43,557 bases of DNA, from the NCBI RefSeq assembly GCF_900112415.1, contig NZ_FOLV01000032.1:1-43557 (forward strand). The letters are read 5' to 3'. Source of the DNA: Bacillus sp. 491mf (GTDB lineage: Bacteria > Bacillota > Bacilli > Bacillales > Bacillaceae_G). The notes below the pieces were generated by a model. The model was not told where the DNA came from and made no database searches. It saw nothing but the letters and a program-made list of their open reading frames with translations. Below are positions 1-43,557 of the stretch, piece after piece; positions within the stretch are counted from its first letter, which is position 1, and the number at the start of each line of letters is the position of its first letter. Position numbers and translations under genes: made by a program.

Positions 1-2
1 TG

Positions 3-260
3 GGAGAAAAAACAGTTAAGACAATGATCCTTACGTTTGTTGTATTAACATGCTGGTATGTAGCTTATGCAAATCCAAGTATTCTTGGAATCATTGATGC
101 CCTAAGTGGTCCGTTAGTTGCTGCTATCTTATGTCTATTACCAATGTATGCAATCCGTAAAGTACCAGTACTAGCTAAATACAGAGGGAAAGCGAGCAAT
201 GTATTTGTTATTATTATAGGTATACTTACTGTTCTAGCAAGTATTAGATCATTATTCTAA
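3..260 (+). CDS. C-terminal part of an SdaC/HAAAP-family amino acid (serine/threonine) transporter, 5' end outside window
   Basis: The reading frame is open from the first bases of the window, with no start codon that fits the family, so this is the last ~85 residues of a longer protein. It shows two hydrophobic segments. Between them is the motif LLPMYAIRKVPVLAKYRGK, which resembles the C-terminal end of SdaC-type (hydroxy/aromatic amino acid permease) transporters, followed by a final helix ending in SIRSLF. These are inner-membrane proton- or sodium-coupled serine/threonine importers. The family call rests on this tail only, and the substrate is inferred. No terminator follows directly; the 260-871 stretch is filled by repeats. 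Confidence 0.7.
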   Translation, partial: GEKTVKTMILTFVVLTCWYVAYANPSILGIIDALSGPLVAAILCLLPMYAIRKVPVLAKYRGKASNVFVIIIGILTVLASIRSLF

Positions 261-329
261 TTCACTATTTAAACTAAAGAAATCATAGATAAGATGTAAC
301 TACTCAGCCACTTTATGAAAAAAAGGCGG

Positions 330-423
330 AAAAGCATTTTTTTAAATGGGCGTGAGGGACTGGCCGTGCATAGAAGCGGTCAGGGCCTATTTCTGCCACG
401 TGCAACGTTTGAAAACAAAGAAA
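330..423 (+). repeat. Dispersed ~95-bp repeat, copy A (forward orientation)
   Basis: This copy shares with the element at 13214-13310 the core CTGGCC-TGCATAGAAGCGGTCAGGGCC, then TTTCTGCCACGTGC and AAAACAAAGAAA. At least nine copies or fragments occur in this window, in both orientations and always intergenic. The core can form an imperfect hairpin (CTGGCC with GGTCAG). The spurious short ORFs that run through it, with peptides like GPDRFYARP, are not genes. Confidence 0.75.
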
Positions 424-450
424 TGCAGCAAGGCGCATTACCATTTTTAT

Positions 451-599
451 CCCGCTATTCGTGGGCAGTAATACTCCCGCCTCAAAATTCAGCGGAAGCA
501 AAGAAGTTAGGCGGGAGATAAACTGCCCGTAAAAGCTCGATTGGTTCAACTAATAATCAGTGGGGGGATGAAGAAAACCCCCACTGATTAAAGTTTCAC
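451..599 (+). repeat. bcr1-like B. cereus group repeat element, complete, flanked by TTTAT
   Basis: The element is about 149 bp and is flanked on both sides by TTTAT (446-450 and 600-604), consistent with a duplicated target. Internal complementary arms include CCCGC...GCGGG, GGGCAGT...ACTGCCC and AATCAGTGGGGG...CCCCCACTGATT, so the RNA would form a long hairpin. Size, flanks and folding agree with my memory of the bcr1 element of the B. cereus group. A degenerate second copy lies at 33943-34076. Confidence 0.75.
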
Positions 600-690
600 T
601 TTATCTTCATGGCAGCAATCTATGCGCTGAAAAGTGATAGGTAATAAGTGATGTATGGCTGATTAATTACGATAAAATATATCTGTTTTT

Positions 691-726
691 GGACAAACTT
701 CTCACCTTGGGGAGTTTGTCCTTTTT
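691..726 (+). terminator. Rho-independent terminator-like hairpin
   Basis: GGACAAACT pairs with AGTTTGTCC across a 13-nt loop, followed by TTTTT. It is the first good terminator downstream of the SdaC-type gene. The two repeats probably inserted between the gene and this site. Confidence 0.65.
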
Positions 727-758
727 GATTATATGCATAACTTCTATTCCAGCAAACG

Positions 759-791
759 CTTTGGACAGCTGTTTGCAATTGCTGTCCAAAG
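759..791. repeat. 11-bp perfect inverted repeat without U-tract
   Basis: CTTTGGACAGC (759-769) pairs with GCTGTCCAAAG (781-791) around an 11-nt loop. Neither strand has a T-run after it, so it is not a standard terminator. It lies between the upstream terminator and the 3' end of the convergent small membrane protein gene; its role is unknown. Confidence 0.5.
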
Positions 792-871
792 TGTTTCGAT
801 TGTCATTATAGTCATCTCTATATTGTAGGATTATTACGATTTGAAATATATGAACAGGTTCTCAAAGCGAC

Positions 872-1246
872 TTAATACCCGTTTTTTCGAAAATGTTCCA
901 GTCTTTTATTCTTATGTTTTCTTCTTTTTGGTGCGTGTTCAGTTGCCATGCATAGGCTAGCTATAATATACATGCAATTAGATATTGCTATTGCTAGTAC
1001 GGTTAAAGAAAAAGGCATAATAGGTAAGACAGGGAAAACGGCTAAACACATAAGAAGTGAGCGGTTTAGAATAATTGCGAATATGACTAACGTGAGGGAC
1101 ATGAGTAGAAAGGGAAGAAATACTATCATTTCTATATCTAAGTAAAGGTTGCGAATAAACACAATTAAATTGAAAGCGCATCCTAAAATCCCAAATAAAT
1201 ACCCTACAATATGTACAACACTTCTCTTTTTAAAAATTTGTAACAT
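872..1246 (-). CDS. Small multi-span membrane protein, unknown function
   Basis: The protein has 124 residues and about four hydrophobic segments (roughly residues 10-30, 37-58, 62-78 and 80-100). A strongly basic hydrophilic tail follows (KRRKHKNKRLEHFRKNGY), which probably lies inside the cell. The ATG at 1246 has AAGGAGT about nine bases upstream, a good ribosome site. I do not recognise the family. It is convergent with the upstream transporter and stands alone, separated from the lysine permease by a dispersed repeat. It is likely a genuine lineage-specific gene. Confidence 0.6.
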   Translation of the reverse strand: MLQIFKKRSVVHIVGYLFGILGCAFNLIVFIRNLYLDIEMIVFLPFLLMSLTLVIFAIILNRSLLMCLAVFPVLPIMPFSLTVLAIAISNCMYIIASLCMATEHAPKRRKHKNKRLEHFRKNGY

Positions 1247-1331
1247 GTTGCCAATACTCCTTATTCCTTTTTCTGTTATTTTATCATATACACATCACGA
1301 TATTGTGGGTAAATTTGGAAAAGTTTTTTGA

Positions 1332-1400
1332 TTTAACACTGCGTGTGGCAGAAAAAGAACATAGCCAGATCCTCTTGTCTACCCTAAAAAAGTGGGTTTA
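1332..1400 (-). repeat. Dispersed ~95-bp repeat, copy B (reverse, degenerate)
   Basis: It contains GTGGCAGAAAAAG, a shortened middle (CATAGCCAGAT) and CTAAAAAAGTGGGTTT. These match in order the elements at 6321-6405 and 25314-25397, but about 15 bp of the core are missing. Confidence 0.6.
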
Positions 1401-1417
1401 TGTCTTTGTATGCATAC

Positions 1418-1447
1418 AAAAAAGCAAGCCACCCTTAGGCAACTTGC
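1418..1447 (-). terminator. Terminator of the lysine permease gene
   Basis: On the minus strand GCAAG pairs with CTTGC around the stop codon of the permease, with further TGCC/GGTG pairing, followed by TTTTTT. The hairpin overlaps the last codons of the gene. Confidence 0.7.
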
Positions 1448-2853
1448 TCGCTTTGTTTCTCTTTTTTCTCATCGCGTTTCATTAATGGATAAAATGCAAA
1501 TCCGACAACAAATAATCCAATCCCAAGCAGGAATGTTTTCATATCAGCGGATCCTGTTTTAATAACCCATAATGCATAAATAAGTGCAATCGCCGCAATG
1601 ATTCCATCTATGATGCGAGAGCCTTTTTGATTTTCGTATGTTTCACCTGTCATTACGAGTTTCAGCTGGAAGATTGGTGAAACGAGATATGGAATTAAGT
1701 ATGCTAGCGTTGAAACGGTAATTACAAATGTATACGCTTCGGCAATTGTGCCTGATAGTGTTGAGAATAGGAACACTTGCGACATAATATTTGTGATACG
1801 AAGCGAATAAATTGGGCTTCCTTTTTTATTTGTTTTTGTAAAGAAAGAGGGGAAGAACCCTTCTTTTGCAGCTTGATATGGTACTTCTGAGCTTAATAAG
1901 ACCCAACCAAGAATAGATCCAAATAAAGAAGTAAGTGCAAGCAATGCCATTAGTTTTCCACCGCCATGCCCCATAGCTGCGGCTAAGGCATCTGCTAATG
2001 GTCGTTCAGATGCTTGCAGTTTATCGATATGAAGAACGCCCATTGTTAAGATTGTAATTCCTAAGTAAATACCAACTGTTAATAATAAACCAGCAACAGT
2101 TGCGTGTTTTACTGTTTTTGGTGAAACAGCACGGTTTGATAATAAGACAGCTGACTCGATGCCGATAAAGGCCCAAAGTGTTGTTAAGGCAGCTAAGTTT
2201 ACTTGTGATAATAGTCCGTGTGAAATGCCTTCTTTATCAATAATCGGTGTATACCATTGTCCAAATTTAGATGCTTGGAAGGCAAATAACGTGACAACGA
2301 TGAAGAGAAGGAATCCTGTTACTTTCGTTGTTGTTGCGAGGAAGTTTAGTTTCCCAGCGCCGTTTATGCCGTTCGTTAAAATCATATGCGTCCCCCATAG
2401 TAAAAGGGTACAAATAGAGAACGTAATTAGTTTTCCGACTTCAATGTCAAACGCTCCGATTGTAAATAATACACGTGTATCTTTCATAATTGGGAAAAAG
2501 AGCGATAAATAACCAGCAAATGATGTAATGATCGCTACGTTACTTGCCCAGTTTGCAACCCAGTAGCCCCATACGATGCTAAAACCCGCCATTTTTTTCG
2601 TTTTTTGTGAAGAAAAGAGCGCATAAGCATGACTTTGCGGACCTGTCGTTAAATCAGGGCGACGAATTGCTAAATTACCGAAAACAAGTGCTAGCATTAA
2701 CACGCCAAACCCTGTTGTTAACCAAGCTAATGTAACCCCAAGAGGGCTAGCCGTTTGTGCTAATGTACTCGGAACCATGAAAATACCTGCTCCGACCATA
2801 TTTCCAACTACAAATGCAGTGAGTACCCAAAAGCCCCATTTTTTTTGTTGCAT
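1435..2853 (-). CDS. yvsH: Lysine-riboswitch-controlled APC-family amino acid permease (YvsH-like lysine permease)
   Basis: The protein has 472 residues from the ATG at 2853, which has GGAGGT just upstream; the longer upstream frame has no such site and runs into the riboswitch terminator. It is a polytopic inner-membrane protein with about 12 helices. The N-terminal segment GNMVGAGIFMVPSTLA carries the G-x-G-x-GIF-like substrate motif of the amino acid-polyamine-organocation superfamily, arginine/ornithine-antiporter branch. A lysine riboswitch with its own terminator lies directly upstream, so the substrate is most probably lysine, taken up when lysine is scarce. The YvsH name rests on the shared family and L-box control in B. 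subtilis. It is monocistronic. Confidence 0.85.
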   Translation of the reverse strand: MQQKKWGFWVLTAFVVGNMVGAGIFMVPSTLAQTASPLGVTLAWLTTGFGVLMLALVFGNLAIRRPDLTTGPQSHAYALFSSQKTKKMAGFSIVWGYWVANWASNVAIITSFAGYLSLFFPIMKDTRVLFTIGAFDIEVGKLITFSICTLLLWGTHMILTNGINGAGKLNFLATTTKVTGFLLFIVVTLFAFQASKFGQWYTPIIDKEGISHGLLSQVNLAALTTLWAFIGIESAVLLSNRAVSPKTVKHATVAGLLLTVGIYLGITILTMGVLHIDKLQASERPLADALAAAMGHGGGKLMALLALTSLFGSILGWVLLSSEVPYQAAKEGFFPSFFTKTNKKGSPIYSLRITNIMSQVFLFSTLSGTIAEAYTFVITVSTLAYLIPYLVSPIFQLKLVMTGETYENQKGSRIIDGIIAAIALIYALWVIKTGSADMKTFLLGIGLFVVGFAFYPLMKRDEKKEKQSEQVA

Positions 2854-2927
2854 AGAAACTACCTCCAAAATTAGTATAACCAAGTCAAGCGAGGAGATAT
2901 GTATGTGTTTGAAGTTCCAAACAAAAC

Positions 2928-3172
2928 AAAAAAGCGCGTATATGCTCACGCGCTCCTTAATCTTATTAAGAAACCCACGGACATATCTCTCGATAGCTCT
3001 CCACAAGCAAAAAGCTTGTGACAGTCCTGCACTTATTCAATGCAGACCCAGCAAGAAAGCGTTGTGGATACTTCTTACTTCGGCAATGATTCCTTTTTGA
3101 TTTGTTCAGCGATGCCACACATCTCCCAAATCGTACTATTAATCATTGCAACCTCTACCTCACCGAGATACG
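2928..3172 (-). promoter_or_regulatory. Lysine riboswitch (L box) with transcription terminator
   Basis: Read on the minus strand, P1 starts near 3170 (ATCTCG) and closes near 2985 (CGAGAGAT). The aptamer core carries GAGGTAGAGGTTGC, GCCGAAG and the diagnostic GCATTGAATAAGTGCAGG followed by CTGTCA and GGAGAGCTATC. These match the well-known lysC leader of B. subtilis in order and spacing. The expression platform is the hairpin AGCGCGT...ACGCGCT followed by TTTTTT (2928-2955). Lysine binding should favour this terminator and shut off the permease. Confidence 0.93.
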
Positions 3173-3186
3173 AATGAGGATTTATA

Positions 3187-3215
3187 TATATAGTTAACAT
3201 AACCAAGGGTAACAA
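3187..3215 (-). promoter_or_regulatory. Sigma-A-like promoter of the lysine riboswitch-permease transcript
   Basis: Minus-strand TTGTTA (3215-3210), 17-nt spacer, TATATA (3192-3187). It lies about 15 bp upstream of the 5' end of the aptamer, where the transcript should begin. Confidence 0.6.
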
Positions 3216-3289
3216 ATGGATTTTTATTCGTCAATGCAAATGATTATAATCGGATGATTGTGATAATAGAGTATGTTTTAAATAATGAA

Positions 3290-3317
3290 ACAACTTCTGG
3301 ATTTGCATCATACAATA
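3290..3317 (+). promoter_or_regulatory. Sigma-K-like promoter upstream of the 124-residue gene
   Basis: AC at 3290-3291, a 17-nt spacer and CATACAATA at 3309-3317 fit the sigma-K pattern AC-N16/17-CATANNNTA. CATACAAT also fits sigma-E. The same geometry precedes both related small genes on the other strand. Confidence 0.5.
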
Positions 3318-3399
3318 TGTATATAAAAGAAGGGAAAAGTGCAACATCTATCATGTGGAGCACTTTATTTCCTCAAAACTTTGAGGTAGGGATAAGCGG

Positions 3400-3774
3400 A
3401 TGGAGAGCTGGTTTAAGAGAAACTGCTTTATATGTGGAAAGGGAATGGATACGTGTGAAAAACCGAATCCAATAGAGGAGTTAAAAAAACAAAATGAAGA
3501 ACTCGCAGCTTCTTTAGAACAGTGTATGAGGTTACTCTATAATATACAAAAGAATGTAAGTAAAAAAGCAGAAAAGAGTGCATTGCCTCCTCTTTTTTCA
3601 TTAGGAGATAAGATAGAAATATTTGACGGAGAAAATAGTATAGAAGGTATCTTTATTGAGTGTACAAATGAATGGTTATATTGGATTAACGTAGATTATG
3701 ACTTAACCATTAGTCATATAAAAAGTGTAAAGCGTATTATAAAAAAAGAGTCTATTCAAAAAGGGTATGTATAA
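3400..3774 (+). CDS. Small Cys-containing protein with a C-terminal domain shared with the two adjacent 60-residue proteins; probable spore protein
   Basis: The protein has 124 residues and no signal peptide. The N-terminus has four Cys (CFICGKG...TC) within 20 residues, then comes a probable coiled-coil helix (EELKKQNEELAASLEQ), then a beta-rich domain from about residue 68. That domain (SLGDKIEIFDGENSIEGIF...LYWINVD...ITISHIKSVKRI-like order) parallels GDKIRVFSAGREIDGRGVF...LVWVDNN...TSLDTISIRK in the neighbouring proteins. The start has GAGGTAGGG eight bases upstream. A sigma-K-like promoter about 80 bp upstream suggests mother-cell expression late in sporulation, for example in the coat or exosporium. 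The function is unknown; a copy of its 3' end recurs at 4139-4199. Confidence 0.6.
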   Translation: MESWFKRNCFICGKGMDTCEKPNPIEELKKQNEELAASLEQCMRLLYNIQKNVSKKAEKSALPPLFSLGDKIEIFDGENSIEGIFIECTNEWLYWINVDYDLTISHIKSVKRIIKKESIQKGYV

Positions 3775-3831
3775 CACTTTCTGAATAGGCTTAGTATCTT
3801 TTTGTGAGAGGGTTAAATCATTTTATAGGAA

Positions 3832-4014
3832 TTAGGAAACTTTACGAATGCTAATTGTATCTAAACTTGTAACGTTGATATTTGCATTGTTATCAACCCA
3901 AACTAAGAAGTTGTTATCTACGCGAATGAAAACACCTCGGCCGTCAATTTCACGTCCTGCTGAGAACACGCGAATTTTGTCGCCTTCTACTAAACCATTT
4001 AATGTGATTGCCAT
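3832..4014 (-). CDS. 60-residue beta-barrel-like small protein, first tandem paralogue; probable sporulation protein
   Basis: The protein is MAITLNGLVEGDKIRVFS- at the start and ends TSLDTISIRKVS. It is all-beta in appearance, with no signal peptide and no membrane segment. It is nearly identical to the neighbour at 4258-4443 and shares its fold-like pattern with the C-terminus of the protein at 3400-3774. The ATG has a strong GGGGAGGCGG site. A sigma-K-like promoter (AC-17-CATATATTA) lies about 30 bp upstream. The pattern of a small SH3/Sm-like barrel is an inference, and a role in the spore coat or exosporium is a guess from the promoter. Confidence 0.8.
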   Translation of the reverse strand: MAITLNGLVEGDKIRVFSAGREIDGRGVFIRVDNNFLVWVDNNANINVTSLDTISIRKVS

Positions 4015-4045
4015 AAGGCCGCCTCCCCTCTATTAGAAGTTAATA

Positions 4046-4073
4046 TAATATATGAAAATGATAGAGAGTGTGT
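4046..4073 (-). promoter_or_regulatory. Sigma-K-like promoter, copy 1
   Basis: On the minus strand AC (4073-4072), 17-nt spacer, CATATATTA (4054-4046), an exact fit to CATANNNTA. The same arrangement is conserved in the duplicate despite a diverged spacer. Confidence 0.55.
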
Positions 4074-4138
4074 GCGATAGGAATGTAGTACAAGCAACCA
4101 TTTTTATAGAATTACATTCAATACTAGTAACTACTCAG

Positions 4139-4199
4139 TCATATGAAAAGTGTAAAGTGTATTATAAAAAAAGAGTCTACTCAAAAAGGGTATGTATAA
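4139..4199 (+). pseudogene. Truncated 3' end of the 124-residue gene, left by tandem duplication
   Basis: The segment encodes only KSVKCIIKKESTQKGYV before a stop, matching the last 18 residues of the protein at 3400-3774 with two substitutions. It has no promoter or ribosome site. Its inverted-repeat tail may still act as a terminator for the gene at 4258-4443. Confidence 0.75.
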
Positions 4200-4257
4200 C
4201 ACCTTTTGAATAGACTCAGCGTCTTCTTGTGAAAGAGTTAAATAGTGTCATAGGGAA

Positions 4258-4443
4258 TTAGGAAATTTTACGAATACTAATTGTATCTAAACTTGTAACG
4301 TTGATATTTGCATTGTTATCAACCCAAATTAAGAAGTTGTTGTTGTCAACGCGAAGGAAAACACCTTCACCATCAATTTGACGTCCCGCTGAAAACACGC
4401 GGATTTTATCGCCTTCTACTAAACCATTCAATGTGATTGCCAT
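4258..4443 (-). CDS. 61-residue small protein, second tandem paralogue; probable sporulation protein
   Basis: It differs from the gene at 3832-4014 by a handful of substitutions and one extra Asn (VDNNNFLIWVDNN). The conserved reading frame, ribosome site (GGGGAGGCGG) and sigma-K-like promoter suggest that both copies are under selection. It contains GDKIRVFSAGRQIDG and the closing TSLDTISIRKIS. Function is unknown; the family may be a small SH3/Sm-like barrel related to DUF2642-type spore proteins, but I cannot confirm that. Confidence 0.8.
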   Translation of the reverse strand: MAITLNGLVEGDKIRVFSAGRQIDGEGVFLRVDNNNFLIWVDNNANINVTSLDTISIRKIS

Positions 4444-4474
4444 AAGACCGCCTCCCCTCTATCAGAAGTTAATA

Positions 4475-4502
4475 TAATATATGAAAGTGATAGAGAATTA
4501 GT
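4475..4502 (-). promoter_or_regulatory. Sigma-K-like promoter, copy 2
   Basis: On the minus strand AC (4502-4501), 17-nt spacer, CATATATTA (4483-4475). Spacer and -10 position are conserved relative to copy 1. Confidence 0.55.
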
Positions 4503-4605
4503 GTTAGAAAAAGGCTGTGCTAGAAACTATTTTCTACTTCCGCTAATATATCAATTTTTTTAACCTAAAAATGCTGCTATCCGAAACAACCCATGGCCAG
4601 CACTC

Positions 4606-4705
4606 ACATTGTCCTTTTGTTTTAAACATCGCCCGTGGCAAAAAAAAGCCCCGACCGCTACTACGCACGGCCAGGAACTCTTGCCCATCTAAAAAGAGGG
4701 TTTTT
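4606..4705 (-). repeat. Dispersed ~95-bp repeat, copy C (reverse)
   Basis: Ordered blocks are TTTTGTTTTAAACAT, GTGGCAAAAAAAAG, CCGACCGCTACTACGCA, CGGCCAGGAAC, and GCCCATCTAAAAAGAGGG. It ends seven bases from the stop of gapN and may take part in 3'-end formation. Confidence 0.8.
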
Positions 4706-4711
4706 ATATCG

Positions 4712-6151
4712 TTACATCAAATTCAATACAGTTACTTTCTCGCGTGTCATTGATTCCAGGCTTTTACGAATACCTTGTGCGCCCATACCAGAACCTTTTA
4801 CACCGATAAATGGGAAGTGATCTGGTCCGCGTTCTGTGCGGCCGTTAATTTGAACAGAGCCGGTTTCGATTTTGTTTGCGATGTGAAATGCTTTGTTAAT
4901 ATCTTTTGTAAATACACTTGCTTGTAAACCGAAATCAGATTTGTTTGCGATTTCTATTGCTTGTTCGTCAGAAGACACGCGAATGATTGGGAGAATTGGA
5001 CCGAATGGTTCTTCCCAAGCGACTTTCATATCTTCTGTTACATGGTCAAGAAGTGTTGGATAGATTAAGTTACGCTCACGTTTGTTGCCGATGACAACAG
5101 TTGCACCTTTTTGCACTGCATCGTCTACTAAGCTTTGAACGAAATCAGCCGATTTATCATCGATTAATGGTACGATTGTGCTGTCTTGTTCCGGAGAACC
5201 AACAGATAGTTTTGTGATTTCTTCTTTTAATAAGCGAACAAGTTCATCTGCTACATGTTCATGTACAAGGACGCGTTTAATTGCTGTGCATCGTTGGCCG
5301 GAGTAAGAGAATGCTCCGCTAATAATATGATTAGCAGCTGCCTGTAAGTCTGCATCCGCGCGTACAATACCAGGGTCTTTTCCGCCAAGTTCAAGGACAA
5401 GTGGAATCATTGCAGCCTTTTTCGCTAAATGTCTTCCTGTGTATGTACCGCCTGTGAACGATACCATGTTGATGCCAGGATGCTCTACTAAATAATCACC
5501 AATGACAGAACCGCGTCCTGTTACTACGTTAACAAGTCCTTTCGGAAGACCTGCTTTATGCAAGGCTTCAATCATTTTAATACCGCTAATCGCGCCTTGT
5601 GTAGCTGGTTTAAAGATAACTGCGTTTCCTGTAATTAGAGCTGGTGCAAGCTTGGCAGCCGCTAAGTTGACAGGATAGTTAAATGGTGCGATTGCTAGAA
5701 TAACGCCAAGCGGAGCGCGCTGAACAATAGCAAGTTTAGACTTAGCGCCGCCAGGGAAGCTATCGCCCATCATACTTTCACCATGCATGTGCATCGCTTC
5801 ATCTACTGTGTAACGAATGAAGTCTGCTGTGCGAACAACTTCTTTTTGGGCATCTTTATATCCTTTGCCGACTTCTTTCATGATGATATCGGCAATTTCA
5901 TCTTGCATATTCACGAGCTCATCAGCCCATTTATATAAATATTGTGCACGATCTTGAAGAGACGCTTCTGCCCAGTCTTTTTGCGCTTCTTTCGCAAATT
6001 GAATTGCTTCATCTACTTCCGAGCGAGTAATTGCTTGGACTTGTCCGATTACTTCATGAAGATAAGGAGATGAAATGTCGATTGTTTGCCCCGAAGAGCT
6101 TTCCTTCCATTCTCCATTTATATAAAACTTATACGTCTTTCTAGTTGTCAT
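4712..6151 (-). CDS. gapN: NADP-dependent non-phosphorylating glyceraldehyde-3-phosphate dehydrogenase GapN
   Basis: The enzyme oxidises glyceraldehyde 3-phosphate straight to 3-phosphoglycerate with NADP+, bypassing one ATP-yielding step of glycolysis and supplying NADPH. The protein has 479 residues, close to the known GapN length (~475), and is cytosolic. It is an aldehyde dehydrogenase with FTGGTYTGRHLAKKA (cofactor loop), the general base Glu254 in LELGGKDPG and the catalytic Cys288 in SYSGQRCTAIKR. The sequence around Cys288 is typical of GapN rather than of betaine or succinate semialdehyde dehydrogenases. GGAGGA precedes the ATG. It is monocistronic, with dispersed repeats on both sides. 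Confidence 0.9.
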   Translation of the reverse strand: MTTRKTYKFYINGEWKESSSGQTIDISSPYLHEVIGQVQAITRSEVDEAIQFAKEAQKDWAEASLQDRAQYLYKWADELVNMQDEIADIIMKEVGKGYKDAQKEVVRTADFIRYTVDEAMHMHGESMMGDSFPGGAKSKLAIVQRAPLGVILAIAPFNYPVNLAAAKLAPALITGNAVIFKPATQGAISGIKMIEALHKAGLPKGLVNVVTGRGSVIGDYLVEHPGINMVSFTGGTYTGRHLAKKAAMIPLVLELGGKDPGIVRADADLQAAANHIISGAFSYSGQRCTAIKRVLVHEHVADELVRLLKEEITKLSVGSPEQDSTIVPLIDDKSADFVQSLVDDAVQKGATVVIGNKRERNLIYPTLLDHVTEDMKVAWEEPFGPILPIIRVSSDEQAIEIANKSDFGLQASVFTKDINKAFHIANKIETGSVQINGRTERGPDHFPFIGVKGSGMGAQGIRKSLESMTREKVTVLNLM

Positions 6152-6320
6152 TGCTAAGTCCTCCTAAAAATTAGTGACTTGTAAGAGTGAGTATATGGTG
6201 ATTGTAGGGGGTTTGAAAAAAGAATTCAAATGAAATGTTTGTGAAACCTATTTTTGGCATGATATTTGCGATCGCTTTCTTTTTTATAAAATGAGGTTCT
6301 GTTAAAGGATTATTAACGGG

Positions 6321-6405
6321 TCACTCGCTTTGTTTTCACATTGCCTGTGGCAGAAAAGGGTAGCATGGCCAGGAGTTCTCGTCCATCTAAAAAAGTAGTT
6401 TTTCA
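6321..6405 (-). repeat. Dispersed ~95-bp repeat, copy D (reverse)
   Basis: It contains CTCGCTTTGTTTTCACATTG, TGTGGCAGAAAAGGG, CATGGCCAGGAGTTCTCG and CCATCTAAAAAAG. About 12 bp of the core (the GACCGCTTC block) are missing. The rest of the 6152-6421 gap holds the gapN upstream region, in which I see no certain promoter. Confidence 0.7.
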
Positions 6406-6421
6406 ATTTATAAAAAAACAA

Positions 6422-6451
6422 TTGACAGAAAAGTCTTTAAAGTTATACAAT
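6422..6451 (+). promoter_or_regulatory. Sigma-A promoter of the bmr leader-bmrCD transcript
   Basis: Perfect -35 TTGACA (6422-6427), 18-nt spacer, -10 TACAAT (6446-6451) within TTATACAAT. It sits about 37 bp upstream of the leader-peptide start. Confidence 0.75.
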
Positions 6452-6482
6452 TAAAAATGGAAAATAAAAGAAGAAGGAGGTG

Positions 6483-6668
6483 TGCGTGATGATTGTAACT
6501 GTATATGTGACTGGCTTAGGTGTTTTACAAAATAAATATCATCACGCAACCTCTACGGACAAATAACGCTTCTTGTTAGCCTGAAAAGAAAGCGTACGTT
6601 GCGTGTGCCGTGACGTACGCTTTTATGCGTTTTTCGCATATCGTCAAAGCGACGGTATGCCTTTTTTT
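6483..6668 (+). promoter_or_regulatory. Transcription attenuator upstream of bmrCD with alternative hairpins
   Basis: Several mutually exclusive pairings are visible. TGCGTGATGA (6483-6492, covering the leader start) pairs with TCATCACGCA (6539-6548). CACGCAAC (6543-6550) can instead pair with GTTGCGTG (6598-6605). AAAGCGTACGT (6589-6599) pairs with ACGTACGCTTT (6613-6623), while ACGCTTCTT (6567-6576 region) can compete for its 5' arm. The final hairpin GCATATCGTC/GACGGTATGC (6636-6660) followed by CTTTTTTT is a strong terminator. Ribosome position on the leader peptide should decide which forms, as described for B. subtilis bmrB. Confidence 0.75.
6489..6566 (+). CDS. 25-residue leader peptide controlling bmrCD (BmrB-like role)
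   Basis: A complete small ORF encoding MIVTVYVTGLGVLQNKYHH-ATSTDK, with AGAAGGAGG eight bases before the ATG, far too good a site to be accidental. It lies between a strong promoter and a terminator, about 270 bp ahead of the multidrug exporter genes. In B. subtilis the bmrCD genes are controlled by translation of a leader (BmrB) through attenuation when antibiotics slow ribosomes. This peptide is shorter than my recollection of BmrB (54 aa) and I do not claim homology, only an equivalent position and architecture. Confidence 0.7.
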   Translation: MIVTVYVTGLGVLQNKYHHATSTDK

Positions 6669-6734
6669 GTCTCTTTTTTTAGATTGTTCCTATACATTTG
6701 TATAGTTTCAATAATTAGCTTCAGAAAGGTAGGA

Positions 6735-6794
6735 ATGACGATGGAAAAGTTTGAGGTGCGTATGGTAAAAACGGAGACGCTAGATAGCGGATAA
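6735..6794 (+). CDS. Possible 19-residue second small ORF in the bmrCD leader
   Basis: ATG-ACG-ATG with AGAAAGGTAGGA close upstream encodes MTMEKFEVRMVKTETLDSG and a stop, 41 bp before the exporter start. It lies beyond the terminator, so it is translated only on read-through mRNA. It might feed ribosomes to bmrC or represent a relic of a longer leader gene. There is no further support. Confidence 0.4.
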   Translation: MTMEKFEVRMVKTETLDSG

Positions 6795-6835
6795 CGAGCT
6801 TATGCTCAAACAACAACGAGAAGGGAGAGGTTACA

Positions 6836-8590
6836 TTGTTTTCTGTATTACAAAAATTAACATGGTTTTTTAAAACGCATTGGAAAAGGTATAGCATTGC
6901 CATTGTTTGTTTACTTTTTGTTAATGTCATCGAGGTAATCCCGCCAAAGTTAATTGGATTAGCAATTGATGATATAAAAGCTGGGGATTTAACAAACACA
7001 GGGATTATGGAGTATGTAGGGATGTTGCTCGCGGCAGCGGCAGCTGGTTATATACTTTCTTATGTGTGGCAATATCAGTTATTTGGCGGTGCATTTGTGC
7101 TTGAAAAAACGATGCGTACGAAATTTATGGGACATTTGCTGAAGATGACGCCAACTTTTTATCAGAAAAACCGTACAGGTGACTTAATGGCGAGGGCAAC
7201 AAATGATTTAAAAGCGATCGCCATGACAGCTGGATTTGGTATTTTAACACTCGTTGATTCGAGTTTATATATGCTGACAATTGTGCTTATGATGGGGATT
7301 TCAATTAGTTGGAAGTTAACACTTGCAGCACTATTACCGTTGCCGATTATGGCGTATGCAGTGAGTGCTTATGGAAAGAAGTTACACGATCGCTTTACAG
7401 TTGCTCAAGATGCATTTGGAGATATGAATGATAAAGTGCTGGAGTCGATTGCCGGTGTACGTGTGATTCGTGCTTATGTACAGGAAAGAGAAGATGAGAA
7501 GCGCTTCAGTACGTTAGCGACAGATGTGTATGAAAAAAATATGAAGGTCGCAAAAATTGATTCACTTTTTCAACCGACAGTGAAAATGCTTGTGGGGATG
7601 AGTTATTTAATTGGCCTTGTGTACGGAGCGTTTTTAGTATTTCAAAATGAGGTAACGCTTGGGGAACTTGTATCGTTTAATGTGTACCTTGGCATGATGA
7701 TTTGGCCAATGTTTGCGATTGGTGAGCTAATTAACGTTATGCAGCGCGGTAATGCTTCGCTTGATCGTGTAAATGAAACATTAGCATATAAGCAAGATGT
7801 ACAAAACGTAAAGAAACCACTGCGCGTACATCAGCCAGATTGCATTGATTTTGAAGATGTATCGTTTTCTTATCCGACATCTTCTACGCTCAATTTAAAA
7901 AACGTATCGTTTTCGCTTAGCAGAGGGGATACGCTTGGGGTTGTTGGGAGAACAGGGAGCGGAAAAACAACGCTCGTTCGGCAGCTTCTGCGCCAATATC
8001 CACTAGGAACAGGGGAAATCGCAGTATCAGGTATACCGATGCAAAATGTTCACATCGATCAAGTATTAAGCTGGGTTGGATATGTCCCGCAAGAACACAT
8101 TTTATTTTCCAAAACAGCGCGGGAAAATATTTTATTTGGGAACCGAGAAGCAAGTGAAGAGGAGTTGCAAAAGGCAATTGAAATTGCTGCGTTTACGAAA
8201 GACTTGGAATTTTTGCCGGATGGACTTGAAACGCTTGTTGGAGAAAAAGGTGTATCGCTATCTGGCGGACAAAAACAGCGTATTTCCATTGCACGGGCCG
8301 TCATTCAAAATCCAGAAATTTTAATTTTAGACGATTCGTTATCAGCGGTTGATGCAAGAACGGAAGCGGCAATTATTGAAAATATCCGGAACGAACGCAG
8401 CGGGAAAACGACGATTATTACGACGCATCGTTTATCTGCAACGCAGCATGCGGATTGGATTCTTGTCATGGATAATGGTGAAGTGATTGAAGAAGGAACA
8501 CATGACATGCTCATTCAAAAGGGCGGTTGGTATACTGAGCAGTTTGAAAGACAACAAGGGGAGAACGTTGAAGGCGAGGTGAAAATATGA
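6836..8590 (+). CDS. bmrC: Heterodimeric multidrug ABC exporter subunit BmrC (YheI)
   Basis: A 584-residue half-transporter: six-helix exporter membrane domain (residues ~10-310), then a nucleotide-binding domain. It starts at TTG with GGGAGAGG five bases upstream. Walker A is GRTGSGKTT (371-379) and the signature is LSGGQKQR. Walker B ends in D499-D500 (ILILDDSLSA), so the catalytic Glu is replaced by Asp; this is the degenerate site expected in BmrC of the BmrC/BmrD pair. The H-loop THRLS is present. It overlaps bmrD by four bases (ATGA), implying coupled translation and assembly. The pair exports drugs and dyes in B. subtilis and is induced by ribosome-targeting antibiotics. Confidence 0.88.
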   Translation: MFSVLQKLTWFFKTHWKRYSIAIVCLLFVNVIEVIPPKLIGLAIDDIKAGDLTNTGIMEYVGMLLAAAAAGYILSYVWQYQLFGGAFVLEKTMRTKFMGHLLKMTPTFYQKNRTGDLMARATNDLKAIAMTAGFGILTLVDSSLYMLTIVLMMGISISWKLTLAALLPLPIMAYAVSAYGKKLHDRFTVAQDAFGDMNDKVLESIAGVRVIRAYVQEREDEKRFSTLATDVYEKNMKVAKIDSLFQPTVKMLVGMSYLIGLVYGAFLVFQNEVTLGELVSFNVYLGMMIWPMFAIGELINVMQRGNASLDRVNETLAYKQDVQNVKKPLRVHQPDCIDFEDVSFSYPTSSTLNLKNVSFSLSRGDTLGVVGRTGSGKTTLVRQLLRQYPLGTGEIAVSGIPMQNVHIDQVLSWVGYVPQEHILFSKTARENILFGNREASEEELQKAIEIAAFTKDLEFLPDGLETLVGEKGVSLSGGQKQRISIARAVIQNPEILILDDSLSAVDARTEAAIIENIRNERSGKTTIITTHRLSATQHADWILVMDNGEVIEEGTHDMLIQKGGWYTEQFERQQGENVEGEVKI

Positions 8591-10587
8591 GTGTTGGCAA
8601 ACGATTATTTCAATATGCGATGAAAGTAAAAGTAACGATTGGAATTGCTTTAGCGATGTTATTTATTTTCGTTATTGCGGAATTGGCTGGACCATTTGTT
8701 GCGAAAACGATGATTGATGAACATATTGTTGGCATTGAAAGGCCTTGGTATGAAACAGTAGAAGGAGATGATGCTGTTCTTTATCACAACACTTGGTATA
8801 AGCGAAGCGATCGGTTTGAAGCAGGTGAGCAGAAAGGAAAAGAAGTGCGCATTGTTCAAATTGGCCGCGACTATTATTTTATTCCGAATAAAGTTTCAAA
8901 TGAAGGAACGCGCTCTGTAAAAGGAGACATGGTGACGATTCAGAACGGGAAAGCAGCGCAAGTATATAAAGGGACGAAGCTTACAGGGAAGGAAGTTTTC
9001 TCGTTTTATCAACCAGAAATAAAACGACTCCTGTTACTTGGCGGCGGATATTTAGCTCTATTACTCGTTGTATCCCTCTTTTCGTATGGAAAACAATTTT
9101 ATTTACAAAAAGCCGCGAATAAAATTATTCAAATTATGCGAGAAGACGTGTTTTCTCACATTCAAACATTACCGATTCGCTACTTCGATCATTTACCGGC
9201 CGGGAAAATTGTTTCTCGTGTGACAAATGATACGGAGGCGATTCGCGAGCTATATGTAACGGTATTATCGACATTCTTTTCTAGCTTTATTTATATTACC
9301 GGTATTTTTGTTGCCTTGTTCTTATTGGATGCAAAGCTTGCGCTTATGTGTTTAATCCTGATTCCGATTTTATGTGCGTTGGCGGTTTTTTACCGGAAAT
9401 ATGCATCTGAATACAATCATAAAATGCGCTCACGCTTGTCGGACATTAATGGAACAGTAAATGAATCCATTCAAGGGATGCCGATCATTCAAGCGTTTCG
9501 TCAAGAGCGCAGGGCAAAACAAGAGTTTGAACAATTAAACGAAGAGTATTATATGTACCAAAATAAAATTTTAAGTTTAAATGCAGCAACGTCTCATAAT
9601 ATAGTTGGCGTGCTTCGCAACATTGCATTTACAGGTGTGATTTGGTACTTTGGCGGCGCATCATTAAGTGCAGCAGGTGTAATTTCATTAGGTGTGTTAT
9701 ATGCGTTCGTTGATTATTTAACGCGATTATTTTCACCGATTACAAATATGGTGAATCAGTTAGCGAACTTAGAGCAAGCGCGCGTTGCTGCTGAGCGTGT
9801 GTTTGAATTGTTAGATGAAAAGGGAGAAGCAGTGCAGGAAGAGCACATTCCGTCGATGAGAGGAAATGTTCGTTTTGATGACGTTTCGTTTTCTTATAAC
9901 GGGAAAGATGAAGTGCTGCGAAATATTTCCTTTGAAGCAAAGCAAGGGGAAACAATTGCGTTAGTCGGTCATACTGGATCAGGGAAAAGTTCGATTATGA
10001 ATGTACTCTTTCAGTTTTATGAATTTCAAAAGGGCAGCATCACAATTGATGGAAACGATATAAACGAAGTGCCAAAACAAGCGCTTCGCGAACATATGGG
10101 AATTGTGCTGCAAGATCCCTTTCTATTTACAGGAACAGTTGCTTCTAATGTAAGTTTAGAGCAAGAACGAATTTCGAAGGAAACGGTTGTGAAAGCACTG
10201 CGTGACGTTGGTGCAGAGCGTTTTGCGGCTAACATTGAGGAAGAAATAACGGAAAAAGGAAGTACGCTTTCAACCGGTGAAAGGCAGCTCATTTCTTTTG
10301 CCCGTGCACTTGCCTTTGATCCAGCCATTTTAATTTTAGATGAAGCAACATCGAGCATTGATACGGAAACAGAGGCAATGATTCAACAGGCGCTCGAAGT
10401 CGTGAAAAAAGGGCGAACGACATTTATTATTGCCCACCGTTTATCAACGATTAAAAGTGCGGACCAAATTATCGTACTAGACCGCGGAACGATTCTTGAG
10501 AAAGGCTCGCACGAAGAGTTGATGGAAAAGCAAGGGCGTTACTATGAAATGTATAAAACGCAAATTGCCGGTAGTCATAGTGCGTAG
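8587..10587 (+). CDS. bmrD: Heterodimeric multidrug ABC exporter subunit BmrD (YheH)
   Basis: A 666-residue half-transporter. An insertion of about 100 hydrophilic residues (about 45-145) sits between the first two membrane helices, matching the extracytoplasmic domain typical of BmrD. Walker A is GHTGSGKSS (461-469). The signature LSTGERQ departs from LSGGQ, while Walker B ILILDEATSS keeps the catalytic Glu586. With BmrC it therefore forms one working and one degenerate ATP site, as in other heterodimeric exporters. The ATG overlaps the stop of bmrC. No clear terminator follows; the next 100 bp lead into a tiny membrane peptide gene. Confidence 0.88.
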   Translation: MSVGKRLFQYAMKVKVTIGIALAMLFIFVIAELAGPFVAKTMIDEHIVGIERPWYETVEGDDAVLYHNTWYKRSDRFEAGEQKGKEVRIVQIGRDYYFIPNKVSNEGTRSVKGDMVTIQNGKAAQVYKGTKLTGKEVFSFYQPEIKRLLLLGGGYLALLLVVSLFSYGKQFYLQKAANKIIQIMREDVFSHIQTLPIRYFDHLPAGKIVSRVTNDTEAIRELYVTVLSTFFSSFIYITGIFVALFLLDAKLALMCLILIPILCALAVFYRKYASEYNHKMRSRLSDINGTVNESIQGMPIIQAFRQERRAKQEFEQLNEEYYMYQNKILSLNAATSHNIVGVLRNIAFTGVIWYFGGASLSAAGVISLGVLYAFVDYLTRLFSPITNMVNQLANLEQARVAAERVFELLDEKGEAVQEEHIPSMRGNVRFDDVSFSYNGKDEVLRNISFEAKQGETIALVGHTGSGKSSIMNVLFQFYEFQKGSITIDGNDINEVPKQALREHMGIVLQDPFLFTGTVASNVSLEQERISKETVVKALRDVGAERFAANIEEEITEKGSTLSTGERQLISFARALAFDPAILILDEATSSIDTETEAMIQQALEVVKKGRTTFIIAHRLSTIKSADQIIVLDRGTILEKGSHEELMEKQGRYYEMYKTQIAGSHSA

Positions 10588-10685
10588 TGTTCACGGAATG
10601 TTCAGATAATTTTAAAATAATGTTTACAAGTAGGACGTATTCTCCCTTTGTCTATATGATAATTTGAATGAAAGGGGGAATATAA

Positions 10686-10769
10686 ATGGAGGAATTATCA
10701 GTTACATTTAATATTGCGTTCTTTTTGTTATTATGCGGAATGATTGGATATTGTGTGTTAGATTCTTGA
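10686..10769 (+). CDS. 27-residue single-span membrane peptide, unknown
   Basis: The peptide MEELSVTFNIAFFLLLCGMI-GYCVLDS has one hydrophobic segment and short hydrophilic ends. AAAGGGGG lies seven bases before the ATG, and an excellent terminator begins one base after the stop codon, so the unit looks deliberately expressed. Such tiny membrane proteins in Bacillus often attach to larger membrane complexes (for example CydS), but no partner is suggested here. It is encoded between bmrD and the cystine transporter genes. Confidence 0.6.
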   Translation: MEELSVTFNIAFFLLLCGMIGYCVLDS

Positions 10770-10770
10770 A

Positions 10771-10798
10771 GAACTTGCCAGGGGGCAAGTTCTTTTTT
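10771..10798 (+). terminator. Rho-independent terminator
   Basis: GAACTTGCC pairs with GGCAAGTTC around a 4-nt loop, followed by TTTTTT. It ends the transcript of the 27-residue peptide and possibly of bmrCD. Confidence 0.9.
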
Positions 10799-10935
10799 GT
10801 GGTTCATATAATTGATTTTGAATGAAAAGGATACACTAATTGAAAACATTTTGATTGAAAAATGTTGCAAGATTGAATAGAATAGATTTCATGTTACTCT
10901 TTAATTCCTATCAGAATACTTGGAGGATTGTCGTT

Positions 10936-11742
10936 ATGAAAAAATTACTTTCATTCTTCGTACTTGCACTGCTAATTATAGGAGTTGTAGCAGGTTGCGG
11001 AAAACAAACAAAAGATAATACAGCGCAAAGCACTAGCAAAGATGCGCTTGAGCAAATTAAGAAGAGCGGAGAGCTTGTTGTTGGAACGGAAGGCACATAC
11101 CCGCCGTTCACATTCCATGATGGAAGTGGAAAGTTAACTGGATTTGATGTTGAAATTGCAGAAGAAGTAGCAAAGCGTCTTGGTGTGAAAGCGGTATTTA
11201 AAGAAACACAATGGGATAGTTTATTTGCTGGACTTGATGCAAAGCGTGTTGATATGATTGCGAACGAAGTCGGAATTCGTGAAGATCGCCAAAAGAAATA
11301 CGATTTCTCTAATCCATACGTATCATCTTCAGCAGTACTTGTCATTCCGAAAGATAAAGATAAACCAGCGAAATTTACAGATGTAAAAGGGTTAAAGGCA
11401 GCACAGTCTTTAACAAGTAACTTCAGCGACATTGCGAAGAAAAACGGTGCAGAAATCGTTGGGGTAGAAGGATTTAACCAAGCGGTTGAATTATTAAACT
11501 CCGGCCGCGTTGATTTCACAATTAATGATCGTTTATCCGTGTTAAATTACTTAAAAACAAAACCGGATGCAAAAGTAAAAATTGTTGATACAGAAAAAGA
11601 AGCATCAAAAAGCGGTTTTATGTTCCGTAAAGGCAGCGATAAATTGGTTGCTGAAGTAAATAAAGCATTGGATGATATGAAAAAAGACGGCACATACGAA
11701 AAAATATCGAAGAAATGGTTTGGTGAAGATGTATCTAAGTAA
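10936..11742 (+). CDS. tcyA: Cystine-type amino acid ABC transporter, substrate-binding lipoprotein (TcyA-like)
   Basis: 268 residues from the ATG at 10936 (GGAGG nine bases upstream), the same length I recall for B. subtilis TcyA. The signal peptide ends in the lipobox VVAG-C21, so the protein is lipid-anchored on the outer face of the membrane. The family 3 solute-binding pattern is clear ([44 protein letters not shown]). It captures L-cystine or related sulfur amino acids in that family; substrate assignment is inferred from overall similarity and from the tcyABC gene order. It runs into the permease gene with overlapping ends. Confidence 0.75.
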
Positions 11743-12430
11743 TGCTATATTGGATTTAGATCGATTATCTGTTTGGGTTGATATAACAACAGCATCCTTC
11801 ATGCCTATGCTGAAGGGTGCTCTATTCAATACGATACCGCTCACGTTGATTTCATTTGTAATTGGTTTAGCGTTAGCAACGTTAACAGCGCTATGCCGCA
11901 TTTCTGGAAATCGTGTGCTTCAGTGGATTGCGCGTATCTATGTATCTATTATTCGCGGGACACCGCTTCTTGTTCAGTTATTTATTATTTTTTATGGACT
12001 GCCGACAATAGGGATTACAATTAATTCCTTCCCAGCAGCGGTGATTGGATTTTCTTTAAATGTCGGAGCGTACGCTTCAGAAATTATTCGCGCTTCGATT
12101 TTATCGATTCCGAAAGGGCAATGGGAGGCGGCATATACAATTGGGATGTCGTACCCGCAAGCACTCTGCCGCATTATCCTGCCGCAGGCAACGCGTGTTT
12201 CGATTCCGCCTCTTTCCAATACATTTATTAGTTTGATTAAAGATACATCGCTAGCGTCATTAATTTTAGTAACAGAAATGTTTCGGAAAGCGCAGGAAAT
12301 TGCAGCGTCAAACTATGAATTTTTAATTGTTTATACAGAAGCAGGGCTTATTTACTGGTTTATTTGTTTCTTATTATCGGTTGTACAGCAAATACTTGAA
12401 AAACGAACAGAGCGTTATATTTTAAAATAA
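11729..12430 (+). CDS. tcyB: Cystine-type amino acid ABC transporter, permease (TcyB-like)
   Basis: The protein has 233 residues from the ATG at 11729, close to the ~234 of TcyB; TTG at 11720 is an alternative start. It overlaps the end of tcyA by 14 bases. It contains the His/Glu/Gln-type permease domain, with about five helices and the EAA-like loop [22 protein letters not shown] that contacts the ATPase. [18 protein letters not shown] is the family's second hallmark. It forms the inner-membrane channel of the importer, together with the lipoprotein upstream and the ATPase downstream. Confidence 0.78.
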
Positions 12431-12457
12431 TCCTTGTTAAAAGGAGTTTTTGTTTCT

Positions 12458-13192
12458 ATGATTTCAATTCAACATTTACAAAAAAGTTTCGGTGATAACA
12501 CCGTTTTGCAGCAAATTGATATGGAAGTAGATAAAGGAGAAGTTGTTGTTATTATTGGACCGTCTGGTTCTGGGAAGACAACATTGCTTCGTTGTTTAAA
12601 CGTACTAGAAACGCCGAATAGCGGTGTTATTCGTATCGGTGAGGAAACACTTGATTTTTCGAAAAAAGTGACGAAGCAGGGTATCGTGAACTTGCGCAAG
12701 CAAACTGGTATGGTATTTCAGCATCATAATTTATTTCCGCATTTTACAGCGCGTGAAAATGTTATGGAAGGTCTTGTAACCGTTCAGAAAGTTTCAAAAG
12801 AGAAGGCGAAAGAAAAAGCGGAGTACTTTCTGAGAAAAGTGGGACTCGGCGATAAGATGGATTTATATCCATTTCAGCTTTCAGGCGGACAGCAACAGCG
12901 CGTAGGGATCGCCCGCGCACTGGCGATGGAGCCGCAAGTCATTTTATTTGATGAACCGACATCAGCGCTTGACCCTGAACTTGTCCAAGAAGTACTAAAA
13001 GTAATGAAAGAACTGGCACAGGAAGGGATGACGATGGTAATCGTTACGCACGAGATGCGCTTTGCCCATCAAATTGCGAACCGGGTTATTTTTATGGATG
13101 GCGGTGTCATTGTAGAAAAAGGTACGCCGGAAGACGTGTTAGTACATCCGAAAGAAGAGCGTACGAAGAAATTTTTACAAATGCTGCAGTAG
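12458..13192 (+). CDS. tcyC: Cystine-type amino acid ABC transporter, ATP-binding subunit (TcyC-like)
   Basis: 244 residues from the ATG at 12458, with AAAGGAG 11 bases upstream; the frame extends further up only through the ribosome site. Walker A is GPSGSGKTT, the Q-loop is [10 protein letters not shown], the signature is LSGGQQQR, Walker B is [12 protein letters not shown], and the switch His is in VTHEM. This set is typical of polar amino acid importers. It powers uptake through TcyB. It is the last gene of the three-gene operon, followed at once by a dispersed repeat that replaces any standard terminator. Confidence 0.8.
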
Positions 13193-13213
13193 CAAATATA
13201 AAAATGCAAATTG

Positions 13214-13310
13214 AAAAAACACCTTTTTTTAGGTGGGGAGGGCATCTGGCCATGCATAGAAGCGGTCAGGGCCCTTTTTTGCCACGTGCGAAGTTAAAAC
13301 AAAGAAAGTA
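13214..13310 (+). repeat. Dispersed ~95-bp repeat, copy E (forward, near-complete)
   Basis: Ordered blocks are ACACCTTTTTTTAGGTGGGG, CATCTGGCCATGCATAGAAG, CGGTCAGGGCCCTTTTTTGC, and CACGTGCGAAGTTAAAACAA. ACACCT/AGGTG forms a small stem and CTGGCC/GGTCAG another, followed by CTTTTTT. It marks the border between tcyC and the bacteriocin island. Confidence 0.85.
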
Positions 13311-13354
13311 GCAGATTCATTTTTTGTTTAGGTTTTCTTTACTCTTGTTCAGTA

Positions 13355-13963
13355 TTATAAGTTAGTAGCGATATAGGAAGCAATTCCATTAAAAGAAGTT
13401 AATATAATTAAAAGACCAGAATATGCTATAGTAATAGGTTTTTTGTATCTTTCGTCTGAATTTTTAAATATTAAGTAAGCCCAAGTACTTAAAAATATTA
13501 TAAAAAAAATATCAATACTTTTAAAAATATTGAGAAGTATTTCGTTATGAAAAAAAACATTTAGTAATTCTAAAGAAAAATAGTTTATATTATCTGTTTT
13601 TATTACTATATTAGTAATGCCTTTAATTGAATTTCCAATTAATAAAAAAATATATGCTTTTATACCTGTATAAAAAATCTTTTTAAAATCTGCTTCTGTT
13701 GTAATTATTAAAAGTAATAACCAAATAATTGTACTATAAATTATTAAATTAAATATTGGTCCTGTTATACTAGAAAGAGCTCCTATACTTATTCCTATCC
13801 ATTTTCCTATAACTAAGGCTTTATTATCATTTGTTATGTTGGAAAGGTGACTTTCTAATTCATTAAGGTTTAAAAAGGTAACTGATAGGAATATTAGTGC
13901 GTTTATTAAGGATATAAGGAATAAAGTTAACATGGGTTTTTTAGGTATTTCATAAGATAACAT
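13355..13963 (-). CDS. Membrane protein of the circular-bacteriocin cluster, unknown role
   Basis: A 202-residue, very hydrophobic protein with five or six membrane segments (about 12-31, 52-72, 73-92, 97-115, 141-165 and 177-199) and few charged residues. It is the last gene of the minus-strand cluster, 20 bp after the SpoIIM-type gene, so it is probably in the same transcript. I do not recognise it by sequence; a Yip1-like membrane domain is possible. Circular bacteriocin loci usually carry one or more accessory membrane proteins needed for maturation or self-protection, and that is the likely setting here. Confidence 0.6.
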   Translation of the reverse strand: MLSYEIPKKPMLTLFLISLINALIFLSVTFLNLNELESHLSNITNDNKALVIGKWIGISIGALSSITGPIFNLIIYSTIIWLLLLIITTEADFKKIFYTGIKAYIFLLIGNSIKGITNIVIKTDNINYFSLELLNVFFHNEILLNIFKSIDIFFIIFLSTWAYLIFKNSDERYKKPITIAYSGLLIILTSFNGIASYIATNL

Positions 13964-13982
13964 AGTAAGTACACTCCTTCTT

Positions 13983-14537
13983 TCATTTTAAAAGTTTTAT
14001 TACCTCAAATTCAATTAATGCAGCTATTAATAGACATATAGTATTTGCAAGTATACATATAAGCAAACAATTTATAATTTTAGATATAATATTTTTTTGT
14101 CTTTTTTTTAAATTTTTGAAGAACATAGTGTATAAATATAATGAAGGTACGAATGCAAAATAAAAACCTAATAATTCAATTGGTGCATGGAATATTGAAT
14201 GTTTTATAGAAAAAACAAAACTTTCAGTCAACGAGAAAAATATAAATGCCGCTGTAAAATTGAGTCCATTAAGAAACATTATTATCATAGGTACCAATCC
14301 TATTGTAAAAAAACCTGTGAAAAATATTAATAGGGATACTTTTATATTGTTAAGAAAAATGTCTTTAAAAGAATTTACGTCTTGATTTTGGATTATGGTA
14401 TCTTTTTGAATATTGATCCCCATTGTAGCTATAGCTCCACCTATTCCAAAACACAATAAAAATAAGATGAAGATATTTATAAAAGTTTTTTTATCTTGCG
14501 ATAATTCTTTCAAACTCTTGATTAATACGTTCCTCAT
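13983..14537 (-). CDS. SpoIIM/DUF95-family membrane protein, circular bacteriocin maturation/immunity factor
   Basis: The protein has 184 residues from the ATG at 14537; AAAGGAG lies seven bases upstream inside the overlapping ATPase gene. About five membrane helices are present. The segment FLNGLNFTAAFIFF and the HAPIELLGFYFA motif correspond to the conserved N-G and H-x-x-E/P-x-E-x-x-G elements of the SpoIIM family (DUF95). Members of this family (for example the C proteins of AS-48 and circularin A loci) are a constant and diagnostic part of circular bacteriocin clusters, needed for secretion, cyclisation or producer protection. Translation is coupled to the ATPase gene. Confidence 0.78.
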   Translation of the reverse strand: MRNVLIKSLKELSQDKKTFINIFILFLLCFGIGGAIATMGINIQKDTIIQNQDVNSFKDIFLNNIKVSLLIFFTGFFTIGLVPMIIMFLNGLNFTAAFIFFSLTESFVFSIKHSIFHAPIELLGFYFAFVPSLYLYTMFFKNLKKRQKNIISKIINCLLICILANTICLLIAALIEFEVIKLLK

Positions 14538-15186
14538 CCCATTTCTCCTTTTGAACTGAATCAATTATACTTTTTATTTTCCCTTTATTAATGAAAATTA
14601 ATTGGTCACATAATTGAGCGGCAAATGAGAAAATATGTGTAGAAAATACTACTAAATTACCTGATTTTGCATAAGAAGATATAGTTGCTTTCATTATTTT
14701 TAAATGATGTGGATCTAATCCAGTAAAGGGTTCATCAAGTAATAGAATTTTTGGTGAATGTAAGGTAGCTATAATATATCCTAATCTTTGTTTCATTCCT
14801 CTAGATAGTTCTGAAATAAAAGTATTTTTTTTATCAAGTAATTCTACTTTAATTAATATATTTTCTAGTTCTTTATGCTGTAAATTTAATTTTCGGATTA
14901 AGTTTATATATTGAAGCATTTCAAATACAGTTAATTGTTCATAAAAAGATGGATTATCTTCCATATATCCAATAAATTGATTTTTAGATTGGTTATTCTC
15001 TTTGAATATTATTTCCCCTTGAGTAGGAGAAATAAGCCCTGTTATAATTTCTAGGAGCGTAGTTTTTCCAGCGCCATTTCTACCGATAAAACCAACAATG
15101 TTAGAAGGTTTTAATGTTAAATTTATGTTATCAAGAGCTTTAATGTTAGTTTCGTATTCTTTTGTTACCCCTTTTATTTCTAACAT
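14491..15186 (-). CDS. ABC transporter ATP-binding protein of the circular-bacteriocin cluster
   Basis: The protein has 231 residues. Walker A is GRNGAGKTT (about 35-43), the signature is LSRGMKQR and Walker B is ILLLDEPFTGLD. The switch His is in STHIF. It is of the drug/bacteriocin exporter type with a single nucleotide-binding domain and no membrane part, so it must work with the membrane proteins encoded beside it. AAGGAG, overlapping the last codons of the 496-residue gene, is 13 bases before the ATG. The 3' end overlaps the SpoIIM-type gene by 47 bp. The probable job is export of, or protection from, the circular peptide. Confidence 0.85.
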   Translation of the reverse strand: MLEIKGVTKEYETNIKALDNINLTLKPSNIVGFIGRNGAGKTTLLEIITGLISPTQGEIIFKENNQSKNQFIGYMEDNPSFYEQLTVFEMLQYINLIRKLNLQHKELENILIKVELLDKKNTFISELSRGMKQRLGYIIATLHSPKILLLDEPFTGLDPHHLKIMKATISSYAKSGNLVVFSTHIFSFAAQLCDQLIFINKGKIKSIIDSVQKEKWDEERINQEFERIIAR

Positions 15187-15196
15187 GGTTTTTGAA

Positions 15197-16687
15197 TCAC
15201 TCCTTAAATAATTTTAAAGATATATAGTTTTTTGTAAGTGACTTTTTACTGAGTAATATTGATAGCTGATATGTGAAAAAGCCAATTCCAATCATTAAAA
15301 ATGCATAGATTATAGTATAGACAAGGTAATTTTTAGTGAAAAAGATTAAAAAGAAGAAAATAATGTTTATACCTAATTGAATTGTATAAAAAGTAATAAA
15401 AGTTATTTTAGATAATGTTGTTGGAATTTCGTATATTTGTTCCCATTGGAAATTAGGGAAAATTACGGTTGAAAGTACAAGCATGTTTGAAGCATTTATA
15501 TAAAAAAATATAGTTGAAATGAGAATTGTTATTAATTCTCTATTGTTATTAGGTGGAACAATAATAAAAGATAGTATAGTAAGTAATGTACTGAAAAGTA
15601 GAGTGAATATCAGAGAAATGGAAATTTTAAAGTTGATTTTCCATTTTAAAAAATTATTTATGTGTTGCATTTTGTGCATAAGGTTTTTATCTAAGTCGTA
15701 ACTTATATAAGGATGTATTGCTAACATAACTACAATCATTGGCATATAGATCATAAAAACATATAATAAAAATCTATATTGATCGTCCATGTGAAGATTG
15801 TGTGTAGCTAAATAAGAGATACTACCAAATATTATTGTAGGAATGGTTAATATTACAATAAGTCCGGATAATTCTATTGGAGGATTTCTAAGTATTAATT
15901 TACTTTCTAAGATAAAAAGACTGTTGTTTTTTAACATTTTTCTTTTTTGTTTTTTTGGATGATTAGATAAGAAATATTCATTTAATGGGATTGTACTTTC
16001 TTCATTATTGTATCTAAAAAGTATTAGTAGACTTATGATTGTTAAAAAAATATATAGTAGTTCTGTAACAATTATAATGTTATTATGTAATCCATATTTA
16101 TATAAACGATAAATGCAATATCCCAAAATACCATATCCAATCCATGATAAAAATGATAATCCTAGCATCATGATTTTGATTTTAATATTACTTATTTTAA
16201 TAAGTAATATTAGTAATGAATATCTAAGAAAAAGACCTAAAAGTATATTTAAAGAACCGAATATTAATGATGTAAATGCTAGATTAAATTTAAGAGTAAC
16301 CATATAACAAATAAATAAGGTTAGATTAGATATAAATATTAATAAAATGTAGTGATAAAACTTATATAAATCTTTAGAAATTATATAGGATAATCTATTA
16401 AATCCTAAAAGTTGTAGTTGTTTTTTATCATCAGCGAAAAATAATCTGTATATTGTTTTGTCTAAATTATGAAAAGTAATAAGCAAGGGGAATATAACAA
16501 TGTAATGTATTGATTGCTCTTTTGTAAAATAAAATAATCCAATTGATAAAATAATTGGCATAAGGGCATCTATAAATAGAAAAATAAGGATACTAGTGAA
16601 GAAATTTTGTTTCTTAATAGTTTTATTTTTTAATTCTAGTAAATGATAGTAACAATAGATGAGTATTTTGTTTGTATTAGGTAACAA
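15197..16687 (-). CDS. Large polytopic membrane protein of the circular-bacteriocin cluster (B-type biosynthesis protein or ABC permease)
   Basis: The protein has 496 residues with about 12 predicted membrane segments and short basic loops; there is a longer hydrophilic stretch near the middle (residues ~235-260). It starts at TTG 16687 with AAAGGATGG five bases upstream. AT content is extreme. It lies directly after the precursor gene, the position held by the B protein (As-48B, CirB) in known circular bacteriocin loci. Alternatively it is an ABC-2-type permease for the adjacent ATPase. Its sequence alone does not let me decide between export and cyclisation. Confidence 0.65.
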   Translation of the reverse strand: MLPNTNKILIYCYYHLLELKNKTIKKQNFFTSILIFLFIDALMPIILSIGLFYFTKEQSIHYIVIFPLLITFHNLDKTIYRLFFADDKKQLQLLGFNRLSYIISKDLYKFYHYILLIFISNLTLFICYMVTLKFNLAFTSLIFGSLNILLGLFLRYSLLILLIKISNIKIKIMMLGLSFLSWIGYGILGYCIYRLYKYGLHNNIIIVTELLYIFLTIISLLILFRYNNEESTIPLNEYFLSNHPKKQKRKMLKNNSLFILESKLILRNPPIELSGLIVILTIPTIIFGSISYLATHNLHMDDQYRFLLYVFMIYMPMIVVMLAIHPYISYDLDKNLMHKMQHINNFLKWKINFKISISLIFTLLFSTLLTILSFIIVPPNNNRELITILISTIFFYINASNMLVLSTVIFPNFQWEQIYEIPTTLSKITFITFYTIQLGINIIFFFLIFFTKNYLVYTIIYAFLMIGIGFFTYQLSILLSKKSLTKNYISLKLFKE

Positions 16688-16740
16688 TTAGACCATCCTT
16701 TACTATTTATTCTGCTTTTACATTATTATATTTTAATATA

Positions 16741-16777
16741 AAAAGAAGGACTTATTAAGTAAATAAACCCTTCTTTT
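16741..16777 (-). terminator. Partial terminator between bacteriocin precursor and downstream genes
   Basis: On the minus strand AAAAGAAGG pairs with CCTTCTTTT, with extra TTTATT/AATAA pairing, followed by a short weak T-run (TTTTTATATT). It starts 9 bp after the precursor stop. This placement would leave the precursor mRNA abundant while letting some transcripts continue into the processing genes. Confidence 0.65.
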
Positions 16778-16785
16778 ATTGTTAA

Positions 16786-17088
16786 TTACCATTGAATTGC
16801 ATATCTTGTACCGTATTTACGAACTTGACTAATGAATATAGCGGCAACGGTTCCAAGTCCTGCACTTCCTAAAATAGCTGTAACTGCAGCAACCCATCCA
16901 GCAGTTTCTAATGCTACTCTAATAGCATGTATTGACCAAGCTGGAAGACCTGGGAATGTAAGTATTAAATTAGCCAATCCGGAAGAAGCACCTAGTTGTG
17001 CAAACATTAACGTCATGAGGGCGATTGTGGCAAGTGCTGTAAGACCTAAAAGTGCATTTATTCTGGTTTTGTTCAAAGTCATTGTCAT
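16786..17088 (-). CDS. Circular bacteriocin precursor (AS-48/uberolysin/circularin-like)
   Basis: The precursor has 100 residues from the ATG at 17088. The frame extends six codons further but those encode the ribosome site (AAAGGAGGTG, seven bases from the ATG). The first 31 residues are a leader with a hydrophobic stretch. The predicted core (L32-W100, 69 residues) is almost all Ala/Gly/Leu/Ile/Val, forms several amphipathic helices, and ends in VRKYGTRYAIQW. Closely similar endings are KKYGKKYAAAW of amylocyclicin, KKAIQL of carnocyclin and KRAVIAW of AS-48. The segment ETAGWVAAVTAIL recalls EAGGWVTTIVSIL of AS-48. After leader removal, Leu32 and Trp100 would be joined head to tail to give a membrane-permeabilising peptide. 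The cleavage point is my inference. Confidence 0.85.
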   Translation of the reverse strand: MTMTLNKTRINALLGLTALATIALMTLMFAQLGASSGLANLILTFPGLPAWSIHAIRVALETAGWVAAVTAILGSAGLGTVAAIFISQVRKYGTRYAIQW

Positions 17089-17300
17089 TTTTTCACCTCC
17101 TTTCAATATTTTATAGATGGCTTTATTGTCGGAAATAACAGAAAATCACTCCCAGAGATAGGGTTTTCTTCCATATAATTCTATTTATATATTATATTTA
17201 CATCTAAAAAAAATAAAGTGTTTGTTTAAAAGAAAAAGTTGAGAAAGTTTTTTTGCAAGTTATTTGTTGGGTATTAGGAATTATTGGATTGATAAAAGTA

Positions 17301-17340
17301 AAAAAAGACATCTAAAAGGTTATTAATAGATGTCTTTTTT
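17301..17340. terminator. Bidirectional terminator between immunity candidate and precursor
   Basis: AAAAAAGACATCTA pairs with TAGATGTCTTTTTT across a 12-nt loop. It ends the gene at 17346-17564, so that gene is transcribed separately from the precursor. In the 17100-17300 leader of the precursor I see a minus-strand TATAAT (within GTAAATATAATA) but no good -35. Confidence 0.85.
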
Positions 17341-17345
17341 TACTT

Positions 17346-17564
17346 TTACTTTTTGTTTGTTCTTTTTTTTAAAGTGTTAGTTAATATTAAGGAAATACAA
17401 CCTATTCCTCCGATGAGAATTAGATAATCAAAAGTGTCTATCTTATTATTAATGAGATTTAGTATGAATTTTATAATACTAAATGTAGCTAATATTAGTA
17501 AGATTACTTTAAATAAGGGAGAGATATTATCTACAGGATTTTGAATTTTTTTAGGGTTTTCCAT
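17346..17564 (-). CDS. 72-residue basic two-span membrane protein, candidate bacteriocin immunity protein
   Basis: The protein has 72 residues from the ATG at 17564 with AAGGTGG nine bases upstream; the longer frame lacks a ribosome site. Two hydrophobic segments (about 16-36 and 45-63) are bracketed by Lys-rich ends (start MENPKK, end LKKRTNKK), giving a strongly positive protein. Small cationic membrane proteins of 50-60+ residues provide self-immunity in AS-48, circularin and related loci. It has its own promoter and terminator, so it could be expressed independently of the toxin. There is no direct sequence match I can name; the function is inferred from size, charge and place. Confidence 0.6.
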   Translation of the reverse strand: MENPKKIQNPVDNISPLFKVILLILATFSIIKFILNLINNKIDTFDYLILIGGIGCISLILTNTLKKRTNKK

Positions 17565-17606
17565 TGAATTTCCACCTTTTTGAATTTTATGAATATTTAT
17601 AATAAT

Positions 17607-17637
17607 AGTATATACATAAAAAATTTGATATATCAAA
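17607..17637 (-). promoter_or_regulatory. Promoter of the immunity candidate with a palindrome over the -35
   Basis: On the minus strand TTGATA (17636-17631), 18-nt spacer, TATACT (17612-17607). The -35 lies inside the perfect 14-bp palindrome TTTGATATATCAAA (17624-17637), a plausible repressor site. Confidence 0.5.
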
Positions 17638-17836
17638 TGAAAGAATAAAACCATTGATATTACTGTGCTATTTTTTGCCAATCTAATATGCTTGTCTTTC
17701 TAACTCTCTATATAAGGAGTTAAAGATTCCTAAAGGAACGGATAGTATTTTCTTTTGTTTTGTTATATTACCTCCTTGAAGAATTATTTTGGCAAGTATA
17801 GATATGTCGCTAAGCCGAACAGACAAAAACGGGATG

Positions 17837-17887
17837 TTGACCTGGTTTGACCTGGACTAGCAGTTATACCCGCCGAACCGCTAGTCC
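17837..17887. other. Structured, GC-richer block with direct and inverted repeats
   Basis: Two copies of TTGACCTGG (17837 and 17847, 10-bp period) are followed by a hairpin. GGACTAGC (17854-17861) pairs with GCTAGTCC (17880-17887), and GTT pairs with AAC inside. A further GACTAGC lies near 17953 and a small GGGG/CCCC hairpin near 17934-17946. The whole 17682-18098 gap has no convincing gene. The block stands out from the very AT-rich surroundings and could be a recombination or protein-binding site or a small RNA; no family recognised. Confidence 0.4.
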
Positions 17888-18098
17888 TTCCGTTCAAAAT
17901 GGTGTTCTTTTGCTATATATATCAAAGCCATGTGGGGTTTTATCCCCGACACGACTAGCCAGCACTTACACCCAAAAACAAGGGAACTAATTGAGGGTTT
18001 GTAATAATTAGAATATTCCGCATTTTATTTCTAAAATATAATTAAGTTTACATATTGAGGTGATTATTTTTACGTTTAAAAGAATAAAAGGGGGATTG

Positions 18099-18200
18099 AT
18101 GATGAAAACAATAGTTTGTAAAGAATATGGGTCTTCTGACTTAAAGGAAGGGGTATTAGGTTCTGAACAAGCACATGTGTATGAGACTAATAAGATATAG
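18099..18200 (+). pseudogene. Short oxidoreductase-like N-terminal fragment
   Basis: A 33-codon frame with AAAGGGGG upstream begins MMKTIVCKEYGSSDLKEGVL, which resembles the start of zinc-type alcohol dehydrogenase/quinone oxidoreductases (M-K-A-I-V...YG-x-x-D-V-L), then loses the resemblance and stops. It is probably a decayed relic. The match is short, so this is tentative. Confidence 0.35.
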
Positions 18201-18241
18201 ATATTTAAAAAAATTCAAAATTGCTTATGAAATTTTGTTTA

Positions 18242-18465
18242 ATGGAGGAATTAGAAGCAGCTGTCATACAAGATCGTGAGGATCATGGGAAAAGCTTTAA
18301 ACCTTAAAAAGGAAGGTGTTTCCACAAAAGATAAAATTCGCGAAAGTAAAACAGATCTAGACAGTGGTTTTTTAATGAGAGCTGGAAAACGATTATATAA
18401 AGTACGCTGTTCTACAATTGAGCGGAGTTTTGCCGATGCCAAAGAAATCCATAGTTACAATAAAA
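18242..18465 (+). pseudogene. Remnant of an IS1182-type DDE transposase
   Basis: The first frame (18242-18307) encodes EELEAAVIQDREDHGKSFKP; a +1 shift then continues as KKEGVSTKDKIRESKTDLDSG and jumps to a C-terminal-like block, RLYKVRCSTIERSFADAKE. Together these follow the order found in IS1182-family transposases (D-R-x-E-H-G-K, then TTDPDSGYM, then the ETIER-x-FADAK end). There is one frameshift and a large internal deletion, so it is dead. It lies between the bacteriocin island and the SASP genes. Confidence 0.7.
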
Positions 18466-18482
18466 GTTCCCAACACTCTGGA

Positions 18483-18512
18483 AAGGTCTCAAGCGATGCT
18501 TGAGACCTTTTT
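18483..18512. terminator. Terminator of the leftward SASP gene
   Basis: AAGGTCTCAAG pairs with CTTGAGACCTT around a 5-nt loop. T-rich sequence follows on the plus strand (TTTTT) and the minus strand has TTTCC only; it most likely serves both sides. Confidence 0.75.
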
Positions 18513-18523
18513 GCCATATATAT

Positions 18524-18724
18524 TTATTTGTGAAATCCGCCAAGGCTTTGTTCAGCCATTGCTACTAAACGTTTTGTAATTTCTCCACCTACTGAACCGT
18601 TTGCACGAGCTGTTGTATCAGCACCTAATGATACTCCGAATTCAGTTGCAATCTCGTACTTCATTTGGTCTAAAGCACTCTCTGCACCAGGTACTACTAA
18701 TTGGTTAGAACTTCTGTTTGTCAT
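18524..18724 (-). CDS. Small acid-soluble spore protein, alpha/beta type
   Basis: The protein has 66 residues. It contains both SASP signatures: the germination-protease cleavage region [10 protein letters not shown] and the C-terminal [21 protein letters not shown]. In the forespore it coats DNA, forces it towards an A-like form and protects it from UV, heat and chemicals; during outgrowth it is degraded by Gpr for amino acids. GGAGGA precedes the ATG. A sigma-G promoter lies about 105 bp upstream, and the 5' leader between them contains a tRNA-like fold. A divergent, closely related SASP gene lies 252 bp away. Confidence 0.96.
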
Positions 18725-18753
18725 AGTATATGTCCTCCTAAGTGTGAGTTTTT

Positions 18754-18804
18754 GGTTGGATTAGCTGGAGTTGAACCAGGATCGCCCCGTTTGGCACTAA
18801 TCCA
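18754..18804 (-). other. tRNA-like fold in the 5' leader of the SASP gene
   Basis: Read on the minus strand: GGATTAG (18803-18797) pairs perfectly with CTAATCC (18764-18758), like a 7-bp acceptor stem. Directly stacked inside it is CTGG-TTCAACT-CCAG, a T-arm with a 7-nt loop that fits GTTCRANNC exactly. Only 18 nt with a GCC/GGC mini-hairpin replace the D and anticodon arms, and the 3' end reads A-ACC rather than N-CCA. It is not a complete tRNA. It may be a relic, an mRNA stability element or a tRNA mimic. Confidence 0.5.
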
Positions 18805-18825
18805 TCGTTGGAGTGATTGTACTCA

Positions 18826-18854
18826 TAGTATGGATGATACGTAGAAAGATATGC
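18826..18854 (-). promoter_or_regulatory. Sigma-G promoter of the leftward SASP gene
   Basis: On the minus strand GCATA (18854-18850), 17-nt spacer, CATACTA (18832-18826), matching the sigma-G pattern GHATR-N17/18-CATNHTA. Confidence 0.75.
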
Positions 18855-18916
18855 GAGTTATTGATTTGTAAAATTTGTAAATTTAAATAATGCCAAAAAT
18901 TACACATGTTCTACTT

Positions 18917-18945
18917 GGATAGAAAAAATGTGCTTTTACATACTA
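18917..18945 (+). promoter_or_regulatory. Sigma-G promoter of the rightward SASP gene
   Basis: GGATA (18917-18921), 17-nt spacer, CATACTA (18939-18945). The same -10 and spacing occur on the divergent gene. Ribosome site AAGGAGGTG follows at 18960-18968. Confidence 0.75.
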
Positions 18946-18976
18946 TGAATACACCAATACAAGGAGGTGAGATAAC

Positions 18977-19171
18977 ATGACTAGAAGCAATAATCTTGTA
19001 GTTCCTGGTGCGGAAAGCGCATTAGATCAAATGAAGTATGAAATCGCAACTGAGTTTGGCGTACAACTTGGCGCAGATTCAACATCACGTGCAAACGGAT
19101 CTGTTGGCGGTGAAATTACAAAACGCCTTGTATCTTATGCAGAGCAACATTTAGGTGGTTTCCAAAAATAA
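18977..19171 (+). CDS. Small acid-soluble spore protein, alpha/beta type (second copy)
   Basis: The protein has 64 residues and is about 85% like the divergent SASP. It contains [10 protein letters not shown] (Gpr cleavage site) and [21 protein letters not shown]. It is a forespore DNA-binding and DNA-protecting protein. AAGGAGGTG precedes the ATG by eight bases, and a sigma-G promoter lies 30 bp further up. It is followed at about 25 bp by a small GGGACGG/CCGTCCC hairpin and TTTTTT (19186-19214) that ends its transcript. In B. subtilis the matching locus holds sspB among the yhe genes. Confidence 0.96.
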
Positions 19172-19224
19172 ATGTAAATGGCTATAGGGGACGGGAATAC
19201 CGTCCCTTTTTTGGAGGAATCAAA

Positions 19225-19470
19225 ATGGCGATTTGTCCGCTTTGTAATGCATTAGAATATAAAGAATATACTTGTCCTAATTGTACGAGCTTACTGCAAG
19301 ATTGCGGAAAAACAGTCGATTATCTAGGTCCATATAGTGCATATCAAGATCAAGAATTGCTAGAGAAAGTCGATGGACTATCTGCACATGATTCGCAGCA
19401 ATATTGCCTTCATCTGTTATATTGCCTGGTTTGTGAAAGGCAAACCGAAGTCACTGTACAGCTCATATAA
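19225..19470 (+). CDS. Small zinc-ribbon-like protein, unknown
   Basis: The protein has 81 residues with Cys4-x2-Cys7 and Cys17-x2-Cys20, a compact zinc-ribbon pattern, and further Cys near residues 27, 61, 67 and 70. No membrane segment or signal is seen. GGAGG lies seven bases before the ATG and a strong terminator begins right at the stop. It lies between the SASP gene and convergent yheC. Its location among sporulation genes hints at a spore role, but no sporulation promoter is evident and the function is unknown. Confidence 0.7.
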   Translation: MAICPLCNALEYKEYTCPNCTSLLQDCGKTVDYLGPYSAYQDQELLEKVDGLSAHDSQQYCLHLLYCLVCERQTEVTVQLI

Positions 19471-19505
19471 AAACCCGTCTCAGCAAAAAGTTGAGACGGG
19501 TTTTT
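19471..19505. terminator. Bidirectional terminator
   Basis: AAACCCGTCTCA pairs with TGAGACGGGTTT around a 9-nt loop. It is flanked by A- and T-runs and shared by the zinc-ribbon gene and the convergent yheC. Confidence 0.9.
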
Positions 19506-19512
19506 CGCGTAT

Positions 19513-20577
19513 TTACATTTCCTGTTTACTGTTTTTGTTCTGATTTAGATAACGGTAATAATGAAGCGGTGCGGTACATATTTTTTCAGCTAAATCAACA
19601 TTATGTTTAGTAAAGGCGGAGTAACTAGGGTTTGAATTGATATGATAGAGCCAAACAGCACCGTTATTGTCCATTACAATCGAAAGTTCTAATTCAAATA
19701 AGTGAGAAAAGGCATTTTCTAAAGTTTGAGGGACTTCTTTCGTAATGTTGTGTAAACTATCCTGCAGCAGTGTAAAGTCAATCTTAGATAGCTGATGTTG
19801 CCACTTCGTAAACGGAATACAACGTATTTGCTCTGTAAGAGGAAATAAGAAAGAATAAGGTGCTCCGGCTATTTGAATGAGCTTTTCTGGTTCTTCCCAT
19901 ATACCGCTTTTGTTTTTTTGTAAAAGATAGCGAATATGGACAGGGGGGGTCCGCACCATAGATTGCAAGTTATATTCACATGTTTGCAGCGACGATTGTA
20001 ACCAAGAGAAAAATGGCTCTCTTGCTTGAAATGTTTTTGTCAGAAATTGATTTTGTTCTAATGTAGTAACATGAAACATCCGGTTTTGATAAGAAATATG
20101 ATGAATGCTTTGTTTTGAAAATGGATGACAGGGCTTTAAAATCACATCTTTTTTGGTCTGTAATAATTGCAGAGTTGTCTTTTCATTTGCATGTTTGATT
20201 ACTGGAACATATGGTGCTAGTTTTTTATTTGTGGCAAGAGTTTCATACATATCGGCTTCATTTGGAAGTTCAGCGTTTAAAAATACGGATTGCGGGCGGC
20301 TTTGCAACCATTTGATAATTGGGAGCACCTTCTTCATATTTTTTTCAGTTTTGTATGCGCATCGATTATAGATGTGAGATGGAATGGAGAATTGCTTTTC
20401 TACCCAATCTTGTTGATTGGCATCAAAAACAAGTCCGTTCACAAGCTCTGTTTGGGGATTGATGCTAAAGGGAGTAAACTGGGAAACAGTAATGTGATGG
20501 AAGCATGCGCGTTTTGCAATTTCTGTGTAGTATTCTTGCTCATGATGGAAACGTGATGTTAATAGTCCGAGAACCAT
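19513..20577 (-). CDS. yheC: YheC/YheD-family ATP-grasp protein, endospore coat-associated
   Basis: The protein has 354 residues, near the ~363 of B. subtilis YheC. It begins MVLGLLTSRFHHEQEYYTEI and contains the family's middle block DVILKPCHPFSKQ (the ATP-binding lysine/PxxG-type strand) and the C-terminal VMDNNGAVWLYHINSNPSY (metal-binding Asn/Asp of the ATP-grasp fold). These proteins are found with the spore coat in Bacillus; the ligase substrate is unknown. GGAGG lies upstream of the ATG. It keeps its family's place next to yheB/yheA, as in B. subtilis. Confidence 0.85.
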   Translation of the reverse strand: MVLGLLTSRFHHEQEYYTEIAKRACFHHITVSQFTPFSINPQTELVNGLVFDANQQDWVEKQFSIPSHIYNRCAYKTEKNMKKVLPIIKWLQSRPQSVFLNAELPNEADMYETLATNKKLAPYVPVIKHANEKTTLQLLQTKKDVILKPCHPFSKQSIHHISYQNRMFHVTTLEQNQFLTKTFQAREPFFSWLQSSLQTCEYNLQSMVRTPPVHIRYLLQKNKSGIWEEPEKLIQIAGAPYSFLFPLTEQIRCIPFTKWQHQLSKIDFTLLQDSLHNITKEVPQTLENAFSHLFELELSIVMDNNGAVWLYHINSNPSYSAFTKHNVDLAEKICTAPLHYYRYLNQNKNSKQEM

Positions 20578-20690
20578 AAGACAACCTCCTTTTATAGGGA
20601 ACTAAACATGTATCTACTTGAGTAATATTCACAGAAATGTGTCTTATACCAACTATGAGTACTATTTTTGATGAATTGACTAGTATCTCG

Positions 20691-20720
20691 TTTACTGGTG
20701 CATCGTATAGCAGTTATAAT
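20691..20720 (+). promoter_or_regulatory. Sigma-A-like promoter upstream of yheB
   Basis: TTTACT (20691-20696), 18-nt spacer, TATAAT (20715-20720), about 155 bp before the yheB start. The intervening leader contains a truncated dispersed repeat. Confidence 0.6.
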
Positions 20721-20749
20721 GGAGGGTATGTGTATAAATCGATTAAAAA

Positions 20750-20810
20750 TCCTTTTCTTTTTAGGTGAGATTTTTTGCTACATGCAAGAATGAAAACAAA
20801 GGGAGAAAGT
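20750..20810 (+). repeat. Dispersed ~95-bp repeat, copy F (forward, core deleted)
   Basis: CCTTTTCTTTTTAGGTGAG is joined directly to TTTTTTGCTACATGC and GAAAACAAAGGGAG. The central CTGGCC...GGTCAG hairpin is missing. This internally deleted copy lies in the leader of yheB. Confidence 0.6.
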
Positions 20811-20877
20811 AAGTGGCGATTTATATGTTAAAAAAAGAAAATGGATTTATATATAGGAAACGGAAGGTTGATATATT

Positions 20878-22014
20878 GTGAATATGTGGCTAAATCTGCT
20901 AACAACGACAGGAATAGGTGCGGTTATTGGCGGATATACAAATCATCTTGCCATTAAAATGTTATTTCGACCGCATCATCCTAAATATATTGGGAAGTTT
21001 CGGGTGCCGTTTACACCTGGACTAATTCCAAAGCGCCGGGATGAGTTAGCTGTACAATTAGGGAAAATGGTTGTTGATCATTTATTAACACCAGAAGGAA
21101 TTGAGAAGAAATTAACAAATGAGTCGTTCCAGCAAGAGCTTATTAGCTGGGCGCAAACAGCGACGGACAAGCTTCTGATGAATGAACAGACGTTGCATGA
21201 AGTGTTAGAGAATCTGGATATGATTCATATGGAAGAACGAGTTACAAAGCAAATTGAAGGCATCATAACAGATAAAGTGGATTCATTATTTGAAACATAT
21301 CGTGCTTATACGTGGGAACAAGCCTTGCCGCCGTCTGTTCACGAAAAGATTGATCAGAAAATGCCAGATGCAGCAAATTTTATTATCCGAAAAGCTGTGG
21401 ATTTCTTTGAAAGTGCAGAAGGGAAACAACGCCTCTCTAAAATGATTGATGACTTTTTTGCATCGCGCGGGACATTATTAAATTTAGTGGGCATGTTTTT
21501 AGGTAATGTAAGTTTGGCCGACAAGTTGCAGCCAGAAGTGATTAAATTTTTGCAGCAAGAGGGAACGAAACAATTGTTGTCTGATGTGATGAAAAAAGAG
21601 TGGGAAAAGCTGAAACAACGTGAAGTGAGCGAAGTAGAAGCATTCGTTTCAAAAGATGATGTCCTAAAAGGAATTCTGTCTTTTGTGAAAGTGGAACAAA
21701 CGGTAAGTACTATATTCAATCAATCTGTCCGTGATATATGTGCTCCGATTCGTGATAATGTAAGAAACAATGTGATTCCAAGTGCTGTGCAAAAGGGTTT
21801 ACAGTGGGCGACAAATCATATCGGGGATATTATGCAACGTTTGCATTTAGCTGATATTGTCCAGCAAGAAGTAGAAACATTTCCAATTGAGCGTATAGAA
21901 GAACTAGTTTTATCTATTACAAAAAGTGAATTGAAAATGATTACGTATTTAGGCGCATTACTTGGTGGTTTAATTGGAGCCCTGCAGGGGTTATTATTAA
22001 TTATAACGTCATAA
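20878..22014 (+). CDS. yheB: DUF445-family membrane-anchored protein YheB
   Basis: The protein has 378 residues starting at GTG (GGAAGG ten bases upstream; the next ATG two codons on is further from the site). There is one hydrophobic segment at each end (about 3-20 and 355-376), both Gly-rich, and between them a long helical, charged region. The N-terminal [22 protein letters not shown] with [17 protein letters not shown] is the hallmark of DUF445. In B. subtilis YheB is the homologue next to yheA. Function is unknown; the layout suggests a hairpin-anchored protein outside or inside the membrane. Confidence 0.9.
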
Positions 22015-22127
22015 AGTGAATTTACTTCACATATGATACATAGTCTGATATCGTAAGAAGAGTATGTAAGGATTGAAAACATATAAACAATGTGATCGTA
22101 TATCGCATTGCAAGGAGGATATATAGA

Positions 22128-22484
22128 ATGGCAAATAACATGCATGATGTTGCGTATGAATTACAAAAAACAATCTCAGAACATCCAGATTTTCAATCAT
22201 TAAAAGTGAGCTACGCAGAAGTACAAGCTGATGCAGATGCGAAACAACTATTTGATCGTTTCCGTATGATGCAAATGGAGCTTCAGCAAAAAATGATGCA
22301 AGGTGAGCAATTAACAGAAGAAGATAATCAAAAAGCGCAAGAAGTTGTAGCATTAGTACAACAAAACGCAAAAATTACAAACTTAATGCAAGCAGAGCAA
22401 CGTTTAAATGTTTTAATCGGCGATGTAAACAAAATTATCATGAAGCCGCTTGAAGATTTATATAACGTTTATATGCAAGCGTAA
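22128..22484 (+). CDS. yheA: YheA, YlbF/YmcA-type helical protein
   Basis: The protein has 118 residues from the ATG at 22128 with AAGGAGGA nine bases upstream. It is entirely helical, rich in Gln/Glu/Lys, with the pattern [26 protein letters not shown] typical of the YlbF/YmcA/YheA group (former DUF964). YlbF and YmcA form part of the RNase Y regulatory complex in B. subtilis; YheA itself has no firmly known function. It is transcribed after yheB, with a 113-bp gap and a terminator directly downstream. Confidence 0.9.
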
Positions 22485-22492
22485 TAACAGAG

Positions 22493-22522
22493 CACTTTCT
22501 CGTTAGCGAGGAAGTGTTTTTT
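22493..22522 (+). terminator. Terminator of yheA
   Basis: CACTTTCTCG pairs with CGAGGAAGTG around TTAG, followed by TTTTTTATTT. Confidence 0.9.
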
Positions 22523-22664
22523 ATTTTGCCTATACAAAGGTTTATGCAGTCTGAGTGAATAACAGGATATTTAAATAAGAGGAATTAGTACTCTAAAAGT
22601 AGAAATAGAGTATTTGTACGAAAGCTTAGGGGAGAAACTTTAGAATGTTTACGGAGGAAATAAG

Positions 22665-23489
22665 ATGGATTTAAAACAGAAATCAATAGAGATGGCAGCT
22701 ATATATAGGGAAAATCCAAAAATAGAAGCTATTATTTTAGCTGGATCCGTATCAAGAAATTGGCATGATGAAAATTCTGATATAGAGTTACATATTTTGT
22801 GGTCAGTACCACCAGAAGATGAAGATCGTCAGGCACCGATACAACGCGTGGAAGGACATGTTTTGTCTTATCATCCTTACGAAGAAGAAGAGTGGTCTGA
22901 ATCTTATGTAACGAAAGATGGTATTAAATTAGAAATAAGCAATTTTTTATCTTCAACTGTAGAACGATTTATTTCTGATGTGATAGAGAAGTATGAAACG
23001 GATTATGATAAACAATGTATTGTTGCTTCTATTCATGATGGTGTGAGCTTGTATGGAAAAGAAAAAGTTAACATGCTAAAAAATAAAGTGGCAGAATATC
23101 CTGTAGAACTTTCCAAACATATGGTTTCAGAAAATCTTTGGCTTGGAAATCGTTGGAATAACCGTGAAGCACTTTTGAAACGAAAAGATTGGTTGATGTT
23201 CTATGATGTATTTTGTGATGTGCAGAAGAAGTTGTTTGGTGTTTTATTTGGATTGAATCAAATGTATGTTCATCATCCGGTATTTAAATGGATGCCTTTT
23301 AATACTGAACGTATGAGAATCAAACCAGAAAATCTTCATGATCGCATGACTACTATTCTAATGGATAATCCAGAAAAAAGTACAAAAGAATTAGAATCGT
23401 TAATTGAGGAAGTAATTAATCTTGTTCACGAACACCTTCCTGAATTAGATATTCATGAACAAAAGAATCATATGAGATATACGAAGTGA
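22665..23489 (+). CDS. Nucleotidyltransferase-fold protein (DUF4037-like)
   Basis: The protein has 274 residues. The N-terminal domain carries ILAGSVSRNWHDENSDIEL, the GS-x(9-10)-D-x-D/E motif of DNA polymerase-beta-type nucleotidyltransferases; the second acidic residue is Glu. A third acidic residue is likely in KLEISNF. The C-terminal half is helical (LGNRWNNREALLKRKDWL...VFCDVQKKLFGVLFGLN), like substrate-binding domains of minimal or antibiotic-modifying nucleotidyltransferases. It might modify a small molecule or a tRNA/protein partner; the substrate is unknown. GGAGG lies seven bases before the ATG. It stands alone with its own terminator. Confidence 0.75.
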   Translation: MDLKQKSIEMAAIYRENPKIEAIILAGSVSRNWHDENSDIELHILWSVPPEDEDRQAPIQRVEGHVLSYHPYEEEEWSESYVTKDGIKLEISNFLSSTVERFISDVIEKYETDYDKQCIVASIHDGVSLYGKEKVNMLKNKVAEYPVELSKHMVSENLWLGNRWNNREALLKRKDWLMFYDVFCDVQKKLFGVLFGLNQMYVHHPVFKWMPFNTERMRIKPENLHDRMTTILMDNPEKSTKELESLIEEVINLVHEHLPELDIHEQKNHMRYTK

Positions 23490-23496
23490 TAGAAAA

Positions 23497-23526
23497 GGTG
23501 TTTTCATGTATCGAAAACACCTTTTT
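23497..23526. terminator. Terminator shared by the nucleotidyltransferase and glycosylase genes
   Basis: GGTGTTTTC pairs with GAAAACACC around a 7-nt loop, with TTTTT on the plus side and TTTTC on the minus side. Confidence 0.85.
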
Positions 23527-23529
23527 CGT

Positions 23530-24144
23530 TTATTTTGAAACAAACGGGTGATCTTGAAAGTAAAAACGCCATGGATAATGCACCGCTTCTTCGGCGTAAT
23601 CAATATTAATACGCGGGCCTGCAGTGATGTTATATGAATGAGAAAGGTGATGTTCTGGAGAAACCTGTTCAATATAGAGCTCATCACTCGTAAGGAGAAG
23701 CCCTTTTTGCTTTAACGTAATTCCCAGTGCCTTGCATAGTTTTCCGGGTCCATTTGTTAAGTTTTTGAACTGTGATTTTGTAATTGTTGTTTTTCCGTAT
23801 CTTGCTTGCTTTATTTCTTCGATGCCGTCTACTGGCTCTAATGCCCGAATTAACACTCCTTGCGGGGTTCCTGCTGGTGCTGTAATGACATTACAACAAT
23901 GGTACATGCCATAAATAAGATACACGTAAGCATGGCCAGGAGATTCGTACATAATTTCTGTTCGTTCTGTGCGGCGGCCGCCATAGCTATGGGCCGCTTT
24001 ATCATTAGGTCCTTTATATGCTTCTACTTCGACAATGATTCCGCTTCGTTTTACTCCATCTACAATGTGAACAAGTTTATGTCCAAGCAACCGTTTCGCA
24101 ACGTCTAACGTATCGCCTTCATACCAAGAAAGTGGCCATTTCAT
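23530..24144 (-). CDS. DNA-3-methyladenine glycosylase (AAG/MPG family)
   Basis: A 204-residue member of the alkyladenine glycosylase family, as B. subtilis YxlJ. It flips and excises alkylated purines (3-methyladenine, hypoxanthine, etc.) to begin base-excision repair. Visible hallmarks include [12 protein letters not shown]-like substrate strand, [21 protein letters not shown] (Glu activating water, in the E-A-Y motif), [16 protein letters not shown] (the intercalating Tyr) and [14 protein letters not shown]. It is monocistronic, starting at ATG with AAAGGAA upstream, and convergent with the nucleotidyltransferase gene. Confidence 0.92.
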
Positions 24145-24280
24145 TTTAGCAAATTCCTTTCGTTGTTTTATCTCTTATTAAAGCAAATTTATTGCGCAAA
24201 TGCCAATTCGTTCTAATTAACAATATTGTTTCATAAATTAATGATAGAACAATGCAGCTAAGAAGAGGAGGTACTTCATC

Positions 24281-25150
24281 ATGATTTATCGGTTACTAGC
24301 TCTTAATATAGATGGAACACTCTTACTTCCAAATGGGAAATTACAAAAGGGAACGCGTGAAGCGATTGAATTTGTAAAGAGAAAAGGTGTATACGTTACG
24401 CTATTTACGAACCGGAATTTTCAATCTGCTCACAAAATATCAAAATCATTAAAACTGAATTCGATTTTAGTGACGCATGGCGGTGCGTTTATTTCATCTT
24501 CATTAGATAAACCATTAACTCAAAAACGTTTATCAGAAGAAACAACGTTTAATATTGTGCAAGTACTCGAATATTTTGAATGTAACATTCGCATTTCTCA
24601 TGAAAGGTTTTCAATTGGTAATCGCCATCAACATACACCAAATTTAATTGCCCGAACAGTTCTATCCACTTCGGAGCCGTTATTTTATCCGGTTCAATTT
24701 GTAGATTCGCTTGGCGATGCATTGCGTGATCAACCGGTCGCTGCCCCAAAAATTGATGTAACATTTTCAAGTCAAAGCGAAAAGCAGCGTGCACTTACGA
24801 CTTTACAAAAATCATTTGAAAATGCGCATTTTATAGAATGCGGGAAAGTACAAATCGAAATTGTACCGCCTCATGTATCAAAATTACGCGGGCTACAATT
24901 ATTAGGAGAGCATCTCGATATTGATCTGAAAGAAATGGTAGCGATTGGAGATAGCCTTGAAGATTTAAGTGTTATTGAAAATGTTGGATTAGGAGTAGCA
25001 ATGGGCAATGCTCCGATTGAATTGAAAAAAGCTGCCGATTGGATCACACGATCAAATGACGAAAACGGCGTGCAATATATGGTTAAAGAACATTTCCGAA
25101 AGCAGTTTCCAATTAAATTTTTAAACAATCATTTACAAACGAAGAAATAG
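24281..25150 (+). CDS. yhaX: HAD-superfamily (Cof-type) protein YhaX with Asn in place of the nucleophile Asp
   Basis: The protein has 289 residues with the Cof-type HAD layout: motif I near the N-terminus, motif II LFTNRN, a cap domain in the middle, and motif IV VAIGDSLEDLSVIENVGLGVAMGNA. Motif I reads LALNIDGTLL where active phosphatases have L-D-x-D-G-T, so the first Asp, the covalent nucleophile, is Asn. As I recall, B. subtilis YhaX shows the same substitution, so the change may be old and functional rather than a defect. YhaX in B. subtilis is under sporulation sigma-E control and lies beside hemZ, as here. GGAGG precedes the ATG. Confidence 0.87.
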   Translation: MIYRLLALNIDGTLLLPNGKLQKGTREAIEFVKRKGVYVTLFTNRNFQSAHKISKSLKLNSILVTHGGAFISSSLDKPLTQKRLSEETTFNIVQVLEYFECNIRISHERFSIGNRHQHTPNLIARTVLSTSEPLFYPVQFVDSLGDALRDQPVAAPKIDVTFSSQSEKQRALTTLQKSFENAHFIECGKVQIEIVPPHVSKLRGLQLLGEHLDIDLKEMVAIGDSLEDLSVIENVGLGVAMGNAPIELKKAADWITRSNDENGVQYMVKEHFRKQFPIKFLNNHLQTKK

Positions 25151-25156
25151 TAATGG

Positions 25157-25186
25157 GAATCTCAGGCGGGTGCCTGGGGTTTCTTT
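25157..25186 (+). terminator. Weak terminator of yhaX
   Basis: ATCTCAGGC pairs with GCCTGGGGT around GGGT, followed by TTCTTT. Confidence 0.6.
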
Positions 25187-25202
25187 GTATTGTATAGGAG
25201 CA

Positions 25203-25313
25203 ATTCGGATGTGTCGGAGCTTTTCCGAATATATCGGCGCTTTTTCGGATATATCAGCGCTTTTCCGAATATATCGGCGCTTCGACACGATATAAAGACC
25301 ACTCTACATTATT
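25203..25313. repeat. Satellite-like repeat of ~21-bp units, copy 1
   Basis: Four tandem units of CGATATATTCGGAAAAGCGC type (seen here as TTCCGAATATATCGGCGCTT and variants), ending in TTCGACACGATATAAAGACC. An inverted second copy of the whole array lies at 29990-30090, sharing even the GTCTTTA-ATCGTGTCGAAGCGCC flank. Units have no unique spacers, so it is not CRISPR. Confidence 0.75.
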
Positions 25314-25397
25314 CGACATAAATACACTGCAGAAAAAGGATCTGACCGCTTCCACACATGGCCAAGCCCCCTCGTCCCCCTAAAAAAGAGGGTTTTC
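25314..25397 (-). repeat. Dispersed ~95-bp repeat, copy G (reverse)
   Basis: Ordered blocks are TGCAGAAAAAGGATCTGACC, GCTTCCACACATGGCCAAGC and CCTCGTCCCCCTAAAAAAG. It sits between the satellite and the hemZ promoter region, so the 25151-25476 gap is filled with repeats. Confidence 0.75.
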
Positions 25398-25476
25398 GCA
25401 TCCCAGTAGTTCCTTGTTGACCTCCTATCACCCTTCAAGTAAACTAAAGGAAGTTTGAAAATAGAAAAGGTGATGA

Positions 25477-26967
25477 TTGTTGTTAATTTCAATTAAAACG
25501 TTACAAGATGATCGTTTTTTACGTCCGCTTCAAAATATTAGCGGCTTATTTTTTGAAGAAAGTACGGTAGCATTTGAACAGGAAGATGCAAATGTCATTG
25601 TTGATATAAAAATAGAAGGAAATGTGACGGCTTCTGCTCGTTTAACAGAAATTGAGACTGGAAACGTGTATGAAGGGACGTTTTCTAAAGATTTATCGTC
25701 CTTTACAGAAGAAAAGGAACGTATGAAGCAAGTGAAACATGTTGTTTCTTATGTATATTTGTCTGTTCTTCAGCAGTTAACAGGCGTGGAACAAAAGTGG
25801 GGAATCTTAACAGGTGTGCGCCCAACGAAGCTTCTTCATAAAATGTTGCAAAGCGGTATGACAAAAGAAGCAGCACATCATGAACTGCGTGAAAGCTATT
25901 TAATTCATGATGAAAAAATTGAGCTTATGCAGCGCATTGTCGATTGTCAATTATCTGTTGTTTCAGATTTATATCGTTTAAAAGAAGAAGTAAGTATTTA
26001 TATTGGAATTCCGTTCTGTCCAACGAAATGTGCATATTGTACATTCCCAGCGTATGCGATCAATGGACGCCAAGGATCTGTTGATTCATTCTTAGGCGGT
26101 TTACATTATGAAGTTCGTGAAATTGGTAAGTTTTTAAAAGAAAAAGGCGTGAAAGTAACAACGATTTACTACGGCGGCGGTACGCCAACAAGTATTACAG
26201 CTGAAGAAATGGACATGTTGTATGAAGAGATGTATGAGTCGTTCCCAGATGTAAAGCAAGTTCGTGAAGTAACAGTAGAAGCAGGGCGTCCCGATACAAT
26301 TACACCAGAGAAGCTAGATGTGTTAAATAAATGGAATATCGACCGCATTAGCATTAATCCGCAGTCGTACCATCAAGAAACATTAAAAGCAATTGGACGT
26401 CATCATACAGTAGAAGAAACGATTGAAAAGTACCATCTTGCTCGCGAAATGGGTATGAATAATATTAATATGGACTTAATTATCGGTCTTCCAGGTGAAG
26501 GATTAGATATCTTTAAGCATACGTTAGATGAAACAGAAAAGCTTATGCCAGAATCGTTAACGGTGCATACATTATCCTTTAAGCGTGCTTCTGAAATGAC
26601 GCAAAATAAGCGTAAATATAAAGTAGCAGGCCGCGAAGAGATTACAGCGATGATGCGCGAAGCAGAAGAGTGGACGAAAGAGCATAATTACGTACCTTAT
26701 TATTTATATCGTCAAAAGAATATTTTAGGTAACTTAGAGAACGTCGGCTATGCAATGCCAAGTCAAGAAAGCATTTATAACATTGTCATTATGGAAGAAG
26801 TACAATCTATTATCGGTCTGGGCTGTGGTGCATCAAGTAAATTTGTTCATCCACAGACGGGAGCGATTACGCACTTTGCGAACCCGAAAGATCCAAAATC
26901 ATATAATGATGGTTATGTAAAGTATACGGAAGATAAACTTAAAATTTTACAAGAGTTATTCGGATAA
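25477..26967 (+). CDS. hemZ: Oxygen-independent coproporphyrinogen III dehydrogenase-like radical SAM protein HemZ
   Basis: The protein has 496 residues, starting at TTG with GGTGATGA just upstream. An N-terminal HemZ-specific region (~160 residues) is followed by the radical SAM domain with the cluster motif CPTKCAYC (C-x3-C-x2-C) in YIGIPFCPTKCAYCTF. The Gly-rich YYGGGTPTS and the EAGRPD and NMDLIIGLPGE strands complete the HemN-type pattern. It decarboxylates coproporphyrinogen III to protoporphyrinogen IX anaerobically in haem synthesis, or may handle haem. The gene is monocistronic, with a terminator right after the stop. YhaX upstream is the same neighbour as in B. subtilis. Confidence 0.93.
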   Translation: MLLISIKTLQDDRFLRPLQNISGLFFEESTVAFEQEDANVIVDIKIEGNVTASARLTEIETGNVYEGTFSKDLSSFTEEKERMKQVKHVVSYVYLSVLQQLTGVEQKWGILTGVRPTKLLHKMLQSGMTKEAAHHELRESYLIHDEKIELMQRIVDCQLSVVSDLYRLKEEVSIYIGIPFCPTKCAYCTFPAYAINGRQGSVDSFLGGLHYEVREIGKFLKEKGVKVTTIYYGGGTPTSITAEEMDMLYEEMYESFPDVKQVREVTVEAGRPDTITPEKLDVLNKWNIDRISINPQSYHQETLKAIGRHHTVEETIEKYHLAREMGMNNINMDLIIGLPGEGLDIFKHTLDETEKLMPESLTVHTLSFKRASEMTQNKRKYKVAGREEITAMMREAEEWTKEHNYVPYYLYRQKNILGNLENVGYAMPSQESIYNIVIMEEVQSIIGLGCGASSKFVHPQTGAITHFANPKDPKSYNDGYVKYTEDKLKILQELFG

Positions 26968-26997
26968 GAAACTGCCAGTTTGGCGGTTTCTTTTTTT
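26968..26997 (+). terminator. Terminator of hemZ
   Basis: GAAACTGCCA pairs with TGGCGGTTTC around GTT (one mismatch), followed by TTTTTTT. Confidence 0.92.
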
Positions 26998-27110
26998 CTT
27001 TGTAAAAGGTTGTCGAGAATGATCAGAAAAAGGAAGTAAAAATGAGCAGGAAATGTCTATTTATGAACGAATTCATAAAATTATGAAAATTAAAAGGGGG
27101 AATATGCGGC

Positions 27111-28670
27111 ATGTACATGACTGTTGGTAGAATTTTTGATTTAGCTGTGCAAAAATATCCACAGAAAGAAGCGTTAGTAGAACCTGCAAAAAACATTCGC
27201 TTTACATATAAACAGTGGGATATGGAAGTAAATAAAACGGCAAACGCTCTTCTTGCAGAAGGAGTACGAAAAGGAGACTGCGTTTCAGTATACTTATATA
27301 ATTCACATGAATTTGTAACGGTTTACCTCGCTTGTGCGAAGATTGGCGCAATCTTTAACCCGATTAATTTCCGTTTGAAAGCGAAAGAAGTTTCCTACAT
27401 ATTACAAGATGCTTCCTCTAAAGTTGTTGTGTTTGAAAAAGAAGTTCAATCAACAATTGCGTTAATTGAACGTGACTTTCCGCAAACTTCATTTTGGTAC
27501 ATTGAAGAGGACACGCCGCCCTTTGCTGTTTCTTATCATGAAAAAGTAAATGAGGCAAAGGCAGAACCGACAGGCATTGAAGTGGATGAAATGGATTACT
27601 GCTCGATGCTTTATACGAGCGGGACGACTGGGAATCCGAAAGGGGTATTGCACCGCCACCGAGACATGGCTGAGCATAGTATGATTTGTACATATTATTT
27701 AAAATATAAACGCGATAGCGTTGGATTAGTTGTTGCGCCGTTATATCATTGCGGTGAATTGAACGCTGGTATTTTGCCGCGCATTCAAGTTGGTGGGAAA
27801 AATGTGATTTTGCATCATTTTGATACGAAATCAGTGTTAGAAATAATTCAAAAAGAGAAAATTACAACGTTCTTTGCGGCGCCGACAATGTGGAATATGC
27901 TGCTGCAAGAAGATTTAACAGAATACGATTTAACTTCGATGAAGATTGGAATTTACGGCGGAGCAGCAATGGCGCCAGCGCTTGTGAAAGAATGTAAAGA
28001 ACGTCTGTATATTGATCTTGTCCAAATTTATGGAATGACAGAGTTTGGCCCTGTTGTTGCCTTTCTTGTAGAAGAAGATCAAATTACAAAAGCAGGATCA
28101 GCGGGTACACCTTGCTTTAGTCATGAAGTGCGTATCGTGAAGTCAAATGAAGATGAACCATCCGAACCGGACGATATCCTTGCACCTTATGAAGTGGGAG
28201 AAATCATTGTACGCGGGCCAAGCATGATGGCTGGATATCATAAGCGCGAAGAAGCAACGAAAAAGGTAATGTATAAAGATTGGTATCATTCTGGTGATCT
28301 TGGCTATTTTGATAAAGATGGGTACCTATATGTAGCGGACCGCGTTGACGACATGGTCATTAGCGGCGGTGTGAATGTTTACCCGCGTGAAATTGAGGAC
28401 TTCTTGCATAGTCATGACAGTGTTTTAGACGTAGCTGTACTTGGTGAACCAGATGAACTATGGGGTGAACGCGTTGTTGCGGTAGTTGTGAAGAAAGATG
28501 AGTCATTAACAGAAGAAGAATTAGAGCGTTACTGTAAAGAAAGTGAAGAGTTAGCTGATTATAAACGCCCTCGTCGTTACGAATTTGCGAATGAGCTGCC
28601 GCGTAATGCGAGTGGGAAATTACAGAAATTTGTATTGCGTGAATCTTTGAAGAAAGCAAAGAAATCTTAA
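27111..28670 (+). CDS. AMP-forming acyl-CoA synthetase (fatty-acid-CoA ligase type)
   Basis: The protein has 519 residues and belongs to the ANL superfamily. The P-loop-like A3 motif is YTSGTTGNPKGV, A5 is YGMTE, the hinge/A8 region is DRVDDMVISGGVNVYPREIE (typical of acyl-CoA ligases), and the catalytic A10 Lys is in LPRNASGKLQK. It activates a carboxylic acid as an acyl-AMP and transfers it to CoA; the V-N-V-Y-P signature points to fatty or aromatic acids, chain length unknown. It resembles the long-chain acyl-CoA synthetases YhfL/LcfB. The start has GGGGG ten bases upstream, and an ATG two codons later is possible. It is monocistronic. Confidence 0.88.
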   Translation: MYMTVGRIFDLAVQKYPQKEALVEPAKNIRFTYKQWDMEVNKTANALLAEGVRKGDCVSVYLYNSHEFVTVYLACAKIGAIFNPINFRLKAKEVSYILQDASSKVVVFEKEVQSTIALIERDFPQTSFWYIEEDTPPFAVSYHEKVNEAKAEPTGIEVDEMDYCSMLYTSGTTGNPKGVLHRHRDMAEHSMICTYYLKYKRDSVGLVVAPLYHCGELNAGILPRIQVGGKNVILHHFDTKSVLEIIQKEKITTFFAAPTMWNMLLQEDLTEYDLTSMKIGIYGGAAMAPALVKECKERLYIDLVQIYGMTEFGPVVAFLVEEDQITKAGSAGTPCFSHEVRIVKSNEDEPSEPDDILAPYEVGEIIVRGPSMMAGYHKREEATKKVMYKDWYHSGDLGYFDKDGYLYVADRVDDMVISGGVNVYPREIEDFLHSHDSVLDVAVLGEPDELWGERVVAVVVKKDESLTEEELERYCKESEELADYKRPRRYEFANELPRNASGKLQKFVLRESLKKAKKS

Positions 28671-28680
28671 GATAGCGTAA

Positions 28681-28713
28681 AAGCACAGCTGCAGTTTTGT
28701 GGCTGTGCTTTTT
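28681..28713 (+). terminator. Terminator of the acyl-CoA synthetase gene
   Basis: AAGCACAGC pairs with GCTGTGCTT around a 12-nt loop, followed by TTTC. Confidence 0.85.
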
Positions 28714-28844
28714 CTTGTTAACTTGTTATGCTAAATACATATATTTCGTTTGAATATTTTTTCTTTTAAGTTATATTCAGCTATCTGAGGATCTCATGAT
28801 CAGTATTGCCGCGATATGCAAGAAGATATAGAGGAAGTGGGAAG

Positions 28845-29156
28845 ATGGAGAAAAGAGTCAAAGATATAATGAATGCTACGCAGCTGCTTTACGGCTTATT
28901 AATTGTGCTAGGATTTGTTCCAGGTATTATGACGGGGATGATTTTTGATGCACCAGGTTCAGAAAAGGATATTTTCAGACGGTGCATTTTTTATTCGTAT
29001 CCTTGTTTTGTTTTAACAGTCATAGTAACAGCACTACTGGCAAGGATATTTTATCGAAGAGGAAAATACAAGCTAATCAAATGGTTCAATATAATTCCTA
29101 CCTTTTGGTTTCTTTGGTTTATCTTTTGGATGTACTATTGGAGCTTACAAGGTTGA
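28845..29156 (+). CDS. Small membrane protein, unknown
   Basis: The protein has 103 residues from the ATG at 28845, which follows GAGGAAGTGGGAAG; an upstream in-frame TTG at 28806 is unlikely. There are three hydrophobic segments (about 14-33, 47-68 and 82-99), with a basic loop RIFYRRGKYKLIK between the second and third, and an aromatic-rich last helix (FWFLWFIFWMYYW). I do not recognise the family. It is monocistronic with a good terminator. Confidence 0.65.
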   Translation: MEKRVKDIMNATQLLYGLLIVLGFVPGIMTGMIFDAPGSEKDIFRRCIFYSYPCFVLTVIVTALLARIFYRRGKYKLIKWFNIIPTFWFLWFIFWMYYWSLQG

Positions 29157-29175
29157 AAGTTCATGAAAAATATTG

Positions 29176-29206
29176 AAATGCTCAGAATGGTTTTGAGCAT
29201 TTTTTT
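29176..29206 (+). terminator. Terminator of the 103-residue membrane protein gene
   Basis: AAATGCTCA pairs with TGAGCATTT around a 9-nt loop, inside a run of seven T. Confidence 0.9.
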
Positions 29207-29261
29207 GCCGTGTACATTCATGATAAAATGGGAAAAGCGTGAATAAGGAAAGGAACTTTGC

Positions 29262-29951
29262 ATGAGAATTAATAAATTCATTAGTGAAACAGGTTATTAT
29301 TCAAGAAGAGAAACGAATCGCCTCATTGCCGAAAAGCGAATTACCGTGAATGGCAAAATTTGTGAGCCCGGGCAAGAAGTAGAGCCTGACGACATTGTCC
29401 TTGTTGACGGGAAACCGATTCCTAAGAAGACGCACCCTATTTATATTGCATTAAATAAACCGGTAGGGATTACCTGTACAGCGGCGAAGCATATTGAAGG
29501 AAATATTATCGATTTTGTTAATTATCCAGAACGCATTTTTCCAATTGGCCGCTTAGATAAAGCATCACAAGGATTAATTTTAATGACAAATGACGGTGAT
29601 ATCGTTAATAAAATAATGCGCTCCGAATATGGTCACGAGAAAGAATATATTGTCACAGTTGATAAGCCATTTGACGATGCTTTCTTAAAAGGAATGGCCG
29701 GCGGTGTAACGATTCGCGATGGAAAAACGAATCCGTGTGAGATACACCGGATCAGTGATTGTGTCTTCAAAATTATTTTGACACAAGGGATGAACCGGCA
29801 AATTCGCCGGATGTGCCGTGCGTTTGGCTATACTGTTACGAGGTTAGAGCGCATTCGGATTATGAATATCACAGTAGATGGAATAGAGATAGGGAAGTGG
29901 CGTGATTTGACTGAGGAGGAGCTAAGTGAGCTTCTGGCGCTATTAGGATAA
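29262..29951 (+). CDS. rluF: 23S rRNA pseudouridine synthase, RluF type
   Basis: The protein has 229 residues. An N-terminal S4 RNA-binding domain (MRINKFISETGYYSRRETNRLIAEKRITVNG) is followed by the RsuA/RluB/E/F catalytic domain, with the active-site Asp in PIGRLDKASQGLILMTNDG and the LTQGMNRQIRRMC motif. The GYYSRRE start and CTAAKHIEGN segment fit RluF, which modifies U2604 of 23S rRNA in E. coli, better than RsuA or RluB. The target in this organism is inferred. The stop is followed almost at once by a 15-bp perfect hairpin that contains a full Shine-Dalgarno sequence. Confidence 0.88.
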   Translation: MRINKFISETGYYSRRETNRLIAEKRITVNGKICEPGQEVEPDDIVLVDGKPIPKKTHPIYIALNKPVGITCTAAKHIEGNIIDFVNYPERIFPIGRLDKASQGLILMTNDGDIVNKIMRSEYGHEKEYIVTVDKPFDDAFLKGMAGGVTIRDGKTNPCEIHRISDCVFKIILTQGMNRQIRRMCRAFGYTVTRLERIRIMNITVDGIEIGKWRDLTEEELSELLALLG

Positions 29952-29952
29952 A

Positions 29953-29985
29953 AGAAGGAGGTGATCGTTTCGATCACCTCCTTCT
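29953..29985 (+). terminator. 15-bp perfect hairpin made of Shine-Dalgarno and anti-Shine-Dalgarno sequence
   Basis: AGAAGGAGGTGATCG pairs perfectly with CGATCACCTCCTTCT around TTT. The 3' arm nearly equals the 3' end of 16S rRNA (GATCACCTCCTTTCT). There is no T-run afterwards, so it is an unusual 3'-end hairpin for rluF rather than a normal terminator. Confidence 0.6.
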
Positions 29986-29989
29986 ACTT

Positions 29990-30090
29990 GCGAGTCGAAT
30001 ATCGTCGAAGGGTCTTTAAATCGTGTCGAAGCGCCGATATATTGCGAAAAGCGCTGATATATTCGAAAAGTCGCCGATATAGTGCAGGCC
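29990..30090. repeat. Satellite-like repeat of ~21-bp units, copy 2 (inverted)
   Basis: GTCTTTAAATCGTGTCGAAG is followed by GCGCCGATATATTGCGAAAA and two further similar units. It is the inverted counterpart of the array at 25203-25313. Confidence 0.75.
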
Positions 30091-30098
30091 CGTCTTTC

Positions 30099-30572
30099 TT
30101 ACTTGCGTGTAAATCCTTCTTCGTCAAGGTATTGTGCCGCTTCTTTGTAAGAGTTAAATGTACCATCTAACTGTATCCCAGCATAAACGTTCCACATATC
30201 TTCATCTTCTTTAATAAGAGTTAAGGTATGATTGTCCTCATTTACCCACTCTTCTTCTTGAAAGTTCTCCGCAATTGCAACTTCTTCTACTGGTTCTTGT
30301 GAAAGGGCAACAATTGATTTTTCAAGTAAGGAGCGAAGTTCTTCCGCTGAAAAATCGCGGATGTTCACCATTCCTTTATCGTTCGTTTTGTAGCCTTTTA
30401 GATGCCCGGCATAGACAAACCCATTTCCGTTCGGATGTAAATGGTATACAACATTCTTTTTGTCTAGGCGGCTTTCTTCATAATGAAAATTAATGCGTCC
30501 TAGAGAGACAGTTTTTCTTTCTAGCTCTGGAAAAGATTCAATAATCGTTAATTTTTCTTCAAAAGTTAGCAT
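30099..30572 (-). CDS. Conserved hypothetical cytosolic protein
   Basis: The protein has 157 residues from the ATG at 30572, with GGAGGA directly upstream; the longer frame overlaps the terminator region of the next gene. There is no signal peptide or membrane segment. It is acidic, with an N-terminal mixed domain (LTFEEKLTIIESFPELERKT, HYEESRLDKKNVVYHLHPNGNG) and a C-terminal Glu-rich part ending SYKEAAQYLDEEGFTRK. I do not recognise a function. It lies 43 bp after the O-antigen-ligase-like gene on the same strand and may be co-transcribed. Confidence 0.7.
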   Translation of the reverse strand: MLTFEEKLTIIESFPELERKTVSLGRINFHYEESRLDKKNVVYHLHPNGNGFVYAGHLKGYKTNDKGMVNIRDFSAEELRSLLEKSIVALSQEPVEEVAIAENFQEEEWVNEDNHTLTLIKEDEDMWNVYAGIQLDGTFNSYKEAAQYLDEEGFTRK

Positions 30573-30615
30573 AGTTCCTCCGTAATTGTAATTAATAATG
30601 TGATGGTTCATTATA

Positions 30616-32016
30616 TCACTCTGCTTGTAAGTCCACAATCAGATAAGCGAGCAAGGCAACAAAGAAAATGCTGACAGCCGGTGCAGCAAATACATGTCCA
30701 GCTGTAAATGCGGTGGCAATTGCAAGCGCGATTGCCGTGCCAAGCAACATATATTTTACTGTAATAATAGACTTGAAGTTTGTGAGAATACGTAATATAA
30801 GCCTGATGCCGAAGTAAACAAATGGCAGTATGTATATGATGAATCCGATAATACCGAACCAGAAGAATAGGTCATGGAAGTCTCTTTCTACCACTTTTGG
30901 TGTTTCTTCATAGTTGCCGGCATAGCCCATGCCTAACAATTTTTGTGACAGTGGTGCTTCTTGAAAGTACTTTTTATGCATGTTTAAAAATTTGTCACGA
31001 TCACTATAAATTAAACTGTTTACTTCTCCAGTTGTTAACGTTCGTTCTTCTTGTTTAGTAGGCCGTTGTTCTTGTTGTTTATTGGGCTGTTGTTCTTGTT
31101 GTTGTTTATTAGGCTGTTGTTCTTGTTGTTGTTTATTAGGTTGTTGTTCTTGCTGTTGTTTATTATATATTTGTAAGTGAATGTCCATGTTTTTGGCGAT
31201 GGGTGTAAACGGCGTTACAATTATGACGCCTCCTAATACAATCAAGGCGAGAATTGTATTAATGAGCTGCGGACGGCCTCTCTTCATCATATATTCGATA
31301 AACGAAAAGAATAGTGCCACTCCTAATGTCACAATAATAGATACGTATCCAACCTTTGTTCCGATCATAATACTGGAATAGAGTGCTAGTATCGTCGGAA
31401 GCCAGTAGTATGCTTGTGTAATAGAAGTTGTCTTATGAATCGAATACAGGACAACAACCGGGAATGTAATAGCTAAAATGGCACTGATTTCGTTTGCGGC
31501 ATAAAACCATCCTTTCGAGCCAATTTTCTCGATCGTATAACTTTGATAGTCTGTTCGAGTTGCGATGGAAATAACCATGACAAAACTCATGAATAAACTG
31601 GCATATAAGAAATAACGTAATAATGTATCGTACGAGTTTTGCTTGCCTCGCAAAGTTTTAAAGACAAGAATATATCCGAACAACATAACGATTGGATACA
31701 TACATTTAGCCATAAACTTAACTTCTTCTCCAAGTGAAATGGGATGTTTTACAACGAGATTATTAAGAAGTCCAGCTGTCATGATAACGCCTAATAGGCA
31801 AATATACACGATAGATTTTTTATTTTTCTGATAAATAAATAGATAGATCATCGCAAGAAGCATCACGCCAAAACGTACGACAATACTTAACGTTGCATCC
31901 ATATGTAACATTTGAATGGACAGTGATGTTAATAAATCTAAGACCGGTTGCAGTGCTATGAATAATAGAAAGAAATATGTGAAATAATGTTCCTTTTGTA
32001 TCAATTTGGTACTCAT
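30616..32016 (-). CDS. O-antigen ligase/polymerase-like membrane protein with Gln-rich extracellular repeat
   Basis: The protein has 466 residues from the ATG at 32016 (AAAGGGG five bases upstream; the further ATG at 32031 lies before this site). There are about 11-12 membrane segments. The long external loop near residues 280-370 ends with the motif FLNMHKKYFQEAPLSQKLLGMGYAG and then HDLFFWFGIIGF, the pattern of the Wzy/WaaL (O-antigen ligase) family. Such proteins join or polymerise surface sugars on a lipid carrier in the membrane. In Gram-positives the substrate is uncertain; no glycosyltransferases lie nearby. The loop carries a tandem KQQQEQQPN repeat. Confidence 0.75.
   Translation of the reverse strand: MSTKLIQKEHYFTYFFLLFIALQPVLDLLTSLSIQMLHMDATLSIVVRFGVMLLAMIYLFIYQKNKKSIVYICLLGVIMTAGLLNNLVVKHPISLGEEVKFMAKCMYPIVMLFGYILVFKTLRGKQNSYDTLLRYFLYASLFMSFVMVISIATRTDYQSYTIEKIGSKGWFYAANEISAILAITFPVVVLYSIHKTTSITQAYYWLPTILALYSSIMIGTKVGYVSIIVTLGVALFFSFIEYMMKRGRPQLINTILALIVLGGVIIVTPFTPIAKNMDIHLQIYNKQQQEQQPNKQQQEQQPNKQQQEQQPNKQQEQRPTKQEERTLTTGEVNSLIYSDRDKFLNMHKKYFQEAPLSQKLLGMGYAGNYEETPKVVERDFHDLFFWFGIIGFIIYILPFVYFGIRLILRILTNFKSIITVKYMLLGTAIALAIATAFTAGHVFAAPAVSIFFVALLAYLIVDLQAE
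31062..31163 (-). repeat. 27-bp coding minisatellite (KQQQEQQPN)
   Basis: Three full copies and one partial copy of a 27-bp unit encode KQQQEQQPN inside the external loop of the O-antigen-ligase-like protein. The nearly identical units suggest recent slippage and length variation between strains. Confidence 0.85.
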
Positions 32017-32204
32017 TTTGTCCCCTTTCATAATTAAAGAAATGAATGTAGTTTTTTTATACGATACACTACTTTGGTAAGATAGTAAATAAATGGAAGG
32101 TTAATTACGAGTAAATTCGACAGAAAATTAAGAAAAAAGAAGGATTTTGAAAGCCCTTTCTATAATTATATAAGGATAACAGATTATAGAAGGAGAGAGA
32201 GTTT

Positions 32205-32993
32205 ATGACAGTTTCAAGCAAAGCAGAATCAGTAATTGTACAATATGAAGGGCGCGTCGCGACGATTATGTTAAATCGTCCAGAAGTGCTAAATGCATTG
32301 GATGAGCAAACGTTAAAAGAACTACTACAAAAATTAAAAGAAGTAGCTGCAAGTTCTGTTCACGTTGTGGTGCTATGCGGAAACGGCCGTGGTTTTTCAG
32401 CGGGCGGCGATATTAAATCGATGTTAGCAAGCGGAGATGAAAGTGCGTTTGACGGCATTATGAATACTATTTCCGAAATTATTGTAGCGCTGTATACAAT
32501 GCCAAAGCTTGTGATTAGTGCGATTCATGGCCCTACAGCAGGGCTTGGACTTAGCATTGCCTTAACAGCTGATTACGTAATGGCTGATATTTCATCTATT
32601 ATTGCGATGAATTTCATTGGCATCGCTTTAATTCCAGATGGCGGCGGACATTTCTTCTTACAAAAACGCCTTGGCGAGCATATGGCAAAAGAAATCATTT
32701 GGGAAGGAAAGAAATTATCCGCAAGCGAAGCGCTTGAGATTGGTATGATTGATGAAGTAATCGGTGAGAATTTCCAAGATGCAGTGAAACAAAAAATTAG
32801 CGAATGGCTGCAAAAACCAATTGCTTCTATGATTCAAACGAAGCAAGTTTTGGCTGAATTAAACCGCCCTTCGTTAGAAAAAACGCTAGAGCTTGAAAAA
32901 CGTGGTCAATACGCAATGAGAAGAACAGCGGATCATCGTGAAGGAATTACCGCGTTTTTAGAGAAGCGTTCACCGGTGTTTAAAGGGGAATAA
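32205..32993 (+). CDS. Enoyl-CoA hydratase/isomerase family protein
   Basis: A 262-residue crotonase-fold protein. The first oxyanion-hole strand is GNGRGFSAGGDIKSML and the second is AIHGPTAGLGLSIALTADYVMAD. The catalytic region FIGIALIPDGGGHFFLQKRLG has Asp where classic hydratases have Glu (usually G-L-x-P-E/D-x-G), so the exact reaction (hydration, isomerisation) is open. It acts on CoA thioesters in fatty acid or amino acid breakdown. AAGGAGAGAG lies before the ATG. It is monocistronic and divergent from the O-antigen-ligase-like gene, with a good terminator after it. Confidence 0.88.
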   Translation: MTVSSKAESVIVQYEGRVATIMLNRPEVLNALDEQTLKELLQKLKEVAASSVHVVVLCGNGRGFSAGGDIKSMLASGDESAFDGIMNTISEIIVALYTMPKLVISAIHGPTAGLGLSIALTADYVMADISSIIAMNFIGIALIPDGGGHFFLQKRLGEHMAKEIIWEGKKLSASEALEIGMIDEVIGENFQDAVKQKISEWLQKPIASMIQTKQVLAELNRPSLEKTLELEKRGQYAMRRTADHREGITAFLEKRSPVFKGE

Positions 32994-33010
32994 AAGTTTT
33001 ATAAAAATAG

Positions 33011-33056
33011 AAAGTGTTAACACATTTTTTTGTATAATGGTGTTAGCACTTTTTTC
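33011..33056 (+). terminator. Terminator of the enoyl-CoA hydratase gene
   Basis: AAGTGTTAACAC pairs with GTGTTAGCACTT across a 16-nt loop, followed by TTTTTT. Confidence 0.88.
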
Positions 33057-33079
33057 TTGAATGATAGAAGGAGAAGTGG

Positions 33080-33415
33080 ATGAGTTTAAAACAAAAAAGA
33101 ATAAGCATAATCATAATCGTAGCATGGTTACTCGTATACGTGCTGTTACACCGCACACCAACCGCAGCAATTCGAACAGAAATGTTTCTATCTGGTAATC
33201 CAAAGGCAGCTATGCAAAGTGAGATTGAGAGAATGGAAGACCCATATGACGGTGTTGTGCCAGATCATCTCCGCGCTTTTTACGGTGTGCCAGAGAAAGA
33301 ATATGAAAATTATTTCTTTCCAGAAATAAGTCATATTTCATCTAGTATTTATATGTCGTCAGCTTGTGTAAAAAAACATTGGTTTTTATATTATGCAGAG
33401 TTAGGGTGTTTTTAA
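33080..33415 (+). CDS. Hypothetical protein with N-terminal membrane anchor
   Basis: The protein has 111 residues. A basic start (MSLKQKRIS) and one hydrophobic segment (IIIIVAWLLVYVLL) suggest a signal anchor with the rest outside. The outer part contains EDPYDGVVPDHLRAFYGVPEKEYENYFFPEI and ends in two Cys. GGAGAAG precedes the ATG. I do not recognise the family. The end after residue ~95 may be altered, because it runs into unrelated AT-rich sequence without a terminator. Confidence 0.6.
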   Translation: MSLKQKRISIIIIVAWLLVYVLLHRTPTAAIRTEMFLSGNPKAAMQSEIERMEDPYDGVVPDHLRAFYGVPEKEYENYFFPEISHISSSIYMSSACVKKHWFLYYAELGCF

Positions 33416-33450
33416 GTATATAAATCCATTTAAATGTTCCCACACATAAG

Positions 33451-33563
33451 TCGCTACTTGCTTCCTCTCTTTGTTTTAAATATTGCATATGGCAGAAAAA
33501 GGCACTAACCGCTGCGTGCATGGTCAGATGTTCTCGCTCGTCTAAAAAGAAAGAGCTTTTTAA
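33451..33563 (-). repeat. Dispersed ~95-bp repeat, copy H (reverse, long)
   Basis: It begins CGCTACTTGCTTCCTCTCTT and continues with TATGGCAGAAAAAGGCACTA, CCGCTGCGTGCATGGTCAG and CTCGTCTAAAAAG. Its outer left part (CTACTTGCTT...TTTGTTTTAA) is shared with the truncated copy at 43108-43140, so the full unit is about 110 bp. Confidence 0.8.
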
Positions 33564-33584
33564 TTTGTATTTGGAGGTGTCCTC

Positions 33585-33911
33585 ATGTCAGTTTATAATA
33601 AAATCGTCCGCGATCGTGTGCCAGAAATGATTTTAATGTCTGGTAAAACATATACGTCGAAAAAATTAAGTAAACAAGAGTACATAAAAGAATTATCGAA
33701 AATTGGAATAGAGGAAATGCGTGAGTTTGCATCTATGCAAGAACGTGAGCATGCAGTAGATTCATTAGCCGATGCATTAGAAGTGATTAAAGCATTGGCA
33801 AAAGCAGAAGGTGTAACGTTAGAAGATGTTGAGCGTGTTCGCCAGGAGAAAGAAGCGGAGCGCGGCGGATTTGAAAAAGGTGTGTATTTAGTAGAAGTGA
33901 GTGAAGAGTAG
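33585..33911 (+). CDS. MazG-like/phosphoribosyl-ATP pyrophosphohydrolase-like protein
   Basis: The protein has 108 residues and is all helical. The N-terminus YNKIVRDRVPEMI matches the house-cleaning nucleotide pyrophosphohydrolases annotated as phosphoribosyl-ATP pyrophosphohydrolase-like (Y-N-K-L-V-R-D-x-I-P). The metal-binding acidic pairs are probably in IGIEEMREFA and the SLADALEVIKALA helix (E-E-x-x-E...D-x-x-D/E). It likely hydrolyses a non-canonical nucleoside triphosphate to the monophosphate. It is not part of a histidine operon, which argues against a true HisE role. GGAGGTG precedes the ATG. Confidence 0.8.
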   Translation: MSVYNKIVRDRVPEMILMSGKTYTSKKLSKQEYIKELSKIGIEEMREFASMQEREHAVDSLADALEVIKALAKAEGVTLEDVERVRQEKEAERGGFEKGVYLVEVSEE

Positions 33912-33941
33912 AAGGCATCGCAGTATATGCGATGCCTTTTA
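33912..33941 (+). terminator. Terminator of the pyrophosphohydrolase gene
   Basis: GGCATCGC (33914-33921 region) pairs with GCGATGCC, followed by TTTTAT, where the bcr1-like element begins. Confidence 0.82.
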
Positions 33942-33942
33942 T

Positions 33943-34076
33943 CCTGCTATTCGTGGGCAGTAATACTCCCACCTCAAAATTTGGTGAAAGCATTATCCAG
34001 TTCCAGTGGCTAGAATGTTTGGTGGGAGATAAACTGCTGGCATGCGCCCAATAGTTGAATAACGACTACTTAATTA
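33943..34076 (+). repeat. bcr1-like element, degenerate second copy
   Basis: The left half (CTGCTATTCGTGGGCAGTAA, TACTCCCACCTCAAAATTT) and GGTGGGAGATAAACTGC match the element at 451-599. The right hairpin has been lost. TTTAT flanks it at 33938-33942 and again at 34077-34081. Confidence 0.72.
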
Positions 34077-34114
34077 TTTATTGTTTTTGGATGGTAGTTT
34101 AATAGGCGAATATA

Positions 34115-35113
34115 TTAACGAATTCTAGCCTTACGGAAGCCATCAAATACACTGATTGCTGCAAATAAAATAAAGATGAAAATTCCACCGCCAACTACCC
34201 ATGTTTCAAATTGATTAGCTGTTATGTTACATAAATTAGCCATATACGTAATATAATCTTTGGTTATCACATTCGGATTTATTACTATAACAGTGAATAC
34301 AATGGTGGAGATAAGCTGGAGTGCAGTATTACAAATTGCAATTCCTTTTGTCCATTGTCCTTGTATTAATTTATAGAGAGCTAATGCTACTTCGAAACAA
34401 ATTACAACAAGAACGATTGGCCAATATCCAAGTAAAACTTTCTGATTAAAAGTTAGGGTCACGAGTTCAAGTCCGTCTCTGCCGCGTTCATATATACCTA
34501 CAAGATGACTCGTATAAAAATAAAGAGTTGACCAAATCGCAGTCCACATTAAACTTCCAAATACTTCGCCTTTCGTAATCGCTTTTTTCTTAGGAATGTT
34601 AGGGGTATTCTTCAAATCATCAGGTGTCCATTTTTTAAAGCTTGCTGTTAATGGCTCTCCATCTTTTCCTTTATCTACTCTTTCTAAAATAGCAAACACA
34701 AGTGTTAGCCAAAAGAATACGTGGATCCCTACTTCAATGATGCCCCCTATTCCTTTTCCTATAAGACTAAAAACAGTATTTATAACCGCTTGGTCGCCGC
34801 CATAGCCAATAAAATGTTCGGCAATCACCGAGATTAACGAAATGACAGCGGCAATCGGTAAAATCATTTTTAGTAGCGTCACATATCCCTCAAAATAGTG
34901 TGGACCAATTAAGTGCATTGGCCAGTCTCGATAACCATTAGCCATTGTGACTGGATTCCCCAATTTTGCAAGAACTGCCTTTACATCTTCTTCACTATAA
35001 TCATCAGGCAGCATATCCTCAATGGTTGACCGTAACTCTAGCGCAATATCCTCACGATTTTTTTCAGGTAGCCTCCGAGTAACTTCTTGTATATAAATCT
35101 CAATCAGATTCAT
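34115..35113 (-). CDS. HAAS-domain multi-span membrane protein partnered with a PadR regulator
   Basis: The protein has 332 residues. A cytosolic N-terminal HAAS-type helical domain (about 1-75: YIQEVTRRLPEKNREDIALELRSTIEDML with EEDVKAVLAKLGNP) is followed by about six membrane helices. HAAS domains occur in proteins encoded directly after PadR regulators and are thought to sense or signal at the membrane. The gene starts 14 bp inside the end of the padR gene, so translation is coupled. The function of the membrane part is unknown; no ABC partner is next to it. Confidence 0.8.
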   Translation of the reverse strand: MNLIEIYIQEVTRRLPEKNREDIALELRSTIEDMLPDDYSEEDVKAVLAKLGNPVTMANGYRDWPMHLIGPHYFEGYVTLLKMILPIAAVISLISVIAEHFIGYGGDQAVINTVFSLIGKGIGGIIEVGIHVFFWLTLVFAILERVDKGKDGEPLTASFKKWTPDDLKNTPNIPKKKAITKGEVFGSLMWTAIWSTLYFYTSHLVGIYERGRDGLELVTLTFNQKVLLGYWPIVLVVICFEVALALYKLIQGQWTKGIAICNTALQLISTIVFTVIVINPNVITKDYITYMANLCNITANQFETWVVGGGIFIFILFAAISVFDGFRKARIR

Positions 35114-35447
35114 CGTCTTCCTCCTTTTTTAATAAGCTATAGAGCTCTTTCGAATTCTTAAGCCATTCCCTTTTTAACTGTAAAAAGATCTCTAACCCAT
35201 ATTCACTTAAAACATAAAACTTACGGGGTCTACTCTCAGATGTATCCCAACTACTCGTCACTAATTCCTGTTTCTCCAATCGGCGAAGCAATGGATATAA
35301 GGTACTTTGTTCAATGGTAATGCCCGATTCCTCCAATAACTGAACAAGTGAATATCCATACTGGGGTGTTCGTAATTGACTTAAAACGGCTAATGTCAAC
35401 GTTCCCCTCCTAAGCTCAGTCGTTAATGAATTCAATAAAGTACTCAT
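35100..35447 (-). CDS. PadR-family transcriptional regulator (pair 1)
   Basis: The protein has 115 residues with a winged helix-turn-helix at the N-terminus: TLTLAVLSQLRTPQYGYSLVQLLEE, then TLYPLLRRLEKQELV, the conserved PadR recognition-helix region, and a C-terminal dimerising helix. Such regulators usually repress their own operon and respond to a small molecule or membrane stress. Two related 19-bp sites lie 20-70 bp upstream and are likely its operators. It heads a two-gene operon with the HAAS membrane protein. Confidence 0.9.
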   Translation of the reverse strand: MSTLLNSLTTELRRGTLTLAVLSQLRTPQYGYSLVQLLEESGITIEQSTLYPLLRRLEKQELVTSSWDTSESRPRKFYVLSEYGLEIFLQLKREWLKNSKELYSLLKKEEDDESD

Positions 35448-35468
35448 TTACCCACCTCCCTTTTTATT

Positions 35469-35515
35469 TACTATATGTCATACAGTATATAATTCATGCT
35501 ATGCATCATACAGTA
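35469..35515 (-). promoter_or_regulatory. Two-site putative PadR operator
   Basis: TACTATATGTCATACAGTA (35469-35487) is a dyad (TACT-TATG-CATA-AGTA). A close variant, TGCTATGCATCATACAGTA, lies 28 bp on (35497-35515). Both lie directly upstream of the padR gene. Confidence 0.6.
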
Positions 35516-35653
35516 TTTTTGTTACAACATTATTTGACATGAAATTTGATTCATCTTTTTTTTAAGTTTACAATGGGAGTTCCGTTTTATTTCTATTTCG
35601 TCATTTTTCTATTATACTGAATATTAGAACGATAAAAGAGAGGGGAAAAGCAT

Positions 35654-36703
35654 ATGGTACATAACGTAAAAGACACAATGGAGCTAATTAAACAACTTGT
35701 TTCAATTCCAAGTCCATCTGGAAATACGAACACAATTATTCGTTTTATTGAGGACTACGTAAAAGAGTGGAATGTAGAAACGAAGCGCAACAATAAAGGC
35801 GGCCTAATTATAACGGTGAAAGGGGAAGACGATACGAAACAACGTCTCCTTACTGCTCACGTTGATACATTAGGCGCAATGGTAAAAGAAATGAAAGCGG
35901 ACGGACGCCTACGATTATCTATGATTGGCGGATTTCGCTGGAATGCGGTAGAAGGAGAATATTGCGAAATCGAAACAGCATGTGGTAAAACGTATACTGG
36001 TACAATTTTAATCCATCAAACGTCTGTCCACGTATACAAAAATGCTGGAGAAGCAAAACGTGACGAACAAAATATTGAAATTCGTATCGATGAGCGTGTC
36101 TCTTCACCAGAAGAAGTACGCGAACTTGGCATTGAAGTAGGGGATTTCGTATCATTTGATCCGCGCGTTCAAATGACAGACAGCGGCTACATTAAATCGC
36201 GCCACTTAGATGACAAAGCAAGCGTAGCGATCTTACTGCAATTGATTAAAAGATTACAAGACGAAAATACGAAACTACCATATACAACTCATTTCTTAAT
36301 CTCTAATAATGAAGAAATCGGTTATGGCGGTAACTCTAATATTCCAGAAGAAACAGTAGAATACTTAGCGGTTGATATGGGTGCACTTGGCGATGGTCAA
36401 GCATCAGATGAATACACTGTATCGATCTGTGCGAAAGACTCGAGCGGTCCATACCATTATGCAATGCGCAAACATTTAGTAGAACTTGCGAAAACAAATA
36501 ATATCGAATATAAAGTGGATATCTATCCATTCTACGGATCTGACGCATCAGCAGCAATCCGCGCCGGAGTAGATGTGAAGCATGGATTAATTGGTCCTGG
36601 TATTGATGCTTCTCATGCTTATGAGCGTACACATGAGACATCGATTGCGCATACAGAGGCGCTTATTTATGCGTATGTACAATCACAGTTAGTAGGAGAA
36701 TAA
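35654..36703 (+). CDS. M42-family metalloaminopeptidase (YhfE-like)
   Basis: The protein has 349 residues, like B. subtilis YhfE. The dinuclear zinc ligands of the M42 family are all visible: His in TAHVDTLGAMV, Asp in SRHLDDKASVAI, the Glu pair in SNNEEIGYGGNS (catalytic base and ligand), Asp in AVDMGALGDG and His in GIDASHAYERTH. Proteins of this family are cytosolic, often dodecameric aminopeptidases (glutamyl aminopeptidase or deblocking type), although some are labelled endoglucanase. GAGGGG lies seven bases before the ATG. It is monocistronic with a clear terminator. Confidence 0.9.
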   Translation: MVHNVKDTMELIKQLVSIPSPSGNTNTIIRFIEDYVKEWNVETKRNNKGGLIITVKGEDDTKQRLLTAHVDTLGAMVKEMKADGRLRLSMIGGFRWNAVEGEYCEIETACGKTYTGTILIHQTSVHVYKNAGEAKRDEQNIEIRIDERVSSPEEVRELGIEVGDFVSFDPRVQMTDSGYIKSRHLDDKASVAILLQLIKRLQDENTKLPYTTHFLISNNEEIGYGGNSNIPEETVEYLAVDMGALGDGQASDEYTVSICAKDSSGPYHYAMRKHLVELAKTNNIEYKVDIYPFYGSDASAAIRAGVDVKHGLIGPGIDASHAYERTHETSIAHTEALIYAYVQSQLVGE

Positions 36704-36713
36704 GGAATAAAGG

Positions 36714-36749
36714 AAAGAGCTGATCTGAGTGAGGATTGGCTCTTTTTTT
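36714..36749 (+). terminator. Terminator of the M42 peptidase gene
   Basis: AAAGAGCTGATC pairs with GATTGGCTCTTT across a short loop, followed by TTTTT. Confidence 0.88.
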
Positions 36750-36755
36750 GTATAA

Positions 36756-36808
36756 GGGGTCCTGCCGCATGCCTATCAACCTAACGAAATTAAATACCCC
36801 AAAAACGA
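36756..36808. repeat. Short dispersed repeat GGGGTCCTGCCGC..., copy 1
   Basis: GGGGTCCTGCCGC, then TCAACCTAA seven bases on, then a TACCCC-AAAAAC block. The same three blocks in the same order recur at 38363-38410. Each copy lies a short distance upstream of a regulator gene. The rest of the 36810-37041 gap is very AT-rich, with no gene seen. Confidence 0.6.
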
Positions 36809-37041
36809 AAATTTTATCTCTTTTTAGTTGTCTATGGGAATCTAGTTCATTTGTTGTTTTAGAAAATAATAAATTTCTTAGCATGGTGGCGATGTACCGG
36901 TACTCTTTTATAAAATTTAAATTCAAAATATATATAGGATTTCTTTTAATTTATATAAAAATTTTTATCTTTTGTATAATTAAACTTTACTTTTTTATAA
37001 AATAAGTTTAATATAGGTGTTAGGAAAGGAAGGTGTTAACT

Positions 37042-37278
37042 ATGAAGGAAAAACATGGAGACTCTATAACGAATAAAGTGTATGAATATAGAGTATTAAA
37101 AAGAATGTCACAAAAAGATTTAGCTGATGCTGTTGGAGTTTCTAAACAAACGATATTTGTTATGGAAAAGAACAATTATTCTCCTTCACTGGTGTTAGCA
37201 TATCGAATAGCAAATTATTTTGAAGTTGATATAAACGAAATATTCTCTTATGTAGGAAAGGAAGATAATAATGATTGA
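37042..37278 (+). CDS. Small XRE/Cro-CI-type HTH regulator
   Basis: The protein has 78 residues from the ATG at 37042 (GGAAGG eight bases upstream). It is almost entirely one helix-turn-helix domain: [47 protein letters not shown]. The V-S-K-Q-T-I recognition helix and short length are typical of regulators paired with a small membrane protein. It overlaps the next gene by eight bases, so the two are translationally coupled. It probably controls its own operon. No palindrome strong enough to call was found upstream. Confidence 0.88.
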
Positions 37279-37600
37279 TCTATTAAACAAATGGATGTTA
37301 GAAAGCACAAACAATTTCAATATCGTTGTAGGATTTACTGCAGTTCTATTTTTGGGTTCATTAATTGCACTTTTCATTATCAGCAAAAAATTTGGTCAAC
37401 CAGATGAAAGAACAAATGGTATTTATCTTAAAATTATTTCTCGTATGTTTTCTACTCAAATTATAATGAATGCTATATTTATTTCTTTAGTTGGTAAAGA
37501 TATTGAAAATTTCCGTCAAATCTTCATATTATTTGAAGCCGTTGTATTCTTCGTTGGAGCTATTTATTCGTTTAAATTATATAGACAGGAATTTAAATAA
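37271..37600 (+). CDS. Membrane protein partnered with the XRE regulator (DUF2178-like)
   Basis: The protein has 109 residues with about three or four membrane segments (18-38, 55-73, 82-102). The cytosolic-side motif [15 protein letters not shown] recalls the K-x-D-E-R-x-x-x-I block of DUF2178-type proteins, which are commonly encoded after small XRE regulators. It starts inside the last codons of the regulator gene (GGAAAGGAAG upstream). It may sequester or signal to the regulator; this is inferred from gene pairing. Confidence 0.72.
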
Positions 37601-37622
37601 TTCACTTGCAAGAAACAATAGA

Positions 37623-37658
37623 AAAACAGTAGTGATTTTATGCACTACTGTTTTTTTT
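37623..37658 (+). terminator. Terminator of the XRE-membrane protein operon
   Basis: AAACAGTAGTG pairs with CACTACTGTTT around an 8-nt loop, in a run of eight T. Confidence 0.92.
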
Positions 37659-37848
37659 ATTGCCCCTTTTTGAAAGTAAACTTTTAAATATAAATTTACA
37701 TTCATAAAAATAATTAATCGTATTCAAAACTGTAAATACTAAAAAGCAAACAAAGAAAACCTATTTGTAATAAAAAGCCTAGTAAAAATGCATTATGTAT
37801 ATTAAAATATCCATATATTGTCAATGTATGGAATATAAGGGGCTTTTA

Positions 37849-37923
37849 ATGAATAAGAAAAAAATAGGTTTATTAATTTTAGTAATCATTATTCTTTGGT
37901 TTGTATTTCCTCTTTCACCTTAA
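37849..37923 (+). CDS. 24-residue hydrophobic membrane peptide
   Basis: The peptide is MNKKKIGLLILVIIILWFVF followed by PLSP and a stop. It has a basic start and a single membrane span. AAGGGG lies seven bases before the ATG, a good site. The shape is that of the tiny membrane proteins common in Bacillus, some of which act in sporulation. There is no terminator directly after it and no recognised homologue. Confidence 0.5.
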   Translation: MNKKKIGLLILVIIILWFVFPLSP

Positions 37924-38057
37924 TTTAATGTTTTTTAAACCATTAATATCAAAGGTTATTTATATAGGAAGTAAAATTTTGGTTTTTTCTTTAATTTGTA
38001 AATTTGATATATTATTATTTTTATAGATAAATATAAGCAAGAATGTGGTGATATTAA

Positions 38058-38156
38058 ATGTCACGAAGGGAATTTCATCCTGTATTACATATACTTTTGA
38101 TGGTTGGTGCTGTTATTATAGTAGCTTTGACTTTTTTTCAGATGAATCTATTATGA
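38058..38156 (+). CDS. 32-residue hydrophobic peptide, coupled to or split from the next frame
   Basis: The ATG at 38058 follows GTGGTGAT and starts MSRREFHPVLHILLMVGAVI, with one membrane span, stopping at 38156. The next hydrophobic frame begins in the ATGA overlap at 38153. Together they would make a ~62-residue two-span protein, so this may be one gene broken by a frameshift or two coupled peptides. Confidence 0.45.
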   Translation: MSRREFHPVLHILLMVGAVIIVALTFFQMNLL

Positions 38157-38242
38157 TGAAATGGCTTCAGAGAATTTGTTGGACCACTATATTTATTGGG
38201 AACTTGTTGTTTTATTTTCATAAAAGTCGTATGAATAACTAA
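38153..38242 (+). CDS. 29-residue hydrophobic peptide overlapping the previous frame by ATGA
   Basis: The frame begins MMKWLQRICWTTIFIGNLLF and ends in KSRMNN, giving one membrane span with a basic tail. It has no ribosome site of its own and would depend on translation of the preceding frame, or it is the second half of a frameshifted gene. Confidence 0.4.
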   Translation: MMKWLQRICWTTIFIGNLLFYFHKSRMNN

Positions 38243-38271
38243 TAGGGTTCACCATACATTACTATCAACAG

Positions 38272-38340
38272 AAATACCCAAAAACAAGAAAATTGTACAT
38301 TTTCACCAGGAGATGTCAATTTTTTTATTTTGGGGTATTT
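38272..38340. repeat. 69-bp inverted-repeat element
   Basis: The ends are AAATACCCAAAAA (38272-38284) and TTTTGGGGTATTT (38328-38340), complementary except for one base. A single end-like sequence, AAATACCCCAAAAAC, is found near 36797. It could be a miniature element or a hairpin after the small membrane frames. Confidence 0.5.
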
Positions 38341-38362
38341 GCTTTTCTTAGTTTGATGGCAT

Positions 38363-38410
38363 GGGGTCCTGCCGCCGATCAACCTAAGATAGGTACACAT
38401 ACCCAAGGCG
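38363..38410. repeat. Short dispersed repeat GGGGTCCTGCCGC..., copy 2
   Basis: GGGGTCCTGCCGC, TCAACCTAA and a TACCCA block in the same order as copy 1 at 36756-36808. It lies 55-145 bp upstream of the second padR gene. Confidence 0.6.
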
Positions 38411-38465
38411 ATTAAAATAAAGCTTTCATGAAATTAGGTTACTAAAAGTGTCTTTATGTTGTTTT

Positions 38466-38479
38466 ACGACATATGTCGT
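38466..38479. promoter_or_regulatory. Perfect 14-bp palindrome, putative PadR operator
   Basis: ACGACATATGTCGT is a perfect palindrome 29 bp before the padR start. Partial half-sites (ACGATGTATGT) lie directly downstream. It contains the ATGT-type half-sites used by PadR proteins. Confidence 0.6.
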
Positions 38480-38507
38480 GTTACGATGTATGTTAGGGGG
38501 TGGAAAA

Positions 38508-38837
38508 ATGGATAAAGAGATGATGAAAGGAAGTATTGATATACTTGTACTTTCTATAATTTCTCACGATGATACTTACGGTTATGAAATTATTCAAAAA
38601 CTTAAAGAACAAAGTAACGATGTTTACCATATGAGTCAAGGTACACTATACCCAGCACTCAAACGAATGGAACAAAAGAATTTGATTGAATCTTACTGGG
38701 GAGAATCAGAAACAGGACAAAAAAGAAAATTTTACCGTATTACTATAGCTGGCAAGGAAGAACTAGAGAAGAAGCTGAATTATTGGGAGCAAATTACTGC
38801 GCTTATTCAAGCTTGCAGGAAGGGAGAATTTGCATGA
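38508..38837 (+). CDS. PadR-family transcriptional regulator (pair 2)
   Basis: The protein has 109 residues from the ATG at 38508 with GGGGGTGG just upstream; the longer frame runs through the operator. The winged HTH comprises MMKGSIDILVLSIIS, GYEIIQKLKEQ and MSQGTLYPALKRMEQKNLI, typical of the short PadR subfamily. The C-terminal helix (KEELEKKLNYWEQITALI) dimerises. It overlaps the HAAS gene by ATGA. It likely represses the two-gene operon through the palindrome at 38466-38479. Confidence 0.9.
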   Translation: MDKEMMKGSIDILVLSIISHDDTYGYEIIQKLKEQSNDVYHMSQGTLYPALKRMEQKNLIESYWGESETGQKRKFYRITIAGKEELEKKLNYWEQITALIQACRKGEFA

Positions 38838-39559
38838 AAGAATTTGAAAATTACATAGAACGTATTGTAAAAAAAACTGCTCTAGATAAGGCGGCTCGTG
38901 AAGAACTATCTTTAGAATTGCTCGATCACCTCAATAGTTTAAAAGAAGAATATATTAAAAAAGGGATGTCTGCAAAACAGGCAAAACAATTAGCCATACA
39001 ACATTTTGGAGAACCAAATTTTATTGGCGGAGAACTTCAAAAATCTATTTTTCCATATGAAAAGTTCATAAAGCGTTTTGCATGGTCTTTATTTGTTCCT
39101 TATATATTATTCTTTATTTGGTATGAGTACTTAGGAAATAGCGCTGGTCGTGAGTGGTTTCTTGGGATTATTGAGCAATTTTCAAGAAATCATGATGTGA
39201 TGTGGTTGCTTCGCACTTTTGTTGATATTACACCTTTCTATACCCTTTTTCTGTATAACATACCTGGCTTTTGGATAGCTCATGCAGTTAAACCCATTAT
39301 CTTAATGATTCCATTGGGATTTTTAATTCCGATTTTATTTCATAGGTTCCGTTCTTTTAAAGCAGCTTTTATGCTCTTTATTAAATTAACTTTAAGCATT
39401 GAGTTGTTGTATATTGTCATGCTAGTAGGTACTTTTAGCACTACTGGTCTTATTTTAGATTTGGTTGGCCTCTTAGTTGGGTTTATGGGGTGGAAATTAC
39501 TACAGAGGCTGCAAGTTAAGAAATTCATTAAACCATCTAATCCGAACTATGTGAAGTGA
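38834..39559 (+). CDS. HAAS-domain membrane protein partnered with PadR (pair 2)
   Basis: The protein has 241 residues from the ATG at 38834 (GGAAGGGAG upstream). The cytosolic HAAS domain is at the N-terminus (AAREELSLELLDHLNSLKEEYIKKG and AKQAKQLAIQHFGEP), with about four or five membrane helices after residue 75. The C-terminus is basic. It is analogous to the protein at 34115-35113 but only the HAAS part looks related. The overlap with padR and the shared operator indicate a closed sensing circuit; the signal is unknown. Confidence 0.82.
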   Translation: MKEFENYIERIVKKTALDKAAREELSLELLDHLNSLKEEYIKKGMSAKQAKQLAIQHFGEPNFIGGELQKSIFPYEKFIKRFAWSLFVPYILFFIWYEYLGNSAGREWFLGIIEQFSRNHDVMWLLRTFVDITPFYTLFLYNIPGFWIAHAVKPIILMIPLGFLIPILFHRFRSFKAAFMLFIKLTLSIELLYIVMLVGTFSTTGLILDLVGLLVGFMGWKLLQRLQVKKFIKPSNPNYVK

Positions 39560-39670
39560 GAAGTTTATTGTAATTCATTCACAAAAGATCTTGAGTCTAA
39601 ATAAAAAATATACAGGAATTTTTTTGTCTTATTATTATTCAGGTGGTAATTTAGACTATTCCTTATATGT

Positions 39671-39721
39671 AAAAAAGCGCTATTCTTTTGTTAAGCACAT
39701 ACACGAAAGAATAGCGTTTTT
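39671..39721. terminator. Terminator after the second PadR-HAAS operon
   Basis: CGCTATTCTTT (39678-39688) pairs with AAAGAATAGCG (39706-39716), flanked by A6 and T5 runs. Confidence 0.88.
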
Positions 39722-39740
39722 GAGATTAATATAAAATTCA

Positions 39741-41849
<2,109 letters not shown>

Positions 41850-41929
41850 ATCGTATAACCAATATATCTCCATGGATTGCTCTTGTTTTGCCAGCTAAGC
41901 TGAGCACTCTTAAAGTGTTTTTGAAACAA

Positions 41930-41979
41930 GCAAAGGCTTCCTCGATTTCAGCGAGGGAACCTTTGCTATTTTTTTGTAA
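41930..41979 (+). terminator. Terminator of the amylase gene
   Basis: GCAAAGGCTTCCTCG pairs with CGAGGGAACCTTTGC (mismatches in the middle), followed by a T-rich run (TATTTTTTT). The remaining gap to 42138 holds no other feature I can support. Confidence 0.85.
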
Positions 41980-42138
41980 AGGAATTTTCCATTTTTTCAG
42001 ATAGAATTTCACCTTTGTAAGTATATAAATATGCAATTTTACATATGTTCCTGAATTTATCTACATCTTTAAAACTTAATGTTAAGATTATGCAGGAAGG
42101 TAGCGTAATCATTTTTGAAAATAAGGAGGAGTTCAGAT

Positions 42139-42900
42139 ATGTTCGTGAAAAGAAAACTACCTATACTTACGGTCTTATTATTACTATTTAGTTTAATCGT
42201 AACTGTTTTTCCTACAAATTCTGCTTATGCAGCTGAGGGCAATCGTATACTGGATATTTATGGAGATCCAGTCAAGACAAATAAAGATTATATAATGGTA
42301 CGTAAAATTTGGGATGGTAAGCCTCGGTATGCTGCTTATGCAGGTGTAGGTCAGAAGAAACTTGGGGTAACTTATGAGAAGTTTGCGGGTTGGCATTATG
42401 TAATTCAGTATAAAGATAAATCTTATTATGGTACTGCTGAGACTCATAAGGATACAAAAGGTAATGAGTACTATGGTACACCTATCAATTTTGAAGCTCC
42501 AGATGGGGTAGAAAGTGATGGATATATAAGACATAATACACCAGTTACCATGTCAATGTGGATTGGTGGACCGAATGCTGAGGCAGGAGGAACTAAAAAA
42601 TATGTCAATGCAGGGAATCGCGGCTGGATTTATTTTAGCGACCAATCAAAAAGCACGTTAACAGTTTGGGAACAAAATTCACAGGAAATCAATTTAATAA
42701 CAGGTAAAACTGATTACCTGAGAGATAAAATGGGCAGACCTTGTGATTGGTACAGTGCAGATCCACAAAATTCTGAGTATGGCGTTACATCATATTTCGA
42801 GCTAGAGACTTCAGAGCAACCATTTTCAAATCAAGATAAATTATGGGGAAGTTCTGCGCCGCCATATCAATCTGGTTTTGAATTCGTACCTTTACAATAA
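42139..42900 (+). CDS. Secreted protein of unknown function, possible beta-trefoil (Kunitz-STI-like) N-terminus
   Basis: The protein has 253 residues from the ATG at 42139, which follows AAGGAGGAG; the longer frame simply translates this site. The signal peptide is MFVKRK + hydrophobic core + NSAYA-A (residues ~1-33). The mature start NRILDIYGDPVKTNKDYIMV resembles the L-D-x-x-G-x-x-V-x-x-x-x-x-Y-x-I opening of the Kunitz soybean-inhibitor-type beta-trefoil. The rest is rich in Tyr, Trp, Gly and beta-type residues (FAGWHYVIQYKDKSYYG, RGWIYFSDQS). It could be an inhibitor, a lectin-like or a toxin-related protein. I know of no named family; it may be the last gene of a mobile segment next to IS605. 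Confidence 0.65.
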   Translation: MFVKRKLPILTVLLLLFSLIVTVFPTNSAYAAEGNRILDIYGDPVKTNKDYIMVRKIWDGKPRYAAYAGVGQKKLGVTYEKFAGWHYVIQYKDKSYYGTAETHKDTKGNEYYGTPINFEAPDGVESDGYIRHNTPVTMSMWIGGPNAEAGGTKKYVNAGNRGWIYFSDQSKSTLTVWEQNSQEINLITGKTDYLRDKMGRPCDWYSADPQNSEYGVTSYFELETSEQPFSNQDKLWGSSAPPYQSGFEFVPLQ

Positions 42901-42924
42901 AAAAATCGATTACATGTAGCAAAT

Positions 42925-42961
42925 AAAAAAGCGAAGAATGATAAATATTCTTCGCTTTTTT
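42925..42961. terminator. Terminator of the secreted-protein gene
   Basis: AAAAAAGCGAAGAAT pairs with ATTCTTCGCTTTTTT around a 7-nt loop. Confidence 0.93.
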
Positions 42962-43107
42962 AATGAAATTGTAGGGTAAAAGCGACGCTATGTATGGAAT
43001 AGTCTCGCCTTATAACAAAGTAAACGATGTATATATTATGTATATAGGTTTTTATATTGTTACATTTATTTTTTTTTGACATGCTTACTATGCAGAATAC
43101 AACATAA

Positions 43108-43140
43108 CCACTACTTGCTTGCTCCCTTTGTTTTAACATG
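43108..43140 (-). repeat. Dispersed repeat, copy I, truncated by the IS605-type sequence
   Basis: CACTACTTGCTTGCTCCCTT and TGTTTTAACATG match the outer end of copy H, then identity stops at 43140 where the IS-derived sequence begins. It marks the likely border of the insertion. Confidence 0.6.
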
Positions 43141-43149
43141 TTTCCAAAA

Positions 43150-43246
43150 GAATTCCCCTTCCTCAAGGAATGAGAAGGGTGAAGCCCAATGAGTAGGGAG
43201 GGGATGAATTTTGGTTGGCGTAAGCCAAAGGATTGAAAAAGGAATT
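43150..43246 (+). other. IS200/IS605 right-end-like/omega-RNA-like structured sequence
   Basis: Nested arms are GAATTCCCCTTCC (43151-43163) with GGGAGGGGATGAATT (43195-43209 region), CCTTC/GAAGG, and the hairpin TTGGCGTAAGCCAA (43213-43226). It is followed by AATTTCCTCAAAT, in which TCAA resembles the cleavage site at the right end of such elements. Right ends of TnpB-bearing elements encode the scaffold of the omega guide RNA. Here it precedes, rather than follows, a tnpB gene. The call rests on pattern and context only. Confidence 0.4.
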
Positions 43247-43280
43247 TCCTCAAATTAGATAGAATGTATGTAAAGAATGA

Positions 43281-43358
43281 TTTGGATCTCAAAGTTATCG
43301 TTTGCTGGCTGTGGGCGGTGCACCATTAGAAATGCTAAAACAATACATCGAAACATAA
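43281..43358 (+). pseudogene. C-terminal remnant of an IS200/IS605 TnpA (Y1 transposase)
   Basis: The 25-residue frame reads FGSQSYRLLAVGGAPLEMLK-QYIET and a stop. It matches the end of TnpA proteins of the IS200/IS605 family (G-S-x-S-Y-x-x-x-x-x-G-G-A-P-L-E-x-I/L-K-x-Y-I-E). A stop lies directly upstream in frame and no catalytic Tyr or HUH motif is present, so only the tail survives. It ends 27 bp before tnpB. Confidence 0.72.
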
Positions 43359-43385
43359 GGGCAAAACGAACGGGAGGGGATGACA

Positions 43386-43557
43386 ATGTTGTTGAATCAA
43401 AAATATGAAATCTTCCCAACAGAAACACAAAAAGAAGTGTTAGACCGTTGGTTACAATATTGTCGTCAAACCTATAATTCTGCCTTGCTAGACAAAGAAC
43501 GGAAATATAAGCAAAACAAAGAAAATTACAATCGTTATGATATGCAAAGACAACTTA
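43386..43557 (+). CDS. tnpB: TnpB (OrfB, IS200/IS605 family RNA-guided nuclease), N-terminal part, cut by window end
   Basis: The first 57 residues begin MLLNQKYEIFPTETQKEVLD and continue with WLQYCRQTYNSALLDKERKY. This is the N-terminal helix-turn-helix-like region of TnpB/OrfB proteins (Y-x-x-x-P-T-x-x-Q...C-R-x-x-Y-N-x-A-L). GGGAGGGG lies before the ATG. The RuvC catalytic part lies outside the window, so activity cannot be judged. TnpB cuts DNA guided by RNA from the element's right end and helps the element persist. Confidence 0.82.
   Translation, partial: MLLNQKYEIFPTETQKEVLDRWLQYCRQTYNSALLDKERKYKQNKENYNRYDMQRQL

Follow-up and report, generated by a model that had tools for sequence, protein, structure and literature searches.

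A probable gene cluster for a circular bacteriocin of the AS-48/NKR-5-3B type, with a highly divergent precursor, in Bacillus sp. 491mf

Among antimicrobial peptides, circular bacteriocins stand out for their unusual stability. In the stretch of Bacillus sp. 491mf DNA analysed here (43,557 nucleotides, hereafter the window), a gene for a short hydrophobic protein lies among genes for membrane proteins and an ATPase, which raises the question of whether such a locus specifies a circular bacteriocin, and of which type. Judged from the sequence, the locus encodes, with a probability of roughly 0.87, a circular bacteriocin of the AS-48/NKR-5-3B type whose precursor has diverged strongly.

Gene content and layout of the island

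Six uninterrupted ORFs, all on the minus strand and all present, make up the region from 13355 to 17564 (see table). The GC content of this island is 24.8%, with most other 1-kb windows at 35-42%, in agreement with a preliminary description of six genes together in an AT-rich island. Passages in PMC8534725 and PMC8659200 name a precursor, a SpoIIM/DUF95 protein and an ATP-binding protein or transporter as the minimum that a circular bacteriocin cluster needs. Genes of all three kinds are present here, the identity of the precursor resting on core alignments. The combination that the preliminary description regarded as a hallmark (DUF95, ATPase, large membrane protein and short precursor) matches the gene types of published clusters, Yip1 included, and both the SpoIIM domain that it proposed to look for in the 184-aa protein (in a search begun at an upstream TTG) and the ABC ATPase identity of the 231-aa protein were found.

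Features of the island and its surroundings
Feature	Position	Strand	Evidence
Candidate immunity protein, 72 aa, cationic two-span membrane protein	17346-17564	-	pI 9.8 and two spans (hydropathy count)
Precursor gene, 100 aa, hydrophobic leader	16786-17088	-	ORF; ATG at 17088, preceded by AAAGGAGGTGA
B-type membrane protein, 496 aa, TTG start	15197-16687	-	ORF; 11 hydrophobic spans
ABC transporter ATP-binding protein, 231 aa	14491-15186	-	PF00005, E 2.7e-29
SpoIIM/DUF95 membrane protein, 184 aa	13983-14537	-	PF01944, E 2.4e-17, 63.8 bits (cut-off 26.9)
YknW (Yip1-like) type membrane protein, 202 aa, four spans	13355-13963	-	NF052650, E 1.9e-9, 37.4 bits (under cut-off 110)
Stem-loop and U-rich tail between precursor and 496-aa gene	16735-16786	-	-13.7 kcal/mol, z -4.10 against 200 shuffles
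Strong terminator hairpin 3' of 72-aa gene	17290-17345	-	22-nt perfect arms; -21.7 kcal/mol, z -9.11
Relic of non-coding element of small MobV plasmids	17699-17986		blastn E 5e-30
Fragment resembling DDE transposase (DDE_Tnp_1_6)	18276-18503	+	PF13751, E 1e-4, 23.0 bits (just under cut-off 25.1)

Without composition correction, none of the 57 window ORFs matches the B proteins of AS-48 and Listeria better than the 496-aa protein (E 7.9e-9 for AS-48 B), and the SpoIIM protein likewise ranks first for their C proteins. With correction, the similarity of the 496-aa protein to AS-48 B falls to E 0.16, and this protein is only third for the Listeria B protein. The counterparts of the Anoxybacillus B and C proteins are outside their best four window matches; a pairwise comparison of Anoxybacillus C with the SpoIIM protein gives E 5.9e-5. 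The 496-aa protein matches no family, and two reference B proteins are likewise without any; the SpoIIM protein has no PDB relative at E up to 1. Hydropathy counts 11 spans in the 496-aa protein (about 12 in the preliminary description) and three in the 184-aa protein; the ATPase has none. The further membrane protein and the small cationic one were likewise recognised correctly at the outset. For the former, of 202 aa, no Pfam family is listed at E up to 5, and by its sequence it is a candidate for accessory transport or immunity; the latter, of 72 aa, has no convincing homolog in the searches, and its type and position make it a candidate immunity protein.

By their coordinates, the ATPase and SpoIIM genes share 47 nt where the former ends and the latter begins, an instance of translational coupling. 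The stem-loop behind the precursor gene is likely to act as a partial terminator or attenuator, and the terminator hairpin sets the 72-aa gene apart from the precursor gene. A promoter scan was uninformative (36 sites, against 38.3 in shuffles), and Rfam at gathering scores yields only a lysine riboswitch, distant from the island. Spore genes (SASP and YheC/D), which point to a member of the Bacillaceae, are also present, and a DUF445 protein flanks the island.

The precursor and its predicted core

The last 59 residues of the precursor align end to end with AS-48 at a global score of 65; the C-terminal 59-mers of the other 349 of 350 ORFs score at most 6, and 2000 shuffles of the core reach 22 at best, none attaining 65. 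The real score is matched by none of 2000 shuffles for the AS-48, Listeria and NKR-like cores, and by at most 11 of 2000 for the fourth reference core. An ungapped match of 38 residues pairs precursor positions 47-84 with AS-48 positions 6-43 (0 of 1000 shuffles as good), and the C-terminal 12-mer is equalled by at most 8 of 10000 shuffles for each of the four references. Against the circularin-like Anoxybacillus core, an ungapped match does no better than chance (360 of 1000 shuffles). The precursor ends in RKYGTRYAIQW, Trp100 being the C-terminal residue, and its predicted core has a pI of 10.3 and a GRAVY of 0.8-0.9 (references, 8.5-10.2 and 0.5-1.2). A profile built from the four reference precursors gives the window precursor 8.7 bits, with 3 of 2000 shuffles scoring higher; in a second run, with the precursor taken from its ATG, none of 1000 does. 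Among 11 matches listed from 177,635 PDB sequences, AS-48 and NKR-5-3B rank top at E 0.27 and 0.32, which is not significant alone. The similarity to known cores is above chance by global alignment, the local profile test being weaker.

The curated families PF09221 (Bacteriocin_IId) and TIGR03651 (circ_ocin_uber) match all four reference precursors and do not match that of the window, which is in keeping with the earlier suggestion of a divergent core and a possible new member. PF12173 (BacteriocIIc_cy), the gassericin A-like subgroup ii with a neutral core, is without a match at E up to 10, the core pI here being 10.3; gassericin A itself matches. Membership of a non-bacteriocin family, the outcome that would have spoken against the original description, was looked for: the best NCBIfam match has E 0.067, no Pfam family is listed at E up to 10, and no other family is convincing. 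According to a passage in PMC8659200, the AS-48 subfamily (group 3) carries KEF at core positions 3-5 and a proline four residues before the cleavage site; where the alignment begins, the window precursor reads ILTFPG, KEF is missing, and so is a proline four residues before starts 41-43. Two single-sequence AlphaFold models were rejected (pTM 0.35, long helices, no interpretable fold); from the known structures of circular bacteriocins, a saposin-like bundle of helices would be expected.

Where the core begins was judged from a scan of starts over residues 24-49, scored against the AS-48, Listeria, NKR-like and Anoxybacillus cores. In this order, the scores are 66/63/51/23 for start 41, 65/61/55/17 for start 42, 60/57/51/17 for start 43, 62/59/51/22 for start 38, 60/59/59/27 for start 28 and 52/53/51/21 for start 32. 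A start at residue 32, as originally proposed, is not the best fit, since starts 41-43 score higher against the AS-48 and Listeria cores. The favoured start lies at residues 41-43, giving a predicted core of 58-60 aa, since GLPAW stands opposite GIPAA in the best ungapped match. A first MAFFT alignment of the full precursors placed Gly33, not Gly47, opposite Gly6 of AS-48, and would thereby put the start near residue 28, a possible alternative. The computed cyclic monoisotopic masses are 6346.53 Da (start 41), 6233.45 Da (start 42), 6120.36 Da (start 43), 7116.92 Da (start 32) and 7594.13 Da (start 28).

On this reading, the precursor would be made in excess owing to a strong ribosome site and the attenuator behind its gene, a hydrophobic leader of most likely about 40 residues would be removed, and the new N-terminus, most likely at residue 41-43, would be joined to Trp100, so that 58-60 residues form a cationic and hydrophobic ring. 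Maturation and export may be the joint task of the 496-aa membrane protein, the ATPase and the SpoIIM/DUF95 protein; excerpts of PMC8659200 and PMC6131525 state that the enzyme for cleavage and ring closure has not been identified for the class as a whole, for which reason the cluster should not be called complete, as it was in the preliminary description. The ring would kill related Gram-positive bacteria via membrane permeabilisation, and the producer would be protected by the 72-aa protein, possibly also by the YknW-like protein.

Plasmid relic, relatives and rival explanations

Beside the island lie two features absent from the preliminary description, a plasmid relic and a transposase fragment. 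The relic is related to an element of small mobilisable plasmids from Bacillus: it is 79.2% identical to a B. paramobilis plasmid and has matches (E up to 0.1) in 11 of 72,556 plasmid records. In all four plasmids examined, mob is followed by a small gene, with a copy of the element downstream of it. It is probably a replication or single-strand origin; covariation (34 pairs, two with compensatory change, term +1.44) is too little for a structure claim. Its presence suggests that the island arrived by plasmid integration: a small mobilisable plasmid probably brought it into the genome, and the relic and the low GC together suggest acquired cargo.

An exact 8-residue scan of genome contigs with the precursor confirmed no relative, a weak negative given that the flanking DUF445 host protein was missed too; the genome-wide search consisted of such exact short-peptide scans. 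Exact scans of viral contigs with the precursor, SpoIIM and 496-aa proteins and the four reference cores confirmed no relative either, nor did plasmid tblastn with the three window proteins find any. The ATPase matched at least 5000 plasmid records, which is unspecific, and one Staphylococcus locus with such a match, the one examined, is not a bacteriocin cluster. The DNA from 13000 to 17720 matched 253 plasmid records, and in the best 25 of the 253 the match lies only in the chromosomal amino-acid ABC gene. Four core fragments gave no match in a search of paper texts, which would miss sequences in figures and supplements.

Could the product instead be linear or leaderless, a membrane-active bacteriocin that leaves the cell through a similar ABC/YknW-type system and is never cyclised? 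Papers on leaderless bacteriocins mention Yip1 too, and the precursor fails the curated circular families. We consider this very unlikely in view of the long hydrophobic N-terminal extension ahead of the region matching circular cores, the presence of SpoIIM, and an alignment that runs end to end and includes the C-terminal Trp region. A SpoIIM/ABC membrane module with another cellular role, its small hydrophobic protein not being a bacteriocin, appears even more improbable: SpoIIM domains are widespread (PF01944 matched in 7 of 14 control genomes, including B. subtilis) and neither the 496-aa nor the 202-aa protein belongs to a Pfam family, but the AS-48 match greatly exceeds those of 349 other ORF ends and of 2000 shuffles, and the relic and low GC point to acquired cargo.

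A former circular bacteriocin cluster, now silent or incomplete after plasmid integration, is unlikely, though the least remote of the three. The relic and transposase fragment attest to decay beside the island, and the ORFs of 13355-17826 include no obvious regulator or accessory ABC set; against this, none of the six ORFs is interrupted, the ATPase and SpoIIM genes still overlap, and a passage in PMC7132975 puts the usual size of circular bacteriocin clusters at 4-10 genes. The preferred reading, supported by gene content, the SpoIIM match and the end-to-end similarity to AS-48 and an NKR-5-3B-like peptide, is that of a circular bacteriocin cluster, as originally proposed. Tentatively, and at somewhat less than even odds, it may be the first example of a circular bacteriocin family of its own, distinct from PF09221/TIGR03651 and PF12173. 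Its compact ring of 58-60 residues would combine an AS-48-like first half with an NKR-5-3B/carnocyclin-like C-terminus, and small mobilisable plasmids would have brought it into the chromosomes of Bacillaceae. A precursor that escapes two curated profiles although its partner genes are of the usual types helps to identify the essential residues and genes; it also shows that annotation by profiles can overlook clusters of this sort, and the relic offers a concrete route by which they may spread.

Comparison with known circular bacteriocin systems

The AS-48 cluster (pPD1, NZ_KT290268) shares with the window a precursor with a long hydrophobic leader, a large membrane protein, SpoIIM, an ATPase and a small cationic membrane protein, and the two cores have G-(I/L)-P-A, E-x-(A/G)-G-W-V and a C-terminal K-x-G-x-R...W in common. 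With a start at 41-43, the window core falls about 10-12 residues short of the AS-48 core, with 34% identity in the alignment, and its gap lies at the expected place of AS-48 helix 4. In contrast to AS-48, no accessory transporter is seen at the window locus. The orders also differ, as had been noted: precursor-B-ATPase-SpoIIM-YknW in the window, and precursor-B-SpoIIM-ATPase-small protein in AS-48. Since gene order varies between published circular bacteriocin groups, this order is not diagnostic.

NKR-5-3B (PDB 2mp8) and an NKR-5-3B-like plasmid peptide resemble the window precursor in the C-terminal 20 residues (VAAIFISQVRKYGTRYAIQW against IVATAKSLIKKYGAKYAAAW; 1 of 1000 shuffles as good), whereas identity over the core is 27%. 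Carnocyclin A (PDB 2kjf) has a core of similar length (60 aa) and is also far from the AS-48/NKR profile (26.3 bits), but it passes PF09221 (27.5 bits), which the window precursor does not. The cerecyclin cluster of the Bacillus cereus group, compared here by the gene content described in PMC8534725, carries cycEFG as an additional ABC set, together with a regulator, and its precursor has a leader of 4 residues; like the window locus it lies in Bacillus and combines a precursor, a membrane protein, DUF95, an ATPase and a YIP1 family protein.

Gene content of the AT-rich island

Six intact genes, all on the minus strand, fill an island (see table) whose GC content is 24.8% over 13340-17565, compared with 35-42% in most other 1-kb windows; the six-gene AT-rich cluster of the preliminary description is thereby confirmed. 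The cluster most likely represents a divergent circular bacteriocin locus, a reading that is sound in its main line given the gene set, the SpoIIM protein and the likeness of the core to AS-48. The 184-aa protein carries the SpoIIM/DUF95 domain previously assigned to it (PF01944, E 2.4e-17; 63.8 bits against a cut-off of 26.9). Its gene begins inside the gene of the 231-aa ABC ATPase (PF00005, E 2.7e-29), with an overlap of 47 nt. When the SpoIIM-type C proteins of the AS-48 and Listeria clusters were used as queries, it ranked first with composition correction on or off; with the Anoxybacillus C protein it was absent from the best four window ORFs, and as a single pair the two gave E 5.9e-5.

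The 496-aa protein matched nothing in Pfam and NCBIfam; AS-48 B and Anoxybacillus B, the corresponding large membrane proteins, likewise have no family there. Among 57 window ORFs it ranked first against AS-48 B, both uncorrected for composition (E 7.9e-9, runner-up 0.042) and corrected (E 0.16); against Listeria B, annotated at only 363 aa, it came first uncorrected (E 0.008) and third corrected, and it was absent from the best four ORFs for Anoxybacillus B. It is taken as B-type from its position and type, with weak support from sequence. The 202-aa protein resembles the YknW membrane family (E 1.9e-9, 37.4 bits, below the cut-off of 110 bits), which we count as Yip1 type. Yip1 proteins are reported to be a common feature of circular bacteriocin clusters (PMC8659200), and one is included in the cerecyclin cluster (PMC8534725). 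Stem-loops with U-rich tails follow the 72-aa and precursor genes; the latter would set precursor output above that of the partner proteins.

Features of the island and its surroundings
Feature	Coordinates	Strand	Remarks
72-aa protein gene	17346-17564	minus	
Stem-loop, U-rich tail	17290-17345		3' end of 72-aa gene; z -9.11 vs shuffles
100-aa precursor gene	16786-17088	minus	
Stem-loop, U-rich tail	16735-16786		directly 3' of precursor; z -4.10 vs shuffles
496-aa protein gene	15197-16687	minus	
231-aa ATPase gene	14491-15186	minus	
184-aa SpoIIM gene	13983-14537	minus	
202-aa membrane protein gene	13355-13963	minus	
Plasmid-related element	17699-17986		GC 40.3%
DDE transposase-like fragment	18276-18503	plus	E 1e-4, just below cut-off
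SASP gene	18524-18724	minus	
SASP gene	18977-19171	plus	
Lysine riboswitch	2986-3165	minus	RF00168, 130.4 bits; 5' of amino-acid permease gene
PadR regulator gene and its neighbour	34115-35447		
HTH regulator-like small gene	37033-37278		
109-aa ORF	37271-37600		behind HTH regulator-like gene
PadR regulator gene and its neighbour	38448-39559		
682-aa alpha-amylase family protein	39801-41849		Ig-like domain at N-terminus

Likeness of the precursor to known circular cores

The precursor hit no NCBIfam circular-bacteriocin model and, with E allowed up to 10, no family in Pfam; all four reference precursors (AS-48, Listeria, NKR-5-3B-like and Anoxybacillus) pass PF09221 and TIGR03651. As modelled, it does not belong to PF09221, TIGR03651 or PF12173; this weakens the case for placing it in those families but leaves untouched the view that it functions as circular bacteriocins do. 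AS-48 (E 0.27) and NKR-5-3B (E 0.32), neither significant, were the top two of 11 matches listed in a search of PDB sequences. A profile of the four cores placed the precursor first of 408 real window ORFs, yet at 8.7 bits, with 3 of 2000 shuffles higher; when repeated from ATG, none of 1000 shuffles of the precursor equalled it, and further cores scored 26.3 (carnocyclin A), 53.7 (circularin A), 55.1 (amylocyclicin) and 5.5 bits (gassericin A).

End-to-end alignment shows the likeness much more clearly than the profile search. Aligned with AS-48, the C-terminal 59 residues reach a score of 65, and with the NKR-like core 55, compared with at best 6 and 13 for 349 other ORF C-termini (stop-to-stop ORFs of at least 60 aa from the window and four plasmid loci). 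At any of four assumed starts, no core shuffle in 2000 equalled the real score for three references, and 4-11 of 2000 reached it for the Anoxybacillus core. Without gaps, a 38-residue run (precursor 47-84, AS-48 6-43) exceeds all of 1000 shuffles; the Listeria match was reached by 4 of 1000, and the Anoxybacillus match is at chance level (360 of 1000). The C-terminal 12-mer agrees with each of the four references (shuffles per 10000: AS-48 1, Listeria 0, NKR-like 0, Anoxybacillus 8). Genome scans with the precursor, made by exact short-peptide matching that missed even an ordinary host gene, found no relatives.

Genomic setting and a probable plasmid relic

The island lies between an amino-acid ABC transporter, ending at 13192, and two alpha/beta SASP genes; the spore-former genes around it also include those for a YheC/D ATP-grasp protein and a DUF445 protein. 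The SASP genes, oppositely oriented inside 192-nt inverted repeat arms (74% complementary), are an inverted gene duplication adjoining the island that could promote rearrangement.

Just upstream of the 72-aa gene, the more GC-rich element at 17699-17986 is similar to non-coding sequence in small plasmids (at E <=0.1, hits in 11 of 72,556 records; best E 5e-30, 79.2% identity), and for two plasmids the match includes the outlying piece 17699-17751. In all four such plasmids examined, a copy lies directly 3' of a 203-225-aa gene that follows a mob (plasmid recombination) gene; one carries an extra copy elsewhere. Pfam searches with three of the four 203-225-aa proteins gave winged-helix matches, all weak, and for one of them a RepL match that was weak as well (E 0.015). 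Its position suggests that the element is a replication or single-strand origin, and the rep-like gene occupies the same side of it as the bacteriocin genes in the window. Most simply, the cluster would have been brought in by a small mobilisable plasmid that has since lost its own genes. When the window was searched with the four plasmids' mob and rep-like proteins, no match was better than E 0.008. Since tblastn of plasmid records with the precursor, 496-aa and SpoIIM proteins yielded no plasmid bearing such a cluster, the link is one of neighbourhood only. The 11 matching records include some labelled Streptomyces (5), Pseudomonas fluorescens and an alpha-proteobacterial endosymbiont; two such records examined resemble Bacillus plasmids in gene content, which could point to mistaken host labels or to mixed samples.

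A further AT-rich stretch, at about 37-38 kb, shares DNA with one small plasmid that also matches the element. Spanning the 109-aa ORF, 452 bp (37234-37685) are 89.4% identical to a Bacillus arachidis plasmid (NZ_CP127375). The two PadR genes are each paired with a neighbour, with a HAAS domain in one pair and a VanZ-like match in the other, and the alpha-amylase family protein has an N-terminus that looks like that of a secreted protein.

Proposed maturation, ring and leader

By analogy with known circular bacteriocins, the leader would be cleaved and the peptide ends joined, the product exported via the membrane proteins and the ABC ATPase, and related Gram-positive bacteria killed at the membrane. 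No enzyme that closes the ring is known to have been identified for the class; PMC6131525 describes mature circular leucocyclicin Q as retained in cells without DUF95, which points towards an export role. The SpoIIM, ATPase and 496-aa proteins are on this ground assigned to a putative maturation/export unit. The two-span cationic 72-aa protein probably provides immunity, and the YknW-like 202-aa protein would act in accessory transport or immunity.

A core start at residue 32, as originally proposed, scores 52, 53 and 51 against AS-48, Listeria and the NKR-like core, and fits less well than a later one. In a scan of residues 24-49, starts 41 and 42 were top against AS-48 (66, 65) and Listeria (63, 61); the NKR-like core placed 28 best (59), with 55 for 42 and 51 for 41. 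A start at 41-43 is tentatively favoured because of the ungapped match. With Gly47 set opposite Gly6 of both AS-48 and the NKR-like core, the core would begin at about residue 42, or at 41 or 43 beside it. The predicted core has a pI of 10.3 and a GRAVY of 0.8-0.9. The ring would comprise 58-60 residues, the size of several known rings (PMC7132975). Because the scan weakens the certainty of a compact ring, a separate family with such a ring becomes slightly less likely, and we hold it at somewhat under an even chance. The leader would span 40-42 residues, a predicted length that falls inside the range of 2 to 48 residues given in PMC8659200.
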